From positions 1,124,239 through 1,188,238 of the forward strand of contig JAGNLW010000001.1 of assembly GCA_017999365.1 (NCBI GenBank): a stretch of 64,000 nt of DNA, given 5' to 3'. The DNA is from Candidatus Aminicenantota bacterium (GTDB lineage Bacteria; Acidobacteriota; Aminicenantia; Aminicenantales; Saccharicenantaceae). Positions within the stretch are counted from its first letter, which is position 1; each line of letters opens with the position of its first letter. This document shows positions 1-64,000 of the stretch, in pieces. The notes beneath the pieces were generated by a model that was not told the DNA's origin, searched no databases, and saw nothing but the letters and a program-made list of their open reading frames with translations. A program made the position numbers and the translations under genes.

Positions 1-4
1 GCCG

Positions 5-3000
5 CTATTTCTCGGATTGGCCGACCCGCTTGAGCCGGCTCGTCATCTCCTTGAAGCTGATGACCTTGTCGGGCTCCCGGTTCACCACACTTATACCAAA
101 AAGGGCCGGTTTCTTCACCAGGTACTCGACGCCGCCCTCGCGGATGGTCCCGTTGAGGGTGAAGGTGTCGTTGCGGAGGGTGCTGAGGATGCCCAGCTTC
201 TCGTAGCGGAAGCCGCGGATGAAGCGCATCCAGAAGCCGCCCGATCCGGACGAGGCCTGCTGGCCGGAGCTGAGCACGGTCAGGTTGTCGACGGCCTTGA
301 GGCTGAAGGTCTGGGCCACGCCCTTGCGGGGCACGGACTCGAGCCGGAAGGTGAACCGCTCCGGCTGCATGTAGCTGATGACCAGGTCGCGGACCTCGCC
401 GCGGACGATGCCGGTGACCTCGCCGAAGGGGACCTCGTCGGTCAGCCTCTTGAGGTCGAGATCGACGAGGTCGATGTTGAGGGAGATGGTCCGGCCGGCC
501 GTGAAGGGCCTGGTCACGGCGAAGTCGCGCAGGACGATCCGGCCGCCGAAGACGTCGGCTTCGCCGCGCCCGGACACGCCGACGCGGTCGGCGGCGATGT
601 CGAGGACCGGGAACTCGGCCCGGAACTTGCCCGTCAGCCGGAATTGGGGCGAAGCGACGGGCAGGCGGGCGATGTCGAGGTCGCGCAGGGCGAGCGAGCC
701 GAGGCCGCGGAAAGAGCCCGTCGCGGGGTCGAGCCGGAAGGTCGTCCGGCCGAGCTCGAGGCGGCCGCCGTAGAGGTCGACGCCGAAGGGCTCGAGGCCG
801 AGGGCGTTGAGGCCCGAGCGCAGGGGGATGTCGATCGACCTCAGGGTCAGGGCCGGGGACTGGAACTCGCCGAGCCGCAGGAAGCCGCGGTCCGGGAGCG
901 AGCCGTCGGAGGCCGCGGGCGCGGAGGCGTAGCTCACGGGGATGTCCGCCGAAAGGCCGAGGAACAGGCTCTTCGAAGCCGGGTTCTCGATGTGAACTTC
1001 CTCGACCGTGACGCGGCCGCCGGCCGTGAGCGCGGGGCCGTCCTTGCGGAGGCAGAGCGAGGCTCCGAGCGCACCCTCGAGCTTCAGGCGGGCCTCCTCG
1101 GCGACGCCGGTCTGCGCGTAGAGGGAGTAGAGCGGACCGAGCCCGAGGCGGGCTTCGGCGCTCCCATCGAAGGACAGGGAGGGCGAGGTCCGGGCCGAAC
1201 CGGCCAGGTCGACGGTCCCGATAGCCGCCAGGTCGAAGCGGGCCGCGAGGCCGTCGACGGCGCCGGCGCGGGGGTCGTAGCGGCCGGAGAAGGACAGGGC
1301 CAGCGGGTGGCGCTCCCAGGAGACGTAGACGGACTTCCAGAGCGATTCGCCCTTGCGCAGGGACAGTCCGCCGGTGACGGACAGAACGGGCGAGCCGGCC
1401 GCGGGAGAGCTCTCGAAGGTGACGACCGGATCGAGGCCTTCGCCGGCGACCGTGAAGGCCGGGTCGTTGAAGCGAATCCCGGCGAAGGCGAACGAACCCG
1501 CGGCGGTCCAACCGGCGCGGCGGCCGGGCGGACGGCGGGCGGCGAGCGAAAGTTCGGCCGTCCCGGCCAGGTCCCAGCCGGCCAGCCCGGCCGGAAGGAA
1601 AGGAGCGGCCAGGCCGCGTACGGCGGCGATGTCGAGGCCGCGGCTCTCGAAGCGCAGGTCGGCCGCGGCGCCCGGGCCGAAGCCGTAGCGGCCGGCGAGG
1701 CGGAGCGGGGCCAGGCCGGGGAGACGGGCGACGAGGGAGGCGCGGGAGACAGCCAACGAACCGAGGTCGACGCGCCCGGCGGCCGTGACGGTCGCGCGGT
1801 CGAAGGAGAGGGCCTTTCCCTCGGCCGGCGAAACGGAAAGCCTCGAAACCACGGCATCGAGGGACGCGACGTCCGCGGCCGAACGCGTCCCCGAGGCGGC
1901 CAGGCGCACGTCGGCGCCGGCGATGGAAGCGCCGGGGAACGCCAGCGGGCCGAGCGACGCCCGCAGGTCGACGGCGACGCGCGGGTCGGCGGGCAGGCCG
2001 GAGACGTCGACGCGGCCGCCGGCGCGCAGGCTGAAGGTCCGGTTTCCGAGGCGGTGCTCGACGGCGACATCGTCGAGCGTGATCGTGGCCTCGAGGCCGG
2101 CATTCGATCCGGGGCTCGACTGCTGGAGGATATAGGTCCCCGAGACGCCGGCGCGGCCGGAGAGCTTCGAGTCGCGGAAGGCCGCGGGCAGGCGGGGCCG
2201 CAGGAGCGCGGCGGCCGCGGCGAGGTCCTCGAAGTGGGCCGCGGCCTTGGCTTCTATGAAGATGTGCCGGCCGGCGATGCCGGACCCGGTGGCGTCGAGC
2301 GTGAGCAGCCCGGGAACGGTGGCCGAGAGACGGGAGACCGTAAGCTCGCCCGAGAAGCGCTCGAAGCGCCCGATGAGGGCCAGGTCGAGGGCCGCGACGG
2401 CGTCCTCGGCGGCGCCGGTCCGCATGCGAGGCGCGCCCAGGGCGAACTCCGCATCGACGAGGAAGGGCGTGACCAGGCCGAGCCGGCCCGAAGAATCGAG
2501 ACCGGTCGAGAAGGCGAAGCCGCCGTCCTTGCCGCGGACGGAGATCGCGGCCCCGCCGATGGTATACCCGACGAGGGCTCCCCGCTCGGCCGGGGTCAGG
2601 GCGAGGTCGAGGCGGTCGATGTCGATGACGCTGGGGAGGAAGTCGAAGGTCAGGCGCGAGCTTTTGAGCGAGACGCGGCCGGCCCAGGCCAGGGCGTCGG
2701 CGGCCTCCAGGAGAAGGGCCTCGACACTGAACGGCTCCTCGGAAGCCGCTTTCTGCTCGAGCCGGAGGACGAGGCCCTCGGCCGCGACGGAGTCGAAGGC
2801 CGGCTTGATGCCCCGGACGAGTTTCCAGACGTTCCCGGTCGCGTCGAGCCGGGCCGCGCTCACTTCGAGCTTTTGGAAGGCGTCCTCGCGGCCGGCGACG
2901 AGGCCCTCGACGCTGACGCGCAGGGGGAAGATCGAATAGTCGAGGCGGTCGAAGCGGGCCGCGGGCCCGGTCATCTTGACCAGGCGGTCGCGCGCGATGC

Positions 3001-3115
3001 GGCGGACGAGCGGCTTGTCGAATAGGAGAAGCAGAAAGGCGACGACGGCGAGCAGGACGGCGGCTGCGACGGCTCCCGCCGCGATCCTCACGCCTATCCT
3101 GAGCCCTTTCCTCAT
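5..3115 (-). CDS. AsmA-like/DUF-type inner-membrane anchored periplasmic protein
   Basis: A 1036-residue protein with a short basic N-terminus, one hydrophobic segment (about residues 10-32), and a very long stretch of alternating beta-type, Gly/Ala/Leu-rich sequence. This is the architecture of the AsmA/YhdP/TamB superfamily, whose members span the periplasm and are linked to lipid transport and outer-membrane homeostasis. No enzymatic motif is visible. The C-terminal 250 residues, which describe a repeated 'D-x-D-L' beta pattern and a region after 'EVTGIVRGEVRD', resemble the AsmA C-terminal domain. The ATG has no Shine-Dalgarno but a TATAAT lies 7 nt upstream, so the message may be leaderless. 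Superfamily is fairly certain; the exact subfamily is not. Confidence 0.72.
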   Translation of the reverse strand: MRKGLRIGVRIAAGAVAAAVLLAVVAFLLLLFDKPLVRRIARDRLVKMTGPAARFDRLDYSIFPLRVSVEGLVAGREDAFQKLEVSAARLDATGNVWKLVRGIKPAFDSVAAEGLVLRLEQKAASEEPFSVEALLLEAADALAWAGRVSLKSSRLTFDFLPSVIDIDRLDLALTPAERGALVGYTIGGAAISVRGKDGGFAFSTGLDSSGRLGLVTPFLVDAEFALGAPRMRTGAAEDAVAALDLALIGRFERFSGELTVSRLSATVPGLLTLDATGSGIAGRHIFIEAKAAAHFEDLAAAAALLRPRLPAAFRDSKLSGRAGVSGTYILQQSSPGSNAGLEATITLDDVAVEHRLGNRTFSLRAGGRVDVSGLPADPRVAVDLRASLGPLAFPGASIAGADVRLAASGTRSAADVASLDAVVSRLSVSPAEGKALSFDRATVTAAGRVDLGSLAVSRASLVARLPGLAPLRLAGRYGFGPGAAADLRFESRGLDIAAVRGLAAPFLPAGLAGWDLAGTAELSLAARRPPGRRAGWTAAGSFAFAGIRFNDPAFTVAGEGLDPVVTFESSPAAGSPVLSVTGGLSLRKGESLWKSVYVSWERHPLALSFSGRYDPRAGAVDGLAARFDLAAIGTVDLAGSARTSPSLSFDGSAEARLGLGPLYSLYAQTGVAEEARLKLEGALGASLCLRKDGPALTAGGRVTVEEVHIENPASKSLFLGLSADIPVSYASAPAASDGSLPDRGFLRLGEFQSPALTLRSIDIPLRSGLNALGLEPFGVDLYGGRLELGRTTFRLDPATGSFRGLGSLALRDLDIARLPVASPQFRLTGKFRAEFPVLDIAADRVGVSGRGEADVFGGRIVLRDFAVTRPFTAGRTISLNIDLVDLDLKRLTDEVPFGEVTGIVRGEVRDLVISYMQPERFTFRLESVPRKGVAQTFSLKAVDNLTVLSSGQQASSGSGGFWMRFIRGFRYEKLGILSTLRNDTFTLNGTIREGGVEYLVKKPALFGISVVNREPDKVISFKEMTSRLKRVGQSEK

Positions 3116-3122
3116 ATGATCG

Positions 3123-3152
3123 ATTATAGAAGATGGTGCCTGGTATTCACAA
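3123..3152 (-). promoter_or_regulatory. Promoter of the AsmA-like gene
   Basis: On the minus strand a perfect TATAAT (3128-3123) is preceded at 18 bp by TTGTGA (3152-3147). The predicted transcription start (about 3116) falls one base before the ATG at 3115, leaving almost no 5' leader. The -35 hexamer lies inside the left arm of the palindromic element at 3135-3190, so the element may have donated it. Confidence 0.5.
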
Positions 3153-3190
3153 ACGCCGGTCCTCCCCTGGAGATGTGAAGACCTGGCACC
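3135..3190. repeat. REP-like imperfect palindrome (GGTGCC family)
   Basis: Two 17-nt arms, 3135-3151 (GGTGCCTGGTATTCACA) and 3174-3190 (reverse complement GGTGCCAGGTCTTCACA), match at 15 of 17 positions around a 22-nt centre that holds a smaller CTCC/GGAG hairpin. It fills nearly the whole gap between two minus-strand genes. Palindromes of this kind are typically mobilised by REP-associated tyrosine transposases (RAYT); none is present in the window. Confidence 0.65.
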
Positions 3191-3191
3191 G

Positions 3192-5120
3192 TCACTTGTC
3201 GCTCGAGACCAGGGTGACGCGGCCGTCGAAGTCGGTGACGACGACCTCCCGGCCGCTGAGCGGGGTGACGGTGTGGATGAGGGCGACGCCGACGCGGTGC
3301 TTCCACTTCACTTCGCCGGTCGCGGAGTCCAGGGCCAGGAGCAGTCCGTTCCGGGTGCCGTAGAAGACGACGCCGTCGCGCTCGACGAGCATGGCCGAGT
3401 TGACGTCCTCGCCGAAGCCGGCGTCGGTCTCCCAGACGGTCTCCTGCGAATCGGCCTCCGGCGAGACGGCGGCGATGACGTTCTCCGTCGTCCGGACGTA
3501 GACCCGGCGGCCGTCGGCCGAGACGCCGATGGACTCGCGGACGGCCAGGTTGTCGGTGCCCCAGATCTCGCGCCCGGAGGCCAGATCGAGGGCCGTCATC
3601 CACGGCCCGGGCGTGACGACGAAGACCCGGCCGGCCGCGGCCACGGGCCAACAGGCGGCGGGCGAGTAATAGCGGCTCGGCCGCTCCCCCGTCCAGGTCC
3701 AAACGGCCTTCCCGGTCTTGGCGTCGAGGGCGTAGAGCCGCCCGTCCCAGGCGCCGAAAACGGCCAGGCCGCCGGCGACCAGGGCCCGCGCCTCGACGAA
3801 CCCGTCGAGCCCGTCGTACTCCCAAACGGTCCGCCCTGTGGACAGATCGAGGGCCCGGAAGACGCGGTCGCTCGAACCGACGTAGACGACCCCGTCCGCG
3901 ACGGCCGGGCTGGCCACGACGGGGCCGCCCGTCGGAACCGTCCAAGCTGGCTCGCCGGTCCGGACGTCGAGAGCGTAGATCTTGCCGTTCGTCGAGCCGA
4001 AGACGGCCTTGCCGCCGGCCACAACGGGCGTCGAATAGACCGGATCATCGGTCCTTCGTTCCCAGACGATGCTGCCGTCCGAGACGCGCAGGGCCCGGAC
4101 GCTGCCGGAGGCGTCGCCGACGACGACCGTCTCGCCGGCCGCCGCGGCCGACGAGGCGATGGTCCAGCCGGTCTCGAACCGCCAGCGCTCGCGGACGCCG
4201 GGATACGCCTCGTTCACGGCGAAGTCGGGCCGGGGCGGCGCCGCCGAGGCATTGCCGCCGGGCGCCTTCCGGGCCACGACCGGCAGGCCGTTCTTCTCGA
4301 GCTCGATGCGGAGCCAGGGCGGCGAGGTCCTCCCCGCCGTCCGTTCGGCGAAGGTCACGGCCTTGGGCCCGATCTCGACGACGGTATAGCCGGGAGCCGT
4401 TTCCTTCGTGCCGATGTTGGCCCGGACCATGACCCCGGCCAGTCCCTCGAAGTCGAGGGGCTGGTTGCGGTGGCCGTGCCCGCACAGGATGGCGACCGTG
4501 GGCACGGTCTTGAGCATGTCCAGCACCACGTATCCGTTGGCGACCGAATGGTCGAGCGGGTAGTGGGTGACGAAGAAGGTCGGCGTCCGGGCCGCCCCGG
4601 GCCCCTCGAGGATCCCGTCGAGCCAACGGACGTCCTGCGGGGCGAAGTGCCCGTCCCCGAACTTCAGGACCGGCCCCTGCGCCAGGCCGACGAAGCGGAA
4701 GCCGCCGCTCTCGAAGGCGAACCGGTCGTCGCCCCAGACCCGCCGGAAGTCCGAGCCGCCCGACTCCGACCACTTCGTGTCGTGGTTGCCGGGCAGGATG
4801 TGGTAGGGGACCTTGAGGCGGTCCAGGATGGCTTTGGCCGCCCGGAAGTTCGCGAGCTGGCCCATGTCGGTGACGTCGCCCGTCACCAGGACGAAGGCCA
4901 GCCCCGGCCGGGCGTTGATGTCGGCTACCGAGGCCTCGAGGTCGGCGGCCCCGCGATCCGAGCCGACATGGGTGTCGGTCAGCCAGGCGAAGCGGAGGGG
5001 GCCCTTGCCCCCACCGTTGGGCGTCACGGCCGCGCCGAAGAGCCCCGGCCCTGACGCGAGGCCGAGCCCGAGCAGGGCGATCCCCGCGATCAGGGCGGCG
5101 GTCCGTCCGGTCTTCATCAT
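3192..5120 (-). CDS. Secreted metallophosphoesterase fused to a PQQ-type beta-propeller
   Basis: Start ATG at 5120 (second ATG at 5117) chosen because it opens directly onto a signal peptide (MMKTGRTAALIAGIALLG...) and has a GAGGA-like ribosome site; an in-frame start 33 codons upstream adds only an Arg-rich tail. Residues about 40-300 carry the calcineurin-type metallophosphoesterase signature: DTH, GDVTD, GNHD, HYPLDH and GHGH, all metal ligands present. Residues about 330-640 are repeated 'VYVGSSDRVFRALDLSTG'-type blades, i.e. a PQQ-like (BamB-type) propeller. Substrate cannot be read from the sequence. A periplasmic or extracellular phosphohydrolase is the best guess, with the propeller acting as a scaffold or lid. 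Confidence 0.85.
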   Translation of the reverse strand: MMKTGRTAALIAGIALLGLGLASGPGLFGAAVTPNGGGKGPLRFAWLTDTHVGSDRGAADLEASVADINARPGLAFVLVTGDVTDMGQLANFRAAKAILDRLKVPYHILPGNHDTKWSESGGSDFRRVWGDDRFAFESGGFRFVGLAQGPVLKFGDGHFAPQDVRWLDGILEGPGAARTPTFFVTHYPLDHSVANGYVVLDMLKTVPTVAILCGHGHRNQPLDFEGLAGVMVRANIGTKETAPGYTVVEIGPKAVTFAERTAGRTSPPWLRIELEKNGLPVVARKAPGGNASAAPPRPDFAVNEAYPGVRERWRFETGWTIASSAAAAGETVVVGDASGSVRALRVSDGSIVWERRTDDPVYSTPVVAGGKAVFGSTNGKIYALDVRTGEPAWTVPTGGPVVASPAVADGVVYVGSSDRVFRALDLSTGRTVWEYDGLDGFVEARALVAGGLAVFGAWDGRLYALDAKTGKAVWTWTGERPSRYYSPAACWPVAAAGRVFVVTPGPWMTALDLASGREIWGTDNLAVRESIGVSADGRRVYVRTTENVIAAVSPEADSQETVWETDAGFGEDVNSAMLVERDGVVFYGTRNGLLLALDSATGEVKWKHRVGVALIHTVTPLSGREVVVTDFDGRVTLVSSDK

Positions 5121-5172
5121 GGGTCGGATCCTCGGGGCGAGCGGGCTATCGCGCATCCGCTGTTTCGCCCCC

Positions 5173-5201
5173 ATCGTAGGGACTCCCCCGCCGCTTGTCA
5201 A
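5173..5201 (-). promoter_or_regulatory. Promoter for metallophosphoesterase gene
   Basis: Minus strand TTGACA (5201-5196), 17-bp spacer, TACGAT (5178-5173). It lies 53 bp upstream of the ATG at 5120 and is back-to-back with the plus-strand promoter of the FAD oxidoreductase. Confidence 0.65.
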
Positions 5202-5218
5202 ACGCGCCCGGCGGCGCA

Positions 5219-5247
5219 TTGACGCCCCCCGCCCCGGGCGGTAAACT
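5219..5247 (+). promoter_or_regulatory. Promoter for FAD oxidoreductase gene
   Basis: TTGACG (5219-5224), 17-bp spacer, TAAACT (5242-5247); predicted start about 5254, about 31 nt before the ATG at 5285, with GGAGGTGA between them. Confidence 0.65.
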
Positions 5248-5284
5248 GACCGACGTCCATCATCCCCCGCCCGGAGGTGACGCC

Positions 5285-6931
5285 ATGCCGCCCGACACTT
5301 GGGACCGCCGCGAGTTCCTCAAGACCGTTCTGGCCGGGATGCCGCTCCTGGCCTGGGATTGGAGCGTCTTCCCTCGCTCCGGCCAGGACAAGCTCCCGCC
5401 CGGGTCCTACGACGCCGTGGTCGTCGGCGCGGGGCTCGGCGGCCTCAGCGCGGCCGCGGCCTTCGCCCGCCAGGGCTACAAGGTCCTCGTCCTCGAACAG
5501 CACAGCGTCCCGGGCGGCTACGCCTCCTCGTTCACCCGGCCCGGCGGCTTCACCTTCGACGTCTCCCTCCACTCGACCACGGTCGGCCTGCGCGACGGCG
5601 TCGCCGACCTCATCGGCGGCTTCCCCGAGATCCGCGACGTCGTCTTCCGGCCCCACAAGACGCTCTACCGGGCCGTCTTCCCCGAGCACGACATCCGCGT
5701 TCCCGACCGCGACCTCCCGGGCTACGTCGCCCTGCTGAAGAAGAACTTCCCGGGCCAAGAGGCCGCCATCGACGGCATCTTTGCCGACATGCGGGGCCTG
5801 GCCGACGAGATCGGCCGGCTCTCGAGCGCGACCGCGCCGCCCGACATGGCCTCGTTCCCGACGGCCTATCCCCAAGTCTTCAAGAACTTCAACCGGACGT
5901 GGGGGGCCATGCTCGCCGACCGCGTCTCCGACCCCAAGCTGGCCGCGGTCATCTCGGGCCTGTGGGGCTATTTCGGCCTGCCACCGTCCAGGCTCTCGAC
6001 CTTCTACTACGCCCTGCCGCTCATGGGGTATCTCCAAGGCGGCGGTTTCTACCCCGTCGGCACCTCGCAGCGGATCAGCGACGCTTTGGCCACCCTGATC
6101 AAGAAGAACGGAGGCGAGGTCCGACTCAACGCCAAGGTCGAGCGCATCCTCGTCCGCGACCACGCCGCCACCGGCGTCCGGACCGCCGACGGCGCGGAGT
6201 ACCGCGCCCGGGCCGTCGTCTCCAACGCCAACGCCATCGACACCTTCGGGCGGATGATGCCCGAGGAGGCCGATTTCCTCAAGGACCTGAGGGCGCGCAT
6301 GGAGACGTTCTCCGTCAGCTTCTCGACCCTGCTCGTCTGGCTCGGGCTCAAGACCGACCTCGTCGGCAAGGCCGGCTTGAAGGATAGCGAGATCTTCTAC
6401 ACCCCGACCTACGACGTCGAGGCCGACTACCGGGCCGCCCTGGCCGGCGGCCTGCCCGACGATCCCGGTTACGGCCTGACCGTCTACGACAACCTCGGCC
6501 CGGGCTTCTCGCCCAAGGGCAAGAACACCATCCACATCCTGGCCATGCAAGGCTACGACTACTGGAAGCCCTACGAGACCGACTACTTCTACGGCAACAA
6601 GGACGCCTACAACACGGAGAAGATGCGCCTGGCGAACATCCTCATCGACCGGGTCGAGAAGCGCTTCCTGCCGGGCCTCCGCAAGGCCGTCGAGGTCGTC
6701 GAGGTGGCCACGCCGCTGACGAACCGGCGCTTCACGGGCCACCCGCGCGGGGCCATCTACGGCTTCGACCAGACCGTCGACAACTCGGGCAACCGCCGCT
6801 TCCCGCAGACGACGCCCATCAGGAACCTCTACCTCGCCGGGGCCTGGACCTCGCCCGGGCACGGCTACGGCGCCTGTATCCCCAGCGGCCTGTCCTGTTT
6901 CGCCCAGGTTATGGCCGACTGGAAGGGCTGA
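5285..6931 (+). CDS. Exported NAD(P)/FAD-dependent oxidoreductase, phytoene-desaturase-like
   Basis: ATG at 5285 is preceded by a strong GGAGGTGA. The N-terminus (RREFLKTVLAGMPLLAW) resembles a twin-arginine signal, so the folded flavoprotein is probably exported. Residues about 40-75 form the Rossmann dinucleotide fold (VVVGAGLGGLSAAAAFARQG, then the acidic end LVLEQ and GGYAS). This is the hallmark of the CrtI/CrtISO/amine-oxidase-like flavoproteins (NAD(P)/FAD-dependent oxidoreductase). The C-terminal FAD-binding stretch (NLYLAGAWTSPGHG) is also present. No carotenoid genes are adjacent, so a role in carotenoid metabolism is not supported; substrate unknown. The length of 548 residues suits the family. 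Confidence 0.8.
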   Translation: MPPDTWDRREFLKTVLAGMPLLAWDWSVFPRSGQDKLPPGSYDAVVVGAGLGGLSAAAAFARQGYKVLVLEQHSVPGGYASSFTRPGGFTFDVSLHSTTVGLRDGVADLIGGFPEIRDVVFRPHKTLYRAVFPEHDIRVPDRDLPGYVALLKKNFPGQEAAIDGIFADMRGLADEIGRLSSATAPPDMASFPTAYPQVFKNFNRTWGAMLADRVSDPKLAAVISGLWGYFGLPPSRLSTFYYALPLMGYLQGGGFYPVGTSQRISDALATLIKKNGGEVRLNAKVERILVRDHAATGVRTADGAEYRARAVVSNANAIDTFGRMMPEEADFLKDLRARMETFSVSFSTLLVWLGLKTDLVGKAGLKDSEIFYTPTYDVEADYRAALAGGLPDDPGYGLTVYDNLGPGFSPKGKNTIHILAMQGYDYWKPYETDYFYGNKDAYNTEKMRLANILIDRVEKRFLPGLRKAVEVVEVATPLTNRRFTGHPRGAIYGFDQTVDNSGNRRFPQTTPIRNLYLAGAWTSPGHGYGACIPSGLSCFAQVMADWKG

Positions 6932-7042
6932 TTTCCCTCCTCTTTGAATATCCTCGGGGGAGCGCCCTGGGCCTTCCCGGCGGGCGGCGATCGGTCATTT
7001 AGCCTCAGGGGCCCTCGGGGGCGATCAGTAGGTCGCCCGCCA

Positions 7043-7100
7043 CTCTGAATCCTTGTTCAGAGAAAGTTCAGTAGCGGGCGGCGGGTCCGGGTGCTATATT
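7043..7100 (+). promoter_or_regulatory. Putative autoregulatory operator and -10 box of the two-component operon
   Basis: A direct repeat GTTCAG-N5-GTTCAG (7055-7060, 7066-7071) has the 11-bp periodicity of OmpR/PhoB/PhoP-class boxes. It overlaps a perfect inverted repeat CTCTGAA (7043-7049)/TTCAGAG (7056-7062). A TATATT -10 candidate lies at 7095-7100 with no good -35, so the second half-site occupies the -35 region, as expected for activator-dependent (class II) promoters. The response regulator start is at 7124. Confidence 0.45.
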
Positions 7101-7123
7101 CGTGCTCTGCGGAGGAACGGGCC

Positions 7124-7807
7124 TTGAACATCCTGGTTATCGAGGACGAGAAGAAGGTCGGCCTGGCCCTCAAGAAAGGCCTCGAGTCCGAACACTATCA
7201 GGTCGAGCTCGCGCTGACGGGCGAGGACGGCTTTTTTCTGCTGAGTTCAGGGGAATTCGACCTCGTCATCCTGGACCTGATGCTGCCCGGCCGGAACGGA
7301 ACGGAGATCCTGCGGACGCTGCGCAAAACGGACAAGAAGACGCCGGTCCTCATCCTGACCGCCCGCGACGCGCTCGAGGACAAGATCTTCGGCCTCGACC
7401 TTGGGGCCGACGATTACCTCGTCAAGCCGTTCGCCTTCCCCGAGCTGACGGCCCGCATCAGGGCTCTCTTGCGGCGGGGGCGGGGGGACCCGCGGACCAA
7501 GCTCGGCCTCGCCGATCTCGAGATGGACCTGATCAAGAGAACGGTCACCCGGGACCGCCAGGTGATCACGCTGACGGTCAAGGAGTTTGACCTGCTCGAG
7601 TATCTTCTCAGCAACAGCGGGCATGTCGTGACCCGGGACATGCTCGTTCGCGACGTCTGGAAGGAGACGCTCCGGGCGACTCCCCTCGACAACGTGATCG
7701 ATGTTCATATCGGCCGGTTGAGGCGGAAGATCGACGATCTTTTCGCGGTTAAGCTGATCCACACCGTGCGCGGGGTCGGTTTCATCCTTTCGGAGACCGC
7801 CCTATGA
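7124..7807 (+). CDS. OmpR-family response regulator
   Basis: TTG start at 7124 chosen because GGAGG sits 8 nt upstream and the protein then begins directly as LNILVIEDE, the normal first strand of a receiver domain; an upstream GTG would add 11 unrelated residues. Receiver domain residues 1-115 contain the acidic pocket (EDE), phospho-acceptor D51 (DLVILDLMLPG), the T in LTARD and the K in VKPF. The C-terminal winged helix (about 125-225) has the DNA-recognition and wing motifs (VWKETLRATPLDNVIDVHIGRLRRKID, written here in two parts in the family: RDVW and VDVHIGRLR). The closest known types are CusR/QseB-like regulators. It overlaps the kinase gene by ATGA, indicating translational coupling. 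Confidence 0.95.
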   Translation: MNILVIEDEKKVGLALKKGLESEHYQVELALTGEDGFFLLSSGEFDLVILDLMLPGRNGTEILRTLRKTDKKTPVLILTARDALEDKIFGLDLGADDYLVKPFAFPELTARIRALLRRGRGDPRTKLGLADLEMDLIKRTVTRDRQVITLTVKEFDLLEYLLSNSGHVVTRDMLVRDVWKETLRATPLDNVIDVHIGRLRRKIDDLFAVKLIHTVRGVGFILSETAL

Positions 7808-9159
7808 AGATGCGGCCGGCCAGCGTTCGCGTGCGGTTGACGCTCTGGTACACCCTGATCCTGGCGGCCATCGTCGCGGCCTTGTTCGCAGGCGTTTTTC
7901 TCGTCGTCAGGGCCAGCCTCTTAGGGGAACTCGGCCGCCAGGTGGAGTCGGAGTTCCTGGCCATCGCCCGGGGTCTCGAGGAAGAACCGGACGAGCTCGC
8001 CGAGGTCGAAACCGAGATGTCCGGCCAGATCATCCAGGCCCGCCGCGGCGAGGCGGTCCTGTTCGAGACGGCGGCGTTCAAGGCGTTCGGGCTCGCGTCC
8101 TTCAGGCCCTCGGGGACATCGCCGTGGCAGACGGTCAGGACGGCGGACGGCGACAGGCTCCGCCTGCGGTCGGGTCGGACCGGCTCGGGCCTCGTCCTCA
8201 CGGTCGGCATCTCCGAGAAGTCCGTCCGTCATGCTCTGAGGACCTTGCTGCTGATCCTCCTTCTGGCCCTCCCCGCCGGGCTCGTTCTAGCCGCCATCGG
8301 CGGATCGGTGCTGGCCGGCCGGCTTCTTCGGCCCGTCGCCGCTATGGCCGGCCAGGCCGAGAGGATCTCGGCGGAGAACTTGTCGTCCCGCCTGCCGATC
8401 GAGGATCCCCGGGACGAGTTCGGCCAGATGGCCGGTGTGATCAACCGGATGCTGTCGCGCCTGGAGGCGTCCTTCGACCGCCTGAGCCGCTTCACGGCCG
8501 ACGCCTCGCACGAGCTGAGGACGCCCCTCACTGTCATCCGGAGCGTCGGCGAGGTGGCCCTCCAGGAGGGCCTCGATCCCGCGGCCTATCGTGACCGGAT
8601 CGGCAGCATGCTCGAGGAGGTCGGTCGGCTGAGCCAGCTCGTCGACAACCTCTTGACCCTGACCCGGGCGGATGCCGGCGTCGTCGAGTTGCGCCGCAAG
8701 GAGATCGACGCCTTCGCTCTCGCGGCCCAGTCCATCGAGGACCTGCGGCCGCTGGCCGAGGAAAAGCGCCAGGAGCTGACCCTGGTCTCGGACGGGGCCG
8801 CGAGGATCACGGCCGATGAATCGACGCTACGGCTGGCCCTGGTCAACCTGCTCGATAACGCGATCAAGTATACGCCGCCGGCGGGCACCATCAACGTCGG
8901 CGTTCGCGTCAAGGACCGCGAGGTCCTCATCGAGGTCGCCGACGACGGCCCCGGGATCCCGGCGGAACAAGCCCCCAAGGTGTTCGAGCGGTTCTACCGG
9001 GCGGATTTGAGCCGGTCATCCCAGACGGGCGGGGCGGGGCTGGGCCTGGCTATTGCCCGATGGGCCGTCGAAGCGAACGGCGGCCGGATCGAGCTTGAAA
9101 GCCGGGAGGGAGACGGCAGCACGTTCCGTCTTGTCATTCCGCAAACCCAGGTAAAATAA
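7804..9159 (+). CDS. Sensor histidine kinase (CusS-like, HAMP-containing)
   Basis: Membrane sensor kinase of 451 residues: TM1 about 14-35, a 110-residue periplasmic sensor, TM2 about 147-170, HAMP about 172-224, dimerisation/phospho-acceptor helix with H236 (ASHELRTPL), and the ATPase domain with N box (LVNLLDNAIKYTP), G1 (VADDGPGIP) and G2 (GAGLGLAIA). Overall layout is that of metal/envelope-stress kinases of the CusS/QseC class. Partner of the response regulator whose stop it overlaps. The flanking genes (secreted PepSY-propeller protein, convergent RND efflux system) suggest an envelope or efflux stimulus, but the ligand is unknown. Confidence 0.95.
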   Translation: MKMRPASVRVRLTLWYTLILAAIVAALFAGVFLVVRASLLGELGRQVESEFLAIARGLEEEPDELAEVETEMSGQIIQARRGEAVLFETAAFKAFGLASFRPSGTSPWQTVRTADGDRLRLRSGRTGSGLVLTVGISEKSVRHALRTLLLILLLALPAGLVLAAIGGSVLAGRLLRPVAAMAGQAERISAENLSSRLPIEDPRDEFGQMAGVINRMLSRLEASFDRLSRFTADASHELRTPLTVIRSVGEVALQEGLDPAAYRDRIGSMLEEVGRLSQLVDNLLTLTRADAGVVELRRKEIDAFALAAQSIEDLRPLAEEKRQELTLVSDGAARITADESTLRLALVNLLDNAIKYTPPAGTINVGVRVKDREVLIEVADDGPGIPAEQAPKVFERFYRADLSRSSQTGGAGLGLAIARWAVEANGGRIELESREGDGSTFRLVIPQTQVK

Positions 9160-9174
9160 TGTTTGGAGGTTCTC

Positions 9175-11151
9175 ATGAAACGTTCTTGCTCCATCGTCAC
9201 GGTCTTCGGAGTCGCCGCCCTCTTGACGATCATCGCCGGCCCCGCTATCGCGGCCGGTCCGCAAGCGCCCGGCCAGGCCCAGGTGCCGGCCAAGGTCCCG
9301 CCGGCCGTCGCCAAGGCCGTCGAAATGAACTGTCCCGGCGCCGTCATCGACAAGATGGACGTTGAACGGGAAGGCGGCATCGCCTTATATGACTTCGAGT
9401 TCAAGGCCGGCCGGGGGGAGATCGAGGTGGCCGAGGACGGCACGGTCATGGACATCGCCGTGATCGTCGCCCTTAAGGACATCCCCAAGCCGGCCGCCGA
9501 CGCGATCCTGAAGGCGGCCGCCGGGGCGAAGATCGGGCAGCTCGAGAGATCGGAGATCCGGGCGGAGATCAAGTCGGAGAACGGGAAGGGCACGATCGTT
9601 CGGCTGCCCGCGCCGAAATACGTCTATGAAGCGGAGCTCGTCCAGGGCGAGAAGCGCGGAGAGGTCCAGGTGGCGCCCGAAGGCAAGATCGTTGAAGGCC
9701 CCAAGTGGGGCGCCGACGAGGACGAGAAGGAAGAGGCCGAAGAGAAAGAAGAGGCCGAAGAGGCCGGGGAGACGAAGGCCGCGGCCGGTGTGGACCTGAA
9801 GGTCCTGCCGACGACGGTCCTGGCCGCGTTCCAGAAGGCGTACCCCCGGGCCGTGATCAGAGCCGCGAGCAAAGAGGTCGAAAAGGGCGTGACCTATTAT
9901 GAGGTGGAGAGCGTCGACGGCAAGATGAACCGGGATCTGCTTTATGCCGCCGACGGCAAGGTCGTCGAGGTCGAGGAAGCGCTTGCCCGGGGCTCCCTGC
10001 CGGCTGCCGTGCTCAAGGCCCTCGACAAGGCCTACCCCGGCTCCAAGATCGTCAAGGCCGAAGAATTGACCAAGGACGGGCAGAAGCTCTACGAGCTCCA
10101 GGTGCGGCTCAAAGACAAGACCGCCGAAGTCACGATCGAGCCGGGCGGGAAGATCGTCGATAAAGGAGCGGCCGCCGCAGCCCAGGCGGCGGGCCCGGCC
10201 GGCTATCACCTGCTCAAGAAGCATGTCCTTGGCGGCGAGGGCGGCTGGGACTACATGGCGCTCGACGGCCGGACCCGCCTCCTCTACGTGACCCACGGCA
10301 ACGCCGTGGAGGTCCTCAACGTGGACACCGGCGTCAAGGGCGAGCCCATCACCGGGCTCAAGGGCGTCCACGGCGTGGCCTTCGCGCCGGAGAGGAACCG
10401 GGGCTATATCTCCAACGGGCGGGGCAACAGCGTCTCCGTCTTCGACCTCGCGACGCACAAGCTCATCGACGAGATCCCCTCCTCCGGCCAGAATCCCGAC
10501 TCGATCATGTATGACGCCTTCTCGGGCCGCGTCTTCACCTTCAACGGCCGGACGGCCAACGCCACGGCCATCGATGCCGCCACGGACAAGGCCGTCGGGA
10601 CGGTCGACGTCGGCGGCAAGCCCGAATTCGCGGTCACCGACGGGAAGGGCACGATCTTCGTCAACAACGAGGACAAGAGCGAGATCGTCGCCTTCGACGC
10701 CAAGTCGCTCCAGGTCACGAAGCGCTGGTCCATCGCCCCGGGCGAGGGCCCGAGCGGGCTGGCCATCGACCTCAAGAACAAGCGCCTCTTCAGCGTCTGC
10801 GACGGGGTCATGGTCGTGTCCGACTTCGTGAACGGCAAGGTCGCGGCCACGGTGCCGATCGGCGACGGCCCGGACGCCGTGCGCTTCGATGCCGCGACCG
10901 GACTCATCTTCGCCTCGAACGGAGGGGGAACGCTGACCGTCGTCAGACAGCTCTCCCCCGACAAGTACGAGGTCGCCGAGACCGTGCCGACGGCCCGCGG
11001 GGCCCGGACGATGGAGTTCGATCCCAAGACGCACCGCGTCTTCGTCGTGACGGCGGAATACGGGCCGACGCCCGCGCCCACGGCTGAGCAGCCGCGGCCC
11101 CGGCCGCCGGTCGTGCCCGGCTCGTTCATGGTCCTGGAATACGGGAAGTAG
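9175..11151 (+). CDS. Secreted protein: four PepSY-like repeats fused to a YncE-type beta-propeller
   Basis: ATG at 9175 follows GGAGGT and opens onto a signal peptide ending near AIAAG. Residues about 40-335 hold four tandem PepSY-like (PF11396-type) units, each starting with a helix such as 'VLKALDKAYPGSKIVKAEE' and ending in a strand with 'DGKVVEVEE'. An acidic linker (EDEKEEAEEKEEAEEAGE) separates units two and three. Residues about 341-658 are a YVTN/YncE-like propeller (VEVLNVDTG, VSVFDLATHK, VVSDFVNGKV). It is 15 bp after the kinase gene and almost certainly in its operon. PepSY-like proteins beside two-component systems are common and may modulate the sensor; that role here is inference. 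The fusion with a propeller is unusual. Confidence 0.8.
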   Translation: MKRSCSIVTVFGVAALLTIIAGPAIAAGPQAPGQAQVPAKVPPAVAKAVEMNCPGAVIDKMDVEREGGIALYDFEFKAGRGEIEVAEDGTVMDIAVIVALKDIPKPAADAILKAAAGAKIGQLERSEIRAEIKSENGKGTIVRLPAPKYVYEAELVQGEKRGEVQVAPEGKIVEGPKWGADEDEKEEAEEKEEAEEAGETKAAAGVDLKVLPTTVLAAFQKAYPRAVIRAASKEVEKGVTYYEVESVDGKMNRDLLYAADGKVVEVEEALARGSLPAAVLKALDKAYPGSKIVKAEELTKDGQKLYELQVRLKDKTAEVTIEPGGKIVDKGAAAAAQAAGPAGYHLLKKHVLGGEGGWDYMALDGRTRLLYVTHGNAVEVLNVDTGVKGEPITGLKGVHGVAFAPERNRGYISNGRGNSVSVFDLATHKLIDEIPSSGQNPDSIMYDAFSGRVFTFNGRTANATAIDAATDKAVGTVDVGGKPEFAVTDGKGTIFVNNEDKSEIVAFDAKSLQVTKRWSIAPGEGPSGLAIDLKNKRLFSVCDGVMVVSDFVNGKVAATVPIGDGPDAVRFDAATGLIFASNGGGTLTVVRQLSPDKYEVAETVPTARGARTMEFDPKTHRVFVVTAEYGPTPAPTAEQPRPRPPVVPGSFMVLEYGK

Positions 11152-11152
11152 C

Positions 11153-14100
11153 TCAGCCCGTCCGCCGCCAGCCGACCAACAGGTAATAGAGCGTCGGCGT
11201 GGCGACGAGGGACAAGAGGACGGAGACACAGAGGGCGCCGATGACCGCGATGGCCAGAGGCCGCAGCATGTCGGCGCCCGAGCCGATGCCATAGGCCAGG
11301 GGCAGCATGCCCAGGCCGGCGGCCAACGACGTCATCAGGACCGGCCGGAGACGCCGCCGCCCCGAGCGGACCAGGGCTTCGGCCAGGTCGCAGCCCTGGG
11401 CCCGCAGATCCTTGACGAAGTCGAGCATCAGGATGCCGTTCTTAGCCACGATGCCGACGCCGATGATGGCGCCGAGGAGTGAAACGACGTTGAGGGACGT
11501 CCCCGTCAGCGCCAGCGCCAGGATGGTCCCGAACATGGCCAGGACCGCCCCGCCCACGATGGCCAGCGGCTCGGCGAACGAGCCGAATTCGAGGATGAGG
11601 ACGGTGAAAACGAGGAAGATGGCCATGAGCAGGACCACGACGAGGTTGCGGAACGACTCCTGCTGCTGCTCATAGAGACCGCCGTACTCGACCGCCCCGG
11701 GCCGGAGCGCCGGGTCCCGGGCCAGCGTCCGGCGGATCTCCCTCATGGCGCTGCCCATGTCCCGGCCTTCCAGGCGGGCCGTCACGGCTACGTCCTGGCG
11801 GAAGTCGTCGCGCCGCAGCTCGAGCTGTCCCGGCTCCTCGACGACATCGGCGACCTGGCCCAGCTGGACGAGCGCCCCGTCGGGAGTGCGGAGCGGCAGG
11901 ACGCGGAGCTTGTCCAGCTTGTCGACGGCCTCCGGCTCGGCCTTGACCCTGATCTCGACGACCCGGTCGCCCTCGAGGACCGTCGAGGCCGTCTCGCCAA
12001 GCATGGCCGCGTTGACCGCGGCCCCCACGGCCTCGGCGCTGAGGCCGAACCGCTGGGCATCGACCGGGCGGATCCGGAAGCTGATGGTCGGCCCGGTATA
12101 GACGAGCCCGTTGAAGACGTCGACGACCCCGGGGACCTTCTCGAGCGTCGCGCCCACCTCCGGCGCCTTGGCCTTGAGGAACTCCGTGTCGGTCGAATAG
12201 AGCCGCACCTCGATGGGCTCCGGGGCGTACATGAGATCGCCGATGAGGTCGCCCAGGATGCCGGGAAACTCCCAGATGATGTCGGGCAGGGCGGAGTTGA
12301 GCCGGCGGCGCAGCTCGCTCAGAACCTCCTCGGTCGAGCGCTCGCGGTCCGGCTTGAGCTTGAGCAAGAAGTCGCCGTTGTTCGGCTCGGTGATGAACAG
12401 CCCCAGCTGGGCCCCCGTCCGCCGCGAATAGCTCTCGAGCTCGGGCACGGAACGGATGATGTTTTCCGCGTACCGGAGCTGGCGGTGGGTCTCGGCCAGG
12501 CTCGTCCCCGGCGGCGTCAGGTAGTCGATGACGAACCCGCCCTCGTCCATGGGCGGCAGGAACTCGCTCTCGAGCTTGCCGACGAGGACGACCGCCAGGA
12601 CCAGGATCAGACCGCACGCAGCGATCGTCAGCCCGCGCCGCTTGAGGGCCGCCCGGACGCCAGTCTCGTAGACGGCAATGACCTTCCGGAGCAGCCGCCC
12701 GCCCCGGTCTTCGCCGGGGGCTTCCGCGTCCTCCTTGGGCGCCCGCAGCAGCCAGGCGGCCAGCGACGGCGTCAGGGTCACGGCCAGCACGAGCGAGGTC
12801 AACAGGGCGACGACCATGGTCAGGGCCAGGGCCCGGAAGAAGACGCCCGTGATGCCGCTCAGGAAGGCCAGGGGGATGAAGACCACGACCGGGGTCAGCG
12901 TCGAGCCAATGAGCGGCCGGACGATCTCGTCGATGGCCTCCCGAATCGCCGCCACCCGGTCCCGGCCGGACCGGCGCTTGGTGTGGATGGCCTCGACGAC
13001 GACGATGGCGTCGTCGATGACCAGGCCGATGGCCGCGGCGATGCCGCCGAGGGTCATCAGGTTGAACGACATCCCGGCCGCCTTGATCGATAGCAGCGTC
13101 ACCAGGACGGTCACCGGGATGACCAGGATGGCTACGAACGTCGTCCGCCAGCTCTTGAGGAAGAAGAACAGGATGAGGACAGACAAGGCCAAGCCGAACA
13201 GGATGGCCTCCCAGACGCTCCGGACCGAGGCCCGGACGAGGAGCGACTGGTCGTAGAAGAAGGCCAATTTCAGGTCCGGCGACAACTCCCGCTTGAGGGC
13301 CGCCAGGTCCGCTGTGAGCGCCTTGGCGATGTCCAGGGTGCTGCCTTCGGGCTGGCTGTAGATGTTGAGGAGGACGGCCTCCTGGCCTTCGGCCGTGACG
13401 TAGTTGAACACCGGCTCCGGCCCGCGCACGACCCGGGCGAAGTCGCGGACCAGGACGGGATGGCGGCCGGCGACGGCGACGGGGAAGCTCTCGATGTCGG
13501 CGATCGAGCGGACCCGGCCGTCCACGACGGCCAGGTAGAGCAGACGGTTCTCTTCGTGCAGACCGGTCGACATGACCAGGTTGTTCCGGTTGAGCGCTTC
13601 CGTCACTTCCGCCAGGGTCAACCCGGCGGCCTGGAGCCGGACGGGGTCGACGACGATGTGGAATTCGGGCGTGCGGCCCCCCGTCAGGTCGACCCGGGCC
13701 ACGCCGGGGATCTGGAGGAAGCGCGGCTTGAGGGTGTAGCGGGCCGTTTCCCAAAGGTCCGTCAGGCTACGCTTGGGGCTGGTCAGGCTGACGCCGATGA
13801 TGGGGAAGTTCGAGAAGGTGACCCGGTAGACCTCGGCCTCGGCCGTGGCCGGCAGCGAGGCCCGGATCTGGGACAGCCGTCCGAGGACGTAGAGCTCGGA
13901 CTGGATCATGTCCACTTTCCAGTTGAAGAAGACATTGACCTCGGCCGAGCCCCGGCCCGTCGCCGAACGGATCGTCTGCACGCCGGGGATGTCCTTCATG
14001 CCCTCTTCGATAGGCCGGGTGATGGTGGCCATCATCTCGTCGGCCGGCATGACGCCGTTATCGATAAGGATGACGACACGCGGGAAGTTCGTCTGCGGGA

Positions 14101-14221
14101 AGACCGACGACGGGATGGTCAGCGCGGCGTAGATGCCGGCCAAGCACAGGGCCAGGCTGATGAAGACGATCGGCAGGGAATGGCGGGTGGCGAAACGGCC
14201 GAGGGCGGAGTCCTTGCTCAT
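11153..14221 (-). CDS. RND efflux transporter permease subunit
   Basis: Resistance-nodulation-division inner-membrane pump of 1022 residues, the usual family length. It shows TM1 (IVFISLALCLAGIYAAL), the two large periplasmic loops in tandem halves, and TM4 with the proton-relay acidic pair (GLVIDDAIVVVEAI). The second-half TM10-12 block (VGIVAKNGILMLDFV) is also visible. It exports hydrophobic compounds or metals by proton antiport together with the adaptor and TolC-like protein encoded upstream in the same operon. The ATG overlaps the adaptor stop by four bases. The sequence does not clearly separate HAE1 drug pumps from metal pumps. Its stop is one base from the stop of the convergent PepSY-propeller gene. 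Confidence 0.93.
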   Translation of the reverse strand: MSKDSALGRFATRHSLPIVFISLALCLAGIYAALTIPSSVFPQTNFPRVVILIDNGVMPADEMMATITRPIEEGMKDIPGVQTIRSATGRGSAEVNVFFNWKVDMIQSELYVLGRLSQIRASLPATAEAEVYRVTFSNFPIIGVSLTSPKRSLTDLWETARYTLKPRFLQIPGVARVDLTGGRTPEFHIVVDPVRLQAAGLTLAEVTEALNRNNLVMSTGLHEENRLLYLAVVDGRVRSIADIESFPVAVAGRHPVLVRDFARVVRGPEPVFNYVTAEGQEAVLLNIYSQPEGSTLDIAKALTADLAALKRELSPDLKLAFFYDQSLLVRASVRSVWEAILFGLALSVLILFFFLKSWRTTFVAILVIPVTVLVTLLSIKAAGMSFNLMTLGGIAAAIGLVIDDAIVVVEAIHTKRRSGRDRVAAIREAIDEIVRPLIGSTLTPVVVFIPLAFLSGITGVFFRALALTMVVALLTSLVLAVTLTPSLAAWLLRAPKEDAEAPGEDRGGRLLRKVIAVYETGVRAALKRRGLTIAACGLILVLAVVLVGKLESEFLPPMDEGGFVIDYLTPPGTSLAETHRQLRYAENIIRSVPELESYSRRTGAQLGLFITEPNNGDFLLKLKPDRERSTEEVLSELRRRLNSALPDIIWEFPGILGDLIGDLMYAPEPIEVRLYSTDTEFLKAKAPEVGATLEKVPGVVDVFNGLVYTGPTISFRIRPVDAQRFGLSAEAVGAAVNAAMLGETASTVLEGDRVVEIRVKAEPEAVDKLDKLRVLPLRTPDGALVQLGQVADVVEEPGQLELRRDDFRQDVAVTARLEGRDMGSAMREIRRTLARDPALRPGAVEYGGLYEQQQESFRNLVVVLLMAIFLVFTVLILEFGSFAEPLAIVGGAVLAMFGTILALALTGTSLNVVSLLGAIIGVGIVAKNGILMLDFVKDLRAQGCDLAEALVRSGRRRLRPVLMTSLAAGLGMLPLAYGIGSGADMLRPLAIAVIGALCVSVLLSLVATPTLYYLLVGWRRTG

Positions 14222-15297
14222 GGGGCCTGTTTGCCGTCGAGGAGGTGGATCTTCGTCTCGCCGGTGATGTTGTAGGCGTCCGTCGTGACGACGACCTGGC
14301 CCTCGGCCAGCCCTTCGCCTGCGACCTCGACCAGGCCCGCATCCTTGAGGCTGGTCTTGACGGGTCGGGGCACGGCCTTGTCGCCCTCGACCATCATCAG
14401 CACCGGGCCGCCCTCCGGACCGGGGACGACGCTCTCTTCGGGGACGGCCAGAACGCCGCGGCGCTCCTCAGCGACGATGCGGACGGTCAGGAACGTGCCC
14501 GGCCGGAGCCCGGAATCGCGCGGCAGGGAGGCCCGGACGAGCACGGTGTCAGTCTTGGGATCGACATCCCGCCCCACCACCAGGACCTCGCCGGCGGACC
14601 CGGTCCCGTCGCCCCAGACGACCGGCTGCCCCGCCTTGAGCTGGGCCGCGTCGCGGCTGGGGACCTGGGCGGTGACGACCAGACGGTCGAGGGCGATGAC
14701 CTCGGCCAGGACCGCGTTCGGCTCGACCGCCTGGCCGATACGAGCGGCGATGCGGACGACCGTCCCGGCGAGCGGGGCTCGGATCTCGAGCAGGGCGAGC
14801 TCCGTACGGGCCGTGGCCAGCTCGCTCCGGGCCGTGGCCAGCCCGAGCTCGGCCTCTTGGAAGCTCTTTTGCGATGTCCCGTCGGCCGCCAGGAGCTTCT
14901 TCTGGCGCTCGTACGTTTGTTCGGCGGCCGCGAGCTCCTTTTCGGCCTTGGCGACCGCCACTTCGGCCAGGCGCGTGTCGAGCCGGAAGAGCAGGGCGCC
15001 CCGCTCGACGGGGCGGCCTTCCGTGCAGGCGATCTCGGTCAAGATCCCGCCGACCGGGGCGGAGACCTGGGCGCCGCCGGCCGGCCGGCCGCCGCCGGGA
15101 GGCTCGGGCTCGACCGTCCCGTAAGCCGTGACGTAGCGGTGGAGGGTCGCTCGGACGATCTTGCCGACGTGGACGCCGACGTCCGTCGCGATCTCCTCCT
15201 CTCCCCCGCCTTTGGGGCCGAGGACCCTGATGAGAAGGACGGCCGCGGCGACGGCCGCCAGAACGACGAGGCCGGTCGTGACCTGGCGTCTAGTCAT
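14218..15297 (-). CDS. RND efflux periplasmic adaptor (membrane fusion protein)
   Basis: ATG at 15297 chosen because it gives an N-terminal membrane anchor (MTRRQVTTGLVVLAAVAAAVLLI) and overlaps the TolC-like stop by 8 bases; upstream in-frame sequence is Arg/Ser-rich noise. It contains a lipoyl/barrel-sandwich half (VSAPVGGILTEIACTEGRPV), an alpha-hairpin with heptad-like helices (residues about 105-165), the second lipoyl half (LEIRAPLAGTVVRIAARIG) and beta-barrel plus membrane-proximal domains. It bridges the RND pump and the outer-membrane channel. Length (359 residues) fits the HlyD/AcrA family. Confidence 0.92.
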   Translation of the reverse strand: MTRRQVTTGLVVLAAVAAAVLLIRVLGPKGGGEEEIATDVGVHVGKIVRATLHRYVTAYGTVEPEPPGGGRPAGGAQVSAPVGGILTEIACTEGRPVERGALLFRLDTRLAEVAVAKAEKELAAAEQTYERQKKLLAADGTSQKSFQEAELGLATARSELATARTELALLEIRAPLAGTVVRIAARIGQAVEPNAVLAEVIALDRLVVTAQVPSRDAAQLKAGQPVVWGDGTGSAGEVLVVGRDVDPKTDTVLVRASLPRDSGLRPGTFLTVRIVAEERRGVLAVPEESVVPGPEGGPVLMMVEGDKAVPRPVKTSLKDAGLVEVAGEGLAEGQVVVTTDAYNITGETKIHLLDGKQAP

Positions 15298-16732
15298 CCT
15301 TGTTCTCCTTATCCGGGCCCGCCGGCTGACGGACCAGCGTCGTGATCCAGTCCTTGACGTCGAGCGGGCTTTGCGCCGCGTTCTCGAGCCGGCCGACCGC
15401 GGCCTGAGCCTGAGAGAGGGACTCGAGCCAGGCCTGGGTCCCGGCATTAAGCTCGATCTCGATTCCAAGGAGCTCGAGCTTGGAAATCTCGCCCAGATCG
15501 CGCTGGGCCCGGGCTTGCCGCTCCTGCTCCGTGAGGTGGGTCAACAGGTCCTCGGCCGCGCGCGTTTTCTGAGCCGCGGCCCGGAAGTCCTGGATCGCCG
15601 CGTCGAGCTCGCCGATGACCTGGGCTTGCAGGGCCAGGAACTGGGCGGCGCTCTCTTCGCGGGCGGCCGAGGCCTCGGCGATGGGGCCGCGGTTGCGACT
15701 GAGGATGGGCAGGGTGAGGCCCACGCCGAGGGTCCATTTGCTGTCGGTCTGGTCGAGCTGGTAATCCGGGCCGAAGACAAGGTCGGGATACTGCTTGCGG
15801 ACCTCGAGCTTCAGGGCCATCTGGCTGGCCTCGTAGGCGGCCAGCGCGGCCCGGATGTCCGACCGGTTGACGACGGCCTGGCGGCGGATCTCCCCGGCCG
15901 GAAGATCGAGGCGGGGCGCCTGGCGGAAGCTCTCGAACGAGAGGTTCACGCCCTCGAGCGCCCCGCGGCTCACACCGAGCGCGGCGGCCAGGCCGGCGAG
16001 GGCCTCTTCTTTGAGTCGCGCGGTCTCGATAGTCTCCAGCCGGACCCTGTCGAGGGCCAGGCGGGCCTGGGTCAGGTCGAAGACCGAAACCTCGCCCGCG
16101 TCCTTTTGAACCTCGAGGAGACGGACGAGCTCGGCCTGGAGCTTTTCCTGCTCGCCGAGAAGGTCCGCCCGTTCTCCGGCCGCAAAGCCGTCGAGCAGCG
16201 CGCCGCGCAATCGGCTGCGGACGTTCCACGCGGCCGCATAGATCTGCCAGCGTGCCGATTCGGCCAGGTGGCGGGCTTCCGCGATCCGGATGCCGCGCTT
16301 GCCCGCGGTCTCGATGGTCAGCTCGAGGGCGACCTCGGGGATCCAGGGCGTGACTTCGCTCCTCGGCGAGGTCGTGTTGTAGCCCAGCAGAGGGGTCAGG
16401 GTCGGATTAGGCCGCTCCCCGGCAGTGATCCGTCCTCCCTGGGCGATGCCCCACTGGGCCCGGGCGATGTCCAGATCGGGATGGTAATAGAAGGCGGCCA
16501 GCGTCAGAGCCTTGAGATCGAAGGCGGCCGGCGGCCAAGAGTCGACCTCTTTATTGGCGACCAGGAAAGACCCAAGCTCGGGCGAATCGAGACGGCGGGC
16601 TTCGAAGTCCTCCATGACCTTGGCCGGCGCGACCGGCCGGGGATGATAGCGGACGCAGGCAGGAACCAGGGCAAGGACGAGGAGCAGGGTCAGGAAAAAT
16701 CCGCTCATCCCGCTGTGCCGGACGTCCTTCAC
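15290..16732 (-). CDS. TolC-family outer-membrane efflux lipoprotein
   Basis: Outer-membrane factor with a lipoprotein signal (LVLALVPAC). GTG at 16732 is preferred: AGGAGG lies 4 nt upstream; an alternative ATG at 16708 also keeps the lipobox but lacks a ribosome site. The protein shows two TolC-type repeats with long coiled helices, e.g. 'LLEVQKDAGEVSVFDLTQAR' and 'LTHLTEQERQARAQRDLGEI', and the typical structural turns (AALAAYEASQ). It is first gene of the three-gene efflux operon and supplies the exit duct. Length 480 residues is normal. Confidence 0.88.
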   Translation of the reverse strand: MKDVRHSGMSGFFLTLLLVLALVPACVRYHPRPVAPAKVMEDFEARRLDSPELGSFLVANKEVDSWPPAAFDLKALTLAAFYYHPDLDIARAQWGIAQGGRITAGERPNPTLTPLLGYNTTSPRSEVTPWIPEVALELTIETAGKRGIRIAEARHLAESARWQIYAAAWNVRSRLRGALLDGFAAGERADLLGEQEKLQAELVRLLEVQKDAGEVSVFDLTQARLALDRVRLETIETARLKEEALAGLAAALGVSRGALEGVNLSFESFRQAPRLDLPAGEIRRQAVVNRSDIRAALAAYEASQMALKLEVRKQYPDLVFGPDYQLDQTDSKWTLGVGLTLPILSRNRGPIAEASAAREESAAQFLALQAQVIGELDAAIQDFRAAAQKTRAAEDLLTHLTEQERQARAQRDLGEISKLELLGIEIELNAGTQAWLESLSQAQAAVGRLENAAQSPLDVKDWITTLVRQPAGPDKENKDD

Positions 16733-16895
16733 CGAGCCTCCTGGGCCTGCACGATCCGCAGTTTGGGACGTTGGAACCCGTATTTTCTTCCAGCCCTGCT
16801 GATTATGCAACTGAAGTTTTCGTCATCCGTTGAACGCTCCCCGGCAGCACTGCGAGCCTCTCTCGACAGCAGAACATCGAGGGGTCTCCTTTCGA

Positions 16896-17147
16896 TCATC
16901 CAGGCCGCAGCCCGGCCGGAGGCGAACAGACCACTTCGACGTCCCCGCCCCGGGACGGGGGAGGGAACCCGATCTTGCAAGAATGGAGAAGGTAGCCCGT
17001 CGCGCCGGGGCTCGTCGTCCATTCTTCGTCGACGCCGTCGCTGCGGGGCAGGCCGTCTGGCAGGTAGAGCGGATCGCCGGCGAGTGGATGGCCGGCTTAG
17101 GCGAGATGGATGCGGATCTAATCGGGCCGGCCCGCCTTGGAGAGGAC
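16896..17147 (-). pseudogene. Decayed duplicate of an RluA-type pseudouridine synthase C-terminus
   Basis: Reading the minus strand here gives GRPD*IRIHLA*AGHPLAG..., which aligns without gaps over about 70 codons to the C-terminus of the intact synthase at 19462-20391 (GRPHQIRIHLAYAGHPLAG). Two in-frame stops have arisen (Gln codon CAG to TAG, Tyr codon to TAA), and everything upstream of the GRP motif is missing, so the fragment has no catalytic domain. Its 5' end runs into the promoter of the serine hydrolase. It occupies most of the 466-bp gap between the efflux operon and the serine hydrolase gene. Confidence 0.88.
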
Positions 17148-17165
17148 CCGGAGGTGTGCTATAGT
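17137..17165 (+). promoter_or_regulatory. Promoter for serine hydrolase gene
   Basis: TTGGAG (17137-17142), 17-bp spacer, TATAGT (17160-17165). Predicted start about 17172, 27 nt before the ATG. It overlaps the broken edge of the pseudouridine-synthase fragment. Confidence 0.55.
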
Positions 17166-17198
17166 CCGCATACTCCCAACCAGGAGAAACCCATCATC

Positions 17199-18569
17199 AT
17201 GAACAAGACGCTTTGCGGCATCCTTTGCTTGGCCCTCGCGGCCGCCGTCACGGCCGGCGCCGCGGACCCCGGCGAACTGCAGAAGCTCCTGTCCAATCGC
17301 ACCGGCGAAGGCCGCAAGGCCGTCGGCATCGTCGTCGGGCTGGCGGACGCCTCGGGCGAGCGCTTCCTGGCCTCGGGCGCCGCGGCCCCCGGCGGCGCGG
17401 CACCGCCCGGGGCCGACTCGGTCTACGAGATCGGCTCCATCACCAAGGTCTTCACCGCCCTCGTCCTGGCCGATATGGTCGTGCGGGGCGAGGTCGGGCT
17501 CGACGACCCGGTGGCCAAGTTCCTGCCGGCGTCCGTCGCGATGCCGGAGCGCGACGGCAAGAAGATCACCCTGCGCGACCTCTCCCACCAGGTCTCGGGG
17601 CTGCCGCGCATGCCGGACAACATCAAACCGGCCGACGGGGCCGATCCGTACGTCGACTACGGGGCGGACCGGTTGTACGCCTTCTTGGCCAAGGTCAAGC
17701 TCGCCCGCGGCATCGGCGAGAAGTACGAGTATTCCAACCTGGGCGTCGGGCTCCTCGGCCACGCCCTGGCCCTGCGGGCCGGGATGGGCTACGGGGAGCT
17801 CGTCCGCCGGCGCGTCCTCGAGCCGCTGGGGATGGGCGACACGGCCATCGCGCTCGACGCGCGCCTGCAGGCCCGACTGGCCCCGGGCAGCGGGCCCAAC
17901 CTCGGGCCGGTCAAGAGCTGGAACTTCGACGTCCTGGCGCCGGCCGGGGCTCTCCGGTCGACGGCCCGGGACATGCTCAAGTTCCTGACGGCGGCCATGG
18001 GCCTGCGCGAGACGCCCCTGCGGGCGGCCTTCGACCTCATGCTGAAGGAGGAGCGCCCGACCGGCGTGCCCGACCTGACCATCGGCCTGGGCTGGCACGT
18101 CTGGAGGAAGTACGGGACGGAGATCGTCTGGCACAACGGCGGCACGGGCGGCTACCGGTCCTTCGCCGGCTTCGACCCGGCGAGGAAGGCGGCGGTCGTC
18201 GTCCTGTGCAACACACCCTTCGACATCGACGACCTCGGCCTCTACGCCCTCGAACCGAAGTGGCCCGTGGGCCGGTTCCGGCCGCCGGTCGCCCGGACGG
18301 CCGTCGCGCTCGAGGCCAAGGCCCTCGAGGCCTTCGCCGGCGAGTACGAGATCGAGCCGGGCGTCGCGGTCGCCGTCACCGCGGCGGACGGCCGGCTGCG
18401 GATCAGGTCGCCGGGCCAGCCCGAGGTCTTCTATCAGCCCTGGAGCCCGACGGAGTTCTTCCGGCCGGGCGGCCGCGAGCTGACGTTCTTCAGGGACGCC
18501 GCGGGCGCGGTCACTCGACTGGAGCTCTATAACGAGGGCCACGTCTTCGAGGCCAAGAAGATCAAATGA
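17199..18569 (+). CDS. Secreted serine hydrolase, beta-lactamase/DD-peptidase (class C, S12) family
   Basis: Signal peptide MNKTLCGILCLALAAAVTAGA, then the serine-hydrolase fold. Catalytic SxxK is S80-ITK-K83 (EIGSITKVFTALV), the YxN motif is YSN (KYEYSNLGVGLLGHAL), and the third motif region is HNGGTGGYRSF. Family members include class C beta-lactamases, DD-peptidases, esterases and EstB-like enzymes; sequence alone does not choose. The C-terminal about 100 residues (AGEYEIEPG...) match the lipocalin-like extension often found in S12-type hydrolases. It overlaps the next gene by ATGA, so the two are co-translated. Confidence 0.87.
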   Translation: MNKTLCGILCLALAAAVTAGAADPGELQKLLSNRTGEGRKAVGIVVGLADASGERFLASGAAAPGGAAPPGADSVYEIGSITKVFTALVLADMVVRGEVGLDDPVAKFLPASVAMPERDGKKITLRDLSHQVSGLPRMPDNIKPADGADPYVDYGADRLYAFLAKVKLARGIGEKYEYSNLGVGLLGHALALRAGMGYGELVRRRVLEPLGMGDTAIALDARLQARLAPGSGPNLGPVKSWNFDVLAPAGALRSTARDMLKFLTAAMGLRETPLRAAFDLMLKEERPTGVPDLTIGLGWHVWRKYGTEIVWHNGGTGGYRSFAGFDPARKAAVVVLCNTPFDIDDLGLYALEPKWPVGRFRPPVARTAVALEAKALEAFAGEYEIEPGVAVAVTAADGRLRIRSPGQPEVFYQPWSPTEFFRPGGRELTFFRDAAGAVTRLELYNEGHVFEAKKIK

Positions 18570-19465
18570 CCCGCGCGGTCCTGTCGTTTCTCCTGATCGC
18601 CCTGTCGGCGGCGCCTGTCCTCGAGGCCGCGGGGGCGCCCCCGCGGCCCGCCCAGGACGACCTCGCCGTTTGGGAGGAGTTCGTCGCGGCGATGAAGGCC
18701 GGCGAGTTCCCCGCGGCCAAGGTCGAACCCTACTACGAGGAGCTCCGGGGGCCCCTCCTCGGTTTCCTCGCGGAGATGCGGGCCAAGGCGTCCTGGGCGG
18801 AATGGGACAGGGCGCCCGAGGTCCATCGCGTGGGCGAGCACGTCCATTTTCTCACGCCGCTGAACTTCGACGGCCGTTCGGCCGAATACTGCTTCACCTT
18901 CCTCGTCGAGGGCGGGCGCTGGTCCTTCCGCCACCTCGAGGCCATCACCATCCGCCTCGACCGGACCCCGCCGCCGCCGGCCACGAGCTTCCCTGACGTC
19001 GACGAGGCGACCAAGGCCCACATCCGGGAGGAGACCTCGTGGTCGCGCGAGGTCCGGGTGTTCAACGAGCTGGCCGCCTTCAAGGGCCGGGAGTACGCCT
19101 TCGACTCCTTCAAGGACGGCGACGGCTATTTCCTGGCCGCCAAGACCTGGGTCCCGTTCGTCGAGCCGCGGCGCGCCTTCATCCTCTACGCGTGTTGGGA
19201 GCAGGCCAACCTCAGGGGCAACACGGTCACCTTGGAGAAGCTCGGTGACGCCGAGGCCGAGGTCCGCATGTCGACCTATTTCTTCGGGCTCTACAAGGCC
19301 TCGGCCCACCTCCGCCAGAGGATCGCGTTCGAGGACTATCGGCGCATCTTCGAGACGATCTGGCGGGACCGGGCCCGCGCCGCCGGCTGGGCCCTCGAGA
19401 TCGAGTACGGGAACGAGGGCTTTCCGGCGAGCGCGTGCGTGCTGCGCTTCAAGCGCGCCGATTAG
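18566..19465 (+). CDS. Secreted protein of unknown function
   Basis: I do not recognise this 299-residue protein. It begins with a signal peptide (MTRAVLSFLLIALSAAPVLEA), is rich in aromatic and charged residues, and has no transmembrane segment after the signal. A central region (HFLTPLNFDGRSAEYCFTFL, then WSFRHLEAITIRLD) looks like a mixed alpha/beta NTF2-like fold, but that is only an impression. Its start overlaps the stop of the serine hydrolase (ATGA), so a linked periplasmic function is likely. Its stop overlaps the convergent pseudouridine synthase stop. Confidence 0.75.
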   Translation: MTRAVLSFLLIALSAAPVLEAAGAPPRPAQDDLAVWEEFVAAMKAGEFPAAKVEPYYEELRGPLLGFLAEMRAKASWAEWDRAPEVHRVGEHVHFLTPLNFDGRSAEYCFTFLVEGGRWSFRHLEAITIRLDRTPPPPATSFPDVDEATKAHIREETSWSREVRVFNELAAFKGREYAFDSFKDGDGYFLAAKTWVPFVEPRRAFILYACWEQANLRGNTVTLEKLGDAEAEVRMSTYFFGLYKASAHLRQRIAFEDYRRIFETIWRDRARAAGWALEIEYGNEGFPASACVLRFKRAD

Positions 19466-20391
19466 CCGGCCGGCGGGCGCAGGGCTTCCGGGGGCGGGCT
19501 GACCACTTCGACCTCTTCGCCGCGCGACGGGTGCGGGAAGCGGATCTTCCAGGCGTGGAGCCGATAGCCGATCGCGCCGGGGGTCGTCGCGATCTCGTCG
19601 TCGACGCCGTCGGCGCGGGGCAGGCCGCCCGCGCGGTAGAGGGGATCGCCGGCGAGCGGATGGCCGGCGTAGGCGAGGTGGATGCGGATCTGATGGGGCC
19701 GCCCTGTCGGGATGGTCACTTCGACGAGCGTGACGTCGCGGCCGGGGTCGCGGCGCAAGACCTTGACGTGGCTCACCGAAGGCCGGCCGCCGGGGCCGGG
19801 ACGATAGGCGTTGACGGTCGGCGGAAGCGTATGCGGCACGGGCCCGATGGGGGCGTCGACCGTGAACGCGTCCGGCATCGACGTCCCCGCCGCCAGCGCC
19901 AGATAGACCTTGAGGATGCGGCGCTCGAACATGGCCGTGGCCAGCGCCAGGGCGGACGCCCGGTTGCGGGTGAAGAGAATGACCCCGGACGTGCCGCGGC
20001 CGAGACGGTGGAGCGGCGACGCGGCCGGGCCGAAGCGTTCGCGCGCGAGATGGAGCAGGGTCGTCTCCAGGAAGAAGCCTCCGGGAAGGACGGGCAGGCC
20101 GGAGGGTTTGTCGAGGGCCAGGACGTCCTCGTCCTCGTAGAGCGTCCCGAACTCCCGCGGCGCGTCCGGCTCCCGCCACGGCGGGCGGCTGTAGACGAGG
20201 AGGTCGCCGCGTTCGAGGACGTCGTCGGCCCGGGCCGGCCGGCCGTTGAGGGTCACCTCGCCGCCGTCGATCTTGGCCCGCCATTCGGCTTCGGACGAAT
20301 GGCGGTAGGCGCGGGCATAGAACGCGAGGACGGACAGGCCCTCGTCGGAGCGGGCGACGCGGTCGGGATAGTCGTAGCCGTTGTTCAACAT
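19462..20391 (-). CDS. RluA-family RNA pseudouridine synthase with atypical active-site motif
   Basis: It has an N-terminal S4-like RNA-binding stretch (LNGRPARADDVLERGDLLVY) and a synthase core: DKPSGLPVLP, the motif II segment HRLGRGTSGV, and the C-terminal GRPHQIRIHLAYAGHPLAGDPLY. These are diagnostic of the RluA family, which isomerises uridine in rRNA or tRNA. In most members motif II reads HRLD-R/x-TSG and its Asp is the catalytic nucleophile; here the residue is Gly (G131 counting from the ATG at 20391). The enzyme is therefore either a divergent subfamily or inactive. Start: ATG 20391 was chosen over an in-frame TTG three codons upstream. A partial duplicate of its 3' end lies at 16896-17147. 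Confidence 0.85.
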   Translation of the reverse strand: MLNNGYDYPDRVARSDEGLSVLAFYARAYRHSSEAEWRAKIDGGEVTLNGRPARADDVLERGDLLVYSRPPWREPDAPREFGTLYEDEDVLALDKPSGLPVLPGGFFLETTLLHLARERFGPAASPLHRLGRGTSGVILFTRNRASALALATAMFERRILKVYLALAAGTSMPDAFTVDAPIGPVPHTLPPTVNAYRPGPGGRPSVSHVKVLRRDPGRDVTLVEVTIPTGRPHQIRIHLAYAGHPLAGDPLYRAGGLPRADGVDDEIATTPGAIGYRLHAWKIRFPHPSRGEEVEVVSPPPEALRPPAG

Positions 20392-20402
20392 GACCGCCAA
20401 GA

Positions 20403-20427
20403 GGGACGGTCCCTTCGGGACGGTCCC
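20403..20427. repeat. REP-like tandem palindrome (GGGACGGTCCC twice)
   Basis: The 11-nt palindrome GGGACGGTCCC occurs at 20403-20413 and again at 20417-20427, filling the gap between efpL stop and the pseudouridine synthase start. It can fold as two small hairpins or one large one. No T-tract follows, so it is not an obvious terminator. Confidence 0.6.
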
Positions 20428-20440
20428 CTCGAGCCCATGA

Positions 20441-21007
20441 TCAGGCCTTGGAGGCGTATTCGCCGGTGCGCGTGTCGACCCGGATGGTCTCCCCGACGGC
20501 CATGTATTCGGGGACCTGGACGACGAGCCCCGTCGACAGGGTCGCCGGCTTGTTCCGGGCCGTCACCGATCCGCCCTTGACGGACGGGATGGTCTCGACG
20601 ATCTCGAGGTTGACGAAGGTCGGGATCTGGAGCCCCAGGACCCGGCCCTCGGAGGAGATGGCGATGATCCCCTCGAGCCCCTCGGTGAGATAGGGCCATT
20701 CGTCCTCGATCTCCTCTTTGGCGAGCGTGAACTGGCCGTAGTCCTGGAGGTCCATGAAGGTGATGCCCGACGCGTCGCCGTAGAGATACTGGACCGGCCG
20801 GCGCTCGAAGTCGGCCTCGTCGAACATGTCGTCGCCGTGGAGCGACTGGTCGACCTTGCGCTTCGACCGCAGGTCGCGGAAGCGGATCTTGTAGATGGTC
20901 ACGGCGCCGCGCGCGGACGGCTTCTGGACCTTGATCGTCTCGACGATGTGGGGCTCGCCGTCGATCTTGACGACGTCGCCCTTCTTCAGGTCGGATGTTC
21001 TGAACAC
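20441..21007 (-). CDS. efpL: Elongation factor P-like protein EfpL (YeiP type)
   Basis: 188 residues with the three EF-P domains: KOW-like N-domain, OB-fold and C-terminal OB (LSTGLVVQVPEYMAVGETIRVDTRTGEY). The tip loop reads KVQKPSARGAVTIYKIRF with Arg at residue 33. This corresponds to the SPTARGAATLYK loop of E. coli YeiP/EfpL and not to the modified-Lys loop of EF-P (KPGKGQA). EfpL relieves ribosome stalling at proline and other hard motifs. If no second EF-P exists in the genome, this would be the sole member. It has a strong upstream promoter and a 47-nt leader. Confidence 0.88.
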   Translation of the reverse strand: MFRTSDLKKGDVVKIDGEPHIVETIKVQKPSARGAVTIYKIRFRDLRSKRKVDQSLHGDDMFDEADFERRPVQYLYGDASGITFMDLQDYGQFTLAKEEIEDEWPYLTEGLEGIIAISSEGRVLGLQIPTFVNLEIVETIPSVKGGSVTARNKPATLSTGLVVQVPEYMAVGETIRVDTRTGEYASKA

Positions 21008-21060
21008 GGCGGCTCCTCGGCTCTCTCACTCGGGGATCTCCCGCTCGCGGCGGGGGAAAA

Positions 21061-21089
21061 ATGATAGTCCTCGGCCGGGAGGCTGTCAA
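21061..21089 (-). promoter_or_regulatory. Promoter of efpL
   Basis: Minus-strand TTGACA (21089-21084), exactly 17 bp, TATCAT (21066-21061). Predicted start about 21054, 47 nt before the efpL ATG at 21007. Confidence 0.75.
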
Positions 21090-21107
21090 GGAACCGGGCC
21101 GACGGGC

Positions 21108-21500
21108 CTACTTGATGACCTTGGCCCCCTCGATGACCATGCCCTGGACGCTCATGACGCACCTGTCGATGACGCCCTTGTCGTTGCGGACGAACTGGAG
21201 CTCGTAGTAGTCGCCGGAATCGGCCAGGGTGACGTCGAAGCACAGGGGCTTGCCCTCGACGGGGTGGATCTCCTCGGGCGTCTCGCCGGGCGGGGCGCCG
21301 AAGAGCTTGCCGTCCTGCTCGATGAAAGAGACGAGCAATATCTGGCCCTGCGCCCCGAACTCGTAGTCGCCGACGATCTCGCCGATGAGCTTTTTCATGT
21401 CGACGGGTTTGTCCTGGGCCGCGGCGGGCGCGGCCGCCTGGGCGGCCAGGCAGGCCAGGACCGCGACGGGAGCGAACGTTTTACGGAGAGGGCTTTTCAT
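21108..21500 (-). CDS. Small secreted protein of unknown function
   Basis: ATG at 21500 with GAGGAGG just upstream gives a 130-residue protein with a clear signal peptide ending near AAAQDKP. The mature part is a small beta-rich domain (QILLVSFIEQDGKLFGAPPGE, then YYELQFVRNDKGVIDRCVMS). The pattern 'DGKL...LEF.RND.G.V..' is reminiscent of small lipocalin-like domains appended to secreted hydrolases (DUF3471-type), but the match is not secure. It lies downstream of the M14 peptidase (74-bp gap, same strand) and may be cotranscribed. Confidence 0.75.
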   Translation of the reverse strand: MKSPLRKTFAPVAVLACLAAQAAAPAAAQDKPVDMKKLIGEIVGDYEFGAQGQILLVSFIEQDGKLFGAPPGETPEEIHPVEGKPLCFDVTLADSGDYYELQFVRNDKGVIDRCVMSVQGMVIEGAKVIK

Positions 21501-21574
21501 GCGGACCTCCTCGAGGGATGGCGACTCACCATCCATAGATACGCGCGCCCGGGCCCGGATGTTCCCCGCCGGGC

Positions 21575-24496
21575 TCACTTGGGCTTGGCGCCGAGGTCCT
21601 TCCAGTTCAGCAAAGCGTTGAAAATGAAGAAATAGGAGCCGTGGGTCTGGCTGCGCCAGGCCGGGTTGAAGCTGAACAGGACGACGTGGCCCTTGCCGAT
21701 CGAGGCGTCGACCAGGGCCGGCGAGCCGGCCAGTTCCTCGCCTCCCGCCAGGCCGCCGCTGATGAGCAGGTCGGCGACGCCGGAGGCGAAGCTCAGGACG
21801 ACGCGGGGCCGGTTGGCCGCGAATATCGACGGACGGGGGCTCTCTTCGCCCTCCTCCGGCTTCGCCGCGGCCTTCTCGGCCTTGCGGAACTCCTCGATGG
21901 TCCTCTGACCGAGGTCGCGCGGGCGGCCCTGGACGACGTCGGGGTCGGAGGCGCTGCCGCGGCCGGAGACCCGGCCGGACGGCCCGCCCCCGGGCGTGGC
22001 GGTCAGACCCCGGGCCCGGCCGCTCTGGCCGCCCAGGGCGAAGACGGGCGACTGGCTGAAGTAGATACCGAGCTTGTCGTCGTAGCCGTAGGCGAGCGGG
22101 CTCGTCCGGTCGCCTAGGGTGGCCTGGTAGACGCCGCCCCGGGCCCAGAGCTTGGACGTGTCGCGGACGGCCAGCCCCTGGGCCAGGCCGAAGTGGATGG
22201 GCAGGGCCGAGCTCGAGCCGATGGTGATGAATACACCGCCGTCCCTGACGAAGTCGCGCAGGTGCATGACGCCGTCGAGCTCGAGGCCGCCGCGCATGTC
22301 GTCGGTCGAGTCCTCGACGCCGATGCTCGGGGTGAGTTCGGTCTTCTTCCAGGGCAGGGGCTTGTCGCCGCTGACGCCGTTGACGACGCTGAAGGGATCC
22401 GCCGAGGATGGGCCGAAGATGATGACGTCGTACTTGTCGCGGAGCTTGGCGTTGTCGCGGGCGGCGTGGACCGAGATGTAGTCGTAGGGGATGCCGCACT
22501 CGTCGAGGGCGATCCGCAGCCAGCCCTCGTTCTGGGTGTTCTGCCAGGTGTGCATGACGGCGACGCGGGGGGCGCCGACCTCGTGGGTGGGGACCGAGGG
22601 GGCGGCCGCGGCGGCGACGACCGTGAAGCCGAGGGTCTTCCCGGCCTCGTCCAGGACGGCCTCGAGGTCGGCCGGATTGTCGGCGGGCTTGATGACGAAC
22701 GAGCCGGCCCGGAACTTGCGGCCCTGGGCCTCGAAGTCCTTCTCGGCCGCCTGGATCTTGAGGTCCTTGCGGGCGAACCGGAACGTGGCCAGGGCGTTGT
22801 CGGCGTTGTGGTTGACGAGGTAGGCCTGCGCGGCCCCCTTGGCCAAGCGGACGACGCCGCCGGGGGCGGCCACGGGGCCGGCGACCGGGGTCATCGGGGC
22901 GTCGAGGACGGCGGCGTCCTCGACGCGGACGGTCCGGACGTTGTAGAGCGGGCCGAGCGTCCAGCCGACATCGTCGTAGGGGGAGGGGTCGTTGACATTG
23001 AAGTACTGGCGGTCGAGCATCATGTCGGCCATGCGCGAGTAGGGCTGGTCCATGCGCACGACGTAGCTGCCGGCGGGGTATTCGGCGTCCTTGATCTTGA
23101 AGGCCTTGTCGGCCCGGTGGACCTCGACGCCCTGGGCCTGGAGCTGGCGGAGGAGGCGGGCTTGCTGGCCGGGCCGGGCGTCGTCGCCGGGGAAGACGTA
23201 GGCGGCCGGGCCCTCGGCCCGGGCCTTGGCGATCGAGCGGCGGCCCTTGAGGTAGAAGCTCTCCAGGAACTTGTCCTTGAGCGTCGCCAGGTGGTTCATG
23301 CCGACGAGGACGCCGCTCTGCTGGAGGTTGACGTTGTTGCGGAGGGACCACAGGGTCGAGCGGAGCGGCGGGTTGGGCCGGAACCAGGCCCGGTCGGACG
23401 CGGCCGAGACGACGCGGGTCGAGCCGTCGCCCGCGGTCTGGGTCTCGTAGAAGCGGCCGATGGCGTTGTGGCCGTTGGCCGCGTAGAAGGCGTAGTTGGG
23501 GGCCCAGCCGTCGTAGAAGCCCTGGGTCCAGACGCCGGGGACGCCGGCCTTGGTCAGCTCGTCGACCTCGCGGTAGGCCAGGAGGTTCCATTCGTCGACG
23601 GTGATGGGATCGAGCCAGGCGTTGTAGGGGCCCGTGCCCGTCGAGATGTAGAGGTAGGCGATGGATTCGTGGAGGTCGTGCATGACCTGCGGGTGGAAGT
23701 CGAGGAAGACCTTCATGACGTTCTGGCTGAGCTTGAGGGCCAGGCCGAGGTTGTCGCGGTTGTTGTCGTGGGAGACGTATTTGCCCCAGTAGAGGAGCCG
23801 GTTGGGGACGTCGGCCTTGGGATCCTTGCGCTTGGCCATGTGGACCTCGACCTGCTTGTCGCGGCCGTCGGGCTCGAGGACCGGGGTGATGAGCGTGATG
23901 GCGTTGTCGCGGATGGCCTTGACGAAGGGCGACTCGTCGACGGCGACGCGGTAGGCCAGTTCCATCAGCATCTCGGGCGAGCCGGTCTCGCCGGAATGGA
24001 GGCCGCCCGTGGCCCAATAGATGGGCTTGGCCTCGCGGAGGAGGGCCCGGGCCTCGTCCTCGGTGATCTTGCGGGGGTCGGCCAGCTTGGCCAGAATGGC
24101 CTTGTAGCGGTCGAGGTCGCGGATGGTCGCCTCGTCGGCCACGGCGACGACGATCCAGTCGCGACCTTCCTCGGTCTTGCCGATGTCGAAGACCTTGACC
24201 CGGGGAGTGGCGGCGGCCAGGGCCCGCATGTACTTGTAGATCTCGGAGGTGGTGGACAGGACGTCCTTGGCCCCGGCGATGCGGCCGAGGACCTCGAGCG
24301 GCGTCGGCACGCCCTCGGCGTAGGGCAGGGAATCGACGTACTTCGTGGTGAAGTGCGGATCGGTCGTGAACTCGCGGATCTTCTTGGTATACTCGTCGTG
24401 GACTTTCTGCTGGGCGAGGGCCGGCAAGAGGGCCAGGCCGAGGACCAGGGAGAGGAAGAGCGAGAGGGCTTTGACGGACCGATGGGAACGGCTCAT
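21575..24496 (-). CDS. Secreted M14-family zinc carboxypeptidase
   Basis: ATG 24496 (GGAGGAG upstream) begins a signal peptide cleaved near LALAQQKVHDEY. The M14 metal site is visible: H167-SGE-E170 in GGLHSGETGSPEM, and a further ligand H273 or H276 in VMHDLHES. The peptidase domain spans about residues 30-420; substrate-binding N/R residues lie in DNNRDN. The remaining about 550 residues are of unassigned type, with a possible glutamine-amidotransferase-like fold near 'RVAVMHTWQNTQNEGWLRIALDECGIP' (two parts of the same stretch). Length 973 residues is typical of the large secreted M14 proteins found in protein-degrading anaerobes and Acidobacteria. Likely role: extracellular peptide trimming. 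Confidence 0.87.
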   Translation of the reverse strand: MSRSHRSVKALSLFLSLVLGLALLPALAQQKVHDEYTKKIREFTTDPHFTTKYVDSLPYAEGVPTPLEVLGRIAGAKDVLSTTSEIYKYMRALAAATPRVKVFDIGKTEEGRDWIVVAVADEATIRDLDRYKAILAKLADPRKITEDEARALLREAKPIYWATGGLHSGETGSPEMLMELAYRVAVDESPFVKAIRDNAITLITPVLEPDGRDKQVEVHMAKRKDPKADVPNRLLYWGKYVSHDNNRDNLGLALKLSQNVMKVFLDFHPQVMHDLHESIAYLYISTGTGPYNAWLDPITVDEWNLLAYREVDELTKAGVPGVWTQGFYDGWAPNYAFYAANGHNAIGRFYETQTAGDGSTRVVSAASDRAWFRPNPPLRSTLWSLRNNVNLQQSGVLVGMNHLATLKDKFLESFYLKGRRSIAKARAEGPAAYVFPGDDARPGQQARLLRQLQAQGVEVHRADKAFKIKDAEYPAGSYVVRMDQPYSRMADMMLDRQYFNVNDPSPYDDVGWTLGPLYNVRTVRVEDAAVLDAPMTPVAGPVAAPGGVVRLAKGAAQAYLVNHNADNALATFRFARKDLKIQAAEKDFEAQGRKFRAGSFVIKPADNPADLEAVLDEAGKTLGFTVVAAAAAPSVPTHEVGAPRVAVMHTWQNTQNEGWLRIALDECGIPYDYISVHAARDNAKLRDKYDVIIFGPSSADPFSVVNGVSGDKPLPWKKTELTPSIGVEDSTDDMRGGLELDGVMHLRDFVRDGGVFITIGSSSALPIHFGLAQGLAVRDTSKLWARGGVYQATLGDRTSPLAYGYDDKLGIYFSQSPVFALGGQSGRARGLTATPGGGPSGRVSGRGSASDPDVVQGRPRDLGQRTIEEFRKAEKAAAKPEEGEESPRPSIFAANRPRVVLSFASGVADLLISGGLAGGEELAGSPALVDASIGKGHVVLFSFNPAWRSQTHGSYFFIFNALLNWKDLGAKPK

Positions 24497-24532
24497 GGGA
24501 CTCCTCCGAACGACTTTCATGTTTTTGGGTCT

Positions 24533-24574
24533 AAAAACCTCGAAAAAGGCCGCTTTGCAGGCCCTTTCCCGAGG
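24533..24574 (-). terminator. Rho-independent terminator after the GH51 gene
   Basis: On the minus strand a stem (CCTCGGGAAAGGGCC pairing with GGCCTTTTTCGAGG across an 8-nt loop, 24574-24538) is followed directly by TTTTT (24537-24533). It lies 21 nt after the GH51 stop at 24595 and upstream of the M14 gene, isolating the two transcription units. Confidence 0.75.
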
Positions 24575-24594
24575 TTAAGTTGCTCATTCTATTG

Positions 24595-27027
24595 TTAAAG
24601 CTGGGGTCTGACCCCGATCTCGTAGAGACTGACGCTGATCGGGGGGACCATGATGGTCCGACCGAAGGGGGCATCGGCCGTTTCGTGGACCGAGACCTGG
24701 GGCTCCTGGCCGGGGACATTGCAGGCGCGGGGGTCGAGGCCGCCGACGAGGAAGAGCCGCGCGCTCTTGGGCAAGGTCAGGTCGCCCGCGTCGAGCCTCA
24801 GCGTAACGGCGCTCTTGGTCGGGTTGACGACCGAGAGGGTCAAGACCGTCTTCGACTCGTCTTTCCAGCAGGCCATGACGTCGAGGGGCTCGGGCGCGCC
24901 GCCGACCGCGACGGGGACCGTCCCGAAGTGCTTCCGGTAGAGGGCCAGGATGACGCCCGTCGTGTCGAGGACGGCCGCCGTCTTCGAGGTCTTGATGGCC
25001 CCGATGACGTTGACGGTCTGGGCATAGTTGGCCATGAAGTAGACGTCGCTCTGGCGGGCATACTCGTTGAGCGCGGCGGCGACACCCAGGGCGTCCTCGA
25101 GGAAATACTGCGTCCCGAGCTCGCCGTAGACGTGCGGGCCGTACCAGTAGTTCCATTCGTCGAGGGCGACCGGCACGGGCTTGTCGCGCAACGGAGGGAT
25201 CGTCGCCCGGTATTTCCTGTGGGCCTCGGCGATGCGCCGGACCTCGGCCGGGGCTTGGTCCACGTGGGCCAGGAGCCCGGGCTTGTGCTGGACATAGAAG
25301 TGCTCGCTGACGAGGTCCATGTGGTTGGAGGCCTCGGCCAGCATGGTCTCGCTCCAGCGCCCGACGGCGCCGACGGCGACGACCTTGATCGTCGGGTCCA
25401 TGGCCTTCATGGCCACCGCGAACTGGGTGTGCTTCTTGACATAGTCGGAGAGCGGCATGTGCCCGAGCTGCCAGTCGCCGTACATTTCGTTGCCGATGGC
25501 CCAAAAAGTGACGCCCCAGGGCTCGGGGTGTCCGTTGGCCGTCCGCAGCCGGCCCATCGGGGTGTCGGCCGCGCCGTTGGCGTACTGGAGCTCCTCGAGG
25601 GCCATGGCCGCGTCGCCGAGGCCGCTGTTGACCGTGATGTAGGGCTCGGCGCCGATGAGGCGCATGAGGTCCATGTACTCGTGGATGCCGACGTCGTTGT
25701 GCTCGATGCCCGTCCAGGCCGGGTTCTTGCGCGGCGGGCGCCGGTCGCGGTCGCCGATGCCGTCGCGCCAGTCGTAGCCGCTGACGAAGTTGCCGCCGGG
25801 CCAGCGGTAGACGGGGCTGTCGAGCTCCTTGAGGAGGGCCACGACCTCGGGCCGGAAGCCGTCGATGTTGTCGGCCGGCATGATCGAGGCCGTGCCGACG
25901 CGGAACGAGCCGCGGCCCGAGGAGACGATCTCGAGCCGGGCCGCCGCCGTCGTCGCGCCGGCCTTGAAGGCGAAGGGCACGGTCCGGAAGTCGCGGCCGA
26001 GGGCGTCGACCGTGAGGGACCAGCGGGCCTCGGGCGCCTCGCCCCAGACGACGCTGACCGTGACCGGCGCGGCGCCGGCGTCGCCGGCGAGAACGACCCG
26101 GCCGACGTAATCGCGGCGCTCGACGAGGGCCAGGTCGCCCTGGACGAGGCCCCGCGGCGTCGCGCCGTCGAGGGCGACGCGCGGCGTGTGGGCGCCGGTG
26201 AACGGCCGGACCTTGTCCATGGTCACGGCCGCGGGCTCCCCGACCGGCTTCCAGGGCGATTCCCCTTCTCCCACGGCCTCGAAGAACTTGCGGTCCTCGA
26301 GCAGCTCGGCCCACAGCCCCTGGTAGATGCAGCGGCCCAGGTGCTCGATGAACTGGCCGTAGATGTATTTGGAGACCGGCGCGCCCGTCTTGGCCCCATC
26401 GATGGTGACAGCGGGCCGGCCGAGCTCGCGGCCCGATAGCCGGGTCAGGGTGACGTCGTCGAACCAGGCCTGGCCCGTGGACCGGCCCCAGCCGCCGAGG
26501 AGGCAGGTGACCTCGACGGCGTCGACGGCCCCGGCCTCGAACTCGACGCCGACCTCGGTCCAGTCGAGCGTGCCGGTGAGAGGCGCCGTCCGCCAGTCTC
26601 CCTCGCCGTTGACGTTGATCTGGGCCCCGCGGCCCGTGCCGGCGGCGACGTTCTCCGTTTTGATGAAGCCGGCGAGCTTATAGCGCGAGTACGGCCGGAC
26701 GGGGACGACGGCGACCCAGGAGGCGTCGACGCCCTTGTCGTTCTCCGAGCCGACGGTCACGCTCCGCGCGCCCGTCCGCCCGGACGGGGCGACGGCGAAG
26801 GCGGCGCCGCCCCGCTGCCAGGCGCGCGGCGTCCAACCCTTGGGATTCTCGCCCTCGAGCTCCTCGAACGAAGAGTTGGGGACGAACTGCGTGACGCCGC
26901 GGAGCTCGGCGAACGGGTCCGCGGCGCCGGACCGGCAGGATGCCAGCGCGGCGGCCAGGACGCTGGCGAAGAGCACGACGGCGAGCGCGGCGGCGTTGGA
27001 CAGGAACCGGCTACGAGGGCGGTGCAT
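24595..27027 (-). CDS. Secreted alpha-L-arabinofuranosidase, GH51
   Basis: ATG 27027 chosen for AAGGAGG upstream and a lipoprotein-like signal (LAAALASC). N-terminal about 180 residues form a beta-sandwich carbohydrate-binding-type module (FEELEGENPKGWTPRAW..., WTEVGVEFEAG). The catalytic domain shows the GH51 signatures YGQFIEHLGRCIYQGLWAE, the acid/base E514 in AIGNEMYGDW and the nucleophile E624 in ALDEWNYWYG. It removes terminal alpha-L-arabinofuranosyl residues from arabinan/arabinoxylan. The last residues (GVRPQL) and stop region are encoded by a GGGGTCAGACCCC palindrome, suggesting that a mobile element reset the C-terminus. Works with GH127 and the araBDA-type operon. Confidence 0.93.
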   Translation of the reverse strand: MHRPRSRFLSNAAALAVVLFASVLAAALASCRSGAADPFAELRGVTQFVPNSSFEELEGENPKGWTPRAWQRGGAAFAVAPSGRTGARSVTVGSENDKGVDASWVAVVPVRPYSRYKLAGFIKTENVAAGTGRGAQINVNGEGDWRTAPLTGTLDWTEVGVEFEAGAVDAVEVTCLLGGWGRSTGQAWFDDVTLTRLSGRELGRPAVTIDGAKTGAPVSKYIYGQFIEHLGRCIYQGLWAELLEDRKFFEAVGEGESPWKPVGEPAAVTMDKVRPFTGAHTPRVALDGATPRGLVQGDLALVERRDYVGRVVLAGDAGAAPVTVSVVWGEAPEARWSLTVDALGRDFRTVPFAFKAGATTAAARLEIVSSGRGSFRVGTASIMPADNIDGFRPEVVALLKELDSPVYRWPGGNFVSGYDWRDGIGDRDRRPPRKNPAWTGIEHNDVGIHEYMDLMRLIGAEPYITVNSGLGDAAMALEELQYANGAADTPMGRLRTANGHPEPWGVTFWAIGNEMYGDWQLGHMPLSDYVKKHTQFAVAMKAMDPTIKVVAVGAVGRWSETMLAEASNHMDLVSEHFYVQHKPGLLAHVDQAPAEVRRIAEAHRKYRATIPPLRDKPVPVALDEWNYWYGPHVYGELGTQYFLEDALGVAAALNEYARQSDVYFMANYAQTVNVIGAIKTSKTAAVLDTTGVILALYRKHFGTVPVAVGGAPEPLDVMACWKDESKTVLTLSVVNPTKSAVTLRLDAGDLTLPKSARLFLVGGLDPRACNVPGQEPQVSVHETADAPFGRTIMVPPISVSLYEIGVRPQL
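24603..24615. repeat. REP-like palindrome overlapping the GH51 3' end
   Basis: GGGGTCTGACCCC, a perfect 13-nt palindrome, begins 8 bases inside the GH51 stop and encodes the Val-Arg-Pro of its last residues. It belongs to a different sequence family from the other palindromes in the window. Confidence 0.55.
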
Positions 27028-27099
27028 GGAGGCCTCCTTCACGGTCCGGACAGCCGACGGCGGGTGGGGCCCGACATCGGACCGGGGACAGCAAGGGGG

Positions 27100-27128
27100 A
27101 ATGTATCCCGCCTTCCGCCGCGTGTCAA
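27100..27128 (-). promoter_or_regulatory. Promoter of the GH51 arabinofuranosidase gene
   Basis: Minus strand TTGACA (27128-27123), 17-bp spacer, TACATT (27105-27100), 73 bp upstream of the GH51 ATG. Confidence 0.65.
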
Positions 27129-27198
27129 CGCCGCGCGGCGCCGGGGACCGCGGGGGCCCGTTCCGCCCGGATCGCCCCCGCGCCTCGGGTCAGGAGTG

Positions 27199-27636
27199 CT
27201 AAAAGTAGATCTTGCCGACGGTCTTCCAACCGTCGGCGAACTTGTAGAGAGACAGGTAATCGGTATAGACGAGCTTGCCGGCGCGGTCCAGCTCGAGCCT
27301 GACGGCCGCGGCGGTCCCGGTGACGTCGATCGAGATCTTCCGGATGGTCGTGAGCGGGGGCTTCTGGCCCGCCGTCTTCTGTTTCTCGGCCGAAGCGATC
27401 CAATCGGCGATCGGGAACCGGGTCAGCTGTCCGTTGCGGAGGCCGAGCAGGACGAAATCGGGATGGAAGCCCGCCCGCGTCCTCTCGAGGTCCCCCAGAT
27501 TCAACAGGCCGTCCACATAAGCCTGTTGGACCTGTTGGGTGATGGCGGTTTCGTCGGAGGGCTCATCGGCGCGGGTGATCGGCGGCGCCGAGAGCAACAG
27601 GGCCACGGTCAGGAAAGCGGTCACCATCTTTATCAT
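27199..27636 (-). CDS. Secreted NTF2-like / putative lumazine-binding domain protein
   Basis: 145 residues; start ATG 27636 (AGGAG 5 nt upstream) rather than the adjacent GTG. A signal peptide (MIKMVTAFLTVALLLSAPPITRA) precedes a single NTF2-like domain of the lumazine-binding type-2 class (PF12893-like): AITQQVQQAYVDGLLNLGDLER, RAGFHPDFVLLG, KISIDVTGTAAAVRLELD, YTDYLSLYKFADGWKTVGKIY. Such small proteins are usually annotated as nuclear transport factor 2 family; their substrates are unknown. It sits alone between GH51 and the divergent exonuclease gene. Confidence 0.82.
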   Translation of the reverse strand: MIKMVTAFLTVALLLSAPPITRADEPSDETAITQQVQQAYVDGLLNLGDLERTRAGFHPDFVLLGLRNGQLTRFPIADWIASAEKQKTAGQKPPLTTIRKISIDVTGTAAAVRLELDRAGKLVYTDYLSLYKFADGWKTVGKIYF

Positions 27637-27730
27637 CACGGCTCCTTTAGGTAGGTTCGGAGGATCGTCCCATCATGATTACGCGGGGCGCGGTGACGGC
27701 GTTTATCCCCGGCGACCCTCCGCCCCGGCC

Positions 27731-27759
27731 TTGACACGGGTCCCAAGACCGGGTAACCC
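27731..27759 (+). promoter_or_regulatory. Promoter for the exonuclease gene
   Basis: TTGACA (27731-27736), 17-bp spacer, TAACCC (27754-27759). The predicted start (about 27766) lies after the ATG at 27761, which favours the next in-frame ATG at 27779 with GGGAG upstream. Confidence 0.45.
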
Positions 27760-27778
27760 TATGACCGGGAGTTTAGAC

Positions 27779-28378
27779 ATGCCGGCCTCGAAACTGCTCT
27801 TCTTCGACTGCGAAACGACGGGCCTGCCGGGCGTCCGCTTCTTCTCGCCCGAGGTCGTCGACCAGTGGCCGCGCCTGGTCCAGCTGGCCTGGGCCCGCTA
27901 CGACGACCAGGGGAACGCGATCGACCGCCGCAGTTTCCTCGTCAGGCCCGAGGGCTTCCACATCCCGGCCGACGCGACGCGCATCCACGGCATCTCGGAC
28001 GCCCGGGCCCGCCGCGAGGGCAGGGAACTGGCCGAGGTCCTCGACGAGTTCCTGGAGGCGGCCCTGGAGCCGGGGACGACGCTCGTGGCCCACAACCTCG
28101 ATTACGACCGCAACGTCATCGCCGGGGAGATCGTTCGGACGCGACGGCCTCAGGGGTTCTTCGAGCTCGCCGGGATATGCACCATGAAGTCGACGACCGG
28201 ATTGGTCCAGCTGCCGCGGCCGGGCGGCGGGTGCGGCTACAAGTGGCCGACCCTCGAGGAGCTCCACACCTGGGTCTTCGGGTTCTCCTACGAAGGGGCC
28301 CACGACGCGGCCAACGACATCGAGGCCTGCGCCCGGGCGTTCTTCAAGCTCCGCCAGACCGGGCACTTCGGCTCATAG
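27779..28378 (+). CDS. DnaQ-like 3'-5' exonuclease
   Basis: A 199-residue single-domain DEDDh exonuclease. ExoI motif is D10-x-E12 in FFDCETTG, ExoII is in HNLDYDRNV, ExoIII is in GAHDAANDIEAC. It hydrolyses single-stranded DNA or RNA 3' ends with two metal ions. There is no helicase or polymerase module, so it is a stand-alone proofreading/trimming nuclease of the epsilon type. A Cys-rich insertion (ICTMKS, GGGCGYKWPTLEEL) is typical of the 'DNA polymerase III epsilon-like' group. ATG 27779 was chosen over 27761 because it has GGGAG at 27767-27771 and agrees with the promoter. Confidence 0.9.
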   Translation: MPASKLLFFDCETTGLPGVRFFSPEVVDQWPRLVQLAWARYDDQGNAIDRRSFLVRPEGFHIPADATRIHGISDARARREGRELAEVLDEFLEAALEPGTTLVAHNLDYDRNVIAGEIVRTRRPQGFFELAGICTMKSTTGLVQLPRPGGGCGYKWPTLEELHTWVFGFSYEGAHDAANDIEACARAFFKLRQTGHFGS

Positions 28379-28436
28379 GTCCGTGAGACAGGGCTGACCG
28401 AAGGGATCGGATCGGTCTCGGAAAAGTATTGACCGG

Positions 28437-28730
28437 TCAGAGTCGTCCGGGCGGTATGGAGAGATCCGTGTTTGCCGTGCTTTCGCCCCCTATCTCCTCC
28501 CGGACGATCTTGCGCAAATAGGACTCGAAATCCTCGCCGCCGTGCTGGACATATAGCCGCAACACGTTGTTGATCATTGTTTGATAACTGCCCCCGCCGC
28601 GGGCTTCGACCTTATCGCGGAACCAGTCGATGATCTCGTTGTCGAGTCGTATCGTGATCCGGGTTTTCCCCGGGGGGAGAGGAACGACCGCCCCTCGTTT
28701 TCCCTTGCTGAAATCGTAGGATTTCTTCAT
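28437..28730 (-). CDS. brnA: BrnA-type antitoxin
   Basis: A 97-residue antitoxin with a ribbon-helix-helix-type DNA-binding core: the TRITIRLDNEIIDWFRDKVE strand-helix block and GGGSYQTMINNVLRLYV are the signature of the BrnA family (PF14384-like). It neutralises BrnT and represses the shared promoter. Its start overlaps the brnT stop by four bases, the canonical toxin-first brnTA order. The C-terminal tail (STANTDLSIPPGRL) is variable. Confidence 0.9.
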   Translation of the reverse strand: MKKSYDFSKGKRGAVVPLPPGKTRITIRLDNEIIDWFRDKVEARGGGSYQTMINNVLRLYVQHGGEDFESYLRKIVREEIGGESTANTDLSIPPGRL

Positions 28731-28996
28731 TCTCCCCTCCCATATCGCCGACGCTCGTCAGGGCTCGCTTTCCGGGCAGAGATGATCCTGATCTCGTCTC
28801 TTCTCCAGGTATAAATAACGACAAGCACGCGGCCGAAATGATCTCGGCCCAATGTCAGCCACCGTCTTTCGTCCGCGTTAAGGTCTTCCATTGTCAGAGC
28901 CAAGTCATCTTCAAGAACCGTAAGGGCATCAGAAAAGAAGATTCCGTGCTTACGGACGTTCGCGCCTGCCTTATCCCGGTCCCATTCATAGGTCAT
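28727..28996 (-). CDS. brnT: BrnT-type ribonuclease toxin
   Basis: 89-residue BrnT toxin (RelE-like RNase fold, PF04365). The N-terminus MTYEWDRDKAGANVRKHGIFF carries the EWD and N-x-x-KHG signature; later LGRDHFGRVLVVIYT and RIISARKAS are conserved, including the catalytic R/E region. ATG 28996 matches family N-termini; extending upstream would add only promoter sequence. It cleaves RNA and inhibits translation until bound by BrnA. The ATG is 1 nt from a perfect -10 box and lacks a ribosome site; see the findings. Confidence 0.9.
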   Translation of the reverse strand: MTYEWDRDKAGANVRKHGIFFSDALTVLEDDLALTMEDLNADERRWLTLGRDHFGRVLVVIYTWRRDEIRIISARKASPDERRRYGRGE

Positions 28997-28997
28997 G

Positions 28998-29026
28998 ATT
29001 ATATGTACATTTGTACATCTTGTCAA
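28998..29026 (-). promoter_or_regulatory. brnTA promoter with operator palindrome in the spacer
   Basis: Minus strand TTGACA (29026-29021), 17 bp, TATAAT (29003-28998): both hexamers are consensus. The spacer contains the inverted repeat ATGTACA-N2-TGTACAT (29003-29018), a good BrnA operator candidate since BrnA is known to autorepress. The -10 box abuts the brnT ATG with a single base between. Confidence 0.75.
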
Positions 29027-29171
29027 GAGGCTGTATTCATCGGCCTGCCGGACCGGGGCTCTGAATCCTCGGGCCCCGCGCTCAGAGCTACGGGCCTATC
29101 TGAAGAGACGCTCAGAGGAGACAGGGATTCTCCCCTATTCTGAAGCGGGCTTAGATTTTTGGGGAAAAGGG

Positions 29172-31619
29172 CTATTTGACCGCCCACTCGTGGACGCCGG
29201 CGGCCCAGTCCTTCTGTAGATCGATCTCGAGCCGCAGGGCCGTCGTGCGCACGGGCGCGAAACGGACGGCGTTCCAGGCGTCCTTGGCCGTGGCGTAGGC
29301 GCCCGAGGCCTTGACCGGGACCCAGCTCTCCCCCGCTTTGTAGAGGACGCGCCAGGCGGCCGGGACGCGGCACCCGCCGCCGGTGTCGTCGAACCAGTAG
29401 ACGGAGGCCTCGGAGACGCGGACGGGGGCGTCGAAGGCGTACTCGATCCACTCGGTCGTGCCCTTCTTCGGCCACCAGTGCATGTAGCCGGCGGCGTCGT
29501 CCGAAGCTTCGGGCTCGAATTGGTCGTTGGCCTTTTGAGGATTGACCGCTCCCTCCGATGCCGTGACCTTGGCCTTGGCGGCCAGGCCCGGCTCGCGGGC
29601 AACGCGGGCCTTGGAGGCGTCCCGGGCCAGCCAGACGGCCATCTCGCCCTTGCCGCGGTTGGCCCAGGCGTAGTACGGGATGAGGGTCAGCGGCGTCTTC
29701 TCGGAGACGATCCGGCCGCCCTTCTCGACGGCGGCCTCGGCTTCGCCCTTGATGACCACGACCCCGTTGAGGAGATCGGGCCGCGATTCGGCCGTGAGGG
29801 AGGCAGCGTCGGGCAGGACGAGATTGGCCACCCGGCCGCCGTTGTCGGTCCATTCGGCGCAGTAGACGAGCGGGCCGCGCTCGACGGCGACGCGCCCGCG
29901 GTCGGCCTCGACGGCGTCGTGGGCGAAGACGCGGCGGACGGCCATGGGCAGCGACAGCTCGACGACGTCGCCGGACTTCCAGGTCCGGGTGACGAGGGCA
30001 TAGCCCTTGTCGAGCGCGCCGAGGTCGACGGCCTCGCCGTTGACCTTGAGCGTGGCCAGGCCCGCGGCGGGCTCGGGATAGGCGTAGAGATCGGTCGGCA
30101 CGGGCCTGTTCTGGGCCCAGCCGGGGATGCGGACGGCCAGGGTGAAAGCGGCCTCGCGGGCCGGCTTGACCTCGATCCTGACGTCGCCCTGCCAGGGATA
30201 CTCGGTCGTCTGGACGAGCTCGAGGTCCGTGCCGGCGACCTTCATCTTGCCCGTCCCCTGGGCATAGAGATTGACGTAGACCTCGTCCTTCGACGCGGCG
30301 TAGAAATACCCGGGCACCGAGGTCAGGATGCGGGCCACGTTGGGCGGGCAGCAGGCGCAGCTGAACCAGGGCACGCGCTCGTGCTGGCCGAACGAGGCCA
30401 GGGGATTGGGATAGAAGAAGCGGTCGCCCGAGAGGGAGATGCCGGACAGGACGCCGTTGTAGAGGATGCGCTCCATGACGTCGGCGTACTTGGCGTCGAG
30501 GGCCAGGCGCTGCATGCGGGAGTTCCACAGGAACGTGGCGATATTGGCGCAGGTCTCGGCGTAGGCGCTGAGGTTCGGCAGGCGGTAGGGCGGGCCGTAG
30601 CCCTCCCAGCCGCCGGCGGCGCCGATGCCGCCGGTGATGTAGAGCTTGGTCGCGGCCATGTCGAGCCAGATCTTCTCCAGGGCGGCGATGTAGGCGGCGT
30701 CGCCGGTCAGGGCCGCGACGTCGGCGGCGCCGGCGTAGAGATAGCCGGCCCGGACGGCGTGGCCGACGGCCTCGGTCTGCTCGACGAAGGGCTTGTGGTC
30801 CTGGGCGTATTCGCCGTAGAGGAGCTGCTCCTTCCCCTCCCGCGGGTCCTCGACGAACGGGACGCGGCCTTCGGTCCTGCCGCGGGCGTCGATGAAGAAC
30901 TTGGCCAGGTCGAGGTACTTGCGCGTCCCGGTGACGCGGTAGAGCTTGACCAGGCCGATCTCGATCTCCTCGTGGCCGGGGGGATTGGTGCGCTTGCCCG
31001 GGCCGAACTCGCGGGCCACGAGGTCGGCGCTCTTGACGGCGATATCGAGGAGGTTCTTCTTTTTCGTCGCCTGGTAGTGGGCGGCGGCGGCCTCGTAGAG
31101 ATGCCCGAGGTTATAGAGCTCGTGGCTCATGTAGAGGTGCGACCAGCGCTCCTTCCCAAGCCAGGGCTGGGGCGGCGGCCCGCCGACGGTGCGGGCGGCG
31201 TAGAGGTAGCCGTCCGGCTCCTGGGCCGCGGCGATCTTGGCCACCAGCCCGTCGACGTAGGAGGCGAGTTCGGGATCGGCGTGCGTGGCCAAAGCGTAGG
31301 AGGCCGCTTCGATGATCTTGTAGACGTCGGAGTCGTCGAACGGGAAACGGCTGCAGTACTTGCCGTCCGTGGCCCCGCCGAGGGCGGCCGCGGCCACGTC
31401 GAAGTTCTTGACCCGGCCCGTATCCTCGCTCTCCTTGAAGATATGCGGGATGGTCACGGTGCGGTTCGTCTCCAGGCGCGGGGCCCAGAAGGCGTCCGTC
31501 AGGTGGACGTCGGTGAAGGGCACGGGCGCGGCCGGGTAATCGGCCTTGGGCCCCCGGGCGCAGGTCATGATAGCGAAAGTCAGTGCCGCCAGGGCGGCGC
31601 AGCGCGCGACAGCTCTCAT
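29172..31619 (-). CDS. Secreted beta-L-arabinofuranosidase, GH127 (DUF1680)
   Basis: ATG 31619 (AGGAGG upstream) begins a lipoprotein-like signal (FAIMTCARG). The GH127 (DUF1680) alpha/alpha-barrel is evident: AAQEPDGYLYAA, YITGGIGA and the cysteine cluster. Putative zinc/nucleophile residues are E355 and C357 (ETCANI) and C421, C423, C424 (CACCPPN), matching the E/C and CxCC pattern of HypBA1, where one Cys is the nucleophile. The C-terminal about 200 residues include a beta-sandwich of F5/8-type (WVPVKASGAYATAKDAWNAVRF). It releases beta-L-arabinofuranose from extensin/arabinan-type oligosaccharides. Fits with GH51 and the arabinose operon in this window. Confidence 0.9.
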   Translation of the reverse strand: MRAVARCAALAALTFAIMTCARGPKADYPAAPVPFTDVHLTDAFWAPRLETNRTVTIPHIFKESEDTGRVKNFDVAAAALGGATDGKYCSRFPFDDSDVYKIIEAASYALATHADPELASYVDGLVAKIAAAQEPDGYLYAARTVGGPPPQPWLGKERWSHLYMSHELYNLGHLYEAAAAHYQATKKKNLLDIAVKSADLVAREFGPGKRTNPPGHEEIEIGLVKLYRVTGTRKYLDLAKFFIDARGRTEGRVPFVEDPREGKEQLLYGEYAQDHKPFVEQTEAVGHAVRAGYLYAGAADVAALTGDAAYIAALEKIWLDMAATKLYITGGIGAAGGWEGYGPPYRLPNLSAYAETCANIATFLWNSRMQRLALDAKYADVMERILYNGVLSGISLSGDRFFYPNPLASFGQHERVPWFSCACCPPNVARILTSVPGYFYAASKDEVYVNLYAQGTGKMKVAGTDLELVQTTEYPWQGDVRIEVKPAREAAFTLAVRIPGWAQNRPVPTDLYAYPEPAAGLATLKVNGEAVDLGALDKGYALVTRTWKSGDVVELSLPMAVRRVFAHDAVEADRGRVAVERGPLVYCAEWTDNGGRVANLVLPDAASLTAESRPDLLNGVVVIKGEAEAAVEKGGRIVSEKTPLTLIPYYAWANRGKGEMAVWLARDASKARVAREPGLAAKAKVTASEGAVNPQKANDQFEPEASDDAAGYMHWWPKKGTTEWIEYAFDAPVRVSEASVYWFDDTGGGCRVPAAWRVLYKAGESWVPVKASGAYATAKDAWNAVRFAPVRTTALRLEIDLQKDWAAGVHEWAVK

Positions 31620-31630
31620 CTTCGACCTCC

Positions 31631-31766
31631 TAAAATGGGGGACATGATACCTATTTCCTATTTTTTTGAAGCTCCGAACGGCCATCTATTCATGATCTCG
31701 TCTTTAAACGAAGCAAGTCTCCCGACTATCGATAAATAGGAAATAGGTATCATGTCCCCCATTTTA
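31631..31766. repeat. MITE/REP-like element with 33-bp perfect terminal inverted repeats
   Basis: Arms at 31631-31663 and 31734-31766 are perfect inverted copies of 33 bp (each containing GGGGGACATGATACC and a TATTTCCTATTT stretch), flanking 70 bp (31664-31733) without an ORF. The right arm provides the TAA stop of the sortilin-like gene. A relative with the same arm sequence lies at 38565-38645. Composition is AT-rich compared with its surroundings. No transposase here; mobilisation in trans by a REP-type transposase is inferred. Confidence 0.85.
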
Positions 31767-34541
31767 ATGGATGACGACGGGCGTGGGACCGACGGTCCAG
31801 CCCTGGCGATAGCGGATGACGGCCGGCTTGGCGATCTTCTTGCCCGCCGCCTCTAAGGTCACCGTGTACGTGCCGGGCTCGACCAGGCGGCCGCCGCCCC
31901 AGCCCTCGGGCCTCTGCCCGCCGGCGGCCGGCCGCTGGGGCCGCATGCCCCACGTGACCGTGTTGAGCCCGAGCTCGTTCTTGCCCGTGAGCTCGGCCAG
32001 CACGGCGCCCGAGGAGTCGGCCACGGTGACCTTGACCGTCCCGGCCACCTTGGCCTTCAGCCAATAGTGGACGACGACGGCATTGGGCTCGTTCGGCGTG
32101 AACAGGTGGCTGTCGCCGAGGAGCTGGTAATTGCCGAGGGCGCCCGTGACCCGCTGCGTCTCCGGCTCGATGTCGAAGAGATGGACGTCGTCGGCCAGGG
32201 CCGCCGCCGTCATCCCCTGGAGCGCCGCGATGTCGACGACATAGGCGCCCCGGCCGTAGGTCGCCACCACTAGGTCGTTCTCGCGTGGGTGGATGACCAG
32301 GTCCGTGACCTTGACCGAGGGCATGCCGGCCCGGAACGGCAGCCAACGCTTTCCGCCGTCGAGCGTGACGTAGACGCCCCACTCCGTCCCGGCGAAAAGC
32401 AGGTCCGGGTTCTTGCGGTCCTGGACGACGACGTTGATCGGCCGGCCCGCCGGCATGTCGCCCGAGATCGAGGTCCAGGTCTCGCCGAAATCGTCCGTCC
32501 GGTGCAGGGACGGCCGGTAGTCGTCCAGGCGCCAGCCGGTCTTGGCCACGAAGGCCGTCCCGGCCGCGTGGGGCGAGGGGAAGACGCGGCTCGTCCAGAA
32601 CCCGGCCGGCCCGCCGGCCGCGGCCAGCTTAGCCGTCCGGTCGAGCCAGGTCGCCCCGCCGTCCCTGGTCACCTGGACCTTGCCGTCGTCGGACCCGGCC
32701 CAGATGACGCCCGGCTCGACGGGCGACTCGGCGATCGTCGTCAGCGTGCAGTAGGAGATGTAGCTCTCGCCGTGCTGCTTGGCCTCCTCGTCGGTCGTCA
32801 GGTCGGGCGAGATCTCCCGCCAGCGGGCACCGCGGTCTATGGACCGGAAGACGACCTGGGCCCCCGTGTAGATGATGGCCGGGTTGTGAGGCGACACGGC
32901 GATCGGCGGCGTCCAATTGAAGCGCAGGGGATCCTGGCCCTTCTCGCGGCGCGGGGTGATCTGTGTCTGGACCCCGGTCTTCTGGTCGAAGCGCCACATG
33001 GCGCCCATCTCGCGGTTGTTGTAGAGGTAGCGCGAGTCGGTCGGGTCGACGCAGTTGTACATGCCGTCGCCCTCCCCGACCGTCACCCAGTCGGCCAGCG
33101 TGATCTCGCCGGCCCAGCCGTTCGACGGCCCCTTCCACGAGTCGTGGTCCTGCAGGCCGCCGTAGATGTTGTACGGGTCCTCCATGTCGACGCCGACGGC
33201 GTACCACTCGGTCAGCGGCAGGTTGTAGGCGTGGTGGCTGGTCTTGCCCCGGTCGTAGGAGATGTTGACCCCGCCGTCCGAGCCGAAGATGAGCCGGGCC
33301 GGGTCGAGCGGGTCGATCCACATGCACCGCCAATCGCCGAAGGCCCGGGGCATGACCCCGTCGGAGGGCCAGCCGAGGCCCTTCCAGGTCTTGCCGCCGT
33401 CGTTGGTCGAGGCCAGGGACTGGCCGGTGATGTAGACGGTCTGGGGGTCGGCCGGGTCGATGCGCAGCTGGTTGAACGAGTAGGGCGCCTTGTCGAGGGC
33501 CGCCTCGTAGCCGGCGTTGACCTTGCGCCAGGTCTTGCCGGCGTCGTCGGTGCGGTAGACCTCGTTGCCGACCGTGCGGGGCGCCGGCTCGACGCCGCGC
33601 CGCTTGTCCTGCTCGATCTCCTGGGGCGTCGCCGGCCGCGGGTTGACGTTCTCGACGACCGCGTAGAGCGTCGCCGGGTCCTTCTGGAAGACGTCGAGAC
33701 CGATGCGGCCGATGCGGCCCGTCGGCAGCCCGCCCGTGAGGCGCGTCCAGGTCCGGCCGCCGTCGGTCGTTTTGTGGATGGCGCTCCCGGGACCGCCCAG
33801 GCTGTAGGTCCACGGCCGCCGCTCTTTCTCGTACAGGGCCGCGTAGAGCGTGTCCGGGGCCGACTTGACCAGCGTCAGGTCGACGGCCCCGATGCGGTCG
33901 TCGACGTAGAGGACCTTGGTCCAGGTCTTGCCGCCGTCCGTCGTCTTGAAGACGCCGCGCTCGGCGTTCTCGGAGAAGAGGTGCCCCATCGAGGCCACGT
34001 AGACGATGTCCGGGTCGGCCGGATGGATGACGACCCGGGCGATGTGGTGCGAGTCCCCGAGGCCCATGTTCGTCCAGGTCTTGCCGGCGTCGGTCGACTT
34101 CCAGACGCCGTCGCCCGAGTTGGACGAGCGGGCGCAGTAGGGCTCGCCCGTGCCGGCCCAGACGATGTTCGGGTCCGAGGGGGCCACGGCCACGTCGCCG
34201 ATCGAGAGCTTGGGCTGGGCGTCGAAGATGGGCTCGAACGTCGTGCCCGCGTTAACCGTTTTCCAGACCCCGCCGTTGCGGGTCCCGACATAGAGCGTGT
34301 AGAGATGCTCCCGGGCCGGCGCGTCCGGCACGGCGAACGACGTCACCCACGACCCGGCCCGATAGGGGCCCAGGGCCCGGGCTTCGAAACCCTTGAGCAG
34401 GTCCGCCGTGAACGGGGCCGGGCCCGCCGGTGCGGCCTGAACGGGTTTGGCCGATCTGGCCGGCTGGGCCGGCGCTGTCAGGGCCAGGGCGATCAGGACC
34501 AGGGCGGCCGATGCGATCGAGCGGGCGGTCAAGCGGTTCAT
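31764..34541 (-). CDS. Secreted sortilin/VPS10-like BNR-repeat protein
   Basis: ATG 34541 (GGAAAG upstream) precedes a signal peptide (MNRLTARSIASAALVLIALALTAPA, in two halves). The 925-residue protein is built from repeated BNR/Asp-box blades (GVWKSTDAGKTWTNMGLG, KTTDGGKTWTKVLY, YRTDDAGKTWRKV), diagnostic of the sortilin/VPS10 propeller fold; bacterial members are often labelled glycosyl hydrolases but lack a demonstrated activity. The C-terminal part has a beta-sandwich (VTWGMRPQRP...). Likely an extracellular binding or scaffold protein. Its stop codon is inside the palindromic element at 31631-31766. Confidence 0.88.
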   Translation of the reverse strand: MNRLTARSIASAALVLIALALTAPAQPARSAKPVQAAPAGPAPFTADLLKGFEARALGPYRAGSWVTSFAVPDAPAREHLYTLYVGTRNGGVWKTVNAGTTFEPIFDAQPKLSIGDVAVAPSDPNIVWAGTGEPYCARSSNSGDGVWKSTDAGKTWTNMGLGDSHHIARVVIHPADPDIVYVASMGHLFSENAERGVFKTTDGGKTWTKVLYVDDRIGAVDLTLVKSAPDTLYAALYEKERRPWTYSLGGPGSAIHKTTDGGRTWTRLTGGLPTGRIGRIGLDVFQKDPATLYAVVENVNPRPATPQEIEQDKRRGVEPAPRTVGNEVYRTDDAGKTWRKVNAGYEAALDKAPYSFNQLRIDPADPQTVYITGQSLASTNDGGKTWKGLGWPSDGVMPRAFGDWRCMWIDPLDPARLIFGSDGGVNISYDRGKTSHHAYNLPLTEWYAVGVDMEDPYNIYGGLQDHDSWKGPSNGWAGEITLADWVTVGEGDGMYNCVDPTDSRYLYNNREMGAMWRFDQKTGVQTQITPRREKGQDPLRFNWTPPIAVSPHNPAIIYTGAQVVFRSIDRGARWREISPDLTTDEEAKQHGESYISYCTLTTIAESPVEPGVIWAGSDDGKVQVTRDGGATWLDRTAKLAAAGGPAGFWTSRVFPSPHAAGTAFVAKTGWRLDDYRPSLHRTDDFGETWTSISGDMPAGRPINVVVQDRKNPDLLFAGTEWGVYVTLDGGKRWLPFRAGMPSVKVTDLVIHPRENDLVVATYGRGAYVVDIAALQGMTAAALADDVHLFDIEPETQRVTGALGNYQLLGDSHLFTPNEPNAVVVHYWLKAKVAGTVKVTVADSSGAVLAELTGKNELGLNTVTWGMRPQRPAAGGQRPEGWGGGRLVEPGTYTVTLEAAGKKIAKPAVIRYRQGWTVGPTPVVIH

Positions 34542-34578
34542 CGTCTTTCCTCCCGGACGCGGATTGAACGGCCGATAC

Positions 34579-34607
34579 ATTATATTTCAGGAATCCTTAT
34601 CAAGGAA
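34579..34607 (-). promoter_or_regulatory. Promoter of the sortilin-like gene
   Basis: Minus strand TTCCTT (34607-34602), 17 bp, TATAAT (34584-34579), 38 bp upstream of the ATG at 34541. The -10 is consensus, the -35 weak. Confidence 0.5.
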
Positions 34608-34636
34608 GGGGACACGTACCGCCGGTACATGTCCCC
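34608..34636. repeat. REP-like palindrome (GGGGACA family)
   Basis: A 29-nt palindrome, GGGGACACGTACCG paired with CCGGTACATGTCCCC, 13 of 15 arm positions matching, in the 146-bp divergent region between the sortilin-like gene and araB. Sequence family differs from the other elements in the window. Confidence 0.6.
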
Positions 34637-34653
34637 AAGTCCGCAAGTCCGGT

Positions 34654-34681
34654 TTGCCCCCAGCCTGCCCCTGAGTATAAT
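34654..34681 (+). promoter_or_regulatory. Promoter of the arabinose operon (araB)
   Basis: TTGCCC (34654-34659), 16 bp, TATAAT (34676-34681). The predicted start (34688) coincides with the A of the araB ATG and there is no Shine-Dalgarno sequence, so araB mRNA may be leaderless. No obvious AraC/AraR operator is visible; the palindrome at 34608-34636 lies just upstream. Confidence 0.6.
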
Positions 34682-34687
34682 GAGCTC

Positions 34688-36385
34688 ATGAAGAACGCCA
34701 AGTACGCCCTCGGCCTCGATTTCGGCACCAACTCCGTCCGGGCCCTCCTCGTCGACGTCGCCACCGGCGCCGAGGTCGGCACGGCCATCTGCGGCTATCC
34801 CAGCGGCCGCGCCGGCATCCTGCTCGACGCCAAGGACGCCAACCTGGCCCGCCAGAACCCGGCCGACTGGATCATCGGCATCGAGAAGACCGTGCCGGAC
34901 GCACTGGCCGAGGCCAAAAAGACCGTCAAGGATTTCGACCCGGCCGACGTCGTCGGCATCGGCGTCGATACGACCGGATCGACGCCCCTCCCCGTCGACC
35001 GGGCCGGCAAGCCGCTCGCCCTCTACAAGGAATTCAAGAAGAACCTCAACGCCCAGGCTTGGCTCTGGAAAGACCACACCGCCCACGCCGAGGCCGCCGA
35101 GATCACGGCCCTGGCCGCCGCCGAGCGCCCCGAGTACCTGGCCAAGTGCGGCGGCACCTATTCCTCCGAATGGTTCTGGAGCAAGATCCTCCACTGCCTG
35201 CGCACGGACGCCAAGGTCGCTTCGGCCGCCTTTTCCTGGGTCGAGTGCGCCGACTACATCCCCGGCCTGCTCACCGGCATCGCCGACCCCCTGAAGATGA
35301 AGCGCAGCCGCTGCGCCGCCGGCCACAAGGCCATGTTCAACGACAAGTGGGGCGGGCTGCCCGCCAAGGCCTTCCTGTCGAAGCTCGACCCGCGCCTGGG
35401 CGAGCTCCGCGACCGGCTCTATTCCAAGACCTATACCGCCGACGTCCCCGCCGGCGGCCTGACGAGAGAGTGGGCCAGGAAGCTCGGCCTGCGCCCCGGG
35501 ATCGCCGTGGCCGTCGGCTCCTTCGACGCCCATCTCGGCGGCGTCGGCTCGGGCGTCGACACCGGCCGCTTCGTCAAGATCATCGGCACCAGCACCTGCG
35601 ACATCTGCGTCTGGCCGGCGTCGAAGAAGCTCCCCGACGTCCCCGGCCTGTGCGGCATCGTCGACGGCTCGGTCCTGCCGGGCTACCTCGGCCTCGAGGC
35701 CGGCCAGTCCGCCGTCGGCGACATCTTCAACTGGTTCGTCGAGACGGTCGAGCCGGGCGGCCCGAAGAAAGGCTCACACGCCGCCCTGACCCGGGGCGCG
35801 GCCGCCCTCCGGCCCGGCGAGTCGGGCCTTTTGGCCCTCGACTGGCACAACGGCAACCGGACCGTCCTCGTCGACCAGCGCCTGACGGGTCTCGTCCTCG
35901 GCCTGACGCTCCACACGACGCCGGCCGAGATCTACCGGGCCCTCGTCGAGGCCACGGCCTTCGGCGCCCTGACGATCATCAAGCGCTTCGGCGAGTACGG
36001 CGTCAAGATCGAGGACGTCGTCAACTGCGGCGGCATCGCCGAGAAGAACCCCCTGGTCATGCAGATCTACGCCGACGTCACGGGACTCCCGATGAAGATC
36101 GCCCGCTCGGCCCAGACCTGCGCCCTCGGCGCGGCCATGGCCGGGGCCGTGGCCGCGGGCAAGCGCGGCGGCGGCCACGACACCTTCGCCGCCGCCCAGG
36201 CGGCCATGGGCGGGGTCAAAAAGACCGTCTTCAGGCCCGACGCCGCGCGCCACAAGGTCTACATCGAGCTCTACGGCCTCTACCGCGACCTCCACGACGC
36301 CTTCGGCACCAGGGCCTGGACGGGCAACCTCCACCACGTCATGAAGGATCTCCTGGCCATCAAAGACCGGCAGAGGAGCCGATAG
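34688..36385 (+). CDS. araB: L-ribulokinase
   Basis: 565 residues, normal length for AraB. The FGGY-kinase fold is clear: phosphate-binding LDFGTNSVRALL at the N-terminus, the substrate-binding segment GVDTTGSTPLP, the linker AGHKAMFNDKWGGLP, and the C-terminal ATP-binding motif NCGGIAEKNPLVMQIYADVTG. It phosphorylates L-ribulose to L-ribulose-5-phosphate in L-arabinose catabolism. It is the first gene of the operon araB-araD-isomerase; the araD start is 2 bp after its stop. Confidence 0.93.
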   Translation: MKNAKYALGLDFGTNSVRALLVDVATGAEVGTAICGYPSGRAGILLDAKDANLARQNPADWIIGIEKTVPDALAEAKKTVKDFDPADVVGIGVDTTGSTPLPVDRAGKPLALYKEFKKNLNAQAWLWKDHTAHAEAAEITALAAAERPEYLAKCGGTYSSEWFWSKILHCLRTDAKVASAAFSWVECADYIPGLLTGIADPLKMKRSRCAAGHKAMFNDKWGGLPAKAFLSKLDPRLGELRDRLYSKTYTADVPAGGLTREWARKLGLRPGIAVAVGSFDAHLGGVGSGVDTGRFVKIIGTSTCDICVWPASKKLPDVPGLCGIVDGSVLPGYLGLEAGQSAVGDIFNWFVETVEPGGPKKGSHAALTRGAAALRPGESGLLALDWHNGNRTVLVDQRLTGLVLGLTLHTTPAEIYRALVEATAFGALTIIKRFGEYGVKIEDVVNCGGIAEKNPLVMQIYADVTGLPMKIARSAQTCALGAAMAGAVAAGKRGGGHDTFAAAQAAMGGVKKTVFRPDAARHKVYIELYGLYRDLHDAFGTRAWTGNLHHVMKDLLAIKDRQRSR

Positions 36386-36387
36386 CC

Positions 36388-37095
36388 ATGCTCACCGAGC
36401 TCAAGGAAGCCGTCCACAAGGCCAACCTGGACCTGGTCCGGTCGGGCCTGGTCATCCTGACCTTCGGCAACGTCAGCGGCATCGACCGGCGCCGCGGCAT
36501 CGTGGCCATCAAGCCGAGCGGCGTCGCCTACGATACCCTCAAGGCCGACGACATCGTCCTCGTCGACCTCGAGGGCAACGTCGTCGAGGGCTGGCTCAAC
36601 CCCTCCTCCGACACGCCGACCCACATCGAGCTCTACAAGGCCTTCCCCGAGATCGGCGGCGTGGCCCACGCCCACAGCCCCTACGCCACGATGTTCGCCC
36701 AGGCCCGCCGCGAGATCGCCTGCCTCGGCACGACCCACGCCGATCACTTCCACGGCCCCGTCCCCCTGACCCGCCTCCTGCGCGAGGCCGAGGTCGCGGC
36801 CGACTACGAGAAGAACACGGGCAAGGTCGTCGTCGAGCGGTTCAAGGGTCTCGATCCGCTCGAGCTCCCGGCCGCGCTCGTCGCCGGCCACGGCCCGTTC
36901 ACCTGGGGCAAGACGCCGAGAGAGGCCGTCGAGACGGCCCTGGTCCTCGAGCTGGTGGCCAAGACGGCCTTCGGCTCGACGATCCTCGATCCCCGCTTGG
37001 CCCCGCTCGACCGGCCCGTCCAGGAGAAGCACTTCCGCCGCAAGCACGGGCCCGACGCCTACTACGGACAGAAGAAGGAGAAGGACAATGACTAA
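36388..37095 (+). CDS. araD: L-ribulose-5-phosphate 4-epimerase
   Basis: 235-residue class II aldolase/epimerase. The zinc triad is seen as H-x-H in VAHAHSPYATM and the downstream His in ALVAGHGPFTWGK; the substrate site has NVSGID and the catalytic Asp region FHGPVPLTR. It interconverts L-ribulose-5-P and D-xylulose-5-P. The name rests on the operon partners (ribulokinase, isomerase). Its stop overlaps the isomerase ATG by eight bases. Confidence 0.92.
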   Translation: MLTELKEAVHKANLDLVRSGLVILTFGNVSGIDRRRGIVAIKPSGVAYDTLKADDIVLVDLEGNVVEGWLNPSSDTPTHIELYKAFPEIGGVAHAHSPYATMFAQARREIACLGTTHADHFHGPVPLTRLLREAEVAADYEKNTGKVVVERFKGLDPLELPAALVAGHGPFTWGKTPREAVETALVLELVAKTAFGSTILDPRLAPLDRPVQEKHFRRKHGPDAYYGQKKEKDND

Positions 37096-38566
37096 CATGC
37101 CCAAGGTCCGGCTCGGACTGGTCGCCGTCAGCCGCGACTGTTTCCCCATCGAGCTCTCCCGCAAGCGCTCCCTCCGGGTCGCCGAGGCCTGCCGCAAGGC
37201 CGGCACGCCCGTCACCCGGATCATGACCGTCGTCGAGAACGAGGCCGACGCCCTCAAGGCCCTCGACGAGCTCCGGGAGAAGAAGGTCAACGCCCTGGTC
37301 CTTTACCTCGGCAACTTCGGCCCGGAGACGCCGACGACCATCCTGGCCCAGAAGTTCGACGGCCCGGTCATGGTCGCGGCCGCGGCCGAGGAATCCGGCA
37401 AGGACCTCGTCGACGGCCGGGGCGACGCCTACTGCGGGATGCTCAACAACTCCTACAACATGGGCCTGCGCCGCCTCCGCCCCCACGTCCCTGAGTACCC
37501 CGTGGGCACGCCCGACGAGGTCGCCAAGATGATCGGCGAGTTCGTTCCGGTGGCCCGGGTCCTCCTGGGCCTGAAGAAGCTCAAGATCTTCTCCTTCGGC
37601 CCCCGGCCGCAGGACTTCCTGGCCTGCAACGCGCCCATCAAGCCCCTCTACGACCTCGGCGTCGAGATCATGGAGAACAGCGAGCTCGACCTCTACGACA
37701 TCTTCCGCAAGGCCGAGGGCGACAGCAAGGTCAAGGCCGTGGCCGCCGACATGGCCAAGGAGCTCGGGGCCGGCAACACCTATCCCGACATCCTCAACCG
37801 GCTGGCCCAGTTCGAGGTGGCCCTGCTCAAGTTCATGGAGACGAACCTCGGCGCTTCGGAATACGGCGTCTTCGCCGACAAGTGTTGGCCGGCCTTCGAA
37901 AGCTACTTCGGCTTCGTGCCCTGCTACGTCAACTCCCGGCTGGCCGCGCGGGGCATCCCCGTCGCCTGCGAGGTCGACATCTACGGCGCCCTGAGCGAGT
38001 ACATCGCGACCTGCGCCACGGAGCTGCCGGCGACCATCCTCGACATCAACAACACCGTCCCCTACGACATGATCGCCGGGGCCAAAAAGGCCCTCAAGGG
38101 CTACAAGCCGACCGACCTGTTCATGGGCTTCCACTGCGGCAACACGCCCGCGCCCTGCCTGTTCGACCCGGCCATGCGCTATCAGCTCATCATGCACCGG
38201 CTCCAGGAGCCCGGGAAGGACCCCAACATCACCCGCGGCACGCTCGAAGGGCGCATCCGGACGGGCGGCGTGACCATTTTCCGGCTGCAGTCGACGGCCG
38301 ACACGGTCCTGCGGGCCTACGCGGCCGAAGGCGAGGTCCTCGACATCGACCCGAAGTCGTTCGGCGGCATCGGCGTCATCGGCATCAAGGAGATGGGCCG
38401 GTTCTACCGCCACGTCCTCATCGAGAAGCGCTTCCCCCACCACACGGCCGTGGCCTTCGCCCCGGTCGGGCGGACGCTGTGGTCGGTCCTGCGCATGCTC
38501 GGGGTCGAGGACATCGGCTTCAACCGGCCGGCCGGGATGCTCTACCCGACCGAGAACCCCTTTTAA
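37088..38566 (+). CDS. L-fucose/L-arabinose isomerase-family protein (non-canonical arabinose isomerase)
   Basis: 492-residue isomerase of the FucI/AraA structural superfamily. It is not classical AraA: the N-terminus (KVRLGLVAVSRDCFPIELSRKR) lacks AraA's WFVTGSQHLYG signature. Candidate metal ligands are E295 (CEVDIYGAL) and D319 (LDINNTVP), spaced 24 residues as in FucI (E337/D361). A further His cluster FHCGNTPAP contains H349. The position in an araB-araD operon suggests that it converts L-arabinose to L-ribulose; an L-fucose or D-arabinose substrate cannot be excluded. Start ATG 37088 is supported by AAGGAG and by the overlap with araD; an in-frame ATG at 37097 is the alternative. Confidence 0.75.
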   Translation: MTNMPKVRLGLVAVSRDCFPIELSRKRSLRVAEACRKAGTPVTRIMTVVENEADALKALDELREKKVNALVLYLGNFGPETPTTILAQKFDGPVMVAAAAEESGKDLVDGRGDAYCGMLNNSYNMGLRRLRPHVPEYPVGTPDEVAKMIGEFVPVARVLLGLKKLKIFSFGPRPQDFLACNAPIKPLYDLGVEIMENSELDLYDIFRKAEGDSKVKAVAADMAKELGAGNTYPDILNRLAQFEVALLKFMETNLGASEYGVFADKCWPAFESYFGFVPCYVNSRLAARGIPVACEVDIYGALSEYIATCATELPATILDINNTVPYDMIAGAKKALKGYKPTDLFMGFHCGNTPAPCLFDPAMRYQLIMHRLQEPGKDPNITRGTLEGRIRTGGVTIFRLQSTADTVLRAYAAEGEVLDIDPKSFGGIGVIGIKEMGRFYRHVLIEKRFPHHTAVAFAPVGRTLWSVLRMLGVEDIGFNRPAGMLYPTENPF

Positions 38567-38645
38567 AAAGGGGGACATGATACCTATTTCCTATTTTTTC
38601 TGCAGCCGAAAATGGGGGAACGGGTATCATGTCCCCCCTTTTTTC
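38565..38645. repeat. REP-like hairpin between convergent stop codons, probable bidirectional terminator
   Basis: An 81-nt inverted repeat starts in the isomerase stop and ends in the M28 peptidase stop. Outer arms AAAAAGGGGGACATGATACC and its counterpart (38620-38645), inner TTCC/GGGGAA pairing. A-rich and T-rich edges give a hairpin followed by T-tracts on both strands, so it can serve as a bidirectional terminator. It shares the arm sequence with 31631-31766. Confidence 0.8.
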
Positions 38646-40216
38646 TAGTTCCCCCGGCGGGCCGGCGCGGGCGCGCTCGGGTCGAAGTACTTCCGCGGCA
38701 GCTTCTCGTCCCGCATCGCGGCGTTGTACACGAACCAGGCCATGACCGTGGCCGACTGGATCAGGTCCGGCCTCGAGACGTGGTCGACGACGTCCATATT
38801 CGAATGGTGCGTCAGCGTGTCGTACTCGAGGTCGTCCTGGATGAACTGGAAGCCGGGCAGGCCGACCGCGTCGAACGGCAAATGGTCCGTCCCGCCGGTG
38901 TTACGCAGGGTCACGGTCGCCGCGCCCAGGTCATGGATGGGCTTCAACCACTCCTCGAAAATGGGCACGACGGCGCTGTTGTTCTGAGCGTAGATGCCCC
39001 GGATCTTGCCGCTGCCGTTGTCGAAATTGAAATAGGCCGAGAGCTTGTCGTACTCGGGCTTCTTCTCCTTCTTGGCCCGGTCGAAGAAGTGGTTGGCGAC
39101 GTAGCCGCGGGAGCCGACGAAGCCCTGCTCCTCGGCGTCCCAGAGGGCCATGCGGATGGTCCGGCGGGGCTTGATCCCGAGGGCCTTCAGGATACGCATG
39201 GCCTCGAAGGCCACGGCGCTGCCGGCCCCGTCGTCGGTGGCCCCGGTGCCCGAGTGCCAGGTGTCGAAGTGGCCGCCGAGCATGACCAGCTCGGACTTGA
39301 GCTTGGGATCGGTGCCCGGGATCTCGGCGACGACGTTGGTACCCGGCAGGTCGTCGGCCGTGAAGCGGGCCTGGACCTCGATCTCGAGCGTCACCGGGAT
39401 GTCCTTCTGCAGGATGCGGACGATGCGGTTGTAGTGCTCGTTGGCGACGACGATCGAGGGCAGGGGCATCTCGGCCCCCTTGGCCCTCGACCCGCCGCTC
39501 GAGACGAAGACCGTGCCGAACTTGCCGCGGCCCGGATCGACGATGCAGCCGGCGCCTTCGGCCTTGAGGAACTTGCCGACGGCCAGCTGGAGCTGCTGGC
39601 GGGCAGCCATGTCCGGCATCGGAGGGTTCTGCGGCCGGCGGGCGCCCGGCTCCGGCGCGAGCACGAGCTTGGCCAGGTCGGTCTCGAGAAGCCGAGTGGC
39701 CATCGGCTCGAAGGAGATGGTCATGTCCTGCTCGCCCTGGGTCAGGACGATGGCGTCCTTGAGCTTGCCCTTGTACTTGTCGAGGTCGGCCACGGTCTTG
39801 GGCTGGAGCAGGGCGGCCTGGCCCTTGAGGACGCCGTTCGTCCCGGGCGTCCAGGCCTTGGGATAGCCGATGAGCGGCATGTACTGAGGCGCGGTCATGG
39901 CCGCGTAATACTTCTGGAGCTCCCAGCTGCGGCCGAACGTGCCGTAGGTCTCCATGGCCGCGTTGGCCAGGCCGAGCGCATTGGCTTGGCCGACGACCCA
40001 CTCGCCGGCCTGGACGTACTGCGGCGATGCCGGCAGCCGCGGCGCGTAGACGTCGCAGAGGGTGATGAGGAAGTCGACGATCTTGGAGTTCTGGAGGCCC
40101 TCGGCCCGGATGCGGTCGAGCATCTGGAGATCGAGCTTCTCCTGGGCGGATACGCCGAGCGCGGTGAACACGAGCAGCAGGGCCAGGACGAGCGTGCGAG
40201 CGAGCGTTTTTCTCAT
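38645..40216 (-). CDS. Secreted M28-family zinc aminopeptidase
   Basis: 523 residues with a signal peptide (MRKTLARTLVLALLLVFTALGVSA, in two halves). The two-zinc M28 site is visible: H316 and the bridging Asp D328/D329 (GGHFDTWHSGTGATDDGAG), then E362/E363 (WDAEEQGFVGS) and later catalytic/zinc residues in FDNGSG and LTHHSNMD. A PA-like inserted region lies at residues about 130-290. It removes N-terminal residues from peptides outside the cytoplasm and complements the M14 carboxypeptidase. Promoter TTGACA-N18-TATAGT upstream, opposite to the dehydrogenase gene. Confidence 0.92.
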   Translation of the reverse strand: MRKTLARTLVLALLLVFTALGVSAQEKLDLQMLDRIRAEGLQNSKIVDFLITLCDVYAPRLPASPQYVQAGEWVVGQANALGLANAAMETYGTFGRSWELQKYYAAMTAPQYMPLIGYPKAWTPGTNGVLKGQAALLQPKTVADLDKYKGKLKDAIVLTQGEQDMTISFEPMATRLLETDLAKLVLAPEPGARRPQNPPMPDMAARQQLQLAVGKFLKAEGAGCIVDPGRGKFGTVFVSSGGSRAKGAEMPLPSIVVANEHYNRIVRILQKDIPVTLEIEVQARFTADDLPGTNVVAEIPGTDPKLKSELVMLGGHFDTWHSGTGATDDGAGSAVAFEAMRILKALGIKPRRTIRMALWDAEEQGFVGSRGYVANHFFDRAKKEKKPEYDKLSAYFNFDNGSGKIRGIYAQNNSAVVPIFEEWLKPIHDLGAATVTLRNTGGTDHLPFDAVGLPGFQFIQDDLEYDTLTHHSNMDVVDHVSRPDLIQSATVMAWFVYNAAMRDEKLPRKYFDPSAPAPARRGN

Positions 40217-40248
40217 GATCTCTTCCTCCGGAACGACATCTTCCCGGG

Positions 40249-40278
40249 ACTATACGCCTCGGGCGGGAACGATGTCAA
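40249..40278 (-). promoter_or_regulatory. Promoter of the M28 peptidase gene
   Basis: Minus strand TTGACA (40278-40273), 18 bp, TATAGT (40254-40249), 33 bp upstream of the ATG at 40216. Confidence 0.65.
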
Positions 40279-40328
40279 AGCGCCCGGCGGAGGCGGCGCC
40301 CGGGCTTCCCGAATCGACCGGCCTGCCT

Positions 40329-40334
40329 TATAAT
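40329..40334 (+). promoter_or_regulatory. -10 box of the zinc dehydrogenase gene
   Basis: Perfect TATAAT nine bases before the ATG at 40344; no good -35 is visible at 16-18 bp (TTCCCG at 40306-40311). The leader would be only a few bases. Confidence 0.4.
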
Positions 40335-40343
40335 AGGGGGACC

Positions 40344-41378
40344 ATGAAAGCCGCCTTCCTGACCGGGGTCCGGTCGTTCGAGATCCGGGAGACCCCCGCG
40401 CCGCGCCTCGTCCGCGACGACGACGTCATCGTCAAGAGCCAGGCTGTCGGCGTCTGCGGCAGCGACCTCCATTACTACCTGTCCGAGAGCGTCGGCAGCG
40501 ACAAGGTCAAGTACCCCTTCATCCCCGGGCACGAGTGCGCCGGGGTCGTGGCCGAGACCGGCCGGGCCGTCAAGAAGGTCAAGGCGGGCGATCTCGTCGT
40601 GATCGAGCCGGCCGTCTCCTGCGGCGTCTGCGACCAGTGCCGGGCCGGGCGGCCCCACACCTGCCGCTGGCTCCTGTTCCTGGGGCACTACGGCGAGCTG
40701 ACCGGAGGCATGGCCGAGTTCGTGCTGGCCCCCGAGCGCAACTGCGTCCCCCTGCCGGGCCGGATGACGGCCGTCCAGGGCGCCCTGGCCGAGCCGCTGT
40801 CGATCGGCCTCTACGCGGCCGGGCTGGCCGGGTCGGTGCGGGGCAAGGCCGTGGCCGTCCTGGGGACCGGGCCCATCGGGCTGTGCGTCCTCATGGCCCT
40901 GCGGACCGAGGGCGCGGCGGCCATCTACGCCACCGAGAAGATCGAGGCCCGGGAGCGGGCGGCCATGCCGGCCGGGGCCCAGTGGACGGGCAATCCCGAC
41001 CGCGAGGACGTCGTCGGCTCCATCCTGGCCCACGAGTCGCAAGGCCTCGACGTCGTCTTCGAATGCTGCGGCGAGCAGTCCGCGCTCGACCAAGCCGTGG
41101 CCCTACTCAAGCCGGGCGGGACCCTGGTCGTCGTCGGCATCCCCGTCGCGGCCCGCGTCTCCTTCGACAGCTCCAAGATCCGGCGCAAGGAGATCCGCGT
41201 CCAGAGCGTCCGGCGCCAGAACAAATGCCTGGAGAAGGCCGTGGCCCTGATCCACTCGGGCAAGGTCAAGGTCGATTACCTGGCCACGCACTTCTTCGGG
41301 CTGGAACTCGCCCGCGAGGCCTACGAGACCGCGGCGGCCCGCAAGAACGGCGTCATCAAGGCCATCGTCACGCCCTGA
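40344..41378 (+). CDS. Zinc-dependent medium-chain alcohol/polyol dehydrogenase
   Basis: 344-residue MDR enzyme. Catalytic zinc residues C38 (VGVCGSDLHYY), H63-E64 (PGHECAG) are present; the structural zinc cysteines are C93, C96, C99 and C107 (CGVCDQC...HTC). The Rossmann nucleotide-binding motif is LGTGPIGLCVLMAL. The nearest family is sorbitol/L-threonine/polyol dehydrogenase. The substrate may be a pentitol or other polyol, given the arabinose genes upstream, but nothing in the sequence proves this. It is followed 19 bp later by the interrupted membrane-protein gene, so the two are probably an operon. Confidence 0.88.
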   Translation: MKAAFLTGVRSFEIRETPAPRLVRDDDVIVKSQAVGVCGSDLHYYLSESVGSDKVKYPFIPGHECAGVVAETGRAVKKVKAGDLVVIEPAVSCGVCDQCRAGRPHTCRWLLFLGHYGELTGGMAEFVLAPERNCVPLPGRMTAVQGALAEPLSIGLYAAGLAGSVRGKAVAVLGTGPIGLCVLMALRTEGAAAIYATEKIEARERAAMPAGAQWTGNPDREDVVGSILAHESQGLDVVFECCGEQSALDQAVALLKPGGTLVVVGIPVAARVSFDSSKIRRKEIRVQSVRRQNKCLEKAVALIHSGKVKVDYLATHFFGLELAREAYETAAARKNGVIKAIVTP

Positions 41379-41397
41379 CCGGCGGCAGGAGATCCGG

Positions 41398-42261
41398 ATG
41401 AAAGAAGACAGGGACCACACCTTCGGCGCGCCCTTCGAGCGCGTCTTCGTCGGCGCCGTCGCCGTAGCGGCCACCCTTGTCCTGGCCTATCTCGCCGTCC
41501 AGGGCCCGCTCGTCCGCGGCGTCATCGCCTACAAGACCGTGCCGGGCATCGTCGGCCAGCTCATGGGCCAGGACGCCGTCAACCTGGTCCTGATGGCCCC
41601 TTTGCTGCTCGCCGGCGGCATCCTGCTCCTTCTCCGCCGGCCCTTGGCCAAGCTCCTTCTCATCGCCACGCCACTTTTCCTCATCTACTACGCCTTGAGC
41701 TACACCATCGGTTGGGAGTGGAGCTCGCCTGATTACGCGGGCAACAGCCAGCGCTGGTTCTTCCTCTATCTCTTCGTCCTCGTCGCGGCCCTCGTCATCC
41801 TGCTCTATACGCTGGCGGTCTTTCCCAAGGACGTCGAGAGCCGGTTCCGCAAAGGCGGCTTGGCCGTCTATTCCGCCGTGTTCGTCCTGTTCCTGCTCGT
41901 CTTCGCGGCCATGTGGGCCAAAGAGGTCCTCGAGGTCGTCGGGACCGGCACGAGCCGCGGCTACGACATCGCCCCGGCGGCCTTCTGGCTGGTCCGGGTC
42001 TTCGACCTCGGCTTCTCGATCCCCCTTGGCCTCGTCAGTGTCTACCTCCTGTGAGCCCGGCCGATCCAGGCCTACGCCGTCGTCTGCCTGTTCTACGGCT
42101 TCTTCTTCACCCAGATCGCAGCCGTGCTGGCCATGGGCTGGACCATGCTCATCACGAAAGACCCGACCTTCCTCTGGCGCGACCTCGCCGTCTTCCACGT
42201 CCTGGCCGCCGTCATCGTCTTCGGATTCTTCTATATCCGGAAGAATTACCGCTCGGTCTGA
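41398..42261 (+). pseudogene. Integral membrane protein gene interrupted by one in-frame TGA
   Basis: A reading frame with AGGAG and an ATG encodes about six hydrophobic segments (e.g. AAVAATLVLAYLAVQG, NLVLMAPLLLAGGILLLL, FFLYLFVLVAALVILLY). It reaches TGA at codon 219 (42052-42054) in SVYLL-TGA-ARPIQAYAV. The same frame then stays open for 68 further codons with two more transmembrane-type segments (VVCLFYGFFFTQIAAVLAMG, VFHVLAAVIVFGFFYI) and ends with a natural basic tail (RKNYRSV) and a second TGA at 42259-42261. A TGG-to-TGA (Trp) change is the simplest cause; a two-part or readthrough protein is the alternative. Family unknown; about eight transmembrane helices when joined. Confidence 0.8.
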
Positions 42262-42357
42262 CACTTCCCGTTTTCGGTGAGATAGCGGGGCCTCCCGGAG
42301 CGTCTGTCTTCATGTGAAGCCGGAAGAAACCAGCCGGGCGCATCTCCGTCTCCCATA

Positions 42358-42386
42358 TTGACACATATGTGTGAGTGTGTAATGAT
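42358..42386 (+). promoter_or_regulatory. Promoter with operator palindrome for the orphan antitoxin
   Basis: TTGACA (42358-42363), 17 bp, AATGAT (42381-42386). The spacer begins with the perfect 12-bp palindrome ACACATATGTGT (42361-42372). Predicted start 42393 equals the A of the ATG, with no ribosome site, so the message would be leaderless. The layout parallels the brnTA promoter. Confidence 0.6.
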
Positions 42387-42392
42387 ACACCT

Positions 42393-42650
42393 ATGGAAAA
42401 GAAACGCATGAAGAGAGTCAATGTCATCCTCGAAACGGAGCTCTACGACAAGGCCCGAGTCGTCGGTTTCATCAGGAAGAAAAGCCTTTCCGAGATCGTC
42501 CGTGACGCCCTTCGCGATTGGCTGACGACGAACGTCGATGAAAGGGCCGAGTTGGTTCTTTCAGAGAAGGATGAACGCCGCATCCTCAAGATCCTGGCTG
42601 AGGACGACTTCGTCCCTATGGAACAAGTCAAGAAAGAGCTCGGCCTCTAG
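42393..42650 (+). CDS. Ribbon-helix-helix-type antitoxin (orphan)
   Basis: 85 residues. The N-terminus MEKKRMKRVNVILETELYDKARVVGF is a basic strand followed by a helix, and KKSLSEIVRDALRDWL is the second helix (ribbon-helix-helix antitoxin pattern, as in CopG/RHH-type repressors). The C-terminal tail (EQVKKELGL) is the usual toxin-contact region. ATG 42393 was preferred over an ATG six codons upstream because it matches the promoter and leaves the operator outside the gene. No full toxin gene follows; only a six-codon remnant. Confidence 0.72.
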   Translation: MEKKRMKRVNVILETELYDKARVVGFIRKKSLSEIVRDALRDWLTTNVDERAELVLSEKDERRILKILAEDDFVPMEQVKKELGL

Positions 42651-42671
42651 ATGACCATCATTTACAAGTAG
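42651..42671 (+). other. Probable truncated toxin start (six codons)
   Basis: ATG directly follows the antitoxin TAG and reads MTIIYK then TAG. In RelE/ParE-type modules a toxin starts at exactly this place with MT-x-Y-K. The gene would therefore be cut after six codons, 3 bp before the stop of the neighbouring minus-strand gene. This could equally be chance. Confidence 0.35.
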
Positions 42672-42674
42672 CGT

Positions 42675-43265
42675 CTACTTCATCTTTTCCCGCATCTTGG
42701 CCTCGTTCTCGGAAAGCCAGTAGCCGCAGTCGAGCTCCAGGAAGACCGAAGTGTAGGGCACGGCCAGGGTCGTCTTGACCATGACGATCTTGAAGGCCTT
42801 GCCGGCCTGGTCGAGCCGGGCGATGAGCTCCTCGTGGAGGACGGGCGCGGCGCCCCGGCCCTTGAGCGCCTCATCCAGCCGCCGCTTGGCTTCGTCCGCG
42901 CCGGGCGCCAGGTCCTCGGTCACGTACGCCAGTTCCTTGTCGAGCCAGATCTTGGGCCGGATGTGCCTGGCCCCGTCGACGGCCTTTAGGACTTTATCGA
43001 GGACGGCGAAGTGGTCCTCGCCCGTCACGATGGTCTCGATGCCCGGCGAGATCTGGAGCGGGAAGGCCGAGTCGGCGACGACGATCCAGTTGCGGTGGCC
43101 GAGGGCCGGTAAATAGCCGGCCAGGACTTCCGTCCAGGGGGCGGGTTTGGCGATTTGAGCGGATGACACGGCGATCCCCTCCTTTCCTTCGTCGTCCTCG
43201 CGGTCGCAGGCGGCGGCCGCGAAGACGGCCAGCGCGATCCCCAAAACGGCTGCGAGTTTGCGCAT
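42675..43265 (-). CDS. RbsD/FucU-like (sugar mutarotase fold) putative lipoprotein
   Basis: 196 residues; ATG 43265 with GGAGGAGGG upstream gives a lipoprotein signal peptide with lipobox AAAAC (MRKLAAVLGIALAVFAAAAC in two pieces). The mature part resembles RbsD/FucU pyranase/mutarotase proteins: LPALGHRNWIVVADSAFPLQ matches the LGHGD-x-VVIADAGFP signature, including the conserved His and Asp. RbsD/FucU proteins are normally cytoplasmic, so an exported version is odd. A role in anomerising an extracellular sugar, perhaps arabinose, is inference. It could instead be a catalytically different domain that kept only the fold. Confidence 0.65.
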   Translation of the reverse strand: MRKLAAVLGIALAVFAAAACDREDDEGKEGIAVSSAQIAKPAPWTEVLAGYLPALGHRNWIVVADSAFPLQISPGIETIVTGEDHFAVLDKVLKAVDGARHIRPKIWLDKELAYVTEDLAPGADEAKRRLDEALKGRGAAPVLHEELIARLDQAGKAFKIVMVKTTLAVPYTSVFLELDCGYWLSENEAKMREKMK

Positions 43266-43288
43266 GAAGGCCCTCCTCCGTTCGCTTC

Positions 43289-43717
43289 TCATTCGGGCAG
43301 GAGCCGGTAGGTCGCCGCGATGGGCGCGGCCAGCTTGAGCATGGCCCAGACGGGGCAGTAGCGCTCTTCGGACAGGGCCAGGGCCTTCTCGACCTGGGCC
43401 GGGTCGAGACGGCCGCCCTTGAACTCGAACTCCAGCGCGATCGAGGTGAAGACGGCCGGGTGGATCTCCTTCTTCTCGCCGCGGGCGTGGACGGTCAAGT
43501 CCTTGACCTCCTGGCCCATGCGCTTGAGCAGGCCGACGGTGACCTGGCCGCTGCACCCGGCCAGGCTGGCCAGGACGAGTTCCATGGGCGTGTGCCCTCC
43601 GATGGGCTCCCCTTCCGCCGCGAAATCGATGGTCACGGTCGTCCCGGACCGGTCGGACCGGCCCTCGAACTTCATGCCGCCCCTGAAGACGATGTCCGCG
43701 CGCGATTCCTTGGCCAT
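43289..43717 (-). CDS. OsmC-family peroxiredoxin-like protein
   Basis: 142 residues, the OsmC/Ohr family. The two reactive cysteines are C55 (LAGCSGQV) and C121 (EERYCPVW), and the conserved GHTPMELVLASLAGC block is intact. These proteins reduce organic hydroperoxides with thiol donors and protect against oxidative stress, plausible in an organism that carries O2-sensitive radical and hydrogenase enzymes. Whether it is Ohr- or OsmC-like cannot be decided. The N-terminus (KESRADIVFRGGMKFEGR) is as in the 'OsmC family protein' group. Followed by the RbsD-like gene on the same strand. Confidence 0.9.
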   Translation of the reverse strand: MAKESRADIVFRGGMKFEGRSDRSGTTVTIDFAAEGEPIGGHTPMELVLASLAGCSGQVTVGLLKRMGQEVKDLTVHARGEKKEIHPAVFTSIALEFEFKGGRLDPAQVEKALALSEERYCPVWAMLKLAAPIAATYRLLPE

Positions 43718-43868
43718 GGCCGGGCTCCTTTCGCCGGGATGAGGGCGGACGCCCGCCGCTAGTATCCAACGAGGCGACGGCCAGCGTCAATACGAAGCGG
43801 CGGAAGCCGCTGGAGCCAGGAAGGAGACTCTGACGCCCGGAGGATCCGGATGTGGAGGACCGTGCCGG

Positions 43869-44942
43869 TCAGGCCGCGGGCGCCGCCGCCGGCAGGGCGA
43901 CGAAGAACTCGACCCATTTCCCGGGCTCGCCCTCGACCCAGATGCGGCCGTTGTGCTTGTCGACCACGGTCTTCGAGATGTAGAGCCCCAGACCCGAGCC
44001 CTTGACGCCCTCGGTGCCCTTCTGTTTGAGGCGCTCGAAGCGCTTGAAGAGCCGCGGCATGTCCTCCTTGGGGATGCCGACGCCCTCGTTGCGGACCGCC
44101 AGCACCAGTTCGCCGCCCTTCATCGCCAGCCGGACCCGGACCGGCGTCCCCTCGGCGCCGTACTTGACGGCGTTGTTGACGAGGTTGGCGACCAGGATCT
44201 TGAGCAGGTTGGGATCGCCCTCGATGACGGGGTCGCCGTCGAGCTCGGTCACGACGGCCATCCGGCGGACGTTGTCGCGGACCCCGGGCATGTCGAGGAC
44301 CGGCCCGACGACGGCCGAGGCGAAGGGGACCTTTTCCTTGAACATACCCAGCCCGTCGAGCTCCATCTTGGACAGGTCGATGTAGCTGCGGATGATGTCC
44401 TCGAGGTAGGAGCAGTTGCGGATGATGGTCTCGACGATCTTCTGCTGCTCGGGCTCGAGCTTGCCGAAATACCCCCGCTGCAGGGTCGTCGCCGTCGTCT
44501 GGACGGCGGCCAGGGGGCTCTTGAGCTCGTGGGAGACGATGGCCATGAGGTCGAGCATCTTGGCCCCGGCGGCGTCCCGGCGGGCCTCGATGGCGTTGGC
44601 GATGACGCTCCGCAGCTCGTCCGGCGTGAAGGGCTTGGGGACGTAGTCGAAGGCCCCGTTCTTGAGGGCCTCGCGGGCCGTGTCGACGCTCGAGAACCCG
44701 GTGAAGATGATGACGGTCGTCTTGGGCCGGTCCCGGCGCAGGGCCTTGAGGACCTCCATGCCGCCGAGGCCGGGCATCTTGAGGTCGGTGACGACGATGT
44801 CGTAGTCCTTGGCCATGGCCATGGCCAGGCCCTCGTCGCCGGACGGGGCCGTGTCGATCTCGTGGTCCGAGCCGGCAAAGATGCGCTTGGAGCTCCGGAG
44901 GACGATGTCCTCGTCGTCGATGAACAGCAGCTTGACGCCCAT
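43869..44942 (-). CDS. Receiver-histidine kinase hybrid (REC-HisKA-HATPase)
   Basis: 357 residues with no transmembrane segment. The N-terminal receiver (about 1-120) has the acidic pair (DDED), phospho-acceptor D53 (VVTDLKMPG) and K103. A HisKA helix with H138 (IVSHELKSPL) and an HATPase_c domain with N box (LVANLVNNAVKYG), G1 (VRNEGVGIP) and G2 (GSGLGLYIS) follow. The receiver comes first, so the kinase is likely switched by phosphorylation from another kinase. It is the last gene of the hydrogenase/two-component block, next to the membrane kinase at 44966-46888. Confidence 0.92.
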   Translation of the reverse strand: MGVKLLFIDDEDIVLRSSKRIFAGSDHEIDTAPSGDEGLAMAMAKDYDIVVTDLKMPGLGGMEVLKALRRDRPKTTVIIFTGFSSVDTAREALKNGAFDYVPKPFTPDELRSVIANAIEARRDAAGAKMLDLMAIVSHELKSPLAAVQTTATTLQRGYFGKLEPEQQKIVETIIRNCSYLEDIIRSYIDLSKMELDGLGMFKEKVPFASAVVGPVLDMPGVRDNVRRMAVVTELDGDPVIEGDPNLLKILVANLVNNAVKYGAEGTPVRVRLAMKGGELVLAVRNEGVGIPKEDMPRLFKRFERLKQKGTEGVKGSGLGLYISKTVVDKHNGRIWVEGEPGKWVEFFVALPAAAPAA

Positions 44943-44965
44943 GGTGTGTCTCCCGCGCCGCCCGC

Positions 44966-46888
44966 CTAGCGGGCCGGCAGCTTGATGGTGAACTCCGTGC
45001 CCTCGCCGACCCGGCTCTGGACGTCGATCTGCCCGCCGTGGCGCTGGATGGCGCCGTAGACCATGGGCAGGCCCAGGCCCGTCCCCTGGCCCCGGTCCTT
45101 GGTCGTGAAGAAGGGTTCGAAGATCTTGTTCAGGTTCTCCTCGCTGATGCCGACGCCCGTGTCGGCCACCCGGATGACGGCCATGCCCGTTCCCGGCTCG
45201 ACGGACGTGGCGATGGTCAGCCGGCCGCCGGCGGGCATGGCGTCGGCCGCGTTGACGGCCAGGTTGTTGATGACCCCCCGGATCTCGCCGGCGTCGACGT
45301 TGACGCGGGGCAGGTCCGGGGCCAGGTCCTTGACGATCTTGACGTTCTGGAAGGTGACGTGCTTCTCCAGGATGCGCAGGGCGTCCTCGATGAGGGCGTT
45401 GAGGTCGGCCGGGGCCCGCTCCGACTTGGTGTCGCGGGCGAAGTCCAGGATGCCCCGGACGATGCCCCGGCAGCGCAGGGCCTCGTCGCGGATGACCTTG
45501 AGGTCCTCCTCGTACGGCGTGCCCTTCATGTCCTCGAGCAGGAGCGAGCTGTAGGTCAGGACCCCCGTCAGGGGGTTGTTGATCTCGTGGGCGATGCCCG
45601 AGGCCAGCCGCCCGATGGAGGCCAGCTTCTCGGACTTGAGGATGGTCCGGTCGGCCAGGTCCGTGAGCTGGCGGTCGCGCTCCTGGATGGCGTCGACCAT
45701 GCCGTTGAAGGCCCGGGCCAGGGCCCGGGCGTCCTGGTCGTCGTGGGGGTCGGTCTCGATGCGGTGGTAGAAGCCCAGGGCCATCTCGGTCGAGGCGTCG
45801 ATGATGCGTTTGACCGGCTTGGTGTAGAGATTGATGAGGTAGCCGGACAGGGCCAGGGCCAGGAGCGTCGTCAGGAGGATGACCAGGAGGTAGGAGATGG
45901 TCGTGTTGCGGACGACGACGTCGAACTTCTTCTTCAGGACGCCGACGTAGAGCATGCCCAGGACCCGCTGGTCGAAGTCGTAGAGCGGCGTGTAGCCCGA
46001 GATGTACCAGTCGTCGACGACGAAGGCCCGGCCGACCCAGGTCTCGCCGCGCTCGAAGACCTTGCGGTAAACCTCCTCGGAGACCTGGGTCCCGATGGCC
46101 CGCTGGCCCGTCGGGCCGAGGACGTTGGTGGCCACCCGGACGTCGCCGAGGAAGACCGTCGTCGTCCCGGCGTCCTTGCCGTTGATCTTCTCGTCCCGGA
46201 AGACGAGGCGCTTGAAGCGGTCGACGAAGGCGTCGTTGTTGTTGAGGAGGACGGCCCCGTAGAGGATGCCGGCCAGGCGGTCGCCGTCGAGGATGGGCGC
46301 GGCGATCTTGATGATCAGGGCCCGGTCCTCGGCCGGCCGGGGCCGGGGCCGGGCGTGCGAGGTCGCGACGACCGGGATGACCGTCCGCGAGGCCAGGTCG
46401 GCGCCCTCCCGGGCGATGTCCTCGTAGTCGAGCAGGCCCGTGCCGGCGATGGGGGCGTGGGTCCGCAGGACCTCCTGGACGGTCCGGTAGCCCATCATGC
46501 TGTCGCCGAAGGCCTCGAAGTTGTTGGCCCGGACGAGCATGGTGCCGTCGGCGTTGATGGCGTCGACGATGTCGAAGCCGAACTCCCGCTTGATCTGGAC
46601 GAGCTTCTCGAACAGGAAAGCCCGGTCGCGGGCGGCCGCGGCCCGGACGATCTCGGGGGTCCGGGCCATGTACTGGATGGTCCGGGAGCGGTTGTCGATC
46701 TCCTCCCTGTAGAGCTCGCTCGCCGAGGCCAGGTTGGTCCGCACGGTGGCGTAGGCGTCGCGGACGACGTTCGTGTTGAGCGCGCTCAGCCCGACGATGA
46801 TCGACAGGACCCCGGCCAGCAGGACGATGGCCAGCAGGCTGACGACGAGCTTGAAGCGGATGTTCGAGCGCGCCAGGGTCTTGATCAT
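44966..46888 (-). CDS. Membrane sensor histidine kinase with Cache-type sensor and HAMP
   Basis: 640 residues: TM1 about 13-36, a large periplasmic sensor (about 40-300) with Cache-like features ([32 protein letters not shown]), TM2 about 335-355, HAMP, a dimerisation helix with H434 ([11 protein letters not shown]) and an ATPase domain ([38 protein letters not shown]). The ligand is unknown. It overlaps the adjacent response regulator by four bases (ATGA), and the pair is continuous with the hydrogenase operon, so a redox or small-molecule signal controlling hydrogen metabolism is a reasonable hypothesis. Confidence 0.93.
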
Positions 46889-47289
46889 GACAGGGCGCGG
46901 CGGACCTTGGCCAGCAGCTCGTCGAGGTCGACGGGCTTGGTCATGAACTCGTTCGGCCCCGGGAGGAAGCTGTCGGACGGGTCCATGGAGAAGCGCGAGT
47001 TGGTGACCTGGTCGATGGCCGTCAGGATGACGATGGGGACGTCGCGGAAGGCCCGGTACCTCGAGCTCTCGCGGCGGCTGCGGATGGCCGCGGCGGCCTC
47101 GAAGCCGGCCGTGTCCGTCTCCATCATGACGTCCAGGACGACCAGGTCGGGCCGCTCGGCGAGCAGGGCCTTGAGGCCGTCGGCCCCGCTGGACGCGGCG
47201 GCCACGGCGTAGCCGTGGGCTTCGAGGACCCGGGCCAGGCTGGCCGTGAGGTCGCGGTCGTCGTCGACGACGAGGATCTTCTTGCTCAT
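46885..47289 (-). CDS. Stand-alone response regulator with extended C-terminal receiver loop
   Basis: 134 residues, a receiver domain only. D53 (DLVVLDVMM) is the phospho-acceptor, with the DDD acidic start and a K in MTKPVDLDELL. It carries an insertion (RRESSRYRAFRDVPIVILTA and then FSMDPSDSFLPGPNEFM) between the Thr motif and the Lys motif. I associate this variant with receivers encoded near hydrogenases or Nuo-type complexes, though that association is from memory. It lies between the kinase and the hydrogenase small subunit with four-base overlaps on both sides. Confidence 0.85.
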   Translation of the reverse strand: MSKKILVVDDDRDLTASLARVLEAHGYAVAAASSGADGLKALLAERPDLVVLDVMMETDTAGFEAAAAIRSRRESSRYRAFRDVPIVILTAIDQVTNSRFSMDPSDSFLPGPNEFMTKPVDLDELLAKVRRALS

Positions 47290-47816
47290 GTGTTCAGGAC
47301 CTTATAAATGACGTTGCGCTCCTCCCAGGCCTTGTTCCGCTCGTACATGTCGATGGGGAACTCGACCTGCTTGAGCTCGACGGGGGCGGCCTTCTTGTCG
47401 ACCAACCCGAGGGCCAGGGCCACGCCGTAGACGATGGCCTCCGGCCGCGGCGGGCAGCCGGGGATGTAGTAGTCGACCGGAACGGCCGTGGCCCCGCCGC
47501 CGGTGACGTTGTAGGTGTCGAACCAGCAGCCGCCGCCCGTGGCGCAGGAGCCGATGCCGAAGACGAGCTTGGGCGCGGGCATGGCCGCATAGGCCTTCTT
47601 GACCAGGGGCAGGGTCGGTCGGGTCACGGCCCCCGACAGGAGCATGACGTCGGCGTGGCGCGGCGAGCCGACGAGCTTGATGCCGAACCGCTCGACGTCG
47701 TAATAGGGGGTCAGGATGTTGAGGATCTCGATGTCGCAGCCGTTGCAGGCGCCGCTGTTGCAGTGGTAGACCCAAAGCGAGCGGGGGAAGCACTTCTTGG
47801 CCAGCTTGGCGAGCAT
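47286..47816 (-). CDS. Group 4 [NiFe] hydrogenase small subunit (HycG/NuoB-like)
   Basis: 176 residues with the NuoB/HycG fold. The proximal [4Fe-4S] cluster cysteines are visible: the two in CNSGACNGCDIE, one in IGSCATGGG, one in PGCPPRPEA. There is no signal peptide or transmembrane segment, as in Ech/Hyc-type enzymes, which hold the cluster subunit at the inner face. It passes electrons between the [NiFe] site in the large subunit (49289-50968) and the ferredoxin-like subunits. It is the last hydrogenase structural gene; its stop overlaps the response regulator start. Confidence 0.93.
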   Translation of the reverse strand: MLAKLAKKCFPRSLWVYHCNSGACNGCDIEILNILTPYYDVERFGIKLVGSPRHADVMLLSGAVTRPTLPLVKKAYAAMPAPKLVFGIGSCATGGGCWFDTYNVTGGGATAVPVDYYIPGCPPRPEAIVYGVALALGLVDKKAAPVELKQVEFPIDMYERNKAWEERNVIYKVLNT

Positions 47817-47817
47817 G

Positions 47818-48363
47818 TCAGTCTCCTGTCGACGCGGGGCGCTCGTAGCGCTCGGTCGGCCCGAGCTCGGCCGGGCGGAAGGTGTCCGTGGCCCGGCGGA
47901 TGACCGTCCGGGCCTCCAGGCTGTCGTAGCGGTAGCCGGTCAGGCCGAGCTTGTCGATGGCGTTCTTCGTCTCCATGTCGTAGCACCGGCCGCAGCGCTG
48001 GCAGGTCAGCATGAACAGCTCGAGCGTCTCGGTGACGTCGTTGCGGTCGTCCGTGGCCTGCTCGAAGCGGTCGGTCATGGCGATGGCCTTCTCCGGGCAG
48101 ACGTCGGCGCAGCGGCCGCAGTAGGTGCAGCGCGAGCCGTCGTAGAGGAGGACCCGGATCTCCTGGCAGACGTCGCGGACCATGATGGTCCGGGCCGGGC
48201 AGTGGTTCGAGCAGCCGCCGCAGCCGATGCACTTGGTGTGGTCCCAGTGCGGGGCGCCGCGGAAGCCCTCCGGGACCGGGCGCGGCTCGAACGGGTACTT
48301 CAGGGTCACCACGCCCGGTTTCAGGACCAGAAGGACCTGCTTGATCTTGCTTGTCAGCCACAT
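47818..48363 (-). CDS. Ferredoxin-like Fe-S subunit (HycF/NuoI-like)
   Basis: 181 residues. Two classical [4Fe-4S] motifs are present: CIGCGGCSNHCP and CTYCGRCADVCP. A further cysteine cluster CQRCGRC follows. The ATG at 48363 is preceded by GGGAGAG. It mediates electron transfer in the peripheral arm of the membrane hydrogenase, between the diaphorase/Mo module and the small subunit. The C-terminal tail (FRPAELGPTERYERPASTGD) is charged and not conserved in the Ech-type proteins I know. Confidence 0.9.
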   Translation of the reverse strand: MWLTSKIKQVLLVLKPGVVTLKYPFEPRPVPEGFRGAPHWDHTKCIGCGGCSNHCPARTIMVRDVCQEIRVLLYDGSRCTYCGRCADVCPEKAIAMTDRFEQATDDRNDVTETLELFMLTCQRCGRCYDMETKNAIDKLGLTGYRYDSLEARTVIRRATDTFRPAELGPTERYERPASTGD

Positions 48364-48383
48364 GGTGTCTCTCCCGATGCCTC

Positions 48384-49286
48384 TCAGAGCCCGGCCACGG
48401 CCAGCCCGACCGCGACGAGGGCCACGGCGATGAGCCCGGCATAGATCTTGACGGCCTGGTCGATCCGCAGGCGTGGGTTGGTCGAGCCGACCAGGGCGAT
48501 GAGGACGAAGACGAGGAGCGTCCCCAGGAGCTGGGTCAGGATGTCGCCGGCATAGGAGCCCGTCCGCAGGAAGGGCAGGAAGACGGCGGCGAACAGCCAG
48601 GCGTAGACCATCTGCTTCATCATCATGTACCAGCGGAACAGGGCGTAGTCCGGCCCGCTGTACTCGATGAACGGCCCCTCGAGGACCTCGATCTCGGCCT
48701 CGGGGATGTCGAACGGCTGCTTGGCCACGAAGGCCTGCAGGGCGACGGCGTAGGCGGCCAGCATGACCGCGGTCGAGAGGCCGAATCCGGCCGCCGGGCC
48801 GCCGAAGACGGCGGCGCCGAGGCCCAGGCTGCGGCCGCGCGCGGCGCCGACGAGGAGGGTCATGGCCAGGACGGGCTCGACCATGACCATGGTCACCATC
48901 TCCCGGCTGGCCCCGATGGCGGCGAAGGTGTTGCGGCTGGCCAGGGCCCCGAGGAGGACCGCGACGCCGCCGAGCGTCAGGAGGTAGACCAGGGTCACGG
49001 CGTCGACCCGGGCGCCGAGGGCGTTGACCTTGGAGCCCAGGGGGACGAGCGCGGCCACGGCCAGGATCGAGGCGAAGGCGGCCGGCGGGGCCAGGCGGAA
49101 GGCCCAGTTGCGGGCCGAATCGACCCGGTCCTTGCCGAGGAGCTTGAGCAGGTCGAAGTAGGGCTGGACGACCGGCGGCCCCTGGCGGGACTGGACCCGG
49201 GCGGTGATCTTCCGCATCACGCCCTCGTAGAGCGGCGCGAGCAGCAGGAAGAGGAGGACGTTGACGAAGACGGCGACGACGCTCAT
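48384..49286 (-). CDS. Membrane subunit (HycD/NuoH-like)
   Basis: 300 residues, eight or nine transmembrane helices (e.g. VVAVFVNVLLFLLLAPLY, FASILAVAALVPLG, LLGTLLVFVLIALVG). The conserved NuoH-type features GVMRKITARVQSRQGPP and FDIPEAEIEVLEGPFIEYSG are intact. This subunit anchors the peripheral arm and forms the ion-channel connection (the E-channel) in complex-I-like hydrogenases. Its ATG and the preceding large-subunit stop are 2 bp apart, indicating cotranscription. Confidence 0.94.
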   Translation of the reverse strand: MSVVAVFVNVLLFLLLAPLYEGVMRKITARVQSRQGPPVVQPYFDLLKLLGKDRVDSARNWAFRLAPPAAFASILAVAALVPLGSKVNALGARVDAVTLVYLLTLGGVAVLLGALASRNTFAAIGASREMVTMVMVEPVLAMTLLVGAARGRSLGLGAAVFGGPAAGFGLSTAVMLAAYAVALQAFVAKQPFDIPEAEIEVLEGPFIEYSGPDYALFRWYMMMKQMVYAWLFAAVFLPFLRTGSYAGDILTQLLGTLLVFVLIALVGSTNPRLRIDQAVKIYAGLIAVALVAVGLAVAGL

Positions 49287-49288
49287 GG

Positions 49289-50968
49289 TCACTCCTTCCC
49301 TCGCCCGCCCCTCGACATCCGCTCGAGCTCGGCCCGTCCGACGACGCGCTTGGCGCCCGAGCGGGCGTCGACGACGGCGACGCGGTCCGTGCAGGAGAAG
49401 CAGGGGTCGATCTGGCCCAGGATGATGGGGAAATCGGCGAACTGGTTGTCGAGGAGCATGGCCGGCACGGCCTGGAGGTTCGGGTAGGTCGGGGCCCGGA
49501 CGCGCCAGCGCTCGGGCCGGTTCTCCTCGCCGGTGATGACGTAGTGGACCGACTCGCCGCGCGGCGCCTCGACCATGGACACGGCGTGCCGCAGGGGCGG
49601 CAGGGCCTCGGGCATGTCGGCCATGAGCGGGCCCTCGGGCATGCGGGCCAGGGCCTGGCGGAGGATGGCGATGGACTCGAAGATCTCCAGGACCCGGACG
49701 ACGAGCGTTCCCCAGACGTCGCCGCTGTCGACGACGGGGACATCGAAGGCCATGTCGTCGTAGGCCGCGTAGGGGTGGTCCTTGCGGACGTCCAGCTTCA
49801 GGCCGCGGGCCCGGGCCACGGGGCCGATGAGGCTCCAGCGGGCCGTCTCCGCCTTCGACAGATAGCCGACGCCTTTGGTCCGGCGGTGGATGGCCCCGTC
49901 GCCGATGACGGCGTTCTTGAGGGTCAGGACCTCCTTCTCCAGGGCCGCCAGGACGCCCTCGATCTCGGCCCGGACCTCGGGCCCGATGTCGCGGCGGACG
50001 CCGCCGATGAGGATCATACCGTAGGTCTTGCGGTTGCCGGTGATGCGCTCCGAGAGCCACATGACCTTCTCGCGGACCCGCCAGGCCTGCATGAAGACCG
50101 TGTCGAAGCCGATGAGGTGTCCGGCGATGCCCAGCCAGAGGAGGTGGGAGTGGAGGCGCTCGATCTCGAGCATGACCGTCCGGATGTACTCGGCCCGCCG
50201 CGGCACGCGGATGCCGGCGGCGGCCTCGACGGCCTGGGCGTAGCAGCAGGCGTGGACCGAGCCGCAGATGCCGCAGATGCGCTCGGCGACGAAGGGCACC
50301 TCGTTGTAGCTGACCTGGGTCTGGCAGAGCTTCTCGATGCCCCGGTGGGTCATGAAGCCGCGGTAGTCGCACCCCTTGATGGTCTCGCCGTCGACGTAGA
50401 CGGCGAAGTGCTCGGGCTCGTGGAGGCTGACGTGGAAGGGCCCGACGGGGACGACGGTCGTCCCGGGCGGGGCCTCGTCCAGGCGGTAGGCGACGTCCTC
50501 GGCCGCCGGCGGCTCGAGGTCGTGCGGGACCTCCTTGCGCAGAGGGTAGATGCCGTCCGGCCAGTCGTCGGCCAGGATGAGCCGCTTGGGCTTGGGATGT
50601 CCGGTGAAGCGCATCCCCAGGAGGTCCTGGTACTCGCGCTCGGACCAGCCGGCGCTCGGGATGTCCGGGGTGATGGAGTCGAAGACGGGGTCGGCGGCCG
50701 GGGCGGACGTCCTCAGGACCACGGCGGTGTGGTCGGCGTCGAAGGCGAAGGTGTGGATGAGGCCCAGGGTGCCCTTGCGGGCGATCTCGTCGGTGCCGAT
50801 GCCGACCATGTAGCGGCCGCCCAGTCCGATCAGGGCCTGGGCGGCGGCCTTGAGGGCCGAACGGTCGACGTCGACGAACAGACGCGTCGGTCCGGGCGAC
50901 TCCGTTCTCTCGAGGCCGGCGCCGAGGCGCCCCCTGAGCTCGGTCTCGATCCAGTCCAGGACGTTCAT
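49289..50968 (-). CDS. Group 4 [NiFe] hydrogenase large subunit, NuoC-NuoD fusion (HycE-like)
   Basis: 559 residues, close to E. coli HycE in length. The N-terminal about 130 residues are a NuoC domain (WSEREYQDLLGMRFTGHP, LADDWPDGIYPLRK). The remainder is the catalytic NuoD/HycE domain with all four nickel-binding cysteines: C232/C235 in RICGICGSVHA and C523/C526 in DPCFSCTDR. Catalytic hydrogenase of formate-hydrogenlyase type, proton reduction to H2 or the reverse. A C-terminal extension of 30 residues after DPCFSC remains, so proteolytic processing by the neighbouring maturation protease is expected or unneeded, as varies in group 4. Confidence 0.95.
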   Translation of the reverse strand: MNVLDWIETELRGRLGAGLERTESPGPTRLFVDVDRSALKAAAQALIGLGGRYMVGIGTDEIARKGTLGLIHTFAFDADHTAVVLRTSAPAADPVFDSITPDIPSAGWSEREYQDLLGMRFTGHPKPKRLILADDWPDGIYPLRKEVPHDLEPPAAEDVAYRLDEAPPGTTVVPVGPFHVSLHEPEHFAVYVDGETIKGCDYRGFMTHRGIEKLCQTQVSYNEVPFVAERICGICGSVHACCYAQAVEAAAGIRVPRRAEYIRTVMLEIERLHSHLLWLGIAGHLIGFDTVFMQAWRVREKVMWLSERITGNRKTYGMILIGGVRRDIGPEVRAEIEGVLAALEKEVLTLKNAVIGDGAIHRRTKGVGYLSKAETARWSLIGPVARARGLKLDVRKDHPYAAYDDMAFDVPVVDSGDVWGTLVVRVLEIFESIAILRQALARMPEGPLMADMPEALPPLRHAVSMVEAPRGESVHYVITGEENRPERWRVRAPTYPNLQAVPAMLLDNQFADFPIILGQIDPCFSCTDRVAVVDARSGAKRVVGRAELERMSRGGRGKE

Positions 50969-50978
50969 ATCGGTCTCC

Positions 50979-52841
50979 CTACTTGCCGCTCTTGCCGCCG
51001 GCGAACTTGAACAGGCCCCGCAGGGCCGCGAACATGCCCCGGTCCGCGTACCGGTTGGCTTCGTTGAGGTCCTGGTAGCCGCAGAGCCAGGCCGGGGCCT
51101 CGACCCGCTTGGCCCCGCCCGCCCGGCGCAGGAGGGCCCCGAAGGCCAGGGCCAGCCCCACGAGGAGCAGGACGACGAGGGGCGCGGCGGCCGCGCCGAA
51201 GTCCGGCAACCCGACGCCGAGGGCCGAGGCCGCGAACGGCCCGGCCGGGGCGGCGAGCGCCTCGCCGAGGAGGAAGCCCTCCGACCGCCCCAGGGCGGTC
51301 AGGGCCAGCCCCACGGACAGGACCGGGAAGAGGCCCTGGACGAGGGCCACGGCCGCCAGGGCGATCTTGGGGGCCAACATGGACCCCGGGACCTCGCGGA
51401 CGGGCTTGGCGGCGTGGTGCTCGGCGCCGGACGAGGTGAAGGCCATGCCGAAGAACTTGACGTAGCAGGCCAGCGTCACGGCGCTCGTGAACAGGGCCAC
51501 GATGCCGAACAGGACCAGGGCCACGGTCGCCTTGTGGGCGGCGAACGAGCCGCCGGCCAGCAGCGAGCTGGCGATGATCGTCCACTTGCTCGAGAAGCCG
51601 CTGAAGGGCGGCATGCCGGAGATCGAGAGCGAGGCGATGCCGGCCAGGACCGCGCTCACGGGCATCAGGCGGATGAGCCCGCCGAGCTTGTTGAGGTCCT
51701 TGGTGCCGGTGGCGTAGAGGATGCTGCCGCTCGTCAGGAACAGCAGCCCCTTGAAGATGGCGTGGTTGAGGACGTGGAAGAGGGCGCCGGCGGCGGCGGC
51801 CACGGCCAGGAGCCGCAGGGCCGGCTCGCCCGTCGTCCCGAGGAAGAGGACGGCGCCGGTGGCCAGGACGATGTAACCGATCTGGCCGATGGAGCTGTAG
51901 GCCAGCAGGCGCTTGGCGTCGCTCTGCTTCATCGACTGGACGGTGCCGACGAGGAGCGTCACCGCCCCGATCGCGGCCACGGCCAGGCCCCAGGCCCGGC
52001 CGTCGAAGGCGCCGGCCCCCGCCGGAGCCATGAACAGGAAGGTCCGCATCAGCCCGTAGACCCCGGTCTTGAGCATGACCCCGCTCAGCAGGGCGCTCAC
52101 GGGTGACGGGGCGATGGAGTGGGCATCGGGCAGCCAGAGCTGGCCGAGGGGCCAGACGCCGGCCTTCATCCCGAAGCCGGCCAGGAGCAGGGCCAGGGCG
52201 CCGAAGAGCGGCAGGCCGGCCGTGCTCCGCAGCCCGGCGGCGATCTCGGCCAGGGGCTGGCCGAAGCGGTAGCCGTCGACGAGGAAGGTCGCGGCCACGA
52301 TGAGCAGCCAGGCCAGCTCCATGAGGACGAGGTATTTCGCGGCGCCGCGGCGGTTCTCGGCCTTGCGGCGCTCGAAGCGGACCAGGAAGAACGAGGCCAC
52401 CGTCATGAGCTGCCAGGCCAGGGTGAAGCCGAGGGCCAGGTCGTCGACCGTGACCAGGGCGGCCATGCCCAGGACGAACAGCGGGTAGCACGCGAAGTAG
52501 CCGCCCAGCCCGTACTCCGGGTAGTGGTCCATGTAGCGGACCGAATAGAGGGCGCTCGTGACGGCCATGAAGGCGATGACGGCCAGGAACACGGCCGAGA
52601 AGCCGTCGACCAGGAAGGGGACGGCGACCGGGCCGAGCGAGACGGTCCGGACGGCGGGACCGGCGGGCCCGAACAGGGCCTCGGCGCTCATGCTGAGCAG
52701 GAGGGCCGCCGCGCCCGAGACGAGGACGAGGTTCGCGGTCCCGGCCGCCCGCCGCTTCCGGGCGACGAGCGGCGCCGCCGCCGCGGCGATGAGCAGCAGG
52801 CCGAAGGCGGCGAACAGTCGGACGAAGAGGTCAGCGTTCAT
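50979..52841 (-). CDS. Proton-conducting antiporter-like membrane subunit (HycC/NuoL-like)
   Basis: 620 residues with about 14-16 transmembrane helices. The proton-antiporter core is recognised by conserved Lys/Glu helices: KQSDAKRLLAYSSIGQIGY, HVLNHAIFKGLLFLTSG, WLPDAHSIAPSPVSALLSG. It is the ion-pumping arm of the complex, similar to HycC, NuoL and MrpD. Only one such subunit is in the operon, as in formate hydrogenlyase-1. Its ATG overlaps the maturation protease stop by 11 bases. Confidence 0.94.
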   Translation of the reverse strand: MNADLFVRLFAAFGLLLIAAAAAPLVARKRRAAGTANLVLVSGAAALLLSMSAEALFGPAGPAVRTVSLGPVAVPFLVDGFSAVFLAVIAFMAVTSALYSVRYMDHYPEYGLGGYFACYPLFVLGMAALVTVDDLALGFTLAWQLMTVASFFLVRFERRKAENRRGAAKYLVLMELAWLLIVAATFLVDGYRFGQPLAEIAAGLRSTAGLPLFGALALLLAGFGMKAGVWPLGQLWLPDAHSIAPSPVSALLSGVMLKTGVYGLMRTFLFMAPAGAGAFDGRAWGLAVAAIGAVTLLVGTVQSMKQSDAKRLLAYSSIGQIGYIVLATGAVLFLGTTGEPALRLLAVAAAAGALFHVLNHAIFKGLLFLTSGSILYATGTKDLNKLGGLIRLMPVSAVLAGIASLSISGMPPFSGFSSKWTIIASSLLAGGSFAAHKATVALVLFGIVALFTSAVTLACYVKFFGMAFTSSGAEHHAAKPVREVPGSMLAPKIALAAVALVQGLFPVLSVGLALTALGRSEGFLLGEALAAPAGPFAASALGVGLPDFGAAAAPLVVLLLVGLALAFGALLRRAGGAKRVEAPAWLCGYQDLNEANRYADRGMFAALRGLFKFAGGKSGK

Positions 52842-53325
52842 GGCGGTTCTCCAGGCGTTCGGGGGCGAGGGCGCCCAGGACGGCGTCGCGGACGGCGGCC
52901 GCGGCCCCCGCGACCGCGGGCGTCAGGCCCTCGCCGAACTCCAGGTCGGCGGGGACGATGCCCAGCAGGAAGGACCTCTTGCCGGAGGCCGCGAGGTACT
53001 TGCCGCTGAGCGCGAGGGCCATCTTGTGGGTCGAGAAGCTCTCGGCTTCGGCCAGCTCGTCGAGGGGGCCGAAGACGACGGTCCCGGGCTCGCCCGGGGC
53101 GGCCACGGCGTCGACGAAGACGACGTTGGGCGCCGCGCCGCGGGCCACGGCCGGGACGAAGTTCTCCGGGACGTCCTGGGCGTCGACGAGATCCAAGGCG
53201 GAGACGGCCGCGGTCCCGCGCAGGGCGGCCACGATCCAGGGGCCGACGCCGTCGTCCCGGCGCAGGGGGTTGCCCACGCCGACGAGGCAGGCGCCTTGGC
53301 GGAGGACGTCGCTGAGCCCGTTCAT
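52831..53325 (-). CDS. Hydrogenase maturation protease (HycI/HybD-like)
   Basis: 164 residues of the [NiFe] hydrogenase maturation endopeptidase family. The N-terminal GVGNPLRRDDGVGPWIV includes the nickel-binding Asp (D24), and FVDAVAAPG and STHKMALAL provide the second Asp and His. It cleaves the C-terminal extension of the large subunit after metal insertion. Being inside the structural operon ties it to this hydrogenase. Its presence suggests that the large subunit is made as a precursor. Confidence 0.9.
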   Translation of the reverse strand: MNGLSDVLRQGACLVGVGNPLRRDDGVGPWIVAALRGTAAVSALDLVDAQDVPENFVPAVARGAAPNVVFVDAVAAPGEPGTVVFGPLDELAEAESFSTHKMALALSGKYLAASGKRSFLLGIVPADLEFGEGLTPAVAGAAAAVRDAVLGALAPERLENRHER

Positions 53326-53332
53326 GGCCGGC

Positions 53333-54175
53333 CTAGATCTGCTCCCCGAGGGTCTTGATCTGCTTGTAGGTGTAGACCGGGCCGTCCGTGCAGACGAGGG
53401 TCCGGCCGATGGCGCAGTGCTGGCACTTGCCGACGCCGCACTTCATGTGCCGTTCGAGGGTCGAGACGATGGCCTCGTCCCTGAGCCCGGCGGCCAGGAG
53501 CTCCTTGATGACCGAGTTGAACATCAGCGGCGGGCCGCAGACGAAGGCCACGGTGTCCTCGACGGGGACCTTGGCCGGGCCGACCAAAGTGTGGACGAAG
53601 CCGACGGGGCCCGTCCAGCCCGGCTCGGGTCGGTCGACGGTGAAGTAGGTCTCGAAGCCCTCGGTGGCCCGCCACTGGTCGATCATGTCCCGGTACATGA
53701 GCTCCTTGGAGGAGCGGGAGCCGTAGATGAGGATGATGCGCCCGAAGTCCTGCCGGTGCTGGAGGACGTGGACGATGGACGAGCGCAGGGGGATGAGCCC
53801 GATGCCGCCGGCGACGTAGACGACGTTCTTGCCCTTGATGGCCTCGAAGGGGAAGCCGTTGCCGAAGGGCCCGCGGAGGCCGATCTTGTCCCCGGCCCGG
53901 AGCTCGTGGAGGGCCCGGGTGACCTTGCCGACCTGGCGGACCGACAGGTGGGGCCGGTCGCCCTCGGGGCTGAACGGCAGGGACACGGCGAACTCGCCGG
54001 CGCCGAAGACCGTGCACATCACGAACTGGCCCGACTTGATGCGGAAGTCCCGGGCCGCCTCGGGTCGCTCGAACGAGAAGTAGAACGTACGGACGTCCTC
54101 GATCTCGTCCCGGACCTCGTCGATGACGGCGACCTCGGGGACGGTGACGATCGCGCCGGGGTTCGGAGCGCTCAT
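53333..54175 (-). CDS. FAD/NAD(P)-binding diaphorase subunit (AsrB/sulfhydrogenase gamma-like)
   Basis: 280 residues of the ferredoxin-NADP reductase family: FAD-binding barrel (QFVMCTVFGAGEFAVSLPFS), NAD(P)-binding Rossmann part (YVAGGIGLIPLRSSI, YGSRSSKELMY, FVCGPPLMFNSV) and a C-terminal [2Fe-2S] Cys motif (HMKCGVGKCQHCAIG, then a Cys in TLVCTDGP). This is the gamma subunit of group 3b sulfhydrogenases and the AsrB subunit of anaerobic sulfite reductase. It provides a hydride-accepting NAD(P)H site. Finding it in a group 4 operon is unusual. Start ATG 54175 overlaps the upstream stop by four bases. Confidence 0.88.
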   Translation of the reverse strand: MSAPNPGAIVTVPEVAVIDEVRDEIEDVRTFYFSFERPEAARDFRIKSGQFVMCTVFGAGEFAVSLPFSPEGDRPHLSVRQVGKVTRALHELRAGDKIGLRGPFGNGFPFEAIKGKNVVYVAGGIGLIPLRSSIVHVLQHRQDFGRIILIYGSRSSKELMYRDMIDQWRATEGFETYFTVDRPEPGWTGPVGFVHTLVGPAKVPVEDTVAFVCGPPLMFNSVIKELLAAGLRDEAIVSTLERHMKCGVGKCQHCAIGRTLVCTDGPVYTYKQIKTLGEQI

Positions 54176-55239
54176 TTCGCACCTGCCTTGGTGATCTCGC
54201 GCCGGATGTACGTGACGACGTTGGCGATGCCGATGTCGCCCGGGCAGACCCGGTTGCAGCGGCCGCAGCCGACGCAGCCGGGCCGGAGGTATTTCTTGGA
54301 CTGGGAGTAGGACAGCTTGCAGAAGAAACGCTTGTTGCGGCGGTCCTCGACGGGCTTGCGGGGGTTGTGGTCGCCGGCCATGCGGGTGTAGCCCTCGAAC
54401 GAACAGGAGTCCCAGGACCGGGTCCGGTCCGTCCGGTCGCCGCCCGCGGCCAGGTCCTCGACGTTGAAGCAGGAGCAGGTCGGGCAGACGAACGAGCAGG
54501 CCCCGCACTCGAAGCACTGGTCGCCGATGTACTCCCAGACGTCGTTGGCGATGAAGCCCATGGTGATGCGGTTCATGACCCGCGAGATCCAGGCCTTGTT
54601 CTCGGTGGCCTCGGCGTCGAAAAGGGCGATCGAGGCGTCGACGGCGGCCTGCTTGACGGCCGCGGCGTCGGGGCCGGCCTCTTTCAGGCCGAGCCGGCGG
54701 GCCAGGGCCTCGCCCTTCTCGCCGCCGGCTTCGTACAGATAGCGGTCGCCGACGGCCGTCAGCGCGGCGTCGTAGCCCTCCCGGGCGGCCGGGCCGCTGT
54801 CCGTGCAGACGCAGAAGCACTGGGGGAAGGGCCGGACGCAGGTGTTGGCCAGGATGAACATCTTCTTGCGGTGGTCGCGGTAGACCTCGTCGACGTACTC
54901 CTGGCCGAGGAAGAAGCGGTCCAGGCAGAGGAGCCCGGTCAGGTCGCAGGCCCGAATGCCGACCAGGGCCTTGGGCCGGACGAGGTCCTCGCGGTCGACG
55001 GAGGCCCGGCGCGTCTCGCGGTCGTAGCGGTAGGACAGGAACCGCTCGGCCTGGGGGAAGACGGCGAACTTGGGCGGGTTGTAGCTGATGGGCGCGTCCA
55101 GGCGGACCGCGGCCGGGTCGTCGACCCGCTCGAACAGGGGATCGCCGCCGTCGGCCCGGACGACGGGGCCGTAGAGCTCGTGGTCGGCGGCGAGGGCGGC
55201 GAGGAGCGCCGGGACCTGGTCTCTGGGCAGGATGTACAT
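54172..55239 (-). CDS. 4Fe-4S dicluster subunit (AsrA/sulfhydrogenase beta-like)
   Basis: 355 residues. The C-terminal half has two ferredoxin-type motifs (CFECGACSFVCPTCSC and CVGCGRCNRVCPGD) and a central AsrA/HydB-like domain with cysteines in RACDLTGLLCLD and CVRPFPQCFCVC. In group 3b hydrogenases and sulfite reductases it conducts electrons from the FAD subunit. Overlap with the diaphorase gene (ATGA) shows a coupled beta-gamma pair, coded upstream of the hydrogenase structural genes. Confidence 0.88.
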   Translation of the reverse strand: MYILPRDQVPALLAALAADHELYGPVVRADGGDPLFERVDDPAAVRLDAPISYNPPKFAVFPQAERFLSYRYDRETRRASVDREDLVRPKALVGIRACDLTGLLCLDRFFLGQEYVDEVYRDHRKKMFILANTCVRPFPQCFCVCTDSGPAAREGYDAALTAVGDRYLYEAGGEKGEALARRLGLKEAGPDAAAVKQAAVDASIALFDAEATENKAWISRVMNRITMGFIANDVWEYIGDQCFECGACSFVCPTCSCFNVEDLAAGGDRTDRTRSWDSCSFEGYTRMAGDHNPRKPVEDRRNKRFFCKLSYSQSKKYLRPGCVGCGRCNRVCPGDIGIANVVTYIRREITKAGAK

Positions 55240-55241
55240 GG

Positions 55242-57200
55242 TCACACCTTCTCGATCCGCACGGGGATGGCCGAATCCTGGTCCTCGTCGACGGCCGCCC
55301 CGGCGGCATTGAGGAAGCCGGGGACCATGTCCTCGATGAAGTAGGGGACGTAGACGGTCCCGGGCCGGACGTCGCCGGAGATCCGGACGGCCACGCGCAT
55401 CGAGCCGCCGGCGGCGACGACGTCGACGGGGGCCCGGTCGCGGAGCCCGAGGGCCTTGGCGTCGGAGGCGGCGACCTCGACGAAGCCGCGGGGATACAGG
55501 AGGAGCAGGGCGTTGTATTCCCGGCGGGGGATGTGGGTCTTCTTCATGACGTTGTTGCGGTGCCAGAAGTAATTGGCCTTGCCGGCCATGAGCAGGAAGG
55601 GGAACTCGGCCGACGGCGCGGGGGCCGGAAGGGCGGCCGGGACGGCGGCGAAGCGGAGCCGGCGGGGAGCGGCCGCGGCGTCGAGCCGGACCGTGCCCTC
55701 GGGGTGGGCGGCGTCGACGGGCCACTGCAGGCCGTGGCCCTTCTCGAGCTTGGCGTAGGTGACGCCGGCGTAGGCGGGCACGGCGGCGGCGATCCCTGCC
55801 AGGACCGCCTCGGCCGAGTCGAAGGACCAGGCGGCCCCGAGCCGGGCGGCCAGGTCGGCGTAGACGCGCCAGGCCGGGCGGACGCCGGGCGGCGGCTCGA
55901 CCTTCTTGAGGTTGAGCTGGATGCGGCGCTCGGCGTTGGTATAGGTCCCGTCGGTCTCGGCATACGTGGTCGCCGGCAGGACGGCGTGGGCCAGGTCGGC
56001 GAAGGGATTCGTGTAAGCGCCGATATAAAGGAGGAAGTCGAGCCCCTTGATGCGGGCGGCGTGGCGGACGATCCCCTCGTCCCGGTCGGCCGCGACCAGG
56101 GCCTTGAGGGGCGAGGCGGGGTCGGCCAAAAGCTCGCGCGGCGTCCGGCCGGCGTCCGGGCCCTCGGCCCGGCGGTGGCCGGGGAGGAAGCGGTTCGAGG
56201 CGCCGACGTCGGTGCTGCCGACGATGTTGGAGACGCCGGGGACGGGATTCACGCCGCAGCCCTCCCGGCCGGTCTTGCCGGCGGCCAGGAACAGGCCGTG
56301 GAGGAGGGCCACGGTGTCGCGGTCGAGGCCGGCGATGCCGGTCGTGAAGAAGGCCATGGCCGTCGGCGCCTGGGCCAGCCCGCGGGCCAGGTCCTCGATG
56401 GCGGGCACGGTCAGGCCCGAGGCGGCCGCCAGGGCTTCCAGGTCGAGCCCGGCCAGGGAACGGGCGAAGCCGTCGAAGCCCTCGGTGCGCTCGCGGACGA
56501 AGGCCTCGTCGGTCCAGCCCTTCTCGACCGTGACCTTGGCCGCGGCGGCCAGGGCGTGGCGCAGGGAGCCGGGCTTGGTCCACAGATGCTCGCCGCTCAG
56601 CCGGGCCATCTGGGCCGAGCGGGGGGCCAGGAGGACCAGACGCGCGCCGCCGCGGGCGGCCAGATGGATCTCGCTCGCGACGATGGGATTGAGCTTGGCG
56701 ATGTCGGCCCCGACGACCAGGATGAAGCGGGCCTTGCGGACCTCGGTCAGGGCGCCGGACATGGCCGGCCAACCCGTGCCCTCGAGGAGGACCTCGGCGG
56801 CGTCGCCGTGGCCCTGGTCGGAGGCCAGGCCGATGTGGGGGGTCCGGCAGACGGTCCGGGCCAGCCGGGCCATGAGGAAGTTGTCCTCGTTGGAGGCCCG
56901 GGGCGAGGCCAGGAAGGCGATCTCGCCGCCGGAGTAGCGGCCCAGCCGCTCGGCGGCGTAGGCCAGGGCCTCGTCGTAGGCGGCCGGCCGGAGGCGGCCG
57001 TCGGCCCGGACGGCGGGCGAGACGATGCGCTCGCGCGTCGCCAGCAGCTCGTGGATGTGCCAGCCGCGGACGCACAGCCGTCCCCGGCCGACGGGATGCC
57101 CGGGCGAGGCGAAGACGCCGCGGACCGCGCCGTCGCCGACGTCGAGGAGATGGCCGCAGCCGGTGCCGCAGAAGTTGCAGACCCCCGTTCGTGTGCTCAT
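55242..57200 (-). CDS. FdhF-like molybdopterin oxidoreductase lacking catalytic Sec/Cys and Arg
   Basis: 652 residues, like FdhF. The N-terminal [4Fe-4S] site has C8, C11, C15 and C43 (CNFCGTGC, RLCVRGW). Molybdopterin-guanine-dinucleotide binding regions are recognisable (VVGADIAKLNP, NPVPGVSNIVGS). Aligned to E. coli FdhF, the selenocysteine (U140) is Gly (G130, followed by the conserved His H131), and R333 is Pro (P321). The protein therefore cannot carry out normal formate oxidation. It may use another substrate, bind Mo/W differently, or act only as an electron conduit, as NuoG does in complex I. First structural gene of the diaphorase-hydrogenase operon. Confidence 0.85.
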   Translation of the reverse strand: MSTRTGVCNFCGTGCGHLLDVGDGAVRGVFASPGHPVGRGRLCVRGWHIHELLATRERIVSPAVRADGRLRPAAYDEALAYAAERLGRYSGGEIAFLASPRASNEDNFLMARLARTVCRTPHIGLASDQGHGDAAEVLLEGTGWPAMSGALTEVRKARFILVVGADIAKLNPIVASEIHLAARGGARLVLLAPRSAQMARLSGEHLWTKPGSLRHALAAAAKVTVEKGWTDEAFVRERTEGFDGFARSLAGLDLEALAAASGLTVPAIEDLARGLAQAPTAMAFFTTGIAGLDRDTVALLHGLFLAAGKTGREGCGVNPVPGVSNIVGSTDVGASNRFLPGHRRAEGPDAGRTPRELLADPASPLKALVAADRDEGIVRHAARIKGLDFLLYIGAYTNPFADLAHAVLPATTYAETDGTYTNAERRIQLNLKKVEPPPGVRPAWRVYADLAARLGAAWSFDSAEAVLAGIAAAVPAYAGVTYAKLEKGHGLQWPVDAAHPEGTVRLDAAAAPRRLRFAAVPAALPAPAPSAEFPFLLMAGKANYFWHRNNVMKKTHIPRREYNALLLLYPRGFVEVAASDAKALGLRDRAPVDVVAAGGSMRVAVRISGDVRPGTVYVPYFIEDMVPGFLNAAGAAVDEDQDSAIPVRIEKV

Positions 57201-57378
57201 GCCGTTGGCTCCTGAGACTTGGTGGCCCGGATCTTCCCGGCCGGCGGGCCTCGACCGGACAGATGCGCGGCAAGCGGGACACGACGCCCTCTCGCTTGAC
57301 CGTAGGAGCTTCGACCGAGAGCTTAGCTCGCGAGCCGCGCAGGGAATTCTATAGAAACCAAGATAGCAGAAGCGCGGG

Positions 57379-57876
57379 TCAAAGTAAAGGGCCGCGGAGC
57401 TTCAGGCCGATGACGTATAGGATGTTGAATAGATTAGAGATGCCGCCGACGAAGCGTTCCTTGACCAGGCCCTTGGGGATGTCGTCGATGACGGCCTTGA
57501 GGCCGTCGAGGGCGGCCTTGAGGGCCTCGTGGTCGGCCCGCAGGTCCTCGCGCCCGGCCGAGGCCGCGAGGGCCTCGACGGACGGGCCGACCCGGGAGAC
57601 GTCGTCGAACATGTCCCGGTAGGCGTCGCGGCGGGAGGAGGGGACGGCCAGGACGGCCTTCTCGATGAGGGCGGCCCGGGCCACGGCGTAGCCGATGAGG
57701 ACCTCGGCCGCGTTGCGGTCCCGGACCCGGTCGGGGTAGCGCTCGAAGTAGGCCTCGCCAAGGGCGATCATGTCGTCGCTCGCGAACGGGAAATCGCCGT
57801 CGAGGGCCCGGACGGCGCCGCGGAAGGCGGCGGCATCGGGCTCGCGGCGGAAGAGATCGGCCAGGGAGGCAGTCAT
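57379..57876 (-). CDS. Conserved helical protein of unknown function
   Basis: 165 residues, nearly all helical and charged (AALIEKAVLAVPSSRRDAYRDMF, EALKAALDGLKAVIDDI). I see no signal peptide, transmembrane segment or known motif. It lies between the response regulator gene and the Mo-subunit gene, on the same strand, 49 bp after the first and 178 bp before the second. A chaperone for the molybdopterin subunit would fit the position (TorD/NarJ proteins are helical), but the diagnostic TorD motifs are absent. The 178-bp gap after it has inverted repeats but no clear terminator or strong promoter. Confidence 0.6.
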   Translation of the reverse strand: MTASLADLFRREPDAAAFRGAVRALDGDFPFASDDMIALGEAYFERYPDRVRDRNAAEVLIGYAVARAALIEKAVLAVPSSRRDAYRDMFDDVSRVGPSVEALAASAGREDLRADHEALKAALDGLKAVIDDIPKGLVKERFVGGISNLFNILYVIGLKLRGPLL

Positions 57877-57925
57877 GGGCCTGTCGGAAACGTCCGGCCG
57901 GGCGGCGGCGCCGGCGGCCGCGGCG

Positions 57926-58303
57926 TTACTCGGCCTTGGCGTACCGGCCGATGACGGCCAGCAGCAGGTCGAAGTTGACGGGCTTCTGGAAGACGCCGCT
58001 GAAGCCGAACTCGGACAGGCCGACGGTGGCGGCCGTGGCGTCGCCGATCGTGCTCAGCAGGAACACGGGCGTCCCGGGACGCTCCGTCTTCATGATCTTG
58101 GTCACCTGGCCGCCCGAATCGATGTCCTCCATCATCATGTCGCAGAGGACGATGTCGGGGTTCGTCTTGCGGAAGGCCTCGAGACCCTCCTTGCCGCTCA
58201 GGGCCGTGGCGGCCTCGAAGCCGCTGGCGTCGAGGATGGCCTTGACGGATTCGACGATGGCCGGGTCGTCGTCGATGATGAGCACCTTTTTCTTATCGCT
58301 CAT
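57926..58303 (-). CDS. Stand-alone response regulator upstream of the hydrogenase operon
   Basis: 125 residues, a receiver domain only. IIDDD (residues 9-13) is the acidic pocket, D55 (DIVLCDMMM) the acceptor, T/S in LLSTIGD and K in FQKPVNF. No output domain, so it probably transfers phosphate or acts through protein contact. Its ATG has GGAGG upstream, and a good promoter lies 32-61 bp upstream of it. With the response regulator and kinases at the other end of the operon it suggests a phosphorelay around the hydrogenase genes. Confidence 0.88.
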   Translation of the reverse strand: MSDKKKVLIIDDDPAIVESVKAILDASGFEAATALSGKEGLEAFRKTNPDIVLCDMMMEDIDSGGQVTKIMKTERPGTPVFLLSTIGDATAATVGLSEFGFSGVFQKPVNFDLLLAVIGRYAKAE

Positions 58304-58334
58304 GGTGTCCTCCGGGCGTCGTTCGGGAAGCCCA

Positions 58335-58364
58335 TTTATATCACAATCGTCCCTTCGGGGCCAA
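58335..58364 (-). promoter_or_regulatory. Promoter for response regulator/hydrogenase operon
   Basis: Minus strand TTGGCC (58364-58359), 18 bp, TATAAA (58340-58335), about 32 bp upstream of the ATG at 58303 and immediately after the hypD stop. Confidence 0.55.
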
Positions 58365-58392
58365 CCGGGCCCCCGCCCCCCGCGGCCCGGCC

Positions 58393-60756
58393 TCAGAGCT
58401 CCTGGTGCTCGGTCCGGTGGATGATCTCGTTCTGCAGCTCCGTCGAGCAGTCGACGAAGTAGTCGCTGTAGCCGGCGACGCGGACGATGAGGTCGCGGTA
58501 CTTCTCGGGCTGGGCCTGGGCCGTCCGCAAGAGGTCGGCCGTGACGACATTGAACTGGATGTGGTGGCCCATGAGCCGGAAGTAGCTGCGGACGAGGTCC
58601 TTCAGGCCGTTGAGGCCGGTCTCGCCGGCCAGGAGCTGGGGCGTGAACTTCTGGTTGAGGAGGGTGCCGCCGGTCCGGATGTGGTCCATCTTGCCGAGCG
58701 ACTTGACGACCGCCGTCGGGCCCTTGCGGTCGGCCCCCTGGACGGGCGAGACGCCCTCGGACACGGCGTCGCCGGCCCGCCGGCCGTCGGCCGTGGCCCC
58801 GGTCATCTTGCCGAAGTAGATGTGGGCCGTGGTCGGCAGGAGGTTGATGCGGTAGGTGCCGCCCCGGGGCGTCGGCCGGCCGTCGACGGCCTCGAAGTAA
58901 GCCTCGAAGACCCGGGTCATCAGGGAGTCGGCGTAGTCGTCGTCGTTGCCGAACTTGGGCGTCCGGTTGAGGACGCGCTGGCGCAGGGCCTCGTGGCCCT
59001 CGAAGTCGGCCGCCAGGGCCGCCCGCAGCTCGGCCATGCCGAAGTGCCTGTGGTCGTAGACGTTGTAGCGGATGGCGCTGAGGGTGTCGGTGATCGTGCC
59101 GACGCCGACGCCCTGGATGTAGTTCGTGTTGTAGCGGGCCCCGCCGGCGTGGTAGTCCCGGCCGGTCTTGACGCAGTCGTCGACCAGGACCGACAGGAAG
59201 GGCGCGGGCAGGTATTTCGCGTAGAGGGCCTCGATGACGTTCGAGCCGCGGACCTTGATGTCGACGAAGTGGCGGATCTGCTTCCGGAAGGCCTCGAAGA
59301 GCTCGTCGAACGTGGCGAACGCGTCCGGGTCGCCGGTCTCGAGGCCGATGCGCTTGCCGGTCCTCGGGTCGACGCCGTTCCCGAGGGTGATCTCGAAGAC
59401 CTTGGGCAGGTTGAAGTAGCCGGTCAGGATATAGGCTTCTTTCCCGAAGGCTCCGGCCTCGACGCAGCCGCTGGCCCCGCCGTTCCTGGCGTCGACGACC
59501 GACTTGCCCTGGCGGACGAGCTCCTGGACGATGGCGTCGGTGTTGAAGATCGAGGGCTGGCCGAAGCCGGTCTTGACGATCTTGAGGGCCCGGAGCAGGA
59601 ACGCGTCCGGCCCCTTGGCGCTGATCTGGACCATCGAGCTGGGCTGGAGGATGCGCATCTCCTCGATGACGTCGAGGATGAGGAAGGACAGCTCGTTGAC
59701 GCCGTCCGTGCCGTCCTCCTTGAGGCCGCCGACGTTGATGAGGGCGAAGTCCGTGTAGGTGCCGCTCTCCTCGGCCGTGACGCCGACCTTGGGCGGGGCG
59801 GGCTGGTTGTTGAACTTGACCCAGAAGGCCTGCAGGAGCTCGCGGGCCGATTCCGTGGTCAGGCTGCCGTCGGCCAGGCCCTTCTGATAGAACGGCCAGA
59901 GGTGCTGGTCGAGCCGGCCCGGGTTGAAGGAGTCCCAGGTGTTGTACTCGGTGATGACGCCCAGGTGGACGAACCAGTACATTTGGAGGGCCTCCCAGAA
60001 GTCGCGGGGGGCCTCGGCGGGCACGCGGTCGCAGACGGCGGCGATCCTCTCGAGCTCGGCCCGGCGGGCCGGGTCCTTCTCCCCCGCCGCCAGCTCGCGG
60101 GCCTTGGCGGCGTGGCGCCGGCCGAAGGCGATGAGGGCGTCGCAGCTCACGGCCATGGCCTTGAGCTCCTCCTGCTTGTCGTAGGCGGCCGGATCGGCCA
60201 TGAAGTCGAGGGCGGCCAGGGCGGCTTCGATGTCCTTCTTGAAGCCGTTCATCCCCTTCCGGTAGATCTTGCCGTCGAGGACGGTGTGGCCGGGGGCCCG
60301 CTGCTCCATGAACTCGGTGAAGACGCCGGCCTCGTAGGCGTCGAGCCATTCGCGCGACATCTCGGCGAAGATCCGTTCCCGCTGGGAGCGGCCCTGCCAG
60401 AACGGGATGATCTCCTCGGCGTAGACGCGGCGGGTCCCGTCGTCGGAGGCGAAGGCCGTCTTCTTGCGGTCGTTGAGGTACCGGAAGTCCTGAAGGGAAT
60501 GGACGCAGACCTCGGGATAGGTCGGCGTGGCCTTGGGGGCCGGGCCGCGCTCGCCGACGATGAGCTCGCCGTCGTTGAAGACGACGGTCTTCCCTTCCAT
60601 GATGTGCTTGAAGGCCAAGGCCCGCTGCATGGGCGTCGACAGGCCGGCCGTCCCGGGGCGCTTGTAGAACTCGGTCAGGAGCCGGGCCCGCTCGGCGCTG
60701 ATCGTCGGCTTGGCCTCGAGCGTCTGCGTCCTGAGCTTCTTGATGCGGTCGTTCAT
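58393..60756 (-). CDS. hypD: trans-4-Hydroxy-L-proline dehydratase (glycyl radical enzyme)
   Basis: 787 residues. Glycyl-radical enzyme with C431-V-E433 (GASGCVEAGAFG) and the radical glycine G762 (RVAGYSDYF). These positions are offset by exactly three from C434, E436 and G765 of Clostridioides difficile HypD, and other HypD-like segments match (FTEFMEQRAPGHTV, QPSSMVQIS, GGARYNTNYIQGVGVGTITD). HypD dehydrates 4-hydroxyproline to pyrroline-5-carboxylate, the first step of collagen-hydroxyproline use. Pyruvate formate-lyase is excluded by the absence of the Cys-Cys pair. ATG 60756 is preferred over 60762: the GGAGG has proper spacing only to the former. Confidence 0.92.
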   Translation of the reverse strand: MNDRIKKLRTQTLEAKPTISAERARLLTEFYKRPGTAGLSTPMQRALAFKHIMEGKTVVFNDGELIVGERGPAPKATPTYPEVCVHSLQDFRYLNDRKKTAFASDDGTRRVYAEEIIPFWQGRSQRERIFAEMSREWLDAYEAGVFTEFMEQRAPGHTVLDGKIYRKGMNGFKKDIEAALAALDFMADPAAYDKQEELKAMAVSCDALIAFGRRHAAKARELAAGEKDPARRAELERIAAVCDRVPAEAPRDFWEALQMYWFVHLGVITEYNTWDSFNPGRLDQHLWPFYQKGLADGSLTTESARELLQAFWVKFNNQPAPPKVGVTAEESGTYTDFALINVGGLKEDGTDGVNELSFLILDVIEEMRILQPSSMVQISAKGPDAFLLRALKIVKTGFGQPSIFNTDAIVQELVRQGKSVVDARNGGASGCVEAGAFGKEAYILTGYFNLPKVFEITLGNGVDPRTGKRIGLETGDPDAFATFDELFEAFRKQIRHFVDIKVRGSNVIEALYAKYLPAPFLSVLVDDCVKTGRDYHAGGARYNTNYIQGVGVGTITDTLSAIRYNVYDHRHFGMAELRAALAADFEGHEALRQRVLNRTPKFGNDDDYADSLMTRVFEAYFEAVDGRPTPRGGTYRINLLPTTAHIYFGKMTGATADGRRAGDAVSEGVSPVQGADRKGPTAVVKSLGKMDHIRTGGTLLNQKFTPQLLAGETGLNGLKDLVRSYFRLMGHHIQFNVVTADLLRTAQAQPEKYRDLIVRVAGYSDYFVDCSTELQNEIIHRTEHQEL

Positions 60757-60758
60757 GG

Positions 60759-61673
60759 TCATCCTCCGATGCGGACATCGAACCCGGCGGTCCGGAAGGC
60801 CGCGGCGACGGCCGCCACGCGCTCTTCCCCGGGGGCCTCGAAAGCCCGGAAGTCCCTTTCCTTGCCGATCCGGCGGGCCTTCTCCAGGCCGCCGGAGTGA
60901 TACGGCAGCAGCCCGACCCGCTCGATCTTCCCCAACGATCTGAGGAAGTCGATCGTGCGCCGGACGTTGCCGTCATCGTCGTTGACCCCGGGCACGAGCG
61001 GGACACGGACCCAGACCCCGGTGCCCCGGGCGACGAGCCGCTCGAGATTCTCGAGGATGGGCCCGTTCGGGGCGCCCGTCGTCTCGCGGTGCCGGGCGTC
61101 GTCCATGACCTTGAGGTCGTAGAGGACGAGATCGGCCTTGGCGGCCAGCCGGTCGAGGACCCCGGCGGCGGCCATCCCGGCCGTGTCGAGGGCCGTCCGC
61201 AGGCCGCGGGCCCGGCAGGCGTCGAGGACGGCCTCGGCGAAGTCCGCCTGGACGAAGGGATCGCCGCCCGAAAGGGTCACGCCGCCGCCCGACTGCTCGT
61301 AGAAGACGCGGTCCCTTTCGACCTCGGCCACGACCTCGCCGACAGTCATCTCGCGGCCGACGATCTGCATGGCCTCGTAGAGACAGGCCTCGGCGCACTT
61401 GCCGCAGGCGTCGCACTTGGCCCGGTCGACGACGATGGCGCCGAGCCCGTTCTTGGCGACGGCCCCGGTCGGACAGGCGGGGATACAGGCGTAGCAGCGG
61501 CGGCAGCGGGCCGGCCAGTGCATGAGCTCGGGCCCGGGATCGACGCTCTCGGGGTTGTGGCACCACTGGCAGCGCAGGGCGCAGCCCTTGAGGAAGACGG
61601 TCGTCCGGATGCCCGGTCCGTCGTGGATCGAGTAGCGTTTTATGTCGAAGACGCGTCCCTTCACGTCGCTCAC
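60759..61673 (-). CDS. Radical-SAM glycyl-radical enzyme activase (HypD-activating type)
   Basis: 304 residues. The SAM cluster is the CxxxCxxC of CALRCQWC, and a two-cluster ferredoxin insertion follows (CRRCYACIPACP, CDACGKCAEACL). SAM-binding GGDPFVQ and the glycyl-radical-enzyme activase context are clear. It transfers a hydrogen from G762 of HypD to make the radical. GTG start at 61673. The TGA stop (60761-60759) lies 2 bp before the hypD ATG and the GGAGG of hypD overlaps the activase end, so the two are translationally coupled. Activase upstream of the enzyme is a normal order for this pair. Confidence 0.93.
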   Translation of the reverse strand: MSDVKGRVFDIKRYSIHDGPGIRTTVFLKGCALRCQWCHNPESVDPGPELMHWPARCRRCYACIPACPTGAVAKNGLGAIVVDRAKCDACGKCAEACLYEAMQIVGREMTVGEVVAEVERDRVFYEQSGGGVTLSGGDPFVQADFAEAVLDACRARGLRTALDTAGMAAAGVLDRLAAKADLVLYDLKVMDDARHRETTGAPNGPILENLERLVARGTGVWVRVPLVPGVNDDDGNVRRTIDFLRSLGKIERVGLLPYHSGGLEKARRIGKERDFRAFEAPGEERVAAVAAAFRTAGFDVRIGG

Positions 61674-61723
61674 GCCTGATGGTCCTTCGTCTTAAAGGGG
61701 ATTCCTACCCCTGGTTTAGTCGT

Positions 61724-61752
61724 AATATATCAGATATCATGGCGGGCGGCAA
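61724..61752 (-). promoter_or_regulatory. Promoter of hyp genes with TGATAT operator repeats
   Basis: Minus strand TTGCCG (61752-61747), 17 bp, TATATT (61729-61724). In plus-strand terms the spacer has the direct repeat ATATCA-G-ATATCA (61727-61732, 61734-61739), and a further inverted TGATAT lies at 61787-61792 near the divergent transporter. The repeats are plausible sites for a shared regulator. Confidence 0.5.
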
Positions 61753-61819
61753 GCGATTTTTTGACCTTTTCCCTACCTTTTTCCCCTGATATGTTATAAA
61801 AAGACCCTCTGGAGCCGCC

Positions 61820-63223
61820 ATGACCGCCTCCCATCCTTATAACATGCGCTTCGTCTGGGCGACCACCCTGGTCTCGGCCATGGGCGGGCTCCTCTTCGGG
61901 TACGACTGGGTCGTCATCGGCGGTGCCAAGCCTTTCTACGAGAAGTTCTTCGGCCTGACCACACCGTCCGAGATCGGCTGGGCCATGTCGAGCGCCCTGG
62001 CCGGCTGCCTCGTCGGCGCGCTCGTATCGGGGGTCCTGTCGGACCGCTTCGGCCGCAAGCGCCTGCTCATCCTGGCCGGCCTCTTCTTCACCGTCTCGGC
62101 CGTCTGGACGGCCCTGGCCTCGGATTTCACCCTGTTCGTCGTCTTCCGCCTGGTCGGCGGCGTCGGCATCGGCCTGGCCTCTAACCTCTCCCCCATGTAC
62201 ATCGCCGAGCTCGCCCCGGCCGAGATCAGGGGCAAGCTCGTCTCGGTCAACCAGCTGACCATCGTCATCGGCATCCTGGCCGCCCAGATCGTCAACTGGC
62301 TCATCGCCCGGCCGGTCGCGGCCGGGGCCACGGCGGCCGACATCCTGGCCTCCTGGAACGGGCAGACCGGCTGGCGCTGGATGTTCGGCGCCGAGACCGT
62401 CCCGGCCCTGCTGTTCTTCTTCCTGATGTTCCTCGTCCCCGAGAGCCCGCGCTGGCTGGCCAAGAACGGCCGGCCGGACAGGGCCGTCCGCGTTCTCGAG
62501 CGGGTCGGCGGGCGGGACTTCGCGGCCCGGGCCCTGGACGAGATCCGGGCCACCCTGGCGACCGAGGAGATCGGGCGGGTCCGCTTCCGCGACCTCCTCG
62601 AGCCCGGCCTGAAGAAGGTCCTCCTCGTCGGCGTCGTCCTGGCCGTCTACCAGCAGTGGTGCGGCATCAACGTCATCTTCAACTACGCCCAGGAGATCTT
62701 CACGGCCGCCGGCTACGGCGTCAGCGACGTCCTGTTCAACATCGTCGTCACCGGTACGGTCAACCTCGTCTTCACCTTCGTCGCCATCCGCCTGGTCGAC
62801 CGGGCCGGGCGCCGGCCGCTCATGCTGGCCGGCTCGGCCGGGCTGGCCGTCGTCTTCGGCCTCGTCGGCGCGGCCTACGCCCTGCGCCTGCGCGGAGTTC
62901 CCATCCTGCTTCTCGTCCTCGTCGCCCTGGCCCTCTACGCCTTGTCGCTCGCGCCCGTGACCTGGGTCCTGCTGTCCGAGATCTTCCCCAATCGCATCCG
63001 CGGCGCGGCCATGTCGGTCTCGACCTTCGCCCTCTGGGCAGCCTGCTTCGCCCTGACCTACACCTTCCCTTACCTCAACGCCGGGCTCGGGCCGGCCGGC
63101 ACCTTCGGCGTCTACGCCGGGATCAGCGCCCTGGGCTTCCTCTTCATCCGCTCGCGCGTCCGCGAGACCAAGGGCAAGACCCTGGAGCGGATCGAGCGCG
63201 AGCTCGGCGGGAGCGGAGCGTGA
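61820..63223 (+). CDS. MFS sugar:H+ symporter (sugar porter family)
   Basis: 467 residues with twelve predicted helices. Sugar porter signatures: GGLLFGYDWVVIGG in TM1, D-RFGRKR between TM2 and TM3, PESPRWL after TM6, QQWCGINVIFNYAQ in TM7, and D-R-AGRR in the second half. The family includes XylE/AraE/GalP; the substrate (arabinose, xylose, or other sugars) cannot be told from sequence. Start ATG at 61820 has GGAG five bases upstream. It may supply L-arabinose to the arabinose pathway in this window. Next gene starts seven bases after its stop. Confidence 0.9.
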   Translation: MTASHPYNMRFVWATTLVSAMGGLLFGYDWVVIGGAKPFYEKFFGLTTPSEIGWAMSSALAGCLVGALVSGVLSDRFGRKRLLILAGLFFTVSAVWTALASDFTLFVVFRLVGGVGIGLASNLSPMYIAELAPAEIRGKLVSVNQLTIVIGILAAQIVNWLIARPVAAGATAADILASWNGQTGWRWMFGAETVPALLFFFLMFLVPESPRWLAKNGRPDRAVRVLERVGGRDFAARALDEIRATLATEEIGRVRFRDLLEPGLKKVLLVGVVLAVYQQWCGINVIFNYAQEIFTAAGYGVSDVLFNIVVTGTVNLVFTFVAIRLVDRAGRRPLMLAGSAGLAVVFGLVGAAYALRLRGVPILLLVLVALALYALSLAPVTWVLLSEIFPNRIRGAAMSVSTFALWAACFALTYTFPYLNAGLGPAGTFGVYAGISALGFLFIRSRVRETKGKTLERIERELGGSGA

Positions 63224-63230
63224 GCCGGCG

Positions 63231-63980
63231 ATGAGCGAAAGCGCGGGTCCCCTCAAGAGACTCTACCGCGAGGAGCGGGAGGCCTGGCGCCGGACCTACA
63301 GGCGTTACTTCAAGCACGCGGCCAGGGCCCTGGGACTGGGCTTCGTCGGGGGGTTCGTCTTCTTCTCGCTCTGGCCGGCCCAGGAGCAAAAGGCGCTCGA
63401 GCTTGTCGTCCAGGCCCTCAAGGACATCCCCCTCGGCGGCTCGGCCGCCGTGCTGGCCCTGACCCTCCTCTACCACAACGCCCGGGCCTCGGTCATCGCC
63501 GTGGCCGTCGGGGCGGTCCCCTTCCTGTCGCTGTCCATCTTCGACCCGCTCCTCAACGGCGGGGTCCTGGGCCTGCTGGCCTCCGTCTCCAAACACAACG
63601 GACTCGACGTCCCTCGCCTTTTCCTGACCCAGATCCTGCCCCACGGCGTCTTCGAGCTCGCGGCCGTCTGTTACGCGACGGCCGTCGGCCTCCACCTCTC
63701 GGCCGGGACGGGCCGAAAAGTCGCGGCCGCCTGGCGGGCGCGAAGGGCCAAGAAAGCCGGGCAGGGGGCGGAGCCGGCGGTCGCCCTGGCCGGAGCGGAG
63801 ACGGCAGCCTCGACCGAAGCGGCGACACCGGAACCGCCGGGAGCGGCCGGAGCCGCGCCGTGCGGCCTGTGCGAGCCGGGGCTCGTCCGCGACGCCGTCC
63901 GCTCGTTCGTCCTGGTCGTTTTACCCCTGCTCGCCGCGGCCGCTTTCATCGAGGGCTTCATCACCCCGCATCTGCGCTGA
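63231..63980 (+). CDS. SpoIIM-like (DUF95) integral membrane protein
   Basis: 249 residues with about five transmembrane helices. The SpoIIM/DUF95 family signature is seen in ALTLLYHNARASVIAVAVGAVPFL and LTQILPHGVFELAAVCYATAVGL (conserved ILPHGxFEL). The last third contains a low-complexity Ala/Glu/Pro segment (about 180-212) not typical of the family. Many non-sporulating bacteria carry SpoIIM-like proteins; the role here is unknown. It is cotranscribed with the sugar transporter and possibly with the gene that starts at 63992. Confidence 0.78.
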   Translation: MSESAGPLKRLYREEREAWRRTYRRYFKHAARALGLGFVGGFVFFSLWPAQEQKALELVVQALKDIPLGGSAAVLALTLLYHNARASVIAVAVGAVPFLSLSIFDPLLNGGVLGLLASVSKHNGLDVPRLFLTQILPHGVFELAAVCYATAVGLHLSAGTGRKVAAAWRARRAKKAGQGAEPAVALAGAETAASTEAATPEPPGAAGAAPCGLCEPGLVRDAVRSFVLVVLPLLAAAAFIEGFITPHLR

Positions 63981-63991
63981 CCGGAGGGACC

Positions 63992-64000
63992 GTGAGATTC
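63992..64000 (+). CDS. Start of a gene truncated by the window edge
   Basis: GGAGGG at 63982-63987 is followed at the usual distance by GTG-AGA-TTC up to the last base of the window. This is the expected beginning of the next gene of the transporter operon. Three codons cannot identify it. Confidence 0.3.

What the first reader, a model, noticed from the sequence alone, without database searches (positions are those of the whole stretch)
41398..42261. Membrane-protein gene broken by a single in-frame TGA, with a coherent downstream frame
After TGA at 42052-42054 the same frame continues for 68 codons with two further membrane helices and a natural basic end. A Trp (TGG) to stop change would restore an eight-helix protein. 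TGA is used as a normal stop elsewhere in this window, so a changed genetic code is unlikely.
Basis: seen in the sequence. Interest (0 to 1): 0.7.

Follow-up and report, generated by a model that had tools for sequence, protein, structure and literature searches.

The report
Membrane gene with premature TGA stop
In this environmental bacterium a gene for an uncharacterised eight-helix membrane protein carries one stop codon where every relative has tryptophan; it is most likely a very recently broken copy of a dispensable gene that related species keep losing, so the finding is ordinary.

Summary
ORF 41398-42261 has one in-frame TGA (42052-42054), then 68 open codons. It was the only in-frame stop in the 64-kb window with strong coding signal on both sides. 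All 21 distinct relatives found that span the site, from several phyla, have Trp there (TGG wherever the codon was read) and continue past it in the same frame. The stop removes the last two of eight helices and 19 family-invariant positions.

The genome does have selA and tRNA-Sec, so selenocysteine had to be tested. The site has no bSECIS-like hairpin and its relatives have Trp, not Cys. TGA is the commonest terminator, RF2 is present, and the only tRNA-Trp found is CCA, so recoding is unlikely.

The gene is being lost across the family. In the same genus it is absent from seven species whose locus could be read and reduced to its C-terminal tail in one; other deletion remnants lie in a sister genus. 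Apart from the stop, this copy has no other lesion and is not accelerated. It is therefore either a very recent nonsense allele or, less likely, a consensus error in the assembly. Reads could not be inspected. Interest is low.

The parts
41398..42054 (+). 5' part of the interrupted gene: 218 codons, six predicted membrane helices, ending at the premature TGA
42052..42054 (+). in-frame TGA at codon 219, a column that is Trp in all relatives
42055..42261 (+). 3' part: 68 codons in the same frame (two predicted helices, basic end) with the natural stop; homologous to the C-terminus of the full-length relatives
41387..41391 (+). AGGAG ribosome-binding-site-like motif 6 nt before the ATG, in the 19-nt gap behind the dehydrogenase gene
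   Evidence: read directly
40362..41378 (+). upstream neighbour: zinc alcohol/sorbitol-type dehydrogenase (PF08240, PF00107), anchor of the conserved locus
42393..42650 (+). downstream neighbour: small ribbon-helix-helix-looking protein (my reading; no Pfam hit), conserved in the nearest relative and in G001

Best explanation
A recent point nonsense mutation has broken a gene for an uncharacterised, dispensable eight-helix membrane protein. Translation begins at a normal ribosome-binding site behind the dehydrogenase gene, ends at codon 219 after six helices, and releases a product without the last two helices and 19 family-invariant residues; the 68-codon tail has no start of its own. Shown: the stop, its position at an invariant Trp column, the intact rest of the frame, and repeated absence or partial deletion of the gene in relatives. 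Inferred: that the stop is real in the organism, that the truncated product is inactive, and that the gene is dispensable.
For: The stop and open downstream frame are present, with coding signal on both sides. Trp is at this column in 21 of 21 distinct relatives. Otherwise the protein departs from only 1 of 89 columns invariant in the others, with no frameshift or second stop. It is not accelerated: own branch 0.069 against 0.22 for the intact sister G007, and Tajima relative-rate chi-square at most 1.2. dN/dS against G007 is 0.28 overall. Seven genus members with a readable locus lack the gene, and G005 keeps only residues 220-284 at the same place. G022 has an internal deletion and G028/G033 keep only about residues 252-286.
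Against: Reads were not available, and one isolated lesion in an otherwise well-kept gene is also what a consensus error would look like. Only one genome of this species is held, so allele frequency is unknown. Activity of the truncated form cannot be excluded by sequence.
Confidence: 0.74

Rival explanations
1. The TGA is an error of sequencing, assembly or strain mixing in a metagenome-assembled genome; the gene is intact in the organism.
For: There is a single substitution-type lesion, no other decay, and no rate acceleration. Completeness and contamination values and the phylum's relatives being MAGs suggest this genome is one too.
Against: The gene is already lost or deleted in several relatives, so a real nonsense mutation needs no special explanation. 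In 464 kb only one other plausible in-frame-stop gene was found, so the assembly is not riddled with such stops.
Confidence: 0.2
2. The UGA is read through, by near-cognate tRNA-Trp or by selenocysteine insertion, and a full-length protein is made in useful amounts.
For: selA and tRNA-Sec are in the genome, the frame after the stop is well kept, and UGA is known to be the leakiest stop codon (general knowledge).
Against: No hairpin meets the bSECIS model here, although 35% of random window positions do under the same loose test (criteria from PMC13188914). The column is Trp, not Cys, in all relatives. The nearest relative has no stop, so nothing is conserved. RF2 is present and the tRNA-Trp is CCA.
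Confidence: 0.05
3. Two real genes, or a family form that naturally ends at this stop.
For: G005 keeps a tail of nearly the same extent (residues 220-284).
Against: All full-length relatives continue past the site. The tail has no start codon in its first 23 codons. In G005 the tail lies directly behind the dehydrogenase and fits a deletion scar.
Confidence: 0.01

Closest known systems
Recent bacterial pseudogenes formed by a single nonsense mutation
   Same: One in-frame stop at a conserved residue, rest of the frame intact, intact orthologue at the same place in the nearest relative
   Different: Nothing of note; the stop was not verified in reads
Intact orthologues in the sister genome G007 (L035, 81% identical) and in Candidatus Saccharicenans (L018, L019, L025, 63-64%)
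   Same: Same length, eight helices and residues; G007 also shares the gene order dehydrogenase - membrane gene - RHH-like - OsmC - response regulator (with an insertion before OsmC)
   Different: Trp instead of the stop; in Saccharicenans the gene follows an amidohydrolase
Bacterial selenoproteins with in-frame UGA
   Same: The organism has SelA and tRNA-Sec, and an in-frame UGA lies inside a conserved protein
   Different: No bSECIS-like hairpin, no Cys homologue, no conservation of the UGA, and a membrane-helix Trp position

Membership tests
Nonsense pseudogene | in-frame stop inside a frame that homologues keep open | tested here: met
   21 of 21 distinct relatives are open through this codon
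Nonsense pseudogene | loss of conserved parts from the product | tested here: met
   19 invariant columns and two of eight helices lie at or after the stop
Nonsense pseudogene | relaxed selection or further decay after inactivation | tested here: inconclusive
   no acceleration; dN/dS in the tail 0.48 against 0.25 before the stop, from few changes
Nonsense pseudogene | stop present in the organism's DNA | not testable with these tools
   no reads and no second genome of the species
Selenoprotein | organism has Sec machinery | tested here: met
   selA over cut-off, tRNA-Sec tca at G000:C4 about 171410
Selenoprotein | bSECIS hairpin 16-37 nt after the UGA with G in the first two loop positions | tested here: not met
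   no candidate; criteria from PMC13188914
Selenoprotein | Cys (or Sec) at the aligned position in homologues | tested here: not met
   Trp in all
UGA reassigned to Trp (table 4 type) | tRNA-Trp with UCA anticodon, no RF2, TGA not used as a stop | tested here: not met
   tRNA-Trp cca only, prfB present, TGA the commonest terminator
Named membrane-protein family | match to a curated profile or solved structure | tested here: not met
   no Pfam or NCBIfam hit over cut-off, no PDB sequence hit, no fold match at E <= 0.001

The most novel reading that the evidence does not exclude
The UGA is a leaky or regulated stop: the organism makes mostly a six-helix form and a little eight-helix protein by reading UGA as Trp, as a species-specific switch in a gene that other species are discarding.
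Probability: 0.03. Interest if true: 0.5.

Novelty: new member of a known kind. Interest (0 to 1): 0.17.

Why it matters
It matters little beyond annotation. The gene should be marked as interrupted, not as a 218-residue protein. The surrounding result has modest value: an undescribed, widely but thinly spread eight-helix membrane protein family that is being lost repeatedly, by deletions and here by a point mutation, within one family of Candidatus Aminicenantes (Aminicenantota).

Tried and rejected
Selenocysteine: the machinery is present, but there is no hairpin and no Cys homologue. Local RNA folding: z -1.75 here against -2.0 in the Trp-bearing relative, so nothing special. Changed genetic code: rejected. 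The other in-frame TGA gene in the genome aligns to Arg, not Trp, which also speaks against a systematic TGA=Trp reading. Function by neighbours: upstream and downstream genes differ between lineages. Function by fold: only meaningless GPCR-like matches, TM below 0.35. Two first attempts at a coding-potential scan were too weak and were replaced. One tree was spoiled by a locus read on the wrong strand and was rebuilt. One malformed annotation query was made by mistake and returned nothing.

Full report
Observation. The sequence at 41398-42261 translates as 218 codons, TGA (42052-42054), then 68 codons to a second TGA. The upstream neighbour ends at 41378, and an AGGAG motif lies 6 nt before the ATG. 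A periodic Markov coding model, trained iteratively on 464 kb of this genome, gives the frame a lead of 34 nats over its best rival before the stop and 40 nats after. It is the only in-frame stop in the window that passes; nearly all others in the sample look like ordinary neighbouring genes, most with a start within a few codons. After the TGA no ATG, GTG or TTG occurs in the first 23 codons.

Relatives. Searches of related genomes and of the GTDB contig collection returned 27 hits that span the site, from 21 distinct genomes once records found twice are merged (merged by matching contig lengths and coordinates). They come from MAGs labelled Aminicenantes/Acidobacteriota, Bacteroidota, Ignavibacteriota, Elusimicrobiota, Edwardsbacteria and Chrysiogenales. 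Every one has Trp at the column, TGG wherever the codon was read, and continues past it in the same frame; all but one, L032, which lies at a contig end, reach the same C-terminus. A further genome, G171, also has Trp. With the stop read as Trp, the window protein departs from only 1 of 89 columns invariant in the 19 aligned relatives. Nineteen of the columns invariant in the whole alignment lie at or after codon 219. The AlphaFold model (mean pLDDT 83.9) has eight long helices or helix pairs, the stop falling at the end of the sixth.

Is it really a stop? The genome has prfB (RF2) and tRNA-Trp with CCA only, and TGA is the commonest terminator. However, the bSECIS constraints summarised in PMC13188914 are not met by any hairpin after this UGA, while 35% of random positions pass the same loose test. 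Nearly all selenoproteins have Cys homologues (PMC13188914), whereas here all relatives have Trp. A second in-frame TGA gene, at G000:C4:132339, aligns to Arg in its only close relative. This looks like ordinary nonsense change, not a systematic reading of TGA as Trp.

How old is it? There is no second stop and no frameshift. In the protein tree the window copy has a shorter branch (0.069) than its intact sister G007 (0.22), and relative-rate tests show no acceleration. dN/dS against G007 is 0.25 before and 0.48 after the stop (0.35 for the neighbouring dehydrogenase); the difference rests on few changes and is not a firm signal. The inactivation is therefore very recent, or the stop is not in the organism.

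Loss across the family. In the same genus the locus dehydrogenase - OsmC is conserved. The membrane gene lies there in the window genome and in G007. It is absent from seven species whose locus could be read (G001, G002, G003, G004, G009, G011, G012). In G005 it is reduced to residues 220-284 directly behind the dehydrogenase. On a tree from the flanking genes the G005 remnant sits on the opposite side of the genus from the window and G007. This favours ancestral presence followed by several losses, though the tree is unrooted and re-acquisition is not excluded. In the sister genus (Candidatus Saccharicenans by the matching contigs), six genomes have it intact, G022 has an internal deletion (about residues 67-237 missing, frame shifted), and G028 and G033 share a remnant of about residues 252-286. 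Across the order 13 of 94 genomes match, including one weak partial hit in another family, and across a sample of the phylum 8 of 297 match. The gene is thus an accessory, easily lost one, and a point nonsense mutation is an unsurprising further step.

Function of the protein. No Pfam or NCBIfam family reached its cut-off. No PDB chain matched by sequence or by fold at E <= 0.001. Neighbours differ between lineages: sugar dehydrogenase here, amidohydrolase in Saccharicenans, others elsewhere. My best guess is a stand-alone inner-membrane protein of small-molecule transport or sensing; this is inference only.

Verdict. Most likely this is a recent nonsense allele of a dispensable membrane-protein gene (0.74); a consensus error is the main alternative (0.2). 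Interest is low.

Noticed in passing
L122:11985-12698 (+) = G000:C4:131985-132698, outside the window: A second gene of this genome, probably an outer-membrane beta-barrel protein, is interrupted by one in-frame TGA (G000:C4:132339); the relative in G001 (L141, 49-52% identical) has Arg (CGG) there and is open.
   Followed up: partly
G000:C4:158027-159385 and about C4:171409-171503 (L063, L105): The genome encodes SelA and tRNA-Sec, so true selenoproteins with in-frame TGA should exist and may be mis-annotated as truncated.
   Followed up: partly
window 42675-43259 (-); L110, L115: The neighbouring gene (weak RbsD/FucU match) is also reduced to a C-terminal remnant in G004 and G011, so the stretch between the dehydrogenase and OsmC genes is a hot spot of gene loss in this genus.
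   Followed up: partly
L111 (G005), L117 (G022), L118 (G028), L119 (G033): All four decayed copies of the membrane gene keep the C-terminal end and lose the front or the middle; this may be chance (G028 and G033 look like one event).
   Followed up: no
window 42358-42386 (+): Good sigma-70-like promoter match (TTGACA, 17 nt, extended TG, AATGAT) in front of the small RHH-like gene; the TTGACA part is kept in G001.
   Followed up: no
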